A stretch of DNA of 64,000 bases, taken from positions 31,608,201 through 31,672,200 of the forward strand of contig CM034548.1 of assembly GCA_020055645.1 (NCBI GenBank). Direction: 5' to 3'. The DNA is from Tomocerus qinae. Lineage: Eukaryota > Arthropoda > Collembola > Entomobryomorpha > Tomoceridae. The notes beneath the pieces are model-generated. The model searched no databases, was not told where the DNA came from, and worked only from the letters and a program-made list of their open reading frames with translations. A program made the translations under genes and the position numbers. Below are positions 1 to 64,000 of this stretch, piece after piece. Within the stretch, counting starts at the first letter, position 1. Each line of letters opens with the position of its first letter.

Positions 1-3000
1 GTTGGTTGGGTATGACATCAGTCTCCTTTTGTATTGCCACACCACACAGTTAGTGTAGTTATTGTTGTATAAGTTTGCTGACTATGGCTAAAAGGCTAAC
101 TGCACGTACATTTGAAGTATCAAAAGAGACCAGGACTCGACTCCCTTATGGTCGACGTTGCCTCATAACAATGTAAAGCTACTTAAGTATCTCTATATAA
201 TGTATATAAATGTATATATATATATAGGTACATAGGTTACATTATTATTATAGTTAGCTAGGGAACATCAAACGAACACTCTGCTGCTGCTCCGGATGGA
301 AAGAGAACAAAAAAGCGCAGCATGAGACAAAGTCAAGACAAGCCAAAGCAAATCCTATATTTCTCTATAATATTATGTAATAGGCACCTACGTATAAGTA
401 ATGTACATTAGATATTACATCTGTAGAGGCTGGAAGAGACTTTGTGTGCACCGTAGTAATAGCGCAGTGTCGAGGGTGATATGGTTCTCTTTAATGGAAA
501 TAACAGGAATGAAGGTTTCTGTTATGGGAATTGACGGCGTAAATTACACCAACAGCACAGAATAGCATATTACTCTGTTTAGAGTTTAGACGTGAGATAT
601 ATTATTATTATAGTTAATGCCTATATACATTTATAAGAGAAGCTGAGAGAAGAGTTTGTCGAATTCTCTCTTTGACTCCCTAGTTAGTGCCTATTACCAT
701 CTCAGTTATATGGAAATGTAAACCTTTTGTTATAAATAGTATAAAACCAAGTTTCTTTAGATAAAATGTACATACATATTCGTACACACTGAACCATTCT
801 GAATTTTGTTATCAGCTGCATATATCTATCCGGTAATTACACTACTGTGTGATATTATCTAACTATTAAACAAGTAATACTCGCTATGACTTTGTTATTG
901 TGTGTGTGTAAGTATTTGGTATAGGCATTCTCTGTCTGTCTGTGAGTATCTACGTTAATGCCTTCATTAAGTGCTGTACTATTATAGGGCGTGTGCATAC
1001 GAATTCGAATGAATGTAAAGAACAGAGCGGAGTAGACAGATTAACTATGTATTACTACTACAAACAGTCATCCTCCCTTATAATACTTGCCTACCAACAT
1101 CGCATTTCCAAACTTATGTCGTATAATAAGTATTTTTTAGCTGGACGTGTTGTATATATAGTGTAAGGGTGATGAGACGAGTACGAAATAGTTAGCACAG
1201 CTTATTGTTAGCTATGCAACTAAAATGTAGTGAAATATGCAGAGCATTTGGTAGGAGATATTTCTATTGTGTCTCTATACTTGTATTTCCTTCTTTCCCA
1301 TCAGAGAGAAATAAAACTGACTCGAAAGGAAAGAGCTAGAAGAAAAACAGATAGCCTGTCAGATAAGCCGAAGCGAAGTGCATGCAATAATGCAACGTGC
1401 CTATCCACCTAGCCTTTACGTAACCATTTCCACATACTATACTACTACTCTGCTATAAGTACCTAAGCATACATAATACACAACGGAACGAAAACAATAT
1501 AATTGCTAAAAGTTTGGCCAACTCACTTTGAAGCTTATAATATCTTTTCCTCGAGTTCCATTTCCATCCCTGCTCCTTTACTCAAGATAAACTAACAAAC
1601 AACAAACTTCTAACATTACGTTTACATAATAATATCCTACATTTATTTACTCTAACTCATATTCATTACTTTGACTACAGAAACTTCATTTGGCTATAAT
1701 GAAGTTAGTTCATGGTAAATATTTACGGATATTATCATACGATGAGTAACAACGAGGACAATTCACTTCAGTTTTATTTTACATAGTTTCACTTGACTCT
1801 TCTTCAAGTTTATTGTGCTACAGTACAGTATTACCCTAGAATACCTACTCAATAAATACGAGGAAACTATTTATTATCAACTCACCTTATACTTACCACG
1901 CTTTAGGTTATTTGCCATTACACTTTTGTTCATTCCCTATTGTACAATATTTATTTACTACACAGAGTACTAATGAAGTATTAAACTTAGTTCTATTAAT
2001 ACGAAATTAATGTCTTTCTTTGCGTTTTCCGTCCTTTCTGTACCATTTGTATAAATACTTGTCAATTTGATTGACATAATGATAGAAGGAAATTAACCTC
2101 TACTTTTTTCACCATTTCCAAACGATTACATTATTCATTACGCAAACATTTTATAGTAGAATCCTGCATGCGCATTAGATCCTATGACCAATATTGCAGG
2201 AAGTAATAATGCAGCCAGCATGCAACTTGGTATGCAAAACCTTAGCCTTGTACATTTTATTTATCGCTACTGTGTTACATAGCTGCAAAAAAATCGTGAA
2301 TCATGACCGATAGTAAATAAACGTAATGGAATGAGAGCAAAGCCAGTTGCCATGAAATATTATTTACTTAAGTTAATACAGAGCACTTAAACTATGTAGC
2401 ATGTTCATATTCATTTTCCTATTTTTCTGTCGTTAGTGAGAAAACAATCAAAATGTACCTTGACTCAATTTGACTGATGGACTAAACTTTCACTAATCAT
2501 TATCAGCAGATAAGACTTGTCTCAAGTTCATTTAAGTACCTACAACCTGCAGGGTGCAATATAAAAATAGATAAGAAGTTAAGATCCTTCCAACAACTCA
2601 AAATAATTGTCAATACGTGCGTTTTCGAGATTTTATTATGTTTTATTGCTTGAAAGAATTGCATGAATGCAAAGCGGTGTGTCAAAAGTTGATAATGATT
2701 CCACAGAATGTACAAAACTTTTTCCTGTTCTTTGCGGCATAGCAACTCTGGGGATACAATAGAAACTTGAAAAGTTTAATGAGATTGCACTACATATTTG
2801 GCTTATTCACTTTATTGTTGTTTCGTTTTTTTTCAGACAGTCTCCTTTTTTATCTGTCTCGTATATGAATCTACTGATAAGTGTGATTTTGCTCTCCTTG
2901 TAGTTCAAGTTTAAATTGGCGTGACATTTAATTTAATCATCTTCCCATTCCCTTCGCCGTGTATATCCAGCTAATCAAGTTAGCAATTTGTATGCTTTGC

Positions 3001-5784
3001 AAGTACAACGAGGCAACGTGAAAATGCGACGGGCTTCTTTTTAGCCCTCACAAAAATCTCTATGCATCATTTTAAGTGTGTATATATATTATTATGAATA
3101 TATGAAACAGGTAGATAATTGCCTCTATACTCGTTTAGACAAGGTAACTTAACTGTGTAAATTTCTGTTAGTAGTAGCACGTAATTTAACTACATCTACT
3201 CCATTACTAATACTCCATCCATATAACTGGAACCTTTTCTTTTGGACGTACAACGTGCCTGTCTTTTAGATAATAGAAGGACCAAAGTAAAACGTGATAA
3301 AATGCAACTCATTCCATTACATGGGCACCTTATATAATACACAATAATAATGTTATATAAAATCTGTAAATGTCTACCCCCACCAACAATTAATATCTGT
3401 ACACAAGTAGATTAAATAATTGTAGATCAACTGAGATATATCTTATGATACATATAAAGGTAGAAAAGTACTACGAGCTTTATACTATGATTGTAAGTCA
3501 ACGTTTTATGAGACAGCCGACAGTCGTGTCAAGTATTATCTTTATAGCTAAGGCAGTGAGTGTTTACATATGTGTACTACGCATCATACAATTAGTCTTA
3601 TCTACTATTTCATATAATATGTTAGTATTTATACTACTCTATCCATTCTTTACTGATAGAGAAATATTATTCTGTGCAGTAGATTAAATAAATAGTAGCT
3701 CCAGGGAAGATGCAGCGAGATTTACAATTAATGAAGGTTTTGATATTATTACATGACTATAAGTAAAATCGTATGAAAATATAGCGATGGAAAGATTAGA
3801 ACTTGACATACCTGATCAACTATCTACTACCAAGGTACAAAATTAAATCGTACAAAGATATTATAGTAGCATGTATAATCCCAATCGGAAAAAATATCCC
3901 ACGCCTTGAATTTTCTCGTTTTGGGTGCTCTAGTAATTTTATTCACGTAAATAAAAATGATCTTGCCCATTTTGCACTCTCATTCAAGGAATAAGAAATG
4001 GTGAACTTGAAATTTTCTACAAGCGCGGAAGATATCTCAAGTGCTATTCTGTTACTATCTTTGCATACAGATGAAATAATTACATATATATTTTAGGCAC
4101 AGGTAGTAAATGGATCTAACGTTCCTACTCATTGTATCTGTAAATGATCAGTTCTCAAACGAACTAGTTTTTCCGTTTTCCCCAACCTTTGCAGAATAAA
4201 GCAACAATAGTGCTGAATAGAATACTAAAGCAAAGGTTGCTAATACTTATATAAAAGTATAAGAGTTATTATTGCTATAGTCTGGTTCTCGGACGTAAGT
4301 CAAATCAGGTAAAACTTGACTTGGAGTTGAGTTAAGTTTGTTCGAATGAATGGATGTTACTGATTAAAAAGAAAGATAGTGGATTTAAGCCTTTCCATAT
4401 TAGGCATCCTCTGTTTGATAAATTCTTAGAAGTACAGAGCCTCGCAAGCACATAGAGTTGTGCATAGAAATGAAGCTACACGTATAGCCATCCAGATTGC
4501 ATTAAATAAAGAGAGCATTTTCAAGTTCTCAACCGGCGAGGGAAGAGAAACCGCACTTGAAAGAACTGAATTTAATAGCCAGAGCGCTTCCTTAAAAGTG
4601 AATGAGAGAAGTGAAGCTCCTGTTTTCTTCTCCCATTCAATTTCATGGTTTTCTAATATTATGGTTATAGTTATGTTATGTCCAAGTTATTGCTGGGCAG
4701 AATCGAGTCAAACCAGGTGATTCAATCTAATTGTAAGCTGATCATGCAAATATTTCAATACTCCAGAGGGTTTCATGCAAACTTGGCTTGCTCACTGCAT
4801 CCTTGCTATTAGAGAGATAGACTTCTGGCAGACAGACAGACACATGCAGCCATTCAAAATTGAACACCATTTGAATGCTTAATAGTCAGACACATACTGA
4901 GAAATTCATTGAACCATAAAGCGATTCATTCTGCCGTCTTACCTTTTGTGCTTAGGTATACATTTTATTTTATCGCCTTTCGTTTCTCCTTAAAACTTTA
5001 TCCGCTCTTCAAACAAGTGCCATTGCATTGCCATGCACTATCCTAGCTATGTAACTGATCTTGAACTTAGACTACATATGACACAGACTACCAAACACTG
5101 TAGGACAATAGAAACGATATAAAAACTCGTCGTGTAGGTTAATTATTGTATTTCCCATGCATCAACCTCGTATGGTGTGTGGTGTGGTCGAATCCCTTTC
5201 AGAAAACTGTTATCTTTCAGCTTATAGAATTCAATTTTAACACTGACCAATAGACACTATAATAATTCTTTATATACTAACTTAGTAATAAGATCTCAGT
5301 CCGATCAAAAATATCAAAACATGCCCATCCATTTCTATTGCAATACAATACTGTGCTATGCTAGCCAAAACCTGAATTATCTGTACCATATAGATAATCC
5401 TAAAATCATTTACTCACCATAACATAACTTAACTGCGTGTCAGAAAACTTTTGTAGTCAAAGCAAGTCAAGTCAAAGTTCAGCCCAGTTTTGGGATCCTT
5501 GTTTAAATCTCACCATCTGACTACGAAAACATTATCTATTTAACTTTATGCAGAGTACACTACATTTACATTGTCATGCAAGTTTCAATTCCCGTGGTTT
5601 ATTTGCCTTCCTATTGTTATTTTTTTAACGTCGAATTTCAATTCTTGTCACGTCCCCAATATTATTTACTACAATTCTATTGATACATAAACATTACAAT
5701 ACAATTGTATAAATGGAGCAACAGAACGAGTACACGTCTCAATCAAACCAAACATAATATTTACTTTAAAATGCTATTAAACTT
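1..5784. other. Gene-free AT-rich flank, left of the palindrome
   Basis: No supportable gene. The sequence is AT-rich, with stops in all frames; the few open stretches are under about 90 codons and resemble nothing I know. It contains a (TA)7 tract near 213-226, short TGTG and CAGACAGA runs (about 900 and 4832), and several short pentamer-phased tracts, for example 324-353 and 5463-5487. Nothing suggests an exon chain, though unrecognised small exons cannot be excluded without transcript data. Confidence 0.6.
324..353. repeat. Degenerate pentamer island
   Basis: Six consecutive 5-nt units in register (GAGAC AAAGT CAAGA CAAGC CAAAG CAAAT). The units differ but share a CAARN-like pattern, so this is a degenerate pentanucleotide tract rather than a clean microsatellite. 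It is one of several such islands in the window. Confidence 0.4.
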
Positions 5785-5791
5785 TAGTGTT
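5785..5791 (+). repeat. Candidate target-site duplication, left copy
   Basis: TAGTGTT occurs here and again at 9844-9850 in the same orientation, at the two edges of the long palindrome. The inner GTGT (5787-5790 and 9846-9849) abuts the perfectly symmetric element ends exactly, so the duplication could be read as 4 bp with symmetric ends TAGTAG...CTACTA, or as 7 bp with slightly unequal ends. Both readings give the same empty site (ACTTTAGTGTTCTTG). The copy number and position are observed; the origin by transposition is inferred. Confidence 0.6.
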
Positions 5792-5827
5792 AGTAGTAAG
5801 TATACTACGGTCTACGGCTCAAGCATT

Positions 5828-5980
5828 GATAGGTATGCCCCTACTCCTTATACATGGAAAGGTATGCATCTACCTCAGTGCCGAGTTTAAGGGTATGAAT
5901 TTACTCTCCCTTATGGATAGGTATGCCCCCTACTCCTTATACATGAAAGGCATGTAAATACCTCTGAGTGTTGAGTTATA
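5828..5980 (+). repeat. Subterminal iterated motifs, left arm
   Basis: Two imperfect copies of a unit of about 62 bp start at 5828 and 5916 (88 bp apart). Each contains GATAGGTATGCCCC, then CTACTCCTTATACATG, then a CTCAGTG/CTGAGTG-type end. Within and between them, the hexamer GGTATG (last copy GGCATG) recurs at 5832, 5861, 5892, 5920 and 5949, spaced 28-31 bp. Such regularly spaced motifs just inside a terminus are typical of transposase or replication-protein binding sites in DNA transposons; that role is inferred here. Confidence 0.6.
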
Positions 5981-6074
5981 GTGTGTGAACTACATCTCAT
6001 ATCACTCTGTTACAGTAAACTGCCTCAAACGGTCATTGGTAAAACAGTGGGGCGGGCGGGGTAGGCTGACAATT

Positions 6075-6092
6075 AATTTGAATATTCAAATT
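6075..6092. repeat. 18-bp perfect palindrome, left arm
   Basis: AATTTGAATATTCAAATT is its own reverse complement. It lies just inside the GC-rich GGGGCGGGCGGGG stretch (about 6050-6062) and has its mirror image in the right arm at 9544-9561. It could be a protein-binding site or simply AT-rich self-symmetry; function unknown. Confidence 0.5.
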
Positions 6093-6183
6093 CAGACCCC
6101 TATTAAAAACGGTTTTCATTTGTGGATATTTTTTATTATTTGGCAATAAAATCACAGATTTCCATTATAAAATTTTCATTTCA

Positions 6184-6229
6184 TATTATTATATATATTA
6201 TATATTATATTATTATATATATATTTCAT
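6184..6229. repeat. AT-only tract, left arm
   Basis: About 46 bp of almost uninterrupted A/T with TATTA and TATA runs. The mirror copy lies at about 9407-9452. It sits on the downstream side of the zinc-finger gene, outside its coding region. Confidence 0.6.
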
Positions 6230-6484
6230 ATTTCATGATTATTTTCATACCAGCGTACACTGGGATGTATTATATACAGGAACCCAATTAGTTTATTTAT
6301 TAGTATTATGACAGTCGCCCGAAGGAAATGAAGTCAATGCTCAGTGTTTAATATTTCGCAAACAAGAAAGATGCGATTGCAATTGACTAAAAATATATGA
6401 TTTTAAATGTTTTTTGTGATGCTTATGGGAATTTGGTGGGCATTTTGAATAATAAAATTACTAATATTTTTGTTATTAGATTTT

Positions 6485-6508
6485 TTTATTTCACGTATAG
6501 ATTTTATT
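6485..6508 (-). terminator. Poly(A) signals of the left zinc-finger gene
   Basis: Read on the minus strand, AATAAA occurs at 6508-6503, overlapping the stop codon, and again at 6490-6485. The same arrangement exists on the plus strand in the right arm after 9130. This supports a eukaryotic, polymerase II-type transcript for the gene. Whether they are used is not shown. Confidence 0.45.
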
Positions 6509-7160
6509 TCGTATTGAGTGCATCAACAATTGGGAAAAACAATTTCTTTGTTAATTTAAATCCGTCTTTTTCTGCTGCTTTCAGGATAACTCTTAAAATA
6601 TCCAATGACATATCCGTTAGTTCATCATCCCCATTTTCATCATCTTCATCATCAGTTTCAGCATCGTCATTTTCAGTTTCTCCGTCTTCTTCACTTTCAT
6701 TGTCCTCTTCATCTTCATCGTCACATAATTCAGATTTATCTCCACAAACTTCTTCATGGGTCTTTGTGCAATTCAGTAATGATTTCAGCAAATTTTTGCT
6801 AAGCTTAATATAATTAAATTCTGCATTATGCACCATTCTTTGAAACATCTTAATGCATTCGGTTGAAAATTCTTCGTTTTCACTTGAGTCAGCATTTGAT
6901 TCCAAATTACTGTCACCAGAGTTGGATTCTTCTTCAGAATGATCATTTTGTTCAAAATTAGAATATTTGTTCTTTAGAGGATTCAAAGTGTAATTTATTT
7001 GCGTGGCTTCATCATCCGATTCAATGTTAGAATATTTTCTTTTACGCCCAAGTTTATCAATGGATGAACCCCCAGACTGTCTTTTACCATGTACTTCTCT
7101 TTGATGTCGGAATAAATTTCCATTATTATAATAGCATTTTCCGCAAGTTTTGCATTCCAT
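6504..7160 (-). CDS. Small C2H2 zinc-finger protein with acidic C-terminal region (intact copy)
   Basis: The product is 218 aa from the ATG at 7160; a longer frame exists only by starting at a TTG. One C2H2 finger lies at the very N-terminus: C3-X2-C6-X12-H19-X4-H24, with F17/R18 before the first histidine. A basic patch follows (GRKRK, residues 38-42), likely nuclear localisation. A Ser/Glu-rich linker (about 75-97) leads to a hydrophobic stretch (105-131) and a strongly acidic block (147-183, mostly D/E), ending in a hydrophobic and basic tail (184-218). The single finger suggests DNA or protein binding, and the acidic block resembles acidic activation or histone/basic-protein-binding regions; neither is proven. 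It has no catalytic motif of a transposase. It is transcribed outward from the element centre, head to head with a broken copy at 8482-9132. A splice-acceptor-like TTACATTTCAG lies 15 nt upstream of the ATG, so a 5' non-coding exon is possible. I do not recognise a named family. Confidence 0.7.
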   Translation of the reverse strand: MECKTCGKCYYNNGNLFRHQREVHGKRQSGGSSIDKLGRKRKYSNIESDDEATQINYTLNPLKNKYSNFEQNDHSEEESNSGDSNLESNADSSENEEFSTECIKMFQRMVHNAEFNYIKLSKNLLKSLLNCTKTHEEVCGDKSELCDDEDEEDNESEEDGETENDDAETDDEDDENGDDELTDMSLDILRVILKAAEKDGFKLTKKLFFPIVDALNTK

Positions 7161-7175
7161 CTTCAATAATTATAA

Positions 7176-7186
7176 CTGAAATGTAA
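7176..7186 (-). promoter_or_regulatory. Possible splice acceptor upstream of the left zinc-finger ATG
   Basis: On the minus strand this reads TTACATTTCAG, a pyrimidine-containing stretch ending in CAG, 15 nt before the start codon. The mirror site is 8456-8466. If real, the transcript starts further toward the element centre and has a 5' leader intron. Confidence 0.3.
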
Positions 7187-7207
7187 TAATTGATACTTTC
7201 AGGAGCA

Positions 7208-7242
7208 GTTATGTTGTGTTATGTTGTGTTCAGTTGCTGAAC
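7208..7242. repeat. Short tandem and hairpin upstream of the left zinc-finger gene
   Basis: TTATGTTGTG is repeated twice in tandem, followed directly by GTTCAGttgCTGAAC (7228-7242), a 6-bp stem with a 3-nt loop. The mirror copy lies at about 8400-8434. The position between gene and pentamer array is compatible with an upstream regulatory region, but there is no direct evidence. Confidence 0.35.
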
Positions 7243-7374
7243 GTACAATGAAGTAAATATTAACAGACACAACACTTTTGTCTTTGCATACGTAATACAT
7301 CACGATGCAATGCAATATACTATATTTTTATGTAAAAAGATGCAATGTCATGCGAAGTGATATTATGCATTTGC

Positions 7375-7690
7375 ATTATGATGCGATGTGGTACAAGGCG
7401 ACACAATACAATGCGATGCAATACAATACAATGCGATGCAATACGATGCGATGTAATAAAATACAATGCGATGTAATACAATACAATGCGATCCAATACG
7501 ATGCGATGCAATACAATGCGATTCAATATAATGCGATGCAATGCGATACAATACAATGCGATGCAATACAATGCGATTCAATATAATGCGATGCAATACA
7601 ATGCAATTCAATATAATGCGATGCGATGCGATACAATACAATGCGATGCAATAAGATACAAATCAATGCATTATGATGTATGCATTAACA
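7375..7690 (+). repeat. Degenerate pentamer array (RATRC)n, left arm
   Basis: About 60 five-base units, nearly all fitting A/G-A-T-A/G-C (AATAC, AATGC, GATGC, GATAC and variants such as GATTC, AATAT). Indels that break the 5-nt phase are rare. Because 15 nt spans five codons without stops, all frames here appear open and give spurious repetitive frames of 60-93 codons; these are not genes. The array separates the zinc-finger gene from the element centre. Confidence 0.8.
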
Positions 7691-7763
7691 TGCACTTCGA
7701 TACAATAATTTAAGGGGAATGCAATGCACTACAATTCGATGCATCATGATAAGATACAGTCTT

Positions 7764-7878
7764 GCGGTAGAGTAACCGCAGTGCGGTTTTTGAGTCCGCA
7801 TTGCGGTTTTGCAGACCGCAGTGCGGTTTTTCAGATCGCAATGCGGACTCAAAAACCGCACTGCGGTTACTCTACCGC
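7764..7878. promoter_or_regulatory. Central array of five CCGCANTGCGG palindromes at 20-bp spacing
   Basis: CCGCANTGCGG-type 11-mers start at 7776, 7796, 7816, 7836 and 7856, exactly 20 bp apart (the fourth begins TCGCA). Half-sites TTGCGG (near 7763) and CCGCAA (near 7875) bound the set. The third motif (7816-7826, centre 7821) lies precisely on the symmetry axis of the whole 4-kb palindrome. The block is GC-rich in an AT-rich setting. Twenty bp is about two helical turns, so bound dimers would face the same side. A shared divergent promoter/operator, a replication origin or a recombination site are all compatible; which one is inference. Confidence 0.65.
7806..7836 (+). other. Asymmetric 31-nt core of the palindrome
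   Basis: This is the only central part not mirrored between arms. On both sides of the central 11-mer the flanking bases match each other directly (GTTTTGCAGA before, TTTTTCAGAT after) rather than as reverse complements, so the core has a polarity that the arms lack. It would form the loop if a strand folded back. Confidence 0.6.
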
Positions 7879-7951
7879 AAGACTGTATCTTATCATGATG
7901 CATCGAATTGTAGTGCATTGCATTCCCCTTAAATTATTGTATCGAAGTGCA

Positions 7952-8267
7952 TGTTAATGCATACATCATAATGCATTGATTTGTATCTTATTGCATCGCA
8001 TTGTATTGTATCGCATCGCATCGCATTATATTGAATTGCATTGTATTGCATCGCATTATATTGAATCGCATTGTATTGCATCGCATTGTATTGTATCGCA
8101 TTGCATCGCATTATATTGAATCGCATTGTATTGCATCGCATCGTATTGGATCGCATTGTATTGTATTACATCGCATTGTATTTTATTACATCGCATCGTA
8201 TTGCATCGCATTGTATTGTATTGCATCGCATTGTATTGTGTCGCTTTGTATACATCGCATCATAATG
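7952..8267 (-). repeat. Degenerate pentamer array, right arm
   Basis: Mirror image of 7375-7690, reading GYATY on the plus strand (TGCAT, CGCAT, TGTAT units). Near its outer end the match to the left arm is interrupted by the small change cluster at about 8243-8275. As on the left, the many overlapping open frames are by-products of the repeat. Confidence 0.8.
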
Positions 8268-8481
8268 CAAAATGCATAATATCACTTCGCATGACTTTGC
8301 ATCTTTTTACATAAAAATATAGTATATTGCATTGCATCGTGATGTATTACGTATGCAAAGACAAAAGTGTTGTGTCTGTTAATATTTACTTCATTGTACG
8401 TTCAGCAACTGAACACAACATAACACAACATAACTGCTCCTGAAAGTATCAATTATTACATTTCAGTTATAATTATTGAAG

Positions 8482-9132
8482 ATGGAATGCAAAACTTGCG
8501 AAAATGCTATTATAATAATGGAAATTTATTCCGACATCAAAGAGAAGTACATGGTAAAAGACAGTCTGGGGTTCATCCATTGATAAACTTGGGCGTAAAA
8601 GAAAATATTCTAACATTGAATCGGATGATGAGCTACGCAAATAAATTACACTTTGAATCCTCTAAAGAACAAATATTCTAATTTTGAACAAAATGATCAT
8701 TCTGAAGAAGAATCCAACTCTGGTGACAGTAATTTGGAATCAAATGCTGACTCAAGTGAAAACGAAGAATTTTCAACCGAATGCATTAAGATGTTTCAAA
8801 GAATGGTGCATAATGCAGAATTTAATTATATTAAGCTTAGCAAAAATTTGCTGAAATCATTACTGAATTGCACAAAGACCCATGAAGAAGTTTGTGGAGA
8901 TAAATCTGAATTATGTGACGATGAAGATGAAGAGGACAATGAAAGTGAAGAAGACGGAACTGAAAATGACGATGCTGAAACTGATGATGAAGATGATGAA
9001 AATGGGGATGATGAACTAACGGATATGTCATTGGATATTTTAAGAGTTATCCTGAAAGCAGCAGAAAAAGACGGATTTAAATTAACAAAGAAATTGTTTT
9101 TCCCAATTGTTGATGCACTCAATACGAAATAA
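8482..9132 (+). pseudogene. Broken second copy of the C2H2/acidic protein gene
   Basis: It is the mirror of 6504-7160. Compared with the intact copy it lacks one G at about 8500 (GCGGAAAA to GCGAAAA), one G at about 8570 (GGGGG to GGGG) and one base at about 8631. A later 3-nt loss at about 8957 removes one Glu from the acidic block in frame. From the ATG at 8482 translation would stop at the TGA at 8581 after 33 codons, losing the second half of the finger. A different ATG at 8487 reads the finger frame from the tyrosines onward but lacks both cysteines. The three single losses together restore the original frame, so codons from about 8653 to the TAA at 9130 remain open and nearly identical to the intact copy. 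The breaks may be genuine decay or uncorrected base-calling errors in a palindrome; two of the three sit in G runs. Confidence 0.7.
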
Positions 9133-9152
9133 AATCTATACGTGAAATAAAA
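9126..9152 (+). terminator. Poly(A) signals of the right gene copy
   Basis: AATAAA overlaps the TAA stop at 9130-9132, and a second one follows within 20 nt. They mirror the signals at 6485-6508 and are unchanged between the arms. Confidence 0.4.
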
Positions 9153-9655
9153 AAATCTAATAACAAACATATTAGTAATTTTATTATTCAAAATGCCCAC
9201 CAAATTCCCATAAGCATCACAAAAAACATTTAAAATCATATATTTTTAGTCAATTGCAATCGCATCTTTCTTGTTTGCGAAATATTAAACACTGAGCATT
9301 GACTTCATTTCCTTCGGGCGACTGTCATAATACTAATAAATAAACTAATTGGGTTCCTGTATATAATACATCCCAGTGTACGCTGGTATGAAAATAATCA
9401 TGAAATATGAAATATATATATAATAATATAATATATAATATATATAATAATATGAAATGAAAATTTTATAATGGAAATCTGTGATTTTATTGCCAAATAA
9501 TAAAAAATATCCACAAATGAAAACCGTTTTTAATAGGGGTCTGAATTTGAATATTCAAATTAATTGTCAGCCTACCCCGCCCGCCCCACTGTTTTACCAA
9601 TGACCGTTTGAGGCAGTTTACTGTAACAGAGTGATATGAGATGTAGTTCACACAC

Positions 9656-9808
9656 TATAACTCAACACTCAGAGGTATTTACATGCCTTTCATGTATAAG
9701 GAGTAGGGGGCATACCTATCCATAAGGGAGAGTAAATTCATACCCTTAAACTCGGCACTGAGGTAGATGCATACCTTTCCATGTATAAGGAGTAGGGGCA
9801 TACCTATC
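9656..9808 (-). repeat. Subterminal iterated motifs, right arm
   Basis: Mirror image of 5828-5980, with CATACC hexamers (for example 9799-9804) spaced about 29 bp. It is identical to the left arm over the stretch compared. With the left block it gives each element end the same motif array facing inward, as expected if one protein recognises both ends. Confidence 0.6.
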
Positions 9809-9843
9809 AATGCTTGAGCCGTAGACCGTAGTATACTTACTAC

Positions 9844-9850
9844 TAGTGTT
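9844..9850 (+). repeat. Candidate target-site duplication, right copy
   Basis: TAGTGTT, the direct repeat of 5785-5791. See that entry for the 4-bp versus 7-bp reading. Confidence 0.6.
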
Positions 9851-12800
9851 CTTGTTGTAGTTAAAATAAAGCATAGGATTTACACTGAATTAATGCACAT
9901 TACATTGTTAAAATCTAAAAATACTAGGAAAATAATCTTATGCTACAAATAATTGAAAATGTATTGTCATTTTTATATATTGTATTTAAGGAAGAGAGGC
10001 ATTGACAAAATTTGAGAATAGGGAGCTCGTGTTCAATTGAGGACCAAATTATGATAAATCACTAGTAGAGGCAAGTAATTATTACAATGCAAGTTTAACA
10101 TGGAGTTATAGGTGCACAGAGGATAATCCTGCATAGTTTATCATCTGTGTAGTACATAGGGCAAGGTGAAGCATTGAATTGAAATGGAAATGGCATTGTA
10201 AACCATTCAAGGCAACATAAGTATAGATAATTTTACTTAAATGAACATGACAAGTATTTGTATGTGAATCATTGAAAAGGAGATAGAGAGACGCTTGGCA
10301 AATCATTACGCTTGGTTTTGTCATATCGACTTTGACTGCTAATACTTCGTGGTCTGTCTATTGTGAGGGTAGAAGGATAAAATAGACATTTAACATATGT
10401 ATTCATTATATAAGTACCTTGCATCATTGAAAAGCTATAAAAACAGACCAATATGATTTATTCAACGACTTGTCCTATGCAAGTGCAGATTATAAATATT
10501 AAAAGCAGTTCTATTTATGGTAACTCTGCATTTATGGAATGTTCGCCATGTATAAGTTATTTAATGCTTTACCTACGATTCTTATCTTCATGCATAATAT
10601 TATTACTATACGGACATTGTCTTGTCCAATTTAGCATACTATTATCTGCAGGCGCATGCACATTTACTGTGCCTACCATTGGTAGAAGACATTCCCATAC
10701 AGAATATTCGTAATGTTTTCAACGGTCATAGAAAATCAAGCAATAGCAGGACAGTAGCCTTTTTAAGGCGTTTTGTAAGTCAATTGAAAAACTACGTTGG
10801 CCAATATTATATGTACGAAAGGGAACTATGCCGTTGAAATAGAGATAAAGTAAGGAGACCTAAGGTTAATGTTTAAGGGGAAGAAAGAAGAAAAATTCTA
10901 ATCTCACAACAGTTGTGGTTGTGGTTCGTGTTTCATGCGCCTACCGTTTTAGTAGTAGTAGTATGAATACGATTATGTCTACTCGCTCTACTACTACAGT
11001 TGTGTGTGTGTGCATCGAAGAAGATGCTAAAGCATCTCTGGGGTACGGACGTATATTAAATGTAGAGTGCAAGTGATATGATATTAACCTGAATAATAGA
11101 AATGCATAACGCATATAGAGGCATATCTACAGAATATAATATTACTCAATAATGGATACTGAAAGTCAAAAACCGAGCCATAGAGACTTGCAGACAGAGA
11201 TAATGTTACAGCTTCGACCTTATACAATCAGCAGAAACGCGTATTTATTATTGCTGTATGTAGTAAAGGAAAGTAACATTTATAAAGTATCGTGTCACAG
11301 CTACTACTACCTACTTATTGATGTCTACTACGTTATATACTATTAATACAGCCAAAATAATATTGTTCAAATAAGTTTGTCTGTTACTTTACTTGTCTGG
11401 GGCTATTTCTTTACATGGTCTACATATAAAATGCGTATATAATATATAACTTTATATATTTGGGTTACATTCCATTTTGGATTTACATGGTAGTTAGATA
11501 TATTAAGTATATGAAACAAGTAACGTTCCTTTTAAAGATAGTCTAGTATACTAACATGAACGCTTGTATGAAGTAACATGTCTCTGATATATTAGTATAA
11601 GTGGGAGCAGTATATTGTAATATTGTTAAGTGAGTGTGTGGCCTGGGACGGGGATGGATTTTGGTTAGCTCGAGTTGTCTTTTACTTTAGTCTCAGCTTC
11701 ACAATCCAATATTCAAAATAATATCAAGAGCGGACAGGAGAGTTCCAGATATTATTTCTTTTGGTAACAAACCATCACGTTCAAGTCAAGTTAACTACAC
11801 TGCGAGCTATAAAGGAAAAGCAAAGGAGCCATCAACATGAACTGCCTGAAAAACTATAACTTCCCCCTGAATACTTGACAAAAGCGATAGGACGAAAGAC
11901 TACGCAAACCAAAGTAAACCAGCCATCCATACCGAACCCAACGTCAAACCATAGAACAACCATACAGAGTACAATACAACCATCAGGGCATAAACTATCG
12001 TAATATCATAAATATATGCGATAGCATGCCATCAATTTTACGCTCCCTATATATACTTGTAGTAATAAGTAGGAAAACATGGGAGAGACCAGTGAACGAC
12101 CCGTTGCTTCAAGCTACACTTGAATCCGAAGAACCGATCTTGGAATACCATTAAGTAGTACGTAGGAGTATTATATCTGTATAGGTATTCTAATCGTGGC
12201 TCTATATTATTTACTGCATTCCCATTTTATTTTCTTTCTTGACTGTACGGGAGATTTAATGCATCTTGGTTTGGCATCCAATATAAATATGTATATGTAT
12301 AAAAGAGTTTAATTCCTAATGCTACATTCATATAAAATACAACATAAAAACGTCTCTCTTTTCATACGGAATATAAAACGAAAGCACACAAAGAATGAAT
12401 TTTACTCCACTCGACTCTTAAGCACTACATCACGCTAATAGTCTAATATCCTAGCATTTTACATGAATTGACGTGACGAGAGAAATATTCCACAGATGCT
12501 TTACCAGCCATTCGGTTAGCTACTGCATGCTATACATACTATATCTCTTCTGTCTGTCTCAAATGGTTTCCTCTGGGCTTCAGCGTGATTCTATGCACAT
12601 ATTATTATTATTACTATCATCAATACCTATTTGATGTATGTGTGTATGTACATATCTAATATACATTTCTGGGAGAGAGAGAGCATTATGTTTTCCCCAT
12701 ATGAAAGCTATAAGTATTAGGGATCTGATTCTTTTTATTATTTTGGTATAGTTAAAACAGAGATAGATACCTACATTTCTACAACTCGTTCTTTATACTT

Positions 12801-15800
12801 AATACCTACCACTTTAGTAGATGCTTATGCTATTTTACATTTATTATTGATCACTACAAGAAAATGTTCTCCCTCGTTTCTTTCTCCTGGGTTTTATATT
12901 ATTCTGTATGTAACTATATAAATCCTGCACAAACTACACCCACTTACCCAACTCTGGCTATTTGCATTGCACTTTATAAAGTTCAATAGGAACATGAAGA
13001 GCAGGAAATACATACATAGCTAAATTGAAATGACAATAGCAGTGCGATGTGAGTTTAGATTTATATGGCATATAATGGATGCTTGACTTTGACTCACCCT
13101 TCACAAAATGTCTCTTAACGCTGCTGGGATGCATAAATTCATAATGGGCACTATCAAGTATCAGTAGAGCGTTATGTAGGACTTATTATATAGCGTATTA
13201 TACCATGCATGTCAAAAGAAAGCTGAACACACGCTCAATAATGTATGTATGTAGTATCACGTATATGGTAGTTACTTATACATAATAATATACATATTTA
13301 GCTAAACGTAATTTCTATAGCTCCATTCTCTCCAGAAATTATATAAGGGTGAAAAGAACTGTGTTTACCCAGAAGATATTATTATAGGGCTATTGTAGAA
13401 AGGAAATCAAATGATTCTAGGACATATAACCGTTTTCCCTATATTAGTTCAACCAGATAATAGTACGTCATTAAATGGAAGGTTTACCTTAGTCAAGAGA
13501 GACTTATCTGGAACTCAAATGCTTATATAACAACGAGGAGATAATTCCAGTCTCTCCCCAGAGCAACAATATACCTATTAATTATTAGGGTTATTACTAA
13601 ATTGTATACTAAATATATTAGACTCATCACAGAAAAGCAAAGTACTCGTGGCTTCAAGAGCAATTCAAGACTATTTTATACACTGCCGTATTCGCTACAA
13701 TAACTTCGTTACGGTAGCTGTAGTAAAATCATTTTTATCCGGAGAGATGTGAAACATTTGTTATAATAATTGTATAGAGATTTTATATACTAGATCCAGG
13801 TTTGCTATTTTAAAATTACAATATAGATTGCAATTTTAAAGTAGAGCAAGAAATACGGTACTTAGACTTTAGTGGTTCTGGTATGGTTGGTACACATCTC
13901 CATGTTCTGGTTCTCCAACTCCGAGTGAGTGTAGTGGGATGGAATTCGATTACAGTGTTTTGTGCACATCTTATATATGTAACATATTTACAAAGGATTG
14001 AAGGATATTTTGTGTGTGTGTACATTAGATAAGTCATGTAGGATAGTATAGCTGTATTTACAATATAGTGCTTTGGGGAGACTGGAATTTCTTTTTGAGA
14101 GTCGGAGATAGAGAATGGCAGTAAAAGAAATGATACATAGACACGTATGAATAGATATGAAGGCGACTGATATGATACGAGGTGGTGCGGTAGAATGCCA
14201 TGAAGATGTATCAGTTATTAAAGGAAGATAAGGGAGGATGAAAGATATAAGGTGAAGAAAGAAGCAAATACATACATCCCATTGTGCTCTCATGCCAGAA
14301 CAAAAAACGACGAGAAAAACATTTTTATATAACGTGAACCTTCCACTAGTAAATGCTTTGATGCTTTCCATCTTTCTCAAGACAGCAAATACAGCCAGAC
14401 AGACAGGACAGACGTGTATCTTTTGTGTGTAAAAGTCTCAACTTGACTAGTTTTTCTTTGCTTATGCATTACATCAGCAGTTAGTGCAGTTATAAGGCAT
14501 ACAGCAAACACTTGAACCACAATGCACACTATAATTGCACTATTTCCCTTATACTCCTTATAAGACGAGAGAGAAAACTGTTTGACTTTTCTGGTTTTCT
14601 ATGCCTGTGTATACGCTTAAAGATTCAGTGCTACTACATAATACATGGTTTCATCCACACAAAAGCTATATAGCTTGTTTTTCTGACTAACTATCCAAAT
14701 CTATTAGGCACAGGTAGAACAGAGGTACCAACCTAATGCTCACCAAGCCACAAATATACATACTGTTTAACATTTTCTATATTACGTTCAATTGCTTATC
14801 ATATCTGCATTTGTAGCATTTAGTTGTAGCGTGTTTGAGGCTATGTTATAGCCAGCTGGGCTGGCTCTTATTTTCTTTCTTTTTTTGAAGAGCTGTCTGA
14901 TGATAGAAATAAGAGGAGGAGAGAATACGAACAGAACAGGTAGTGTACTTTAGACATAAACATTTTTGTCTATTCTGTTTTATGTGCAGAAGACAATCAA
15001 GTCATAGCACTACATAAAGAATATAGATGCATCACAGATAGGTACTTTTTCTCCTAGAAAAAAGGTTTGGAGGCAAAGTGAAGTAAGACAATGCAATAGC
15101 ACCAGTCAAATGAGTCAAGTTACCTTAGTGAGTGGGTGACGATGAGCTAGACTCAACCTACCTAACCAATCCTACTAAACACAATGTACATACACTCTAT
15201 TATTTTTTGTCCGGAAAATTAAGAAAGTTGCTTTACCACTGGGATTTTCCATTACACTACAACGGAGGCTTAGGAAATAAGCGGTCAACTGTTATTTATA
15301 AATACATTATATAGTACAGCATTCATTTTTCTTCTCATATCATATAACATTTAACATAACTTAACCGCATGAACATCTTGAGTTTTCAGAACTCACAACA
15401 AAAATAACCAAAACAACTCATAATATAACATTTAATACACAATATTAAATATTATAATAAGGTATGCAACGTGTGGAATTAGAGTAGCATCAAATTGAAT
15501 GAGGAAAAATGAATTTGCGCGGGAGACTAATATTTTTTCAATGTTTCAGTCCAAACTCTACAAAATTGGGTTGGAAAATGTTGAAATAGTGAAATGATTA
15601 TTGCTGCAACAATAATAGCAAGATGTGTATATAAATATATGGTAGAGAAGAGAGTATGCATGCATAATATATAGAAGTAGTCTTTATATATTTCTAGTAT
15701 TTTCTGAAAACAATATTGTGATATAAGTAGGGAGATGGTGAAGGAGAATGGAGAGAGGCACAGGTAGATAGATCGGCAAGTGGCAAGTCAGTAAGACGAC

Positions 15801-16624
15801 AGAAGGTAAAAAAGGAGTTGTAGCTAGGTGTAAGGAAAGATTGAAGTAGTAAGTACTATGTAATATTTGTGTATAGTTATTCTAGGCACATCCATTCATG
15901 CTCCAAGGGACAGAAATCTAATACTTATGAAATAAGTGATGTATATGTGGAAGACAGGTGTGGGTATAAGAAAACCTAGTTTATACGCATATTAGAGTGA
16001 AGATGAAGAAGAAGAAAGGAGAGACATGCATCATACATAACTACGTAAGTACAAAAGCAGTCGTTCCGTTCTGATGTGAATAGCCAGATAAAAAATCACT
16101 CGCTCCTTCACTCACTCCATTCTCTATAGCCTTTTTATGCACACAATACAAAGAACGAAACTAACTAATGTACCACAAACACATCCAACGAATGTTGAAC
16201 CAGAAAAAAGGGATCTTACTTACTACCATCCACATCATATACATTGCACGTCAAATGCTCATCATTTCGTAGTGTTGCAGAAGAACAAGTAACCTGAAGA
16301 GCATAATAAGGATGAAGGAGATAGTAGGAATCACAAGGCAGTAAAAGAGCAAATGAAAGTGGAATACCTGTCCTGTGCAAATCACCTTACTGTTCATTCC
16401 CTTCCGAATTTGTTAGTCGTTCTTCCTTTGAGGAAATATTAATCCTTTTTCATTTATTAGTTTCTTTTACCATCCCTTTACTTTTAATAAACTTTTCTGT
16501 GTCAGCATCCTTTGAGCATCATTATTTATGAAATCATTTGTCATTATTTACTTCTAAATCGACATAATATTCATTTCAAACTATGACAGTTGGTTAACTT
16601 AGGTCAAGAAAATCCTTAGAAGCA
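9851..16624. other. Gene-free stretch with purine/pyrimidine-skewed patches
   Basis: No gene is supported. The longest open frame (minus strand, 13988-14380, 130 codons) has no recognisable domain, and that length is expected by chance in a window this size. Visible texture: a T-poor, CCA-rich pentamer-phased tract at about 11891-11990, GA-rich patches at about 12671 and 15720-15840, and GTAGTAGTA runs near 10955. Confidence 0.55.
11891..11955. repeat. Degenerate pentamer island, CAAACC type
   Basis: Thirteen 5-nt units can be read in register; the identical unit AAACC recurs in phase at 11906, 11916 and 11946. The plus strand is poor in T and rich in CCA/CAA. Divergent units make this a weak repeat, but the phase persists over 65 nt. 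Confidence 0.35.
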
Positions 16625-16957
16625 GTTTTTAAATTGGTATTTTCAAAGCCTTTAAGTATTTATTTTTAGTTACCAGAAAACTTGAACTGTTTTCTATATA
16701 GATTCAATAAAAGCTCAGTAATAATATTAATATAAATGAGAAATACATTGCGGTGAATAAGGTAATATTTTTCTTACACGCTTTGATTGTTTTAAAGAAG
16801 TTTTTAAATTGGTATTTTCAAAGCCTTAAAGTATTTATTTCTAATAACTAGAAAATTTAAAGTGCTTTCTATATAGATTTAATAAAAGTGCAGACTGCCT
16901 TAGAGAAATACATTGCTGTGAATAAGTAATATTTTTCTAACACGCTTTGATTGTTTG
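16625..16957 (+). repeat. Tandem duplication, period about 175 bp
   Basis: Two copies: 16625-16792 and 16800-16957. Both run from GTTTTTAAATTGGTATTTTC through a TTTCTATATAGATT(C/T)AATAAAAG block to AAATACATTGC-GTGAATAA and end at ACACGCTTTGATTGTTT. The second copy lacks part of the AT-rich middle (the segment around 16718-16737) and carries scattered substitutions, so the duplication is old. No coding sense; it may be a remnant of a local tandem array or a satellite seed. Confidence 0.8.
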
Positions 16958-19900
16958 GTATGACTTGGAGAACGGTATAACATAGGCAGTAAATATTTGT
17001 TACATGACTTGAATAGTGTAAAGAAATGTGCATAAATCATTAAGATGTAACGAACTTTATTGTGCTTGTGTAGAAAATATGAATTTATTAAATATATTTG
17101 AAACTTCTATCTAAAATTCATCCGGGTAAATGTATGCAAATGAAATAATGATAGATGAGGGATTCAAATTGACAAAAAACAGTTGATGTAAATGGTTGTT
17201 GGTACAAACACTGCCTAGTCGCATTAAATGCCACGATGTTACGTGCATGCTTTGGCAAATATACTTAATCCATACATGTTATTAGTTATGCTTGTGAGAT
17301 CCTCGCATTCAAATCATCTTTGTTACACTACCATTCAGGTTTTTCATATTCTTGTCTCTTTTGTTTGGAGGTATCTATATTATTGTATAGTATGTAGATG
17401 GTGAGTGAGCTATGAAAGTAATGCTTGATTTCTGAGTAACCATTTCTGTGTAAATAAGTACACATAGGAAAAGTATATCAGGTACAAGTTGATTTGTACA
17501 TAACTGGGTACTAAGCAGTGAGTACTAAGTAGTATAAGTATCTCATAATACGTCAAAACGTTAGCTAAGCTATTGTGTATGTGTTGTTGTAGTATTTTCT
17601 CTGCGATGATGATTACTTCTTATTAGTAAGTATGTTGTGTTGTGGGCAGAAGCAATTTAAGGCAGGCTATGGAAAAATAATATAGGAATTGATACAATAT
17701 AACGATGTCGAGTAAAGCAAACTATGGTTAGCGTAACGTAAAGTAATTTCGCTGGAGATAAAAACAGGAGAACAAAAGAAGATTGGTTGAGTATATCATA
17801 ATGTGCAGCTTATAGAGATAATAGAGTATAGTATATAGTGAGTGGCACGTACTTACGTGAATTAAATGCAGAGAAGAGTATTAGTGATGTCCATATAAGC
17901 ATATTATAGGGATATGAAGGTAGCATATTAGAAGAGTGTGTGGTAGTTTAGTGCGGGGTACATAAATATTCGTATTTTATCTGACATTCGCCTTTCTTAT
18001 AGTTTACATAGTGTGGCTGGGAAGTTTCTATTATAATAAGTAACTGAGATAGGGAGATCCATGGGCAGGCATTGCTGACTGACTTTTACATGTAGGGACC
18101 GTTTGCTCCTATAGAGCATAGCAATTCCCCTTACTTTTCCGTAGAGCAAGCCAAAGGAATGAAACGAGAGACAAAAGTCGTCTCTGCTTTATATTCCAAC
18201 CACAACTCTCCAAATCTTTTTGTTATCCTTTAAATATACGAGCTAGGTGTGTTGTTGCCTTTTATTTCTATATCCTATTATTTACCAAGTATATCTGTCT
18301 TGTAATAATAATGTAAGTCATTTTATCATACGACCAAATTAAACGAACATACACATATCTAGTACTACATTTAAACCCTATGGCCCTAGAATATTCCGTG
18401 CAACTTGCTCACTTTTACTACATACCTAGAGTTTTATTACTTTACTTATTCGTAGCCTTTGAATGTAATAAAATTATAGCTCAACATTTTGTCTTGTTCT
18501 TGTTTGTGAAGGAATCAACAGCCAGCAAAGCCTCGGGTCTAGATAAAATATGTAATGTATCCTTATAAGTAGTAGTGTGGATATGTACACACGTAATATG
18601 CACGACTACTTCAACCATTAGACTACTCTTCTGCTGTCTGTGGTAATGAACCCTTCCATTACTGGCATCTCACAACCTCACAATGCATTTATTTCTCAAG
18701 TTTCATTTCTTTGGGGATTTTCTACGTAAATATTACTTCTGTGGCTTGTCTCCATTTAGACAACTTATCTATCGGTAGTTATCCATTTGACTTTGAACAT
18801 TAACTTTTATTTCTGCTTTTGTAACAGTTAATTGATAGTGCACATTTCAACCTCAAATGTAGTTTTACCCCCGTCAGGTTTACTAGCACTATAAGTACCT
18901 ATCTAAGAAAATACAGAATGACTCTAATAAAAATACACACGTTTGTGTATTCCATTTTATTATCTGCATAAAATAAGTATAAATAAAAGTGGCTTTCAAT
19001 AGAGTTGTAGGTAGGTCACTTGAACCATCATCGAGAATCTCATGCTGTTACACATAAAATGACAATGCAACCAAAAAAAGGCAATTGAGAAAATGACTCG
19101 ACTCAAGTTGACTCTTTTCTTTTTTTGCACTCTTCACTATTTTATAGGAATTTTTGTCTTACAAGTTTTTCCTACAAGTGGGGAAACGGTAGCTCAATTA
19201 CTAAAGCTGACATGACAAGACATGAGCAAAATCATAGAAGCGAGGAGGAAGGAAACATGTTTATTCGACTGACATACACACATTTTCCATTACGGCGCTA
19301 AGTATTCCCATTCCTTTTAGTTTTGCTGTTGAACCGTTTGACAGGGAAGTCTTATCTTAAAACTGGTATATATCAGCAAATACGTAAATACTAACCTTGC
19401 TTAATTAATGTCAGTCCTGATATTTATACTTGATATTTACAATTAAGCATAGATTAGAATTATTTTAATGTCCCTTCGTATCTACATATGTGCATAATAA
19501 ACGGTTAGGTAATGAACGTAACGTTACAGTTTATTATCTTCACGGACATTGAAATTACACATTCATTGTATTAGACATGGTTATTTTCCAGTATTAAAAT
19601 GCATATTATCAGAGATGGTATGCAGAATGGGATTATTGTAACGGCATTTACTGTATTTTATTGCATTACCAGTTCTGGAGAGTGATTTATTTAAATGTCT
19701 CCAATTGTGAATGGGAGGTAAATGATTTGAATGAATTCGGCAAAATATTTTCTTACAAAGTTGAATATTGTATATATTGCCACAGGAACAGGACTGAAGC
19801 TACTCAACCAGACCTGTCTGACAAAATCAAGTCTAAAAAAGTTCGATTAAGGTAACAATAAGAACGAATCTCGCTTCGCTACTACTTTTTATCTGAGATG

Positions 19901-20160
19901 TTTCTCTCTGCGGTTTCTTCCTCGTCCTTAAAATGTAATCTAGGTGATTAGCTATAATGCAAGTTAACGAAGCAAAAAAAACTCAGCATACAATCAAATA
20001 ATACTATCTCTCTCCTCTGTCATGCAGACATGTAGTGTACGTATGCATACTTTCTTTTTAGATGAAATGAAACTGTAATATATGTAACAATGTAAGAAAT
20101 GCGAATCACTTCCATTCCATGGCACATCATAATAATGCACTTACAGTTACTCCTACATGA
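16958..20160. other. Gene-free AT-rich stretch
   Basis: Nothing supportable as a gene. There is a pentamer-phased tract near 17707-17750 (GTCGA GTAAA GCAAA ... CGTAA CGTAA AGTAA) and another near 19092 (GACTCGACTCAAGTTGACTC). Short open frames at 18380 and 19661 have no recognisable domain. Confidence 0.55.
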
Positions 20161-20205
20161 CAATTGCAATGCAATGGCATGACAAGACGAGCCAAGTCAG
20201 CCCAG
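20161..20205. repeat. Degenerate pentamer island
   Basis: Nine 5-nt units in one register (CAATT GCAAT GCAAT GGCAT GACAA GACGA GCCAA GTCAG CCCAG). Neighbouring units differ by one or two bases, giving a gradual drift from GCAAT to GCCAA. It is similar in kind to the RATRC arrays inside the palindromic element, though not the same sequence. Confidence 0.45.
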
Positions 20206-21524
20206 CTCTCTCTTTTACCTAGTAACAAGCAGTAGATCTAGGATTATTCTTTTGGCTTCGGTAGCCATTAGGCAGATTAACTTCTACTTGCTATACGAGA
20301 GTATATACGCAGGCTGACACACACGGCACTAGCTAAAAGATATTTGCATAGAAGCAGACTCACATTATGTTTAATCATTTATGTCCTCCGGCTGTTACTG
20401 TACCATGTTCACTTAGTCAGATCTTAGTATTCCTGCTCAACTTAGTAAATTTCGTTTACATCTATTCATACTTTGATATAAAACAGCCATGCATCAATGT
20501 GGAAGACAGGACAGGTAGAAAGAAGTACGTGTTCAATTAATTCATGAACTACAGTTCACAGAAGTAAATGAATCATATAATCTATATCCATGAATCCTTG
20601 TACTCTGAACACTTTACTACACAATGCACACACATTATTCCAACGTGTAATAAAATACATTAATGTACTTACCTGACTTGACTCCCCTGAACATTGCTCC
20701 AAGATGATATTATGTCTATATATGTAGCTCCTAATGTGCGTTTACTTAATACGTACTACTACTATCATGTGTATCTTGCAATATAATATTATGCACTTTT
20801 TTAAGTCTTATGCCTTGTGGTGAGAGAAAGACATAACAACTTGGTCTATAGGATAAAAGAATGGGAGATTTTTATTACAGGCTTCCCTATGTACTTCTTA
20901 ATGATATAGGTACTCTCTCTGTATATAAAACGTTTAGCGTGAACAAGATTCTTCAAGAGTTTTGTCGATATTTAATACTGACAAAGACATGGGAAATAGT
21001 AATCTCACCAAGATGATATCTATGTGTGAAATTGAAGCTTTGAAAGTTATACTTGTTGCAAATACATTCATAGTAAGTAGGTATGTAAATGGAAATGTAT
21101 TTTTTGCCTATCAGTTCAGTCTTCAGGCTAATTCACCATCGCACAACACATTTGATCAGCTTCGCTGCTTCGACTTAAACTCACTTTTCAACTTGCAACC
21201 CTTTTATTTGCTTTACCTTCTTCGTACCATTTTACTTTAGATTTTCCAACTGCTACTGCATTTACTATTTGCACTTTGTGTCTTCTGTCCATGGTTTCGC
21301 CATGCGCCCTTACCCAAAACATAATTTGGATATGTGAGATCCACTTTATGAACAGGTTACGTGTCACCCTAGCCGACATAGCCAGATTTTACCGTAACTC
21401 AACTTAGACTGGGTAGACTATCTCAGCAGATGTTGCAAAAGGGGAAATTGTACAAGCTGATGCAATAATCAAAATGTATTGATAATATCCGCATAAACAA
21501 TTCATTTCCGACCACAAATTTCAA
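20206..21524. other. Gene-free AT-rich stretch between a pentamer island and a hairpin
   Basis: Open frames at 20962-21240 (plus) and 21188-21379 (minus) overlap on opposite strands and have no recognisable domain, so I treat both as chance. No RNA gene or repeat was noticed apart from a TTGACT-type cluster near 20665-20685. Confidence 0.5.
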
Positions 21525-21562
21525 ATCATAAAAGTAACTTGATTCTAAGTTACTTTTATGAT
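21525..21562. repeat. Perfect 16-bp inverted repeat with 6-nt loop
   Basis: ATCATAAAAGTAACTT at 21525-21540 pairs with AAGTTACTTTTATGAT at 21547-21562 across the loop GATTCT. There is no mismatch, and pairing stops at the next base on each side. A perfect stem of this length is not expected often by chance in 64 kb even at this base composition. No U-run follows, and the setting is eukaryotic, so it is not a bacterial-type terminator. It could be a tiny fold-back remnant. Confidence 0.75.
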
Positions 21563-24500
21563 GTTAGATATAATAAGGAAATAGCTCCAGTTTGCTCAAT
21601 CTCAAAATTGGAATTATTCTTTTTTTACTCGAAAATAACATTTACTGGGAATTGGGAAAAACATCCGTGATAGTCAGATTTATTCAGTTGGATACCCAAA
21701 ATTCTGGAGGGCACGCACAATGCCACACCTCCGTCTCCTTCCATTTATAAAAGAATACACACGTAACTTTATTACTACAGTTTTACTAAATACACGGTTG
21801 AACTATAACAGATAAAGGATCTATAAAATCAAGTAATCTATCTTATACCCGTATATGAAATCAAATAGGAGTGATATGTTATTAGGTAAAAATGTTCATG
21901 AATTTATATTCGGATAATCCAGAATATTTGTACAGGTAGTCATGTAACCAAAACCAGGTAACCCATCTTTATTTTTTCCCCTAACCACATTTTTTTGTAG
22001 CAGAAGTCAAATTATTGTACCTAGGCATTAGCTACCAAGTTCATAGATTACATATACACATATTATATCAGCACTCCATTTCGTCGTTAGTATTACACGT
22101 AATATCTTACATTTTTGATAATTATTTAAACTTTAACTTCAGCCTAAAATCTAATATCCCTACCCTGCTTACTGAATGTACTACGAATGAGCGATATAAT
22201 ATTATACTTATAGTAGCTCAGTTATCTTTTCAATGTACATGAAATGCATAGTTCAGTATTCAGCAAGCATCATCTTCCACTCCTATACCCACTCACCAAA
22301 CTATCGTGCTTTAATCCGCTTTCGCAGTTTCAATGCTCTGAATCAAGGTTATTTCTTCAATTACTGCAATATAATTTTACTGAATCTTTCTTCAGCTTTA
22401 AAACTCAAGGTACTTGTTGATAGAGATCACCTGAATGCCGTAAGAGCTCAGAACTCTACTGACTACTGACTCTATAATACAAATTATGTATGCATTATGT
22501 GTACAGAAGATACATTTATGCATTGCTATACATATATTACTATTTTATATGTTGTTAGAGTAGTAGCCAGTATAGTTTCTAGCACAATATGTTATTTTAC
22601 ATGATACAATGTACAGAATCTCTTTCAAAGCAGAATACAATTATCTTAATCTTATTCTGAATACACGTGTACTATCATCTCATTCGGCACTATGCGCGCG
22701 TTCCGTGACCTTTGAAGGCAAAACTAAAGTTATTTTCATCTGAATGGGAATTTCGGTACATTTAAATACCACGACTCCAGTGAACACAATTATGTATCAT
22801 AATTAAATTGAATTCACCACCTACACTTGAGTACGGTAACTATTATTCCGAGTTTTTAACACACATGAATAAATACAATCTCAGTCGGCTTAAGAAAAGT
22901 ATTATAGTAGTCATTTTACAAGTCATAATTATCACCCTTCAATATGCAGATAGAACGAGCGTGTATCTCTTATTAAAATTAATTATGCTTAGATTATATA
23001 ATTGGCTTTAATTATAAGACGGAACTGGCGGGATGGTGTGCAATGTACATACTGTAATATGCAAGGTAAATGTATACCAGTAGTCGCATATTAAATTCAG
23101 GATGTTCGATGCACACCAAAATTTTCTTTTGATGATATACTTGCATAGTTACATATCTGTATTTGATATGTTGGTGCTTAATTTACGCAGTAGTAGTTTT
23201 AATTTCACGCCAACATAATTAATACTTTTATTGTGATGCTATTGAATGTGTTTGACAAATTTATTTAACTAGACATTAAATAAGTAATTAAATTTCTTTA
23301 TGTTTACTTAATATAAGACCACTCCCAATAATATTTATAAAGTAATAAGCAATAACTATTATGGTCGATGACTCAGTCTATTGTCAGTATAAAAACTACA
23401 TTAAATCAATAAGTATTTGTTTAATAGTACTTTTATGTATTCCTAATAAGTACAATAATGAAACCTCTGAAACTGTTTTATCTGCATAGAAATAACAACT
23501 CAATATATACGCGTTAATTTTAAAAACTCAAAGACGTCAAAGGGATTTATTTTCCGAAAAACAATAACAACGTATTATACATATAAATATTTATGTAAGG
23601 TACGGAATAAAAACCGTAAATAGAATAGTTTGCTTGTGAGTAGATTTCTGCATATAGTTCGAGCGAATAAAATTGTTACAAAAGTTGTTATGATGATAGA
23701 TAAATAAATGCCTCCGGAATTGACGTTGTAGCTCTATAGGTAAAGTCTCACAATATGCAGATACTATATCACGTCTTAACTTTTCGGTATTGGTATGCAT
23801 ATTTATGTATTTTCTATTATATGGTTGCACGGAAGAAATTGTTAGCAAAACTTGTGGATGTTTATTGGTTATGTATGTTTCTCAATTGCTTCGCTAACCT
23901 GTGGCATTTTGTACCCAAAGTCTTGCAATTGAAAGAAATGAGCAAAAAATCCCTTGCTTCATCCATTCCATGAAAGATGTGTGTTGTCGATGTACAAAAG
24001 ACCATCTAAAGTTATGATTATCATGTGACAAAAAAATAAATGTTCGTGTCCGTGTATTTCTTTTTTATTGCTAGGATAATGAAGAGCATTGTGTGATGGA
24101 TGATAGATATAACAATATTACAAGCGTGCAAAAAAAGCATATTGCCCAAGTGTGCAAACGAATTGTAGGAGCATAGCAATGTAATATAATTATATTTACT
24201 ATATACTAAATCATGTAGCATATTAATAACAGTGCGCCCTAATACGATTGACTTATCTCATTTCAATGTGGATTATATTATTATCTATCTTCTTTAATGA
24301 TATAACTCAATGTCTTCATTCTGGCATAATATTGGTTCTGTAGGTTTGTTTTAGGGATAACCTTATAAGTATCACAGATCGTAACATTTTGTTAGTCAAA
24401 GTAATTTTTAAGAAGAACATGTATGTTAGGTACATTATTGTTTATGAACGCCACACAACGTTGACTAAAATGAATATAAATGTATGTATTACGATTATTT

Positions 24501-27500
24501 TCTGTAGGGACTTGTTTGTTTTATTATATGTTCAGAGTATTTATGATATATCATAATATATTTATTATGGTTAAGGTAAGGATATTATCTTGGCAGGGCA
24601 AAGATGATTTACCCTAAAAATGCAGACAAAGCACATTTTTGTGAAAAATGACAGGGAGAAATGCATGTGCATGAGTGGCTGATAAATTGCTCAGCCGACG
24701 GAATGTTTATTGCAGCGAATGAATAAAACAGAAGACCCTATAAGTAAGTAATATTAGCAATGACGACTTTGCTATGAGTAAATACAAGTAAGTAGTCAAA
24801 CTTTGTATAGCGAAGTGTTACAAAAAGCGCTGACAAAATGAGGGTAGACGACTAGTACAATAGAATGTTCAAAGGATTATTATTCACAACACCAAAATCA
24901 CTTACTAGTCATTTAGATCCCTATCTGTACATTTAAGCTCTTTGTAACAGTCCAGGGTGTTTATAACTTGGTTGGTGCTTACGTTTGCTTGAAACAGAAC
25001 GTCATGCATATAATGACAAAAGCATATCATTATTTATTATAATGTGTTATTTACGAATAACCATAATAATGTGTTTGCAAATAAATGTGTGCATACATAC
25101 ACTTTTTCAACCTACAAATAAGCACATCAGCATTGAGTCGTGAAGTGTGGAAAATGCTGTAGTAATTGTAAATATATCTTGGCCGCCGTTGGCTACGCAT
25201 GTTTATTACCTAGTCTTGGTTCCATTTCGACTTATTTTGCCTATATTGAACAATAAACATATTTTTACTGCTGTAACCTTACATAAAGTAGACGTATGAC
25301 AAAAACATATGTACGTTAAAATCCTCGCTGTATATTTTGCATGAATATTTATTTAAAGAGACATGTAAATACAAATAGCACGCAGTAGTATACACAAGAG
25401 TAATTATTACGACGACGACGGTTATTTTGGCACGAAAAACACTTCTGCTGGTATGGAGTGACTTGTATTTATGCTGTGCTAAATGTTCTTTGTGTCGGTT
25501 TCCTTCCATCCCATATACATAAATGTATACTTGTGGTATAGTTATGTGCATTGCACCGTGCATCTCCATAATAAAACATACCAAGGTATTTGCTACCATA
25601 CTTATTAAATAAAGTGATAATGTTATGTCCCTATTATGCCTTTCTTCAATATAAACTATATGATTTAGCAACAGTGATCACACCAATGCAGACAAAATAG
25701 GTAACACGAGTGAAAAATCGTATTACAACATGAACATACTAGAAAGGCTTCTTCTATAATTACTAAACAGCAGTAAAACATATGTATGTTGCTTCTTCCT
25801 ATATATAAACTCTCATCAAATAGTCGTTAGAACTCTCCGACTCTGATAATAGCATAAATATAAGTCAGGAATATAGTATACAAGTATTTATGGTAATGAT
25901 AGTGAATATAGACATGTAACATAAGCAAATGCCATAAGTAATTCACGACTGCAAGTTTTCGGGACAGTAACCATAACCATATCGACGACAATATTGCACA
26001 ACAGACACACACACCTACATGGATTTCTATTCTGGAAATAGAGGCTAGCTAAAGAAGAGTAACCACAGATATTATTTTGCACGTAGTAAACTATGTATTC
26101 GTTATCTATGTTTCTACTACTCACGTGTATACGGTACTGTTGTGTTTTTATGTACAGGTTGTCAAAAGATACGGGAAGTGCACAAGCATACATTCAGAAC
26201 AAAGAAATTTAGCAGAACCAGATGGGATTTCTTTCATTATTTAACACTTTAATTTGGCTATATGACTGATACTTGCATTCGCCCTAAACATATGCATGTC
26301 AGGTTTCAGTCTCGTCATTTCAATAAGAGTCTCATGCAGATAGATTTCATTGCACTTGTAAATTATGTGCACCTACCTACGTATCTTGTTGTTAGTCTAC
26401 TTTAGATAATGAAGTTCCCATTTACGACCATATATATAATAATACTTTCTGCTTTATAACACTCATTTGCATAAAATCCTTTACTTGTGTAGCAAATGAC
26501 TCTAATATACCACAAGAGATAGAAAACTAATAGTTATAACAGAGGATATCCTATTAATTCTCACTGCTTACATATTAACTAAATAAATAGTACTTAACAA
26601 GTAGCCAATGCTTAATAGTTAATATACTATGACTAATATAAATCATAGGTAAAACAGATTTGCTTTCTTGGTGCATGTATGCATGATATTTGTATAAAGA
26701 AGACGAGTATCTAATGACTTGATAATCTTAAGAGAAGCCAGCAGTATATGTATGTGAATTAGAGGTAGACAACCAGCAATTGAGTGAAGTCTGCATAAGT
26801 CTGAGTGAGTGGCTTGGCTTCAATTGAAGAAACTGTACCGTTGTATTGCATGAGAGAATACCTAATGTAAGTTAATGCACTTTATCTTTCCTCTTTCTAT
26901 TACACACACACAACTGACACGACCAACTCTCATACCTATACAGCAATATATTATACGGACGTCATTTTTAAAACTTTTTATCCCAGCTTATTTAGAGTTA
27001 TATCTCTGCTTGCTATATTATGCTTTGTATAAAGTATTTCAATTGGTACTTAATAACTATATGGATGGATGCAATGTAAGTAACTGATTGATATGATTTG
27101 AGAGATCTCTTTTTTCCCTACCGCAGAATCCCACTGAATTGAATCTTTTCACGCAGGCATTTAACATCTGTTTGTACAGTTCAAATCAACAGAATTTTAA
27201 GTGCATCTTTCCTTTCGTATTTATCCAATTGTGTGCATATAAGGCGAAGGTGTATTTGCAGAAATACAATTCCGTAGTAGTAGAAGAGCAGGATCGTGCA
27301 AAGTCATATTGTTATAACCTGAGACTGCAGCAAACCTGCAGTCGAGTCAATAGTAAACACACATACCAACGTATATCTTGAGATCTAAATGCCATTACAT
27401 TACGGTTAACATGAGATTACGCTGCTTTGTGCCATTATCAGTCTGGTTTTCCATCGTTATGTTTATACATTATAATACATAAATTTTAAATACTAGTATG

Positions 27501-28937
27501 ACTCCTTTTATTACCCAGTTCACTTCGATTCAATGTGTCTTGTTTTTCCTTCTTCCTTTTATTCTCCTCCTCCAAACCTATCTTTGTCTCCTATATACCT
27601 TATTCTCATCTGGAACACTTTACGAGGGGTGTGCAACTAACTCTTATCTAAATACGAAATCAAAATGTCACATTATATCACAATTTACATCCAGTCATAC
27701 TGCGAAACTCAATATACAACATACTTCTATACATGCTCAACTTATATCATCAAATATTTTCTTAAACTGAACATCTGTACTACCTCCAGCTACACCGTTA
27801 GAAATCTCCCTTTATTATAGGTGTGCAAGAAGAAACATTTATTGTCTCTGTAGCATCGCCTAGCATAAAATATCAAGTTTACACCTTTTCACTGATTATT
27901 TACTGCCGATATATAATTTTTTGGAAAAAATTTCATCACCATCTTTCGACCATTGCAAATCTCACCTTTTCAGCAAATGATATTAAATCTTCAATCCTAC
28001 AGAGCCATTTAAGATTTCATGAAAACATACTAAGCTATACAAATTATTCTGACAAAATGTTAATGACTAATGGCCAATTAAATAAATATTTAAGTTTTGT
28101 TTACACAATTATAATTTCTAGGTGTGCCAAAGGACCATTCACAATTTTCACACGATGACGGCCTTCATTGGAGCATGTCTCTGCTTCTCTCTTTCTGTCT
28201 CAAGATTTATTTTCTTGTAAGATCTGAACTGTGAGAACTATTCAGCAACCCAAGAGATATCTTCTTGAACGACTGCACCTAATATCAACAGACTTGTTCT
28301 AATAACTTCAATTTTAGTGACGAATCTTGTTTGGGTCTAGTAAGTACGAATGTGTGGTCATAAATTTATAGCTAATATGTGGACATTATCCATGATAATA
28401 TAACCCCAACACAGAACAGTAAGTTAGTATAAATTGAAAATAATAAATCCCTAAATATAATATTCATAAGCAATAACTTTAGCTTTATTTGTTGTGATGT
28501 TGTGTAATGGTATAAAAATCATTTCGTGTATTTATCTGCGAATACATTGTTACATTTCATCAGTATGTACATGACATAGCTTTTAAAGAATTAGTTTAGA
28601 TGTTACTTTACGTTGCACGAATATAGGTTTGAGTCATTCAAGAAGTTAGAAGTTTCAGGGGTAAATCGGATATTGGATGGGTAAAGTTGTACATTGCTAA
28701 AGTATAGAGAGTGTAGGTAAACGCATGTTGATAGACGATACATCAAATAACCGGGACCTGCTAAGAATTATTACATGGTAGATTGCACAGTCGAGTTTTG
28801 TGAAGTGTAGAATGTGTAGCCCCTATGTTATTGTACTTATTGTTAGAAGTACATGGATGGTAGTGAGTGTGTCATGAATAAATAAAAACCTTAATGGATG
28901 ATGGCACGACGGACGGGTTCACTTGAGTTGACTTCAA
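21563..28937. other. Gene-free AT-rich stretch
   Basis: No gene is supported. Open frames up to 130 codons (25279-25671, minus) and 111 codons (27823-28158, plus) lack recognisable motifs. A pyrimidine-rich patch lies at about 27500-27620. No RNA genes were seen. Confidence 0.5.
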
Positions 28938-28962
28938 TTGAATTGAATTGAAATGAATTGAA
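28938..28962. repeat. TTGAA pentanucleotide repeat
   Basis: Five units in register (TTGAA x3, ATGAA, TTGAA), flanked upstream by GAGTTGACTTCAA, which continues the TTGAC/TTGAA theme. This is the cleanest pentamer microsatellite outside the palindromic element. Confidence 0.7.
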
Positions 28963-31900
28963 CGAACTATGGTGGATCCTAAATCGCTTATCTGTAATAC
29001 CTTACATCCAGTATCTACTGGCCATTAGCCACGTTATTTGTGTACAACGACATTGTTATGATATAAAATACTATATATTCAATCAATGATGTTCTTGCCA
29101 CAATATACTCTATATAGACCATACAAATAAACCTTGTAGTATAACTATAGTAATACTATGATTTATATAGTCTAACACTTGTGTACACACTCTTACGTTT
29201 ACATACAATTAATTGTACTTCAAATTTTATCTAAATTCTAATGTGCAGGCATATAACAAATGTAGCCTGTTGTTATAAGCATTTTAGCAATAGCATTATA
29301 TAAACCACTTATTGTATATTATAGCAATGTTTACTTAATAAGTAGAATTACAATATTTGTTATAGTTCCAAGTCCTAAATGAAGCTTTCCTTGTGTGCTT
29401 TTAACCTGAGAATAATCATTGTAAACCATTAGGTGTTATTTTAGCCCATCCTTTATAGTTTGCACAATTCTTATCTCTTTCCTCGACGCCGACGATTGCA
29501 GGTGAAAATCATACGTACAAGTGTTTTGCAAAAAGTACAGACTAAGTATATTGAGTATCCTGAACACTGCACCAGGAAAGAGTTAATTGAGATTGTCATG
29601 TGCATGTAAAACAATGCCAAATGTAACCCGTAATTTGGTAGCCACGTTATTATAATATTTGTCCTACACTACAGCTACATACAGTTAGTAGCGATGGGTT
29701 ATTATGCATTAAATGATTGTAGTATGAGATTATTATGATTATGTATAACTTTTTATATGCATATTACATGTAGCTGTTCCTATTTTAATATGGACTTGAA
29801 TATTTACAAGTGTAATGTCACAAGTTCTATATAGATTTATAACTACCATTTGATGCATACTGTTAAAATCATTTAAATGTGTTACGATTGATATAATGTA
29901 GATATATTATAGTCCATAACTCATCAAATGCACTCAAACACTTTTACATCCTTATGTATATCAGTATAGGCAGTTGCTTGTTTACTTATTGAACTTATGC
30001 AGTGTTGTCAAAACATTTAGGTAATAGAAATCAACAAATCATAAAGGTTCCTTTATCTTATATGCAACACTATATATAGTTGAACTATATAAATATACAC
30101 ACACGGGTGAATAGGTTATCCACCCGATTCCTCGAAATCCTTTTGCGTATGAAGACTCTTAAGTATAACATTACATTGATTTATTTTCGGACGAATTGGC
30201 CTGTTTACGATTTTTCTAACAAGCAAATATATTACATATTATGAGTGACCAACAAAATTGGGGACAAACTAACTAACTTATATAACAATTTTTGGTAAGG
30301 TGGAAATAGGGATGAAATTCCATCTCGAGGTTGAGCTCCTATATTACTGAAAGTGAACGAGGACAGTTGTGTTAATAATGCCAAAGGTCATATGAAGAAG
30401 AAAGCATTTAATAACAGTGTAATGGCAAGTACGTGACGGAATAGTTATAGATGGTTTTGTGGTTCATTTATATGATGGTGCTTATGTTGTCTCAAGTATC
30501 TTTTGCGTATGTATTTATGTACCCATAAGTATTTATGGTAGTGGTCCGTTCGTCGCACAGGAACATTATACCTGTTGACACAGAATTCATACTAATGAGA
30601 AACAAAACCACAAGAAACGGGAAAGAGAAAAGATCAAATTTTCTCCATTTACTGCGTAGTAGCATTTTCCATGCTATAAATACCTAAGTAATGTGTGGAG
30701 GTGGATAGATCTCATTATGATGTATTTAGCTCGTTTCATTCTACTTTTGGTAACTAATTTTGAGTATTAATATAGGAAGCATTGAACTGTGGTTGGGCAA
30801 ATGAATAAACGAGGAAATACTTCGTCGAGGTACTTAATTAGGTTTTACTCGTGTTTGTAAACTCGGAGTTTACATAAAGTTCTGTTTGGCTTCCAATTAA
30901 CAATTTCCTAAGAATTAATTTATGGGGGGACGCAAAGTCAAAGTCAAACCAAAGACATGAAAGTAGGAAGTATAATAACCAAATGCTCTTCTGAAACAAA
31001 TATTGATACGAAGAGGTTAAGTAGTCAGCAACTATTCCCTTTTAATTAATATTATACCTTATGTAGGTTAATACTATTAGCGATAGTTATTACAACACAT
31101 TCTGCTTTGAAAATTTAGATGTGGTAAAACGTAAATAAGTAGGAGGCAATAATCAGAGTAATGACGAACACGAATTAATTCCTACAGGACACAGTAACGC
31201 ATTACAACAAACATCGACCCAATTACAGAAGCTTATTATACTAGGCCCTTAGTACTCCTATTGAATTTCAAAAGATTTGTGCGTCAATATTTGGTTTCAT
31301 TTCGAAACATTTTTAAGAGTGTAGTTCTTTAATTTATGTAATATGCCTCGCGCTTGCGCATTTAGGTTTTTCCTACCAGACATACATAGAGACATAGATA
31401 GGTTGGTAAATTTATTGCTCTATCTCAGATTGTCGTTATAGATTAGAATTCCAAATATAATAACTACAGAAATATCAGCAGCTTACTTTGATGATCTACT
31501 ATAAAGTTTAAGTTGTTATGCAACCCAATGACAGTATGCCTAGATTTTTCCTTGCTTTATGAGACTGATTAATGGAACACCGACTGGGCTATGTCCTTAT
31601 TATAATGGTTACCTAATTCACATAATTTATATAGCTAATTATATATTCATTACAGCCAGCGCAGGCAGATAAATCTTGAAATGCATATTTTACTAAAGAT
31701 AAGAAGGACACTAGATAAAAGTTTGGTGCAAAGTGCACAAGACTTCAATACTTCTTCTTTTATCCTCGTGAAACGTGAAAACCTTAATAGTTATCTATAT
31801 ATGAATGCATTTCTTCTAACTTTTGTCACCTTATGTCGCCAACTGCTCAAAAGATATTGAGCATCTCATTATCACATTTATTTAAGTGTTATTTAACAGC

Positions 31901-33780
31901 ATCATTTAATTCTACATTCTAATTTCGATGTGACTTTTTCTAATGGCCTTATTTACATGTCATGAGTATGTTTATGACATTTTTAAATTTACTCTGATGA
32001 CCCGGATGGACAGAAAAACATCAAAGAGATTAAATTGATTTCAATATTTACAGTGGAAATGCAATCTTCCCTTTCTTATGGCAATAAATGCTCATCACTG
32101 ATGATTACATGATAGACATTCATGTTGTATATTTATAATTCCATCAACAAACGCAAATGTAAGATAAAATAGATTGCGGTAAAAAATATCAATGCTTCTT
32201 GAGAAATCTGACAAAGAAGAACCAAAGCAGACAACTTCCATCATGTTCCAAGATAAGTCTTTATTTTTATATAAAGTGGAAGTATATCGTTTAAGACGAA
32301 CTAAGTACTTATAATGATTTTATTTAGTTTGGGAAGTGAAATCAGATATGACTACTTTATATCCTTTTAAAATAACAAGAGCTAACCGTAAGTTGAGTCA
32401 AACCACAACTACACACAGATTATAAGAATGTTACCAGTTCTTATTACGCAATGCCTTAAGGTAAGAATTTTTAATCTCTCTACTAAATACATATTAAACC
32501 TATAAATATTTATATCTCTATGTAAAACAAGTATATACAAAGAAACTGTCTTTATTTTTGTAATCTTCATTACAGTATACTGAATATGACCCTAAATAGT
32601 TTCATACCAAATCAAGAAATATTATGGAATATAATAATCCATTTGTGTACTAAATGTGTATATTTGTGTGTACTTGGAACATTTTCAATACAATATGCAT
32701 AGTATCGTTATTGAGCTGGACTAAAGTGTTATTATTGTTTCGACAAAAGTCAAAAGTATGGCATTGATGTCAAAATCACATCATAGAAAGAAAAAAGGAG
32801 AATTGTAGACTCGCCTGCAGACAAGTTGAACACTTATGGTTTACGTTCGGGTGACTTGAAAGAAACGTCTTATGTATTATTATACATACAAAAATTAAGT
32901 CGAGAAAGCCATATTAGGGGTAGGGATTTAATATAAGAAATAAGGCCAGCTGCATATTATACTTACTTGTGTGACTGGCATGGATGGAATGCCTTGGAGA
33001 ATAACACAATGTATGAAGTTGAGTTCAGTTCACTAAGGCTCGCTCGTGCATTCAATTGACTTTATAAAAATTAGGTGTATATATATAAAGGATACAGTGA
33101 CAGATGACGACTTGGACTTATAATATATAGATAGAGCTCTATATTGTGCTTTACTCACGTCAAATCGTATTTGACATACAGATTGCGCACCTCTAGGTAA
33201 TACTATCTTTACATTGTATCAATGGTGAATGTTATAAGCATCTTTATAAATATTATTTTTATTTCTTTTTATATTTATTAGATATGATTATCAGTAGAGC
33301 AGAAAAAGTTATACTAATACTTATCATTGTTTACCTTACAGACATATTGACTAATCCCCAAAGAGTTGGATTCATATACATTAAGCTATATTATGATCAT
33401 ACTTTAATAGACACAGAAAGAAACAGCATTTTCCCTTCGTTTTAATCTCATACAGAAACTTGCTGTTATAATAAAGTATAGAAGTAGAGACGTACCTACT
33501 TATAGATATGTACAGATCGGATAGAAAAGGGGAAGCTTTTTTCCGTACAACCAACAAGTTAAACGATAGACAAGTTAACTTGTTATTCCATAATCGTTTT
33601 TATGGTAAACCTTGTGCATTGAGTTGACTTAATACTCTTTCCCTATACATCCTGAGACATCTCAGACATTTGTGGTGTATGCATGAACTAATGATATGGC
33701 CATGTCGCATTTTCTATTGGCACTATATCCTATTTATATTATAATATTACATCTGTATTGCATTTTAGATGGACAAAAAC
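28963..33780. other. Gene-free AT-rich stretch
   Basis: No open frame of even 60 codons was noted here, which makes it the emptiest part of the window. I see no repeats beyond short AT runs (for example around 30080-30105) and an AAAGTCAAAGTCAAACC motif near 30938. Confidence 0.55.
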
Positions 33781-33820
33781 GGAAAACCTAGTGAGCCGAG
33801 CCACAGACCAACTCAGCTTA
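33781..33820. repeat. Degenerate pentamer island
   Basis: Eight units in register (GGAAA ACCTA GTGAG CCGAG CCACA GACCA ACTCA GCTTA). The units are diverse; the phase is suggested by the GAGCC/GACCA similarity. Confidence 0.3.
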
Positions 33821-34030
33821 CCTGTTTTCTTATTATTATTATGTGTACATAATATTAGGAAAGTCTTTGGCGTCGAAATGTATCTGTAGAATGTTCATTG
33901 TGCAAGTTGTTTTTTGGAGAGAGACTCTTGGTGTTTGTATATTGAGATATACTTAAGAATGTGCAGTACTTATAGTCAGTGAAGCCGAATTGAATCTTTA
34001 AGCTGACGTTGTGCTCTCATCTTACTTTTA

Positions 34031-34060
34031 AGTCAAGGCAAGTCAAGTCGAGTTGAGCCT
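34031..34060. repeat. AGTCA-type pentamer repeat
   Basis: Six units in register: AGTCA AGGCA AGTCA AGTCG AGTTG AGCCT. It is a clear member of the recurring AGTCAA/TTGACT theme found across the window (for example about 4311, 5463, 11781, 15105, 19092, 36008 and 55056). Confidence 0.6.
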
Positions 34061-35468
34061 TACGGCAAATTGGCGAAGACACAAAAAGCAAAATGCAACG
34101 CAAAGCAGAAACGGATTGTATGTAATTTAATGTCTATACGTAATGCACATAAGGCGTTTACGATGAGGGAAACAGAAGAGATCATGTCAGACTATAAAGA
34201 AGACGCCGTATATAATATACTTTCTATGACAAACCCTTTGTGCAGTATAAGTCCAAGTAAAACTGGTCACAAGCAGGTAGTTATAACTCTAATTACAGAA
34301 AATTGTATATATATATACTTATCATGCGTTTAACACATATAGAAGAATATATTTATGTATATACTATTTACTTTAATATACGTTACGTAAGTATTCTGTC
34401 TACGCTTCGGTTAAACATGATATGCTATAAATCTATGATAATATTATGCAAACGTAAGTAAGATTCGTCTTAATATGTTGATATTTTACATTACAATAGC
34501 AGTTTCTTATGTGGACGATATTTAACTAGCACATCATGCTAATATTAAATGGGAGGGAACATCTTTTATATTGTGTGTAAAATAGTTATGTGTGTTCTGA
34601 TGTTTTAAGCAAACTAATTAAACCTACTATTTATGGTATATGTTATACTATATACATATAAAATCATTATTGATATCACTTGCTATAAACTAATGCGTAT
34701 CTGAATGACGAACTTCTAAAGGTATGAATATTATATAAATCATTATAGTACTGAACACACAGCACAGATAATATTGAATTGAAAATTAAAGCCATAACAT
34801 TAACAACATTTGCAATCACAGGGTAATACGACAGGTGAGGTAGGACACAAAAATAGGATCTTAGAAGCATTTAAGCAATAAATAATGTGCATTGAAGTGT
34901 CTGATATTTTTAATACGTAGTACAGGTAATCAACAATAGCTTGAGTTTCTAGGGAGGCAATCTACAATTATATAGGCATTATATGGTTTAAATAAGTAGC
35001 CTGTCAAAAAACTGTTAAAATAAAAATTATATATTTTTTGTTAGCTTAGCCATGAGCCAGAGTTGAGAGTAGCTAGCTATAATATATGTTTTACTATAAA
35101 AGTATTTAGTGAGCACCGAAGAGATGGTTTTATGTTTTTTGTTGGTATAGATAGTAGTTAGGATTAGTATGCCACTGTATAATCATAATAAGGTGAATAT
35201 TATGGTATAGTAAACCTTCATGCACAGATATTTGGTATAAGATGTTATAAAATAGGCTAAATATTGGTTGTATGTAACTATCTGGTTTAGTGCATGAGAG
35301 AGTGAGTACTAGATCTGAATATATCTGTGTACTGATTATAAAAAGAGCATCATTCATCTTATTATGTACACACATGCCTGTGGACTAATAATATAAGTTT
35401 ACCTATATTAAGTTTAAAGGTAGTCAGAATTTGTTGACTACCGAAGTTGGAAAGGAAACCAACCGAAC

Positions 35469-35508
35469 CTGATCTGATCTGCTATGCTTCGCTTGCTCTG
35501 CTCTGTCT
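35469..35508. repeat. CTGAT/TGCTC-type pentamer island
   Basis: Eight units in register (CTGAT CTGAT CTGCT ATGCT TCGCT TGCTC TGCTC TGTCT). It drifts from CTGAT to TGCTC by single-base steps. Pyrimidine-rich on the plus strand. Confidence 0.5.
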
Positions 35509-38500
35509 CTGCACAAGAAGACAACCTTCAATTTTGTTGACTAGTTTCTAAGCGTTTGTTGTTTTTGTAGCTGAATTGCTATACGTATTAATACTTTCTA
35601 GGATTGGAATCGTTAATCCTTTAAACAACTCTCGACCATAGGTACACGCATACATAATGCTAGAGCATTTAGGAACTATTATCCTATAATATGTAGTCAG
35701 CACAAGTGCAACAGAATCATCATAGATAAAGTATGCGCATTATAAACAACTAACTCAAACTACCTGTTCTGTCTATCCGTTTAGAATCTGCTCCTATGCA
35801 TGGATGGATGACTTGCTTTCTGACTTTCTGTCTAATATTATAGTATTGTGTATATGGATCCATAACATAGCTGTACCGTATCAACTATATATAGCTGCCA
35901 AATTAAAAATCCCTATTCACTATAGGAAGTCCGTATACATTTCCACATAGCAGGTAAAATAATGTTCTGCTGTGTAGTACCCCAATAGACAATTCAGCTA
36001 ATACTCCAAGTCAAGGTGGCTTAACTTTGAATTCACTTGACTGTGTCTTAACTGGAATTCATCTTTGTTAACGTCATACGAGCGGCTGTAAAAATTCGCA
36101 ATACTTACTACTATACCTACCTTAATGATGTAGCAATGGGTTGCGTTTCTCCCCTTTTATTTAATACAGGGAAATCACTATTAATATGCATGCAAATATT
36201 TTACGCAGTTGATTTACTGCCCGCTTTAAAAACATGAACAACACTATTAAAATATTATCTCTATTCTGATTATCTATTTTGTGCTCTCTCTAGCTCTTCT
36301 CGCCAACGCTCAAAATGGTAATCTGAGACGTGGGAAGTGATTTCTGTCTCCGCTTCCACAGACGCTTTACTTTATCAATACTCTCACACTCACAATCAGC
36401 TTTAGAATGCTCCGGCAGTGTAATCCGATCATTTGACTATTACATTGGTATTTAACCTTATTTAGAAATTATTTCAGACTGGCTAAGCCATAAAAATCTT
36501 GCTGTGCAGAAAGTGCCTTTGCAATTTTACTCTCTGTGAATAACAATTCTGCACCGACATCAATTATTCCTATCGGCTTTTAGATACTTGACACCAATTT
36601 ATTCGGAATAATACCAAATGTGCAAGTCATTTGACTCTATGAGAAACTGCTAAAAGGTTATATATAGGGTCAATGTCACAAATATCATACTGAGATCCAT
36701 ATGTCGAAATTGATGCGCATTCGGGTTTCAAGCCATAAAATGGAACCATCGAAACCAATAATCAATGTCTTCTGTGCAAATACAATTTACATTCTTAGAC
36801 TCTGCAATAAACTAGATATTTTATTGCTATATTCTCAAATTCCATTTTCCAATGCGCGGCATTTCCTTATTGCACCAGATAAATATGGCTCATATTTCTG
36901 GGTCATAAAAATAGACCAAAGCATAATAAATACTATCATAGTAAAGTCTCCCATTTGTATTCTACGACAGTATCCCAGTTAATGACAATCATTTAACTTA
37001 CACGTGAACACCAGAACAAAGTATATATACATTCACGATTGTTTCTTTGTATAAACGAAATTACTTTAACATCAATTGCTTTTAATGCTTCAATTTGTGT
37101 CTTTTTAATGGTAATGATCGGGAGGTGCATTATGCAGGGACAAATATGAATACCTGTACACCTTGTTATATTACAGATGTACTAGAATTGTGAATCCGTA
37201 TAAGAATTATGCAATGGTAGAAAAATGGCACAACTAATGTCTTAAGGTGTTTTCAAGAAGAGCACGAGTGAGTAGCATCTGCTAAATACAAGACATGAGA
37301 ACTGTCACTCTCAAAACCTTGTGCTAATGTATCTACCATCAAACCACGATGCTTAATATGCAGCTACAGTTGTTTTTACATTGTATTTAAGGTGAGAGTA
37401 TTGTAGGTTATTTTAATAATAATATTACGCCTTTTCCAAATTCTATTGCGTATTAAAAATATTATACTACAATTGTGAAAGGCAAAAACATGCTTATAAT
37501 AATAAATTATCCAAAGGTAAGTAATACTTGTTGTCCTAAGTCATTATGTATGTAGCTTTGTATTTAAATATATGCATAAATGAAGTTATTTTTGTATTAA
37601 CAAAAAGGAATTGGGAATTCGCAGAGAAGTGAATCACGTTTTATAGTTGTAAAAATAAATAGGATGGAGGGATAGATAATAATGGTTCATTTTGATAAAT
37701 GGGAAGAAGACAAGGTGACCGCTCCATGGTTTGTAACTTCTAAGTATTAGTTGTGGTGTATTACAGTGAAAACATAGAATCAGAAGTGAAGTACCTAAAT
37801 GTAAAGTAAATGGTGATATGGATCATTATTATGTATGCATTATCTAGCGCTTATATACCAGTTACGTGATCTATCTCTTGGGATACATGAATTTTCCCAT
37901 GTAGCAAAAAAAACTCGACTTTGATAGTGGTGGAGGTTGTGTTCATACTCACATTAGCATAAAGTCAAAATTGCACATTATAATATTATATTACTGGTGT
38001 TGAGCTATGTTCTCCTTTTATGTTGTTCGGTACACTCGGTCAGTTAGAGCTAGCGTAGTTACCTAATCGTTATAATTGTACCTTAACTTACATTAATGAA
38101 CGCTGACGATCTACCTTTATCCACCTAAAAGAAAAATTGTGAAATACAAAGCTATCTGTTTTTTCATGTCTTTCCTTACTCGTCCTCTTAACTCTTTTAA
38201 GCTTCACAGAGTTCAACCTACTCATAAACAAATGGCAATGCATGGGAGTTTCATCACACAGCGTCCTAACTATTTCACAGTAAACATAAATTATGCCGTG
38301 TTATTAATATTATTTTTTCCATCTTGCTATTTTGATACACAATGTGTAGGGTGTAAGATTTATGTGCTAAGGCAAGTAGTAAAAGATGTTATATGGCTAC
38401 CTTTAAATTGCAACACCTCTACTATACAAGATATAGTAGGTATATAATATTACTTCTGTATGCAGACAGACATACTAGTCATGACATGAACGGGCAAACA

Positions 38501-39529
38501 GTGGCTGAACAAATAACAAATGCATATAATTCCTTAGGAACGTATCTGTCTCTATCTATCCACATCCCGCCAAGCAGAAATCCTCGTCATGCAATCTGTT
38601 ATAGGAACAGATTAGTATGTGGGCAAGTAATAGTAGTAGTCTTATTATTATATTTATATAAGTATGTAGAGCTTGGGTTTAATAAGTCGCAATCCAATTG
38701 CAGAATCCAATAATGCAATGTTATAGAGTCTTAAGAATTTTATCCGTTAAAAACATTTTGTCCAACGTTTATATGTTGAGCGTATGGAGGAGCTAGTCCT
38801 AAGGAGAAAGCATTATGCCTCCTGAGAGAGAACATCCTTTTAGCTTGTTATGGTTAAATAAAGCAAAAAAGGCATTCTATGTTGGTTGAATCTAGGTTTT
38901 CGTGTGGAGTGTGAACTGATTTTTTCCGACGATTTAATATAGTTAATTAAGAATCGAAATGTCACATTTTCATATAGACAGCTATTTAAGTGTAATGATG
39001 TTTCGATACTTAACTAACACACATTTTCCCTTATGCCCAAGTGACCTAATCATAAACCATATAACTTGGTCTTACATACTGATTAGAATGCATTAAGTAT
39101 ATTTCTCCTATTCAAGTTATGTAAAGCTATGCAAATGAAAGCTTAAGTATAGTATTGCCAATTAAGGTTGTATTTATGTTTTAGTATAAAACACGGTCGA
39201 CATTGAGTAGAATAAGGATATAAATGCATAGTTGAAATGATGACACGCAAGATAACAATGTTTGCGACAAAGTACTCAAGTGTTAAAAAGTTCAACTCGG
39301 GAAAATGTCCCCCAATTTTTTATGGGTATAGTTATTCCCGTATGTCTACTGCTTATGGCTCTTTGCTGGTTCATATAGATACTCTTCATCTTAACGTGGT
39401 TTACACTAACAGAGTTTGGGTAGGTTGTTATTAAAGCAGACATTATAAATTAATTATAGTAAACGCTGAGTAACAAGACCACTAAATATCTCAAAAGCAT
39501 TCATTTCTTTTGAGATCACCTGCATCACT

Positions 39530-39551
39530 TGCCTGGGCACTCGACCAGGCA
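39530..39551. repeat. Small hairpin, 7-bp stem
   Basis: TGCCTGG pairs with CCAGGCA across an 8-nt loop, followed by AGTGCAGTGCAG. It is GC-rich relative to its surroundings. Too short to call an RNA gene. Confidence 0.35.
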
Positions 39552-41289
39552 GTGCAGTGCAGATATCAAATAGCCCCTCGAAATTATGTCCTAACAATTT
39601 GTGGTCCCACTGCGTAAAATGAGTTATTACGAGTTGGCCGTAAAGCGTAGGCGTTATATTTGTTAGTAGAAAATAATTTGTTGTCTGGTTTTCTAAGTGG
39701 TCTCACCTGAAGAGTTTACTACACTTTAAAAATCTACGCAAATGAGAATTATAGTCACCAACCGTTGTAGCAGGTAATGTTGAGGTAACAGGGAATACAC
39801 TTTGCGTTCACACATGTACTACGTTGCATCATTGTGTAAATGCAAACTATAATTTTATCTCCTCGCCGGTTTCAGATTTATCTCACTGCCTACTCTCATT
39901 AGAGTAACAAAGACTTGTTTTATTTGTGCACTTTTCCATTTGGCAATTGACACTGCATTGCAGCAAAGCAGAGTATATGCTCATGTAATAATAATTACGT
40001 TGGTTGTCTGTGGCCATTATAATACTCTGCATTATGTTAAACGCCTTTACCCTTTACCTCCGATAAACAGCATGGCATTATGCGAGAAAAGTTAATTCTT
40101 TATTATTATTCTGTTGATAGGCTGATACTGTTACATTAGGTACAGGATACAAGAAAGTAGGTATACCTCATTTATACACACCAAGTAGATTTGCATTACT
40201 GGTATAGCAATTGTGTATACATTTTACAAAATGTTGTTATAATTAATGGCGCCTACGCAATTCACAGTATTTGTGTGTGAATCTGTTTCTGTATTAGCGG
40301 CAGATAGCTTAGCTATTTTAATGCTTGGAAGTTGTATGAATCGCTTTCACGACGAATTATATACATTTGGCTCCTGCTTCACTTAGAATTCGCTGATAAT
40401 ATAAATTACGCAATATATGCAATAAAAGTGCGATTCCCTTTTACAGATAAACACTATGAGAAGCTTTGACTGTAAGCACAAAACCATCGGCATTCTTGTA
40501 CTCATGAATTTAGCTATGTCAATGATATCGTGATTATAGTGAACTAATTTTTAGTACTATCATTGGTAACAACAGTGGATGAAAAATGCTTAAATCTTCA
40601 TCTGTAATTTTTAAGCGGATCATTTGACTAAGCAAAGGAAATGAAAAGAACGCTGTAACTTGTAACGTTAATGTATGTATGTATATCATTCTTCTTTATT
40701 CATTATGCAAGTATAATAATAATTTATCTAAAGATAAACACTTTTGTAGATTGTTAAATGATGACACAACGTTATTTAAGTACGATAGAGTCAAAATACG
40801 CAATAATGGAGAATTGCTGAGTTATAAATGATAATATTGTGATGTCTTTGTTATTTATTTAATTGCCCAAACTCAGATTGATGTCATTTAGTCATCTAAA
40901 CATGCATAGAATGGCATTTTTGGACAAGCCATTTTTCTCTTATCTGACCGATGTACTTACTCGGAACAGATTTGTTTTTATATGTAACTGTATCCAAACT
41001 CAAGATAAATTCATATTCTTGAGTACAACAAGTGCAAAGGCTACTTATTCATTTATCTTTGATTTTTTTTGGTATATTGTATATGATTGACGTGATAGTG
41101 ATTTCTAGTTTGACTCAATCAATGCCGTAGTGAGACCTCACATGTCGTTTAGCAGCTTAACAAGAGAAGGCTTATTTTTACTTGTTATTGCTGCTGAGTG
41201 AGACTGAAATATGCTGACCCAACTAAATTGAGAGAATGATATAATGCTCGACTAGATTCACAAATAGTTCCGATCGAGTGGAAAATTCG

Positions 41290-41405
41290 CGTCAGCAGAA
41301 ATTCCACAATAAGGAAAAACAAAGCTGACGACCAGAGTTCGTTCGTAGGTAATAATATATACACAGTAAATAATAGTGCAATGTGAGACAGATTTTCTGC
41401 TGACG
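41290..41405. repeat. 12-bp inverted repeat about 116 bp across
   Basis: CGTCAGCAGAAA (41290-41301) is the reverse complement of TTTCTGCTGACG (41394-41405). GCTGACGAC also recurs between them. It could be the ends of a very small decayed inverted-repeat element, or chance; no target duplication was recognised. Confidence 0.25.
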
Positions 41406-43570
41406 ACGAAGGTTAAATAGTTTAGTGAAAGGGTGAAGTCAAAATGTTTATCATCTTCTATTTGTTATTTGTATAATGGTATACCTATACGGAATTGGAG
41501 TATATCTTCGATTTCTCATTTAATTTATGGGTGTGCATAGCTATATAAACATTTCATCATCCAACTCCATGCATTTTATCCTGTTCTCATTTACTTTGAC
41601 TAAGATGAATACAACTCAATACGACTTTAACACAATAATAGATAACTCCTTCATCAGTTTCCTTGCATGCATTAGATTTCTATTCATAGTAGCCACCTAT
41701 TTGTGGAAAAGTACTTATGTATTGGATTCCAATTAATCCAACACTAAAATAATTGAAACAGCTTCCAATATAATGAAAGCAACCCTATTATTAATATGAA
41801 AAAATCTGTAAAAAAGATTGATGGTGGGTATTGGGTATACTATGTAAGTTAAAACTATAGTCAAATTAAACACAAAATTACTTAGGCGAAAGAAAGTTAT
41901 GGAGTATTGTCTTAAAATACAGCCATGCATTATGTTATTGGAGTATTAGTATCCATTTGGTATTCTGTTTTTTTCCTGCTGAACAATCTGTACTTACTAT
42001 AATTATCTACATGGTTTCATGTATGTCATCAAAGGATTTTATATATTCTTGCTCTACAATATGCACGCTTGCAGCTTCGGTTCTTTCGTCGAAAACCGAC
42101 TCGGTAGGAATAAAAATACATATCACAATTTCTACCCGAGAGATTGATTTTGTAGTCTCTGCGTCATCAGCGAAATATTGTTGTTGGGTTTATTGTAGAT
42201 TTTGTGTTTGTCTCTTTCATGAGTATTCTAAATAACAGTTATTAGCATTCTTTAAAGAATTCTATGGTCCTTGTCATTAGATATTCGCCCACGAATTTAA
42301 AGAAATTTTATATAAAATTAGGGTCGTATTTAGGTTATACATTTACGTCATTTGTAAGACAGCCATGCTTTCAATTATATTTTCTTCATCTACTTGTAGA
42401 CTCCAGTTCTGTATTTACGTAGTTACTTATACTTGACTAAGTTTGTTTTGTAGATGACATTGACAAAAAAATCCAATCACATTTCTGTGGAAAATAATGT
42501 ACCTAGCCACGTAAATCTCTATCAAGGACAAAACCACAAAGACATACACGCTTTTGCTAACCATGCAGTGAGTATATGGTATCTCCAAAATTGCTATCTA
42601 ATATCTTTATGTAAAAGAGCTCTACAAAGCCATAGTCTGTCTTTTTCACTAACAATCTCTATTCATTATTTTCCATATGAGCAAAATCTGTAAGATGTGC
42701 TCGCTGTGAAATCAATAGATAGATTACCCTTAATTATACACCCCACAGAGATAAAATACAGATAGTACGAATTCATGAAATGAAGTTAATATGCGGTGTG
42801 GAGGATGTAGGCGAGTGAGTGGGTTGTGAAGATTCTTTTGACATCCAATATGAACAAGATGTTCAATTCTTCTATGAATGTTTTTAGGACTCAAAAGAAT
42901 AATAAGAAGATCTAGATGCCTTTTGAAAGATAAATTTCCTTCATTTGCGTCATTTTACATGAAATGAAGCTAAGTGGATAGAGTATTTCCCTTTAATTAT
43001 ATTCATCACAAGTACCTTCATTTTATTTCAATGGAATTGCGCAACTGTCGTTACAATATAGAGCGTTTATTTAAGTACCTACTACGACATACGACGAATG
43101 CTGCATAGCAACAACAGCACTGTAGAAGAGCTGAAATATTTCAGGAAACCCGTACTATGATTTTGATTACCTATTGTATACAGTTACAGTACTTTTAAAT
43201 TGATCATCTACGGATGTTTTATATTCTAATGTATTTGTGTTTTGCATTGAGAAAATCCTTAGGGTGATAATGCTTTCCCTTCTTGAAAAATTTAGTGACT
43301 TTGAAGGATTTTTATGCTATGCACGCGAAAAGTTGGCAGATTTATAATTGCAATCATTGTGCATGCATTTGCATTCAGTGTAGTACTCTCCATTTGTTTG
43401 CAAAAGTAAATATCTTGTTTTTTGTTTCAGCTTGTGCATATATTTGAGTTTGTAATGCAGCTTAATATTGTAATGTATGGTTAAAACGTTAAAACTCACT
43501 GTGAATGCAAGCCTGGAGCCTAAATATGTGATTTATACATATATAAACTATTTTTCACATCCTTAAACTC

Positions 43571-43738
43571 TCATCTTCTTCGTCTAGCCTTATTAGCAGC
43601 ATTTGGGGCACAGTTCTTAGAACTTGTATTGAATGAAGTTCTTCTAAGTGCAGAAACGTTTGTAAATGCATTCAAGTTTTTATGCTCTACTCAGAAGGTT
43701 TTCCCTTTAAACTCGTCATATTTACAAAGTGTTGTCAT
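43571..43738 (-). pseudogene. Coding-like fragment with basic C-terminus
   Basis: A frame from the ATG at 43738 reads 56 codons to the TGA at 43571 with one internal TGA at 43691-43693. The product ends CAPNAANKARRRR, a strongly basic tail that could be a nuclear-localisation or DNA-contact end. It has no clear family match. It is the last fragment of the decayed region on this strand. Confidence 0.3.
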
Positions 43739-44634
43739 TATTTTAAAGTAGAACCTTGTTAGTTATGTTATGTTTTTATTTCACGTACAAAGAATAAAAT
43801 TGAACAGTATAGTACATTGGATTGTAACACTACCACATGCCAAAGCAGGTATCTCTCTTTATATGTGAGTCTAAATAGCAATAAGGATAAGGCTTATAGT
43901 AATGTAAAAAGTGCATGAGTTATGCTTCAAGTTGGTCCATGACAGAAAAGAATGGAAACTCAAACCTGTTTTTCAGAATTCACTGAAATCATTAAACTTG
44001 CGGTTGTGCTATGAGTAAGGAAGTGTTTAATATGTCTGTGTACTAAGGAAAACTTTACATTTATAATCTACACACAGGTGGACAGACAATGCGTTATGCA
44101 TCTAAATATGTTTAAAGGTAAAGTAATAGATTGATGCTATTTGACATGCTTGTTTCAATGAAGAATCAGGATTATTGCAGGATTCGCAAATGGACGTTGA
44201 CTTTTACACAAAATTTTCCTTAAGATATATATCTTACGTGTAGCATGAGAAAACATTCATTTACTACCTTTGATATATGTTCTGATCTGTGTTAAGAATA
44301 TACTATTACAATTCTAACACGAGATAAATTAGTAAATCTATCATACGAAGGATAAAATGTACTTATACTAAACTGTTATAAATAAACGCACTCAACGATC
44401 AACATCATTTGAATAAATTGAATATTATAAATGAGATATAAACTTATGTAATTAACTTGGCGTACTTTTTGCATCATAGTATTTAAGTTTACGTCCCTAA
44501 TTATGTAGAGTGGTAATGTAGGTTCCCGATAAATCTTTCCAAAAGTTTGTCTATTGGTGTCATTATTATCGAGCTATTTACAATAGTTACTATGCTCATC
44601 GCATTTACTTCTCTGTCAACGTGAAGTATACATT

Positions 44635-44754
44635 TTAGAATGCTTTAGTTATTTCGGATTTAAAATGAAGTGGATGCTTTAAATTGTTTTGAATAAACTC
44701 AAGGCTTTTGGTGGCATTCGACGTAAAAAGTTTATTAGAAAGTAAGAAACATGT
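44635..44754 (-). pseudogene. Transposase C-terminal-like fragment
   Basis: Forty codons are open, including NKLFTSNATKSLEFIQ, then NNLKHPLHFKSEITKAF before a TAA. The spacing of the helix-like ATKSLEFI part and the following F-K-S-E-x-T-x-x-F resembles the C-terminal region of THAP9/P-element transposases. The pattern is seen in translation; the homology is inferred from memory of the family. Confidence 0.4.
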
Positions 44755-45229
44755 TTAAATAAAGATCAAAGCATGCTGATACGCATACTAATTACAATTT
44801 TCTTTACAAATTAAGGATCATTATTGGTCAAATGATTTGAAAAAAGTTTTTTCCATCAAAGTAGAAGACACATTTAAGGAATTGATAATTTTTTCATTTC
44901 TCTGGCATCGTTAGGCACTTTGATGTTCGATTTACCGTTTTGCACTCGCTATTGAGTTGACCATTCCTTTGTAAGTACTAACAAGAATTATATTACGTAG
45001 TATAGTAATATATGCGTCTGCTTTCGTTACACATTACAACATCCAACTTAGGAAAGGAGAGGCTCAACAGTTGGGCTTGGAACTTGTTGGTTCACCGTTA
45101 TCAAGATATCTGAAAATTATTCAAGTCGCCGAGTTCTGGAGATTTTTTCAGAGAATTTCGTAATGCCTAAGTAATTCAATGATTCTCATGTAAAAATATT
45201 CTGGTAAGATAACGCGAATTAAATATATT

Positions 45230-45634
45230 CTACTGAACTTGTAATGCAAAGTTGGTCATGAAATCATAATACTGCATGCAAAGGATCCGGAACTCTGAGT
45301 CTTCTGAGCTGTCCTGCTCTACATGCGCGAATGTTGCAGGGAATATTGGTACACAACTTGGACTGACTTTCATCCCATTGGCATAGAAAAATAAAACTGC
45401 TGTAGAATTCTCCCTTTCGTTTTCTAGTTTAATTCCTAGGAAGGATGTAAAACGTCAGATGTTTTTTAATCTTCTGTAACAAATCTGAAATGCAAATGGG
45501 CATGAGCTGTTGAAATGTTCAAGGCACCAACTGCGATCTTGATATGCTACACTTTTGTTTTTTAATTGCTTCAATCTATTCATGTATGCTGTTGATGGTA
45601 AGGATACATACTTTGATTTCTCATCTATGTGCAT
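45230..45634 (-). pseudogene. 134-codon coding-like frame with one internal TGA
   Basis: From the ATG at 45634 the frame runs 59 codons to a TGA (45455-45457), continues in the same frame for 74 codons and ends at a TAG (45230-45232). Early residues read KSKYVSLPSTAYMNRLKQLK; the second half has FFYANGMKVSPSC and an acidic EQDSSEDSE stretch. A TAG lies two codons before the ATG, so the true 5' end is missing or spliced. One stop in 134 codons is low for this AT content, which argues for former coding sequence. Confidence 0.4.
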
Positions 45635-46240
45635 TTTCTAAATTCGAGAAACCCAAGTGTACAGTTTACATAAGAAATGCGTCGGTACAGAGACAATCGC
45701 TAGCTTTCATCTGTTATCATTAATGCATTAGCTCACGTCATTTCCCCTTTGACTCTACCTACTACATATTTACCATCCAAGTAAGCACTTTCTTTTTCTT
45801 TTCTTCTCGCTAAAGTCTTTGAACATAATCAAGGCTATCTGCAATTCGACAAGGCCACAGAGAAGGGTAGAAAGGTTATTGATTGTCTTTTATTCTTTAG
45901 TACATCCAATACTTGTGCAAAAGACATACAACTCCATTTAAACGTCTTCGTCACGTTTTAAGCAGTAGCTAAGAAATGACGGAGATGAATAAAACAAAAT
46001 GATTTAAATTATTAAAAGCATTTTTAATGTAAATTGATAGCAATTACAACTTAATTTGTAATTAAACATGTCCTTTTCCTAATTGTAGTTGTCTAAGAAA
46101 ATTTTGGCATTTATTACTTAATTCCAAAGATTAATATAAGACTACGTGTAATTAATGTAAAAATTGTTGTACATCTTTTAAATATCTAGGATTAAAACAT
46201 TCATCTGTTAAAATAGTGTATGGTAGTCCTTACTACGTGA

Positions 46241-46314
46241 TCTCGTTTCTTTGTTATTATTTTGCCACGTAGTTATCTTCTCGTTCCTTTATTATTATTT
46301 TGCATTGTAGCTAT
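46241..46314 (+). repeat. Short tandem duplication, period 38 bp
   Basis: TCTCGTTTCTTTGTTATTAT... at 46241-46276 and TCTCGTTCCTTTATTATTAT... at 46279-46314, each ending TGC-A--GTAG-TAT. Two copies only. It lies in a non-open gap of the decayed coding region, so it probably arose after the region stopped being a gene. Confidence 0.65.
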
Positions 46315-46685
46315 TTGTGCTTATGCGTAACAAAGGATATTTGCTACCTCTAAGCTTTAGTGTACACTGTGACTCAATTTCCACGTATTAATGTTATTTA
46401 ATCCCGAGTTTATGAATCATTTCAAAAATGAAATGCAATACTTAAGCCAGACACTGGTAAACTAAGAGATTTTATTACATTTGGGTTTGTCATCCAAAGA
46501 AAGTAGAGCTGTCTAGATTATTACGCGATGTCAACAGAAATGGCGAGCCCTGCATATTATCATGTTCAGACAATAATCAACACGAGAACTCCAGTTGGAG
46601 TGCAAATCTATATCTTGTCCCTTTTATTGTCCTTTGTTTTCGTTAGCTAAGGATAAAACAACAATGTCTCCACAAATTCTCATCA

Positions 46686-46928
46686 ACATACATCTAAGGA
46701 AAAAGACAATGAAACGGAGGAAATTAAGCAAAGGCGACAGTTAAAAACATTATAGGTACTTATACTTGTAGAATGAAATGTCATGAAAGGATTCTCGCTG
46801 TTATCAATCGCAACTCGTAAGATCAAACAAAGCTTTTGTTTTAGTTTATACAATAAAGATAAGGGATTAGGGAGCCAGTGTCTTATGATGTTTTGGGACA
46901 AAGAAAATTTATTTGACAGAGTTGACAA
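46686..46928 (-). pseudogene. Open coding-like fragment, about 80 codons
   Basis: This frame is open for about 80 codons and contains NIIRHWLPNPLSLLYKLKQK. A one-base shift at its end leads into MYVDENLW (ATG at about 46690) before a stop. The LPxP...L segment followed by a short acidic-containing stretch loosely fits the same transposase region as the 45.6-kb fragment, so the two could be pieces of two copies. No independent support. Confidence 0.25.
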
Positions 46929-47050
46929 CTTTGCAGTAAAATTGGCACTGAGATAGCTTTATTGATAAGAGTTACAATTTGATATATCTGCATAAAGTAA
47001 ATTTAGGTTTTATGACATGGGAAACTAGATGAAAGCTTTTCAATACGCTC

Positions 47051-47152
47051 TTAATGAACTACACAATCGCAAATAAAATCTTCTTGGAAGTGACTGTTTA
47101 CAAATGTAACTAGAAACTTCCTTCCAGAAGGAACTTGCATTGGAGTAGACAT
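47051..47152 (-). pseudogene. Short coding-like fragment
   Basis: Thirty-three codons from the ATG at 47152 to the TAA at 47051: MSTPMQVPSGRKFLVTF, then VNSHFQEDFICDCVVH. Balanced residue use, unlike the Tyr/Ile/Leu-rich chance frames elsewhere. Family not recognised. It is the most 5' fragment of the decayed region. Confidence 0.25.
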
Positions 47153-50100
47153 GCACAGCACTTTAAATCAATACTAAATACAAATGTAAATGGAAACTTA
47201 GTACAATATAATTCATGTACATATATATAGATAGTACTTGCATAAACACAATTGAATTCTTCTAAAGCTTTGTCAAATTCAATCTGGGACAGGTCACAGT
47301 GGCACTGACGCGAGTAAGTTTGCTTTTTTATTTCCAGCTAATTTATACGATTCAAATAGAAATCTTCAAGTCAAACAATAAACGCTTTTGTGAACTTGAA
47401 TGTTGTGAATACACCTTTCAATCTGAGTTACAATACTAAAAGAATAATAGTTTCAGGTCGAAAAGACAAGAAAATTCTCATTTAACCTGTATACAAAAAT
47501 ACAACAGAATCAGTAAAAAGACATTGCACTTGCACTCTAAAAGGTAAGTCATTACAAATGTTTATTTACTGCACCTCCTTTAGCATTGCATCGTTGAGCT
47601 GAATGAGAATTTATAATAGTGCCCCTCACCTTACCACTGTCAGTCTAATATAATAAGTATCTGTCTCACGTCGAACAACCTCCAAATTCGGCTAAATATA
47701 CAATTACAAGTTAGAAGTGTAGGAGGCTATGCTTAATATTATGTGTTTATTGTCATTAAATTAGTTCAGTGGTGTGTGCAGAGTACAGAGCACTACATAA
47801 ATCTCATGCATACCCATTAATCTTAATCTGTAACCTTCTGTCAATTAAGTTTTGCTTTTACATGGCTGTAGCTAACACAGGTTGCATGCAAAAGTTCTTA
47901 ATTCACCTAAATACAGAAATAGAACACCAAACGAGATACATATTATTTATTCTACCATTTCTAGTATTCCTGAGCTATGTCAAGAGTTGTACATTTCCTT
48001 CGATTCTTTTCCCTGCTTAAACTAATGCAATCTACTATAATATACTACACCTACTCACAACAGATAAACGAGATTGTATTTTATACTCACAGTCCAAATG
48101 AGAAATTTAGCTCACAAAGTTATACAAGTAAAATCAAGGTAAACGAAGCTGGCATTATTATCGGAATGCATTCAGTGTCTTGTGATACAAAGTGATGATT
48201 AGCATTATAATTTTAGTATATGCATGTAGGAAGTCGTGTGGTTCGTGAACATTTGTGCATATGTGGGTAGACTTTATGTACATATTAAATGTACAATACT
48301 CGACTTATTATTGTCCTTTGCTAATGATATGAATACTCAGGGTGTGTATTTATTCGATAATTGTATGTTTTCGCACAACTTGTACTAATCGCTAAACTAA
48401 TGGCTATGTATTTACTATTGTAACTACAATGATAGCAATTCCGCTCATTATGCTATGGTGAAATATCTACCTGTAATCATATAGCTACCCCTTTCTATGT
48501 TTCTAACGCCAACTTGGCATGCATGTCATTGTCACAGTCATTCATGACACGGCAGGAGAACAGAATAGTTTCTGCAAGTTCATTTAGGCACAGTTCCCCT
48601 TTATGGCTTCAGTTTGGTTGCACTCTATTATTACCGTTTTTAACACTTGTATAAATCTATATGGCTTTGTCTCATTAAATTTTTGCTTTAAGTATGCATG
48701 TGAATTAATGTATTATACCTACATAAACAGAAGCATAAAGCTCCGACCTAACTCCATTAAATGTATATCTAAGCATTGTTACAGTTGCAAAGCTCGTAAT
48801 TTGTTAGCTCTCATAAAAATATACTTTTCAGTACATTATTCACTAGATTTATAAACAAAAACTAAATTCTAAGATGTTCGCTCTCAAAATTTTTACAAAT
48901 CAAAAAGCAAATCATTTCGTATATGTACTCATGTGTTATTACGATAGATTGATTGGTGCACAGCTATTTTATTGTCACTCAGGAATATTTAATAGTAATT
49001 TATCATGTCTGAGAAAGTCTATGCGTTAAAAATAAGTATCATTATTATCACCATACTGATCTTAAAGGCTGCAGTGTCGGAAATTTAGTGTTTTCAGCAC
49101 TATTATATAAGGTGGTTGTCTACTTGTTTCCGTTCGTCTTACTACTCCTTTACATCCGTTCACATTCCCAGCCAGCAGCAATGTTTATGTTTAGATCATA
49201 TCCTTTGGTGGAAATTTACCATTGGAATTGAAATACTCGTCTGTCTATTTAAATAGAACATCTATAGGTGAGATGACTTTATGGACAAAATAAAAGGGAA
49301 ATGGTGCATCAAAAGTTGATGACGCAAAATAGCAATACAGGGATTTGAGCAAATGACCAAGAAAAGGGGACATTATAAATTTCTATCGAAATGGGAGCAT
49401 CAAATTGTAAGACAGTGAAAGAAAGGAGGAATTTTAGTCTCTACGGTCTCCACTGAAATACTAAAATCCCCGCCTAATAAAATATTATTTCTGATGTTTT
49501 TTGGTTTAGGCCGTTTACTTTGCATTTCCAGATTGGCGACATGAAAATAAATTGCTCCATAAATTTACTGTTCAAAGAACCTTTTTATTCTTTCTGCTGT
49601 TGAAATACAGAGAAGTGCAAGAGTCGTATAATAATGGATCATGTAAAGAATAATATATTTTTAATAGCTAATAAAATGAAAAATCTTGACTACCATTGAA
49701 ATGGTTTTCTTACCATCTCTGCCTCTTCCGCTCTGACGCTTTTAAATACCTCATAAAAATACAACGGAAATAATACCTTCCTTTCCATATATTTTCCATG
49801 TTTATGGTTATCTATGCAGCTTTTAATTGCCGTCACTTCACTTCAAAATACTTACACACATTCTTGAGATGAAAAGTCAGAATTGATACTTAATATTATA
49901 TACTATTATGAGTAACAAGAAGATTCTTGGTAATTAAACTGATACCAATTAACTATACATACAATCGAATAAGTTATTAATATTAAGTAGAATATATTTT
50001 AGCGAATAATAAAAGTATTTAGTAATTCGTCTAAATGAAATGTGTCAGTTGTCATGTCTAGCATTAGTTACCCAACAGCTTTATACGATTTGTCAGAATG

Positions 50101-53086
50101 CTTTCTGATTTCTGAATATCTTTTTATTTTAATGCATGAGATGAAAACTACTTGTAAAATAATAGGATGGCTGGTTGGATATAATTAAGCGATAGTGATA
50201 AGTACCTGCACTGAGCTGGCATGGTGTAGGTGGGTAGGTATCATTATTAATATTGTTTTGAGGTAGGTTAGGCTATATAGATAAGATATATAGTTGGCAT
50301 ATAAAAGTATATACGAACATGCAGACGAGAACTAATTATAAAAACAAATTTAATATCTGAACTCTGGACACATAACTGACAGTATTCTCAGGCTATTACA
50401 ATTATGCATGCACTCTTCTAGTAAACAACGTTGGCTTGCATGCATTATGACTTTCAGAAAGTATTGGAACTAATTATCTATGAACAGGTTTGAGATGAAT
50501 TCCACGAATGCATGTGCCTACTCAAAAATATATAGATTTTTAGTGTGAGATAGTAACTCCCTTTACAACGTACGTGCATAATACATATCTCCGATGAATC
50601 ATCATCCATTCTCTGAAAACCTACACAATATGCAGAAATGAAAGAACAGAACTAGTCAGCAAATAACTGCCTGACTTACATCTAGACAAAAATAGTGCAG
50701 GTATCATAATATTATAGTTTTAAATGCGTCGCTGAATTATCTTCTCTATATCATAATTTAGGTAGGCTAATTTTGGATATTGCATACATCGGTATGCCTA
50801 ATTGAAAATAATTAATTCACCTCGCTCAATCGGAACAGTTGCCATGATATGCCTACCTCCTCCTCCTAAATAAAAGATTTACTAATGCAGAAAGTTGACT
50901 TTTTATTGGCATTGGCAAGTATCCAAGTGCAAATAACCAAGTAACAAATCGCTGTTCTATATTGTGAATCATTCATTCCTACTTTTTTATTTGCATCACA
51001 TGCATTCATAAGATTCTTTGTACAGCTGGTTGATTGTGTTGTGGGGTGACAATCTCATTTTTAATATCGAGAGTAGAGAACGAATTCAAATGCAGTAAGT
51101 AGTGCCAATAGGTATATATAAATTGCTCCACGTAGAAAGTATAATAATAAAAGTACACTGCTGTGTCTTTCATATACATATTTCACTGTATCACTATTAC
51201 AGATTCCAGTGCACGTTTCTATTTGATTCAAATTTTATTGTAGATTGGTGTACCTATGTCACAACTTTGGCTCTTCTAATGTAACCTAATGAATTCTACT
51301 TGTGTATGACTTAATATGCAGCACTATGTAATAAATCAATAATGATATGAATAATATATTAAACCATTATGCTTAGTAGCTTCATATCCTGTCTGTGTAC
51401 TTGTGTCAAAACTGTCACTGCTTTCAGTCCTGTCATGCTAAAGTGTTACAATCTAACGTAGGTAGTCAATATTTATTTCGCAAGGATGTAGCACACCGAT
51501 GTAGACGTGGCATATGCAATTCCCACAACATTTATATTTACTTTGTAGGTACAACGTGTATAACTTATTGACATTAGGCATAACAATATTTGTCAAATAA
51601 TACGTGATGATGTTGACTGTAGAGCTTGAATACCTTGCTAACTACTAGCAATAGAGTGTACGGATGTGTGAGGAAATGAAAAACAGCAAGGATTTAGTAT
51701 TCTTCTGCATTGGAATTCATTTTCACGGATTTACAATAGTTTGCCAATATATACATATACTATTTAGTCTGTAGCATCGCAATACTTTTCAATCTAGTCT
51801 CTCTGAAGTAATGGCCATGTATGTACATGTAATACTGAGAACCATATTTTTTACAATAAATATTAGTTTAAGGTTATATACGATTGTAATAACGCATAAG
51901 TGCTATATCAAGTTATGCTCTAATTTTATTTATGCTGATGCTTGTATATTTATTACGTATACAAGTATAGTATGTATGGCTACAGGTTCCATTTAGTGCA
52001 CATTATGTCAACTTTTGCCTGCCTACATCTGCAATACATATATGATGAAAATTGATTATATTTTGCTTATAGTAGTATATTATTTGCACTCAATAAAAGA
52101 ATTCTATATGCATACGGGTAGACATATGTGTTTACTTCAATACGTCTCTCTCTACCTATAGGTAAAACTATTACGCAGAATAGCAATGAAATATTGGGAG
52201 GGTTATTGTGAAATTGGTAGAAAAAATTGAGTTACCTTACCTCCCCGTAGTACATTTACGGTTTCCCTCTTTGAGTGTTAATAGACACAGCGTAAGTAAT
52301 AATGTACCACCCGGTGCCACATGAGTCTGTGTAAATGTATGGAATCTATTATTTGTCAATACCTTACACATATTTTGTATTTGCAAGATAGCTGGCAGTT
52401 TTGACTTTCGATTGCTAATAGGTTTGTGCGCATAGTAAATTCACATGAAAATATATCATACATGTATGAACATAGTATAGCACTCCATGTATACAAACTC
52501 AAAGGTAGAATCAGTCAGAATTCTAAAAAGTTATTGCATTCGTCTCGTCTTTATCTCATCAACCGCTTGAGTTAGTTGGCTCGACATTCGTTTCAAACAA
52601 ATTCAGAGGATTTGCTCTACAAAATGAGCACCAATAACATCCTTGCTTAATTCGTAGATTCCTATGTAAATGTTCAGAGATAAACCCTCGTCTATCATAA
52701 ATCCCAAATATATTTGCTTGCATATATGCTATACATAGATACATAGGTTTGACAATTTATAGGTAACTAAATACTCGTCTGCCTGAGCTTAAATTTGATA
52801 ATCCGTAGAGCAAGGATTATAATACACAACTTTATGCATATATATGAAATTTGTACTACATTGCTTACCCAGATAAATTTCTGTTATGGAATCATCATGA
52901 TTTTGACTAGCGAGTGATGCAAGTAGATATAAATGTCGTTATTAATTAGTGTATTCGATCTGTACTTGCCTTTACTCATATTAATGATGCTCAGTAGTAT
53001 GAAAACAATTACAAGCATTACGGACATGGAGATTATTAACCACGGAGATCATTTCTACAGCCAGCCAAATAATGAATGCTCTTATA
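47153..53086. other. Gene-free AT-rich stretch
   Basis: No gene is supported; open frames are at most about 83 codons (for example 47769-48020 and 48603-48854) with no domain recognised. No repeats stand out apart from a weak imperfect inverted pair around 49430/49460. Confidence 0.5.
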
Positions 53087-53115
53087 ATATCCCTCGGTAA
53101 TAATACCGAGGATAT
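53087..53115. repeat. Hairpin with 12-bp stem and one bulge
   Basis: ATATCC-TCGGTA (with one extra C on the left side) pairs with TACCGAGGATAT across the loop ATAA. Compact and stable for this AT-rich DNA. Too short for a microRNA precursor; possibly a regulatory hairpin or chance. Confidence 0.5.
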
Positions 53116-55770
53116 CTTTACAACAGAATAAAATACGCAGATTTACCACGTGAGAGTGAATATATATAAAAATTTGAAATATTCTAGAAATGTTTATAGT
53201 ATTATATAAGTGTAGATTTATCTACAAGAAAGCATAACTAAGCATGAGAAAGGTAAGTTCATCTATCCAAGGGTAATGGAACAACAGAATTTGAAATGTC
53301 ATTTCTAAATACTAATTTGACGTAGGTTTATGTCGAAAGCAGACAAAAAAAACAAAATAATTAGAGCATCCGTTAAACTATATCACACAACAACGGTATA
53401 TACCTAAATACTATAATATTATCTCATACAATTGTATTTATAGATAGCTGTTGATAATGACAATTAGTAGAGATTACATAGAACAGTAAACTCATGAGTT
53501 CTTAGTATGTTACAGGATGTAGAGACAGAGAGTGATTTAATTAATTGATTACTGTAACTGAAGTAGAATAATTGCGCGTCTGTAACTTTTGATTTTGTTA
53601 ATTTACTTTATTTTTTCTCGCTGATTTGTATCGTTAGTGATCAAGCATAGTCGTAGATAGAACGAAGAGTGCATCCAATTACGCAGTTATGTAATTACTT
53701 CCTTCAGCTAATTAACTTATTTATTATAAACTCGTGAACCTTGTGTACTCGCGTTCATATATTTATTGTGATGCTTGCTTATTAGTACATGGACTAAAGT
53801 TCATTTTGCTTGTATTTATCTTGTTAGTGTTAGACTAGAATTTGACAAAAGATAGGACAAGGAAATCCAATTATGAGAAACAGGAAAACCTGTATGGCTA
53901 ATTGTAAGTAGGTCAGTAACAAAAGTCACATCACAAACTAAAAGATGATTAAGCGAGAACATGTAGCAAAGATTTGTCAATATTCGCCAGAATTCAGGAT
54001 GGATGCCAATTAAGGGTAATGTAGCTTTTATATTTCTGAAAGACAAACAAGAGGATTTTGCTTACGTTTCATGGAAAAGACCTCTCTGTTGATTAACAAT
54101 AATGTAAGTACTTAAGTAGCATCGAATTTCAAGCATCTCTGAACATCTAGCTACCAGAATATTTTTACTGTGGGTGTTACGCAGAATCCTTGGTAGCACT
54201 TTTGTATTCCACCATTTGCAATTTGGTAGGAGACAGATAAGAACATTAACAAGTAACCATTAGTTGTTCCATGTCGATTTCAAAAGCTGAGATCTCTTTT
54301 CTCCTCCTTATGCGTGGAAAATGTAAGTGTAAGTATGTAAGTATAATAGCTACCTATGTAGGTAGTTATTCCTAGTAAGTTGATTCCTTTAGATACTTTC
54401 TCCTATGTAAAACCTGTAAATAAATACAATGGTTGTTTTCCAAAAAGCACTTTTTGCTTTCTCCTTGGATTTGTTGAAAAGGATATCTGCTCTAAGGTTA
54501 GAGTTATTTGCTCTTTGTAGTCAGAATCTCATTGTTCTTTTGTGTTTTCCTCTCAGCTCCATCTCCCACGTACATATAATCAGAGTAACAAAATCCACAA
54601 TCAAATAAAAATCAATTACGTACATAGCTTTTCTTTTCGTCCTTTTATCTCTCCTGTCGTCCTCTTTCTATTGTTGTGTCAGTATTTATCTAGAGCCACA
54701 CGTGTGTTGCTATTTAATCCTTTCATCAGTGCTATTTTCTCTGTAGGAAATGGAGAAATTCCGGGGAAACTAAATAAATAGACATAATAAATAGAAAAAT
54801 ACATTAACATGAGTTAAGTACACAGGAAAAGTTGTTTTCCATTATGAGAGTTTCGTAATTGTAGCAAAAAGTTGTTTGAGAGGTAAAAGAAAAAAGAGTA
54901 TTGACTAGGTATACATTTCTTTCAATCCATTTGTATTGCAAATAGTAATATAGAGTTAGTATGTGATGCAACCTTGACAAGGGATCCATTGGAGTCTTGT
55001 GTCGTATCAGGATCGTGTGAAAAGATATTGACTGAAATGAAGAGTAAGCTTCTTTGACTTGACTTTCTTCCCTTTCTCGACTTTCATTTCTCAGTTTTCC
55101 CTTTCTTCCTAAAGTTGGAGCATTTGCTTTCTAAATTATAAGTGAACTCTCGCTTCGTGTAAATGCTACTTTCGGAATATATATATCTATCTAGTTTCCG
55201 TAACTGTATGAATGATGGAAACTTGACTCATTGTCTGTTCTCCTATGTTCTAACGATAAGAGAGCTTAGAATTTCAGTTGAGAAAATGTTACAGATAGCG
55301 ATCCACCTAAATAATACCTCAGTAGAATCCCGCTTTCTCTTTCTATATATATCTGGTAGTCTATCCATAATACCTATGCTTACACAATACTTTCTATGTA
55401 CTAGTAATAAGTACCTAAATATAGTGCCAGGAGTGGAAGATGGATATTATTTTCTATCATAGTACCACTCACTAAGAATATATACACTTTGGAACATGCT
55501 GAATTATATCTGTGATGGAGACCATGAAATACATACAATATCCTCGCTACTGGTACTTGTACTCTATATAATATGTTGAAATAGCTCTACATTGAAGACC
55601 TAACGATAAGCATACTTACTTATTGACTACACCTACGTTTTATGTACCTAAGCAAGGATTTTATCTCTGCTTCATATAAGTTTACTTACCCACTTAAGCG
55701 TACAGGGTAAGTGTAACTGTAAGTATAGTGTGTATTTATATCAGACATCCTCCTCCTACTACTACTCACA
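53116..55770. other. Gene-free AT-rich stretch
   Basis: Nothing supportable as a gene. It contains the small palindrome CTACCTA-TG-TAGGTAG at 54350-54365 and a CTTTGACTTGACTTTC motif near 55056. Open frames at 53816, 54542 and 55163 have no recognisable features. Confidence 0.5.
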
Positions 55771-55800
55771 TCACATCCGATCCAATTCAATCCAGTTTCA
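55771..55800. repeat. TCCAA-type pentamer repeat
   Basis: Six units in exact register: TCACA TCCGA TCCAA TTCAA TCCAG TTTCA. Most positions fit T-[CT]-C-[AG]-[AG]. Another example of the degenerate pentamer islands. Confidence 0.5.
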
Positions 55801-56007
55801 CTAGAGAGTCACAACCTGAGAACACGATTCTGTTTGACTCTTATGCGAAATGTGCACAATGCATTTTAGTAGCGATAGCTCTGCCAGCTTTTCAGACACG
55901 AAACATTATTATATCTACTACCTTTACTGCTTACACTTTCTATAAGGCTTACCTCTCACTTACTCCCTTCTACCTATAGAAAGTAAAATGTAAACGTGTA
56001 GTATTTA

Positions 56008-56032
56008 TTGCCTTGCATTGCTTGCACTGCAC
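56008..56032. repeat. TTGCA-type pentamer repeat
   Basis: Five units in register (TTGCC TTGCA TTGCT TGCAC TGCAC), with a one-base slip visible between the third and fourth units. Confidence 0.4.
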
Positions 56033-59000
56033 TAACGATAAGACTTTACTAGAGCAAACGACGAAATCCAAGAAGCTTATATATTTAAAAGTATATCTGT
56101 CTAAAATAAATAATACCTATACACTATCTCTAGTACTTGTAGTATATAAGTAGGTAACTATGAATGCAGACTACAAAAGCTCTCTCACACTACTTGAATC
56201 AAATCAAGTAAACACTCACATTCCCGTGTACATTATAGGAATACGTCTTCTATATTTCAATATCAATATGTAACTATTTACTTTCTGATATATCACGTCC
56301 TCCACATTTATATATACAGATGCTATAAAACCGGGTGCCTGGTTTAGTGCAACCACTCACAATTTCGACGTAAGAAGAACTCTGGAACATTGATCGATAC
56401 TTAGGTTGACGTTGGGTAATGTTTCCTAACGCTATACCAGCTCAGTTTACACTAAAGAAGAACACAGTAGAATAAAGAAAGGAAATATTATTATGCTCCA
56501 GTACAGTCCGAACATTTCGCTCTGTCGAGTTCAGCTCATGGTTGCTGAAATCCAGCCCTTACAAGATATGGCTCTACCACCCTACCAAATTTGTTGTACC
56601 AATAGATAAACATTTAATACTTATGTAAGCTTATATACAATCTTGTCCTCAAATTATACAACTGAATTAAAACTCAGTTGGTGGCAATAAAAATGAAATT
56701 TGTACTCGTAGGACATGTTTTAACACAATCAAAAATCCGAACCGGTAATCCATAATCTATCATTTAAACACATCCTTTAATACCCTTTAATTGATATCTC
56801 TAAGCTGATTTGAGTGTCTTAAAGAACATTGCTTTCATCAGTAGCTTAAGTTTAAGTTAAAGGAACTCCCTAAGCATAGTATATTATCTAGGTGAATGAT
56901 AAAAAGACAAATATGTTTGCAAGCCACCTGTCAAGCTTGGATAAAATAAAGTAACCTACTTACGTTAACGTCGTGAATTATGTCACTTTGAAGGATTTCC
57001 ATGCACTATATTATATTTAGTAAAAAATATTAGTAGAGATAAAACTCTGGGTATTTAAATTAGAATACATATTACAAATAATATCGCAATTACTATCATG
57101 AATTGTATTATTACCCAATTGTAACTTTTACATATTAATATTAATTGATGTGATCGTTAGCTAAATGTTCCAAAATTGATAATGATCATTGGGTGAATTT
57201 AAAATATAGTTGATGCTTCACAAATAAAGTTTTAATTACTAAGTATAGACTATTTAGTTCCGTATACCATTGACTACTACTACAAGGCAATTGCCAGAGT
57301 ACAAGGAAAAGGTGTACCAATGTACTCAGTTAGTATGTTGTGATTTATAAATAAGTTACGGGTTTTGCTATGACATATAGGAGGTCGCAATAGTATTTAT
57401 ATGCCACGTGAGTGAATGTGGCCAGATAATGTAACTTTCTGGGTTATAGTGTAATTTCAGTGTTTTGCAGGTGGCCTACGACTCTAGAATGAGATCTAGC
57501 CTGAAATAAGTACATAGATACACATTTCATCTATCTCTTCTTGTGCTTTACGCCTTCTTCTCTCGTGAGACTAAACTTGTTAACTAAAGTCCCAACAGTC
57601 ATGTATTTATATAAAGGAAATGTTATTCTGTTCAAGGTTTTTACGTGTAGTTGCACGCAATATCTTCTGCTTTGTAGCAAATGAGAAGTGCACATTGTGG
57701 ACTGTCTAGGAAAAGTCCAACGTCCAACTGGATGATGAGAAGAGTGAAGTGGGAGATGCAAAAGAATGGAAGGGGCGTCTCAAGACTCATATTCGGAACT
57801 AGTTACGAAACTCTGATGCCCTATATTACATTATTACAACTTTTCTTATAGGTGAAATGCATTCCTAGAAGATAAAGTCCTACGTCCTTCCTCCAACATT
57901 CTTACATTGTTATATAAACCTATAACTTTTGATGGTCTAAATAGAAACGTGGTGAATGTACTTAGGTGATATTGGGAAAGAGATCTCTTCCGTAGAAAGG
58001 AAACCAAGTATAATATTATCTGAGCGACAGAATTGAAGAAAGATGGCTATGTGCGTACATTTTACATCCTGACAGTACATATAAAATAATCCTTTTATTT
58101 AGTCTCCTTTAGTGAACATAACACTATTCCTTTTTATAGGCCATTTTTGAAATAGTTATTATACATGGTGAGACAGGTATGGTCATATCTGTATGGTCTG
58201 TCTCCCGGTATGCCAATAATAGTTTTATTGGAATGAGATTTGAAGTATAACAGCTATACAAAGATTCGTAGAACTCTGTAGAAATAAAATCACACAAATG
58301 CTAGCTAGGGTATATTATTACATAAGTATGACCATAGTTGTATAAGATATTGTATTTTATATAAAAGCACTAAGCATGTAAATTATATTACACATATCCT
58401 GTGAATTTCAAAAGACTTGCTCATATAATGCAATCTGCTTCAGGAGAATATTTATGGCCTTCTGGTCCTTAGGTAAATACATAAATAAACCTCCACGGGT
58501 AAATCTTTTAGATCTTTCTATATCTATAATCTGTACTAGTGTACATATACGTATCTATATATTGCGTATATACAAATAGAAAGAAATCTTATAATATATA
58601 GAGCACAAGTAAAAATTACCGAGAATATGTACCAAAATGGTTGAATTACAACTGGTTATGTCTATCTTATCATTTTTCTGTTTTCTCTGTTATGAGATAT
58701 ATGAATATTCTAGGCTAATTCTGTTATATGATTCTAGAAAGCATACAATTCAATTTTGAAATCCATATTTCCAAAATTATTGAATTACGGTTGGATTTTT
58801 TTGTATTTCATGGTGTTTAGGACGGAGATTTTTTGTATTTTAATGTTTGCTGATGGAGCAGTGAATGTTATACAATGGTATATTGGTGGAGGACTGCAGG
58901 GCCATAATATTAAATGTTGCACGGTATGTTATTTGATGTTATTTCTTTGGAAGAAAGAAATGGGTAGGAAAAGGATACATAAGAGATTTGGGTTGGTGGT

Positions 59001-59669
59001 TGGAATTGTATGTACATGGCTGAGTATTTAGGATGTTAGTATACATTATAAAATTGAGTTTAATGTGTAGAAGATAGGAAAGGCAGGCCGCAGGAGAGTA
59101 TTTACAAGTGAGGCACAAAGGACGGTACAATAGGAAACAGAAAAGCAATAATCTCGTGCCGATTGTCAGTGCATGTTGAGAAGAGAAAAGCGTGGTAGTA
59201 TGCATTTAGTTTAGAGTAGAAGTGATACATATAATGAGTGAAACTTGGAGGAGGAGAAAGGCAAAGAAAAATAAAAAAGGAAGCATAGCTGAGCCATTAC
59301 CGGAGCCGAAGGAAGTCTATATGGGGTTTGTTGTTACTAAAAGTCGGTTTTCTATGGATGCAAAGGTCTAAAGCGGATTGTACGCTTTGTATTTGTGCTG
59401 CAGTATCAAATAGTGGTATTTCCATTATAAAATGAAAGTCTGATCTATAGAGATGTCGTATCTGCAGAAGAAAACGAAGGAAATAGAAAACAGGGAAGGA
59501 TAAAAGAGACTGTTGTGCAGTTGAATTTCGTTTGACTTAACAAGTCTAGGCCAGCCTTGGTTTGCTGACTACTATTACGTATTTATATTAGTGTTACGTG
59601 TTTCAACAAACAAATATAAGTAATAGAATAACTCAACAAAAGTGCTGTCTCTACGTCGTATGAATGTAT

Positions 59670-59686
59670 AGAGAGAGAGAGTGTGT
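59670..59686. repeat. (GA)n(GT)n microsatellite
   Basis: An AG/GA run of six units passes directly into three GT units. Ordinary compound dinucleotide repeat. Confidence 0.7.
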
Positions 59687-60962
59687 TCCATTTATAAGGG
59701 CACAACAGATATAATATTTATGTACACAGCTCTACATTTGCAAGCATCTACCACTACAGATCCCCGTCAAGTGTGCAAAACTTTGCTTACATAGCAGAGA
59801 AAACACAACAGAAAATAATATTATAGATAGGTGTATTATTGTACAATGCTGCTTCCCACATAGGTAGGTAGCTAAGTAATAATAATAAGAGTATACTATT
59901 TGTAGTGGGTAGCAAGATCCACTTCACGAAAGCAAGGATAGATCTCTTGTGAAACTTATTGCAAAGCAAGGAAAGCATCGAAAGCTGTAATCTCTTTTCC
60001 TTTGCAGAGTGATATAGATTTGTGTATCGGAGAGAGGAGGGAAGGAGATAGAGCATTCCACATTCTCCATGAAGTTGGTTGACTCAGACTACTTGACATA
60101 ACACTAACTATTATCCTATGTATTATATGTATGTAGGTAGCCTAGTTTTCTGAGTTTTCCAAGTTGTTACAAAACACAACAACATAACACACGTAACGTA
60201 GCACACATGCATGAGAACACATTTTACTAGTTTACATGCAGAGGATGAGCACAGAGACAAGGAAATGCTTAGTTCTCTCTCTTTTCTATCTGTAAATATA
60301 CAGGAATTTCTAATATATATATATCACTTTATTATAGTCTCTGCGCGTATGGACAAATATTATATAGATAGTAAATATATAGCGGCACTCACTCCGACAT
60401 CCGTTTTGTTGTATGCAAAGTAACGTGCAATAATGGTAATAGGAAAAGTATTTGCATTTGCAGCGACGTAAGTTCTTCAGAATGCTATCTCACTATTTGC
60501 TCTAACAAGCATTGCCTACATTATTTATCATAGTTAAAATGAATTCATCCTTATGCCTTACTGTTTACACTATATGTAAATACTTTGCATTACAGAGATG
60601 TATGTACTTAAAATAAGAATGTGCGAAATGCTTTACAGTTCCAGTATAAAATAAGTGTTAGCTAGGGTTGATAATAGCAAGGGATAGTACATGTAGGCAT
60701 TGATGTTTGTAAGTTATGTCCTACCATTAAAGTATTAAAGCCCTATACATAAGTAGATATACATACTACTTACTTACACTGTTACACAACAACTACTTTC
60801 ATAATATACATTGGTTACACTATGGTAAAAGTAGATTGAAGTTGTACAAATGCATATAGCCACGCAAAGAACTATGCCTATTTAGTACATAAAAGAGGAA
60901 TATTTGTAGCTCAACCACATTCACCGTCGTGTAGCAGGTATGAGTCTACTAGTAGATACCAC

Positions 60963-60982
60963 TAGTAGTAGTAGTAGTAGTA
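60963..60982. repeat. (TAG)n microsatellite
   Basis: TAG repeated about six and a half times, followed by AAGTAG and preceded by CTACTAGTAGATACCAC. Ordinary trinucleotide repeat. Confidence 0.75.
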
Positions 60983-63900
60983 AGTAGTTGTATATAGGTA
61001 TGTGTGTGTGTAGTATAGTGACTTAAATTAACGTACGTATACAACATTTATACGTCTTCCATAAAGTTTATTTCTTCCTTTCTTCTTTCTACATGCTACG
61101 GTATAAAACTCTTTGACTGTTGTTAGGTTGTTACATGAGCATAAGTAGTTCTGAACTGAAATGACGCTCCTGAGCTAGAGTTGAAAGAGTTGGCTACGTT
61201 TCGTTACATGTAAAGCTTCTTCTCAACAACATACATACTCAACGTAGTAGTAGAAAAACTATATAATGCATATAGTCACTCAGTACATAATAATATTATA
61301 GCACACTTAGATTCCGTCGTAAAGCAGAACCAATGCAACGCAACGAAAAGTACTTTCTTCCAATAGTAACAAAATGTTACATAAAGATACCTATTAAATA
61401 TTGAAGTAACAGACTTCATAAAAGGCTACAAGCAGCTAGCTCCCTTCTTCAGCAAAATAACATGGGCTATATTCTGCAGGCTGGTTTTGTCTGCTTCTCC
61501 AAGAATGATTTCCTAGGCTTAAGTACAGAGCAGACAGACAAACAGGGAGTATTAGAGTTAGTATTATGGTATTTGGTGTCTGTAGGGGAACACATTGTGC
61601 TCCAGCTCTTCTCTCTATGAATAGCCATCTATTATTTATATCTGAGTCAAAGGAAACTCTTTCTCGCTCTATCTATATACTTTGCTTATGGATATTATTC
61701 TCTTTCCTTAAGCTACAAGACTCTCTGCATCTATATACCTCTTACTTTGGGTGATGTTTAACTTAGATGTAGTTAAGCATTACATGAACACATAATAATA
61801 CAACCAAGGTGCACCCTGCTCCAAACTATATTTACTTACCTATAATAAAAAGCAATGGCTACCTACACTCTTTACATTCACATTACATGTATTTTCTGTC
61901 CTGAGGCCTAGAAAGAAACTAAAATACCTACATTTTTAATCTCCCCAACATCATCACAATCATCAGCTCAAATAAATACGTGCTACGATTGTCCTAACTT
62001 ACACTACTATCTATTTCATTGCAAAACACTCCCATTTGTCATAACGCATGTCCACAAATTGCTCTATGCAATTACCACCGCCTTTTATTAATCAGCATGC
62101 ACCTTCCTAACTTTTAATCTTACAACAACATGATGCTCTATTTATTGAGAATGTAACTTCATTATAATAAATTACGAGAAATGAAATAAAAACACAATTC
62201 CAAAATGATTTCGTGCCGATGTTCTAATAATGTCTCAATTGACATTGTACAGGTGGTTTGGAGCTACTGGTAGAATTGTATTTATAAGTGTAGCAGATTG
62301 GTCTTAAACATCAAGATACATAAATACGAGACAAATACCAATGCAATGTATTCAAATTGGCGACTTATCAATGATTAGAAGTTGTTTTCAATTTGCAAGT
62401 AAAACTTGTGCATGTAGAAAGACTTATAATGACATAATTATAACCCTGGATTGGGATTGGGAGAGTACACTAATGATTAACAATCAATACTCTTTAAAAG
62501 TATGGCGTATTTGAGTAGAAATACGCCCTAACAGACAAATCACACAATAACCGGTGGTATGATGCATATAAGCTGAACACATTCAATGAAGTAATTTTTA
62601 TCAGTATTTTATTCGAGCTATAGTAGATAGGTAGCGTTAACATAATCGGAAAATAACAGCTGCAATATATGGTAACTTAGGTATGTGCTTTAACTATTCA
62701 TTGAATAATTACAAAATATATATTGCTATATAGCTAGTTGATGTGTGTGTGGTGGGGGACGGAAAATGTTTATGGATACCTTGGCAAAAAATGGGTTGCA
62801 TATGGATTATTATGGTATTAAGTTATATTGGTAGCGGGAAGGAGAATGCACACACATAGTAGTGTATACGATATGGAAAGAGACATTTATGTTGATAATA
62901 TCCGTATGTAAATAGGAGTAGGTAGTACGTAAGTAATGTATCAGTGCAGTGCAGTAATACTTTTCTGTTCTGCGTATATAGTCCCAAGAGGGATAGTCAT
63001 GACGATAATATTATTAGTTTATTTTTGAGACATGCAAACTTATTGTGTATTATGTGCGCTACACACACATAGGGAAGAGAACTTGATGTAACTTAAGTAG
63101 AACAGAAACCAGACGCAATATTTATTATGCTTCTCTTGCACTCGATGGCATTATGCTGCCTTATATCCGGGTCTGTCTGCCCGCTATTTAACTTTTGTTA
63201 AGAATTACATACCAATATACATGTGCATGTGAAACTCATATCAGTTTCGTTGCATTTGCTTACTCCGTGGAACATACAAGGCTACAATTTATGTAGATTG
63301 TGTGTATTAACCCAGTATATATTTCTAAATGCTATTATGCAGTCAGATGGTCAGATATATTTATTATATGAGTTAAGTCTAAGGGATTACATTACGTTAC
63401 AGTCGAGAACACAGAAGAAATACTAATGCAAACACTGACTAGTCTCTACTTTCCTTCCAACTTCTCTCCTTACCGAAAACTACATTTCACACACTACCTA
63501 GACTATAGAAAAGACTGATACGTAGTACAGACCAGATAATATTATTATAGTGCCGAAACAGAGGAGAACTTAAACTACTTTACCTATTACTTAGTTACAA
63601 TAATGTGGTATGGTGCTTGGTTCACTTACGGAGTCTAGTTGAGTATTGCACATGCCATATACACACTAACAGTGGGGTGCTTATGTTTTATAAAGTTTGT
63701 ATGAATTCTATATACGATGATAGTATTGACTATTCGGGGAAAACTAAAGTAAGTGGCAGATAAAATAAATAAAAGCTTGGTCTTGGCTTTTATTCACGAC
63801 GACGGCTGCAGTTGTGCAACTTCCTACGTTCACATTCCCCACTACTATATCTATACCATGTCTCTCCATATACAACTAGGTACATAATATGTTGATGTAT

Positions 63901-64000
63901 TTACAGATAGCAAAAATCCTACATTCACTACTCTCATTCCGTAATGTATATACTCATATGCAGCCTTAGACCTATTATATAGGTCTAAAGGGTAACAGGC
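60983..64000. other. Gene-free AT-rich stretch to the window end
   Basis: No gene is supported. It contains a pentamer-phased AACGC tract near 61322-61346 and a 9-bp hairpin (TTAGACCTA / TAGGTCTAA, loop TTATA) at 63966-63988. Open frames here are at most 67 codons. Confidence 0.5.

Follow-up and report, generated by a model that had tools for sequence, protein, structure and literature searches.

The palindrome at positions 5792-9844 of the stretch of Tomocerus qinae DNA analysed here (64,000 nucleotides, hereafter the window) is strongly supported, by its sequence features, as a satellite of the Polinton/Maverick class that is both palindromic and non-autonomous. We infer snap-back as its replication mechanism, and the reading as a whole, a Polinton satellite whose symmetry is maintained by snap-back, hairpin-type protein-primed replication, is probable.

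Boundaries and class of the element

The features of the element, by position in the window, are as follows.

5786-5791: target-site duplication, left, AGTGTT
5792-9844: whole palindromic Polinton-class element, 4053 bp, ends AGTAGT...ACTACT
5792-6085, plus strand: left terminal region, common to other TIR-A elements
6504-7160, minus strand: left-arm gene, intact, 218 aa, one C2H2 finger and then an acidic protein
7381-7669, plus strand: 15-bp minisatellite (ATGCGATGCAATACA), left arm
7764-7878: central hairpin, core A, 42-bp stem with an asymmetric 31-nt spacer at 7806-7836
7975-8260, minus strand: mirror minisatellite, right arm
8476-9132, plus strand: right-arm gene copy, frameshifted by small indels
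9551-9844, minus strand: right terminal region, reverse complement of the left one
9845-9850: target-site duplication, right, AGTGTT

The near-perfect 4-kb palindrome described in the initial annotation is real, its arms (5791 to about 7820 and about 7822 to 9845) being 98-100% complementary in matched blocks around the 31-nt unpaired spacer. The sharp end of symmetry noted on both sides is likewise confirmed, as it breaks off precisely where the element ends and the flanks beyond differ; for the same reason, a host-genome palindrome formed by break repair was dropped as an explanation. The AGTGTT duplication is exact over 6 bp and adjoins AGTAGT at both element ends, so the 7-bp TAGTGTT and 4-bp GTGT duplications first proposed were shifted or partial readings of it. 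An exact 6-bp duplication next to AGTAGT at both ends was found in 12 of the 14 insertions checked, the window copy included.

Termini of the form (AGT)2//(ACT)2 and a 6-bp target duplication are given for vertebrate Mavericks in PMC8097293, and the window element resembles the Polinton/Maverick (adintovirus-like) self-synthesising elements in both. These ends and this duplication therefore place it in the Polinton/Maverick class, and not with Foldback elements; an unrelated new family is not supported. Its termini are also those of nine TIR-A elements of 9.6-10.6 kb in the same genome that have integrase and packaging-ATPase matches; the first ~150-210 bp of the left terminal region are common to the 9.6-kb integrase-bearing elements as well. 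One of the nine was annotated (rve integrase, 7e-10; Pox_A32-type ATPase, 6.8e-5), and some of the integrase frames contain stops or are split.

Unlike Polintons and Mavericks, the window element is a palindrome over its whole length, carries a zinc-finger gene in each arm and has a central hairpin specific to it. None of the integrase, polymerase (pPolB) and capsid genes of an autonomous Polinton was recognised in it. Searches of the element for pPolB or integrase gave no match, and the C2H2/acidic protein is its only recognised gene. No capsid gene was recognised among the remaining open reading frames, which are at most 159 aa, were judged by length and position only, and sit in the gene's own span, the minisatellite, the centre, the mirror arm or the flank. 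The absence of integrase from the palindromes in general comes mostly from a search in which 126 of 355 candidates were scored. Lacking an integrase of their own, the palindromes probably depend for their movement on full-size relatives in the genome, of which the nine TIR-A elements are the likely integrase source; mobilisation in trans, raised at the outset, is thus probable given the common termini. These nine have no pPolB match, and polymerase would therefore come from TIR-B or other elements.

Copies, cargo genes and the sister family

At least 70 genomic matches to 5791-6100 were obtained (40 of 134 candidates scored), so the element belongs to a dispersed multi-copy family and the single-copy status that would have argued against a mobile element does not apply. 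Six TIR-A palindromes lie at six separate places. A query made of the joined flanks revealed no paralogous empty site, its sole matches being the flanks of the window copy. Of two single-gene copies, 2.7 and 2.9 kb long, L011 arose from a palindrome by deletion, and the same is probable for L014. L011 was rejected as a palindrome progenitor, as it still has the central region together with a few bases from the opposite arm of the hairpin. One half-unit, L019, has a mini-hairpin at its end but lacks a matching duplication.

A sister family, with termini B, includes complete Polintons, palindromes of ~13 kb with pPolB in both arms, and palindromes with a related zinc-finger gene; TIR-A and TIR-B elements have only the terminal AGTAGTA in common. 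The first pPolB match lies 3.26-3.32 kb from the end in complete Polintons (three of four, where measurable), 3.27 kb in the palindrome C1:67600607-67613550, and 3.4-3.6 kb in other palindromes. The pPolB sequences of complete Polintons are interleaved with those of palindromes, and the palindromes are therefore not one isolated lineage.

The zinc-finger/acidic gene is mirrored in both arms as the sole recognised gene, as initially claimed, with the qualification that the left copy is intact and the right copy frameshifted; across the gene region the two arms differ by four small gaps and one substitution. Values of dN/dS are 0.08-0.24 for the zinc-finger gene (more diverged A-A and A-B pairs) and 0.04-0.10 for the pPolB piece; judged by these ratios, both cargo genes show purifying selection. 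The zinc-finger gene has no match in 13 integrase-bearing two-ended elements, and a pattern-based scan of IMG/VR gave no relatives of the zinc-finger protein or the integrase. What the element itself contributes is this conserved zinc-finger/acidic protein, and our guess is that it is a putative DNA-end/hairpin or chromatin factor.

Central hairpin, arm identity and replication

The centre at 7764-7878 folds with z = -17.5 relative to shuffles, and the window gave nothing in Rfam at gathering scores. The hairpin is family-specific, TIR-A and TIR-B each having its own core. Core A lies 3-94 bp off the middle in all six TIR-A palindromes, and core B 1-323 bp off the middle in all eight TIR-B elements that have two ends and carry either a pPolB pair or unknown cargo. 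Among two-ended zinc-finger B elements, C1:54466404-54474016 has core B 842 bp from its middle, and a search did not find the core in C1:136042859-136048505, where the centre looks alike by eye. For the pPolB pairs C10 and C7 the centre of symmetry was taken from the arms, and the core is ~850 and ~600 bp away from it. Core B was found in none of the four complete Polintons searched. It is common to pPolB palindromes, whose genes are convergent, and zinc-finger palindromes, whose genes are divergent; because gene orientation is opposite in the two kinds, a common promoter or terminator does not suffice to explain core B, and that role was not favoured. A flip/flop orientation of the asymmetric centre was also dropped, since it merely mirrors insertion orientation.

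Arms differ by 0-0.8% within nine of ten zinc-finger palindromes compared, while the difference between elements is 0.4-21%. Own arms are mutually closest in 8/10 zinc-finger and 5/6 pPolB palindromes compared. The arms of L039 differ by 3.3%, the left arm of L009 is 0.4% from the window copy versus 0.7% from its own right arm, and the arms of C3:45931833 match the pPolB query at 93 and 98%. These arm exceptions and the off-centre cores count against a snap-back model, as do the missing pPolB matches in the nine TIR-A integrase elements, the interleaved pPolB sequences, and the fact that gene conversion after insertion could also give arm identity.

Under the snap-back model, the element would be excised or copied out of the chromosome, and replication would start at the AGTAGT ends with protein-primed pPolB supplied in trans. 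The displaced single strand of the palindrome would pair with itself to form a hairpin duplex that has a single terminus, and priming at that terminus with copying round the hairpin would restore the palindromic dimer, so that the arms would stay identical through each cycle. Polinton integrase acting in trans, on ends common to the 9.6-kb elements, would then join the identical ends to the chromosome by a 6-bp staggered cut. This mechanism is close to the "dimer of a hairpin-ended unit" envisaged in the initial annotation.

Alternative explanations and significance

Gene conversion between arms, as in sex-chromosome palindromes, offers a possible though unlikely account, in which a Polinton satellite palindrome arose once by fold-back, was copied as ordinary double-stranded DNA, and had its arms homogenised after insertion. 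Arm identity is indeed high however far elements have diverged, and the conserved centres suggest few origins, but the arms of C3:45931833, L039 and L009 have diverged uncorrected and the origin of palindromes with exact Polinton termini is left unexplained. It is quite unlikely that the palindromes are accidental, recurrent defective Polinton genomes with no life cycle of their own, like adenovirus or AAV snap-back by-products. The interleaving of complete and palindromic pPolB sequences fits this idea; however, the palindromes have a common family-specific centre not found in the four complete Polintons searched, and a zinc-finger gene under apparent purifying selection that is unmatched in the 13 integrase-bearing elements. 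Palindromic defective adenovirus genomes are symmetric molecules of a protein-primed linear replicon with one genome end twice, and are passage by-products and not integrated gene-carrying families. Also in favour of the by-product reading, snap-back genomes of AAV are documented as a subgenome class in PMC8235507. They are similar in that their subgenomic DNA is self-complementary, has a single genome end and replicates with helper functions; AAV is a single-stranded parvovirus with hairpin ITRs, whereas the window palindrome is integrated and dispersed, with a central hairpin and Polinton ends.

An assembly or sequencing foldback is very improbable. The right-arm differences in the gene region resemble nanopore errors, which occur after inverted-duplicate junctions according to PMC7229812. 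However, the flanks differ, the 6-bp duplications are exact, the centre is asymmetric, the six TIR-A palindromes and other copies occupy many loci, and single-arm relatives came out single-arm in the assembly. Extremely improbable is a Foldback- or Galileo-type transposon, which, compared by description only, is similar in its very long, internally repetitive inverted repeats, the window element having a minisatellite inside them. Such transposons usually have a target duplication of a length other than 6 bp and a P-type transposase source, whereas here the duplication is 6 bp, the ends are (AGT)2//(ACT)2 and the termini are common to rve-integrase/ATPase elements; this identity was dropped for the duplication and the Polinton ends.

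Polinton replication is thought to be protein-primed, and we know of no observed replication intermediates. The near-identical arms, conserved central hairpin and selected genes would provide a sequence record of Polinton replication and a way to test it. No palindromic Polinton appears among the titles and abstract openings listed for full-text literature naming Polinton or Maverick, which covers few subscription papers, or in the passages checked of PMC12721341. Arm divergence may act as an insertion clock, comparable to LTR divergence in retrotransposons. The location of integrase/capsid genes and of polymerase and zinc-finger genes on separate elements points to helper-satellite relations within one eukaryotic genome. 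Only tentatively, this could be a multipartite, helper-dependent Polinton system, in which polymerase-free TIR-A integrase/capsid segments of 9.6 kb coexist with palindromic polymerase and zinc-finger segments; every palindrome would then be a hairpin-ended linear replicon integrated as a dimer, its central hairpin a functional element. If true, virus-like transposons would have a new type of life cycle, midway between the adenovirus-like and parvovirus-like modes of replication.

Structure and dispersal of the window element

The arms of the palindrome, which run from 5791 to ~7820 and from ~7822 to 9845, are reverse complements, as the initial annotation had described, with 98-100% complementarity in four main blocks. 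The target duplication, first put at 4 or 7 bp, is 6 bp when the ends are set by script.

Features of the window element
5792-9844: palindromic element, ends set by script, AGTGTT on both sides
7764-7878: central hairpin, 42-bp stem, 31-nt spacer (folding, z = -17.5)
6504-7160, minus strand: intact left-arm gene of 218 aa, the sole recognised gene of the arm

The encoded protein has one C2H2 finger (E 2.5e-5, just below the Pfam cut-off) followed by an acidic stretch, and a 15-bp minisatellite is also present in the arm. The right-arm copy of the gene is frameshifted; some of the small-indel defects in this arm may be sequencing errors like those described in PMC7229812. Elsewhere in the window there is no further ORF of 150 aa, and Rfam returns nothing at gathering scores in the rest of it.

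The initial annotation had supposed an element family, and a search with the first 310 bases (5791-6100) confirms one, dispersed over at least 70 matching places in the 334-Mb, 115-contig genome, a lower bound since 40 of 134 candidates were scored. The zinc-finger protein has 99 genome matches. Members have Polinton ends and insert with 6-bp duplications, an exact duplication adjoining AGTAGT at both ends in 12 of the 14 elements tested, the window element included; at two loci, L012 and L014, no intact tip was found by script on one side. Vertebrate Mavericks are described with 6-bp duplications and (AGT)2//(ACT)2 ends (PMC8097293). An additional inverted repeat (88%; positions 5075-5494 of locus L010) flanks the C1:39.48 Mb copy, beyond the element.

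Two-ended elements and candidate helpers

The element table holds 31 two-ended elements, 17 with TIR-A termini, to which the window element belongs, and 14 with termini of the sister family TIR-B.

Two-ended elements by terminus family and cargo
TIR-A, 9 elements, 9.6-10.6 kb: integrase and ATPase matches, no protein-primed polymerase (pPolB) match
TIR-A, 6 elements: zinc-finger palindromes
TIR-A, 2 elements: single-gene zinc-finger copies
TIR-B, 4 elements, 14.5-17 kb: integrase, ATPase and pPolB matches
TIR-B, 6 elements: inverted pPolB pairs
TIR-B, 2 elements: cargo without assignment
TIR-B, 2 elements: inverted zinc-finger pairs

The table uses 47 of 70 TIR-A and 43 of 63 TIR-B terminus matches, 42 of 127 integrase, 40 of 137 ATPase, 46 of 132 pPolB and 43 of 99 zinc-finger matches, and 28 of 41 core-B and 9 of 39 core-A matches (the family-specific central hairpins); those left out were weaker, split or overlapping, and by eye none of the omitted integrase, ATPase or pPolB matches alters it. 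Palindromic and presumed palindromic elements number 16, and neither integrase nor ATPase was matched in any of them (126 of 355 integrase and all 148 ATPase candidates scored).

Candidates for acting in trans are the nine long TIR-A elements, whose ends are as in the window element and which include C3:49041916-49051528 and C1:29761913-29771554; integrase frames have stops or are split in some. One of them gives an rve integrase (7e-10), a Pox_A32-type ATPase (6.8e-5) and a weak protease match (0.011, under the Pfam cut-off). Among the four further ORFs scanned in this element, three have no match and one a weak match to DUF4667 (0.016). Some of the ORFs listed in two such elements may be of capsid type, by resemblance and not by a database match.

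Two TIR-B-ended elements, C1:51628486-51640168 and C9:30300-42566, have core B at or near the middle and are presumed palindromic; no pPolB, integrase or zinc-finger match was found in them. The single ORF of at least 50 aa in a 1.2-kb piece of the former (L059) is 90 aa long.

PF03175 has 83 matches in this genome and 0 in 14 control genomes. In the six inverted pPolB pairs that were fetched, arms are 99.0-100% alike in matched pieces and less alike near the centre; where the centre lies inside one locus (n = 2), arm identity is 95.5-97.7%. Two of the six were traced to both ends, each with 6-bp duplications, and a further four come from search coordinates only (C1:851262, C1:31423293, C1:46480530 and C3:45931833). 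Three complete Polintons (integrase, packaging ATPase and pPolB) show where the polymerase domain starts, at 3.26-3.32 kb from one end; the distance is 3.27 kb in the palindrome C1:67600607 and 3.4-3.6 kb in others. In all four complete Polintons the pPolB-side end is the more similar to palindrome termini (83-85% over 343 bp vs 80-81% over 236 bp at the opposite end). Given the matching domain distance and the closer terminus, a pPolB palindrome resembles the mirrored pPolB end of a Polinton. When sequences are ranked by DNA identity to a single palindrome, the complete Polintons with two ends (n = 4; 97, 97, 93 and 92%) fall among the palindromes (89-100%).

Arm similarity, conserved centres and selection

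Over the zinc-finger gene region, with substitutions alone counted, own arms differ by 0.0-0.8% in nine palindromes and by 3.3% in L039, and different palindromes by 0.4-21%. The nearest relative of an arm is its own partner in eight of ten palindromes, the exceptions being L009 and L039; the single-arm loci L011, L014, L018, L019, L041 and L042 were tabulated and left out of this count. In six pPolB elements, pieces differ by 0.0-0.3% between own arms and by 3.0-11.7% between elements, except for L047/48 and L053/54, which are 0.3-0.4% apart; own-arm pairing is clear in five of the six because these two are nearly identical. The main competing account of such similarity is that arms are kept alike through gene conversion after insertion. 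A distant zinc-finger palindrome, L040 (C9:399000-404200; protein ~42% identical), has a different, near-perfect central hairpin and a 99.7% self-alignment; the query behind the zinc-finger table did not match it.

The centres are conserved as well. Core A lies 3-94 bp from the middle in 6/6 TIR-A palindromes, and core B 1-323 bp from the middle in 8/8 two-ended TIR-B elements carrying pPolB pairs or unassigned cargo. Among pPolB pairs with ends not fetched, core B lies no more than a few bp from the centre of symmetry at C1:48.02 and C1:45.43 Mb and ~850 and ~600 bp off it on C10 and C7. Core B also matches several zinc-finger B palindromes: it lies 842 bp from the middle of the two-ended C1:54466404, and in the two-ended C1:136042859 the search did not find it, the L038 centre there being alike by eye. 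With 28/28 candidates scored, the search found core B in none of the four complete Polintons, which may hold a diverged or short half-core beyond its reach.

Cargo genes are under selection. For the zinc-finger gene, dN/dS was obtained for ten pairs, two further pairs with L036 having been dropped for lack of a long frame in its piece. Values are 0.08-0.24 for the six A-A or A-B pairs whose dS is >0.04, 0.38 and 0.42 for two pairs within B, and 0.33 and 0.69, resting on few changes, for two very close A pairs. For pPolB, nine of 12 pieces were tried and L048 and L051 dropped (no open frame); 18 of the 21 pairs among seven pieces, those with dS >0.02, give 0.04-0.10.

Replication and origin of the palindromes

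Plain non-autonomous Polinton derivatives would be unsurprising. Among the matches listed from the Polinton/Maverick full-text literature, and in passages of PMC8097293, PMC2836005, PMC8235507, PMC7229812 and PMC12721341, there was no palindromic, cargo-carrying Polinton class that has a conserved centre of its own.

We infer that these elements replicate via the hairpin. The displaced strand of a palindrome would fold, with no need for second-strand annealing, into a duplex with a single terminus, from which protein-primed copying would run round the centre. AAV snap-back genomes are reported to replicate with helper functions (PMC8235507).

Half-units of about 2 kb had been raised initially, and one half-unit was found. 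L019 (~6830-9591; C1:80.781-80.784 Mb) has one terminus and ends at the centre in a perfect mini-hairpin of 33 nt, beyond which the DNA is unrelated; inspection by eye showed no 6-bp duplication to match. This single case is suggestive of an interrupted fold-back. The single-gene copies L011 and L014 span 2.7 and 2.9 kb; L011 keeps the centre together with the beginning of the second arm and is thus a deletion derivative of a palindrome, as L014, which is without the core, probably is too.

Copies of core A (75-78%) flank the gene within B arms: in C1:136042859-136048505 one lies ~690 bp from the middle, and in the C1:48.6 Mb element another is ~487 bp away from the core. Their position suggests that the A palindromes may have arisen when a hairpin within a B-type arm gave rise to a fresh fold-back.
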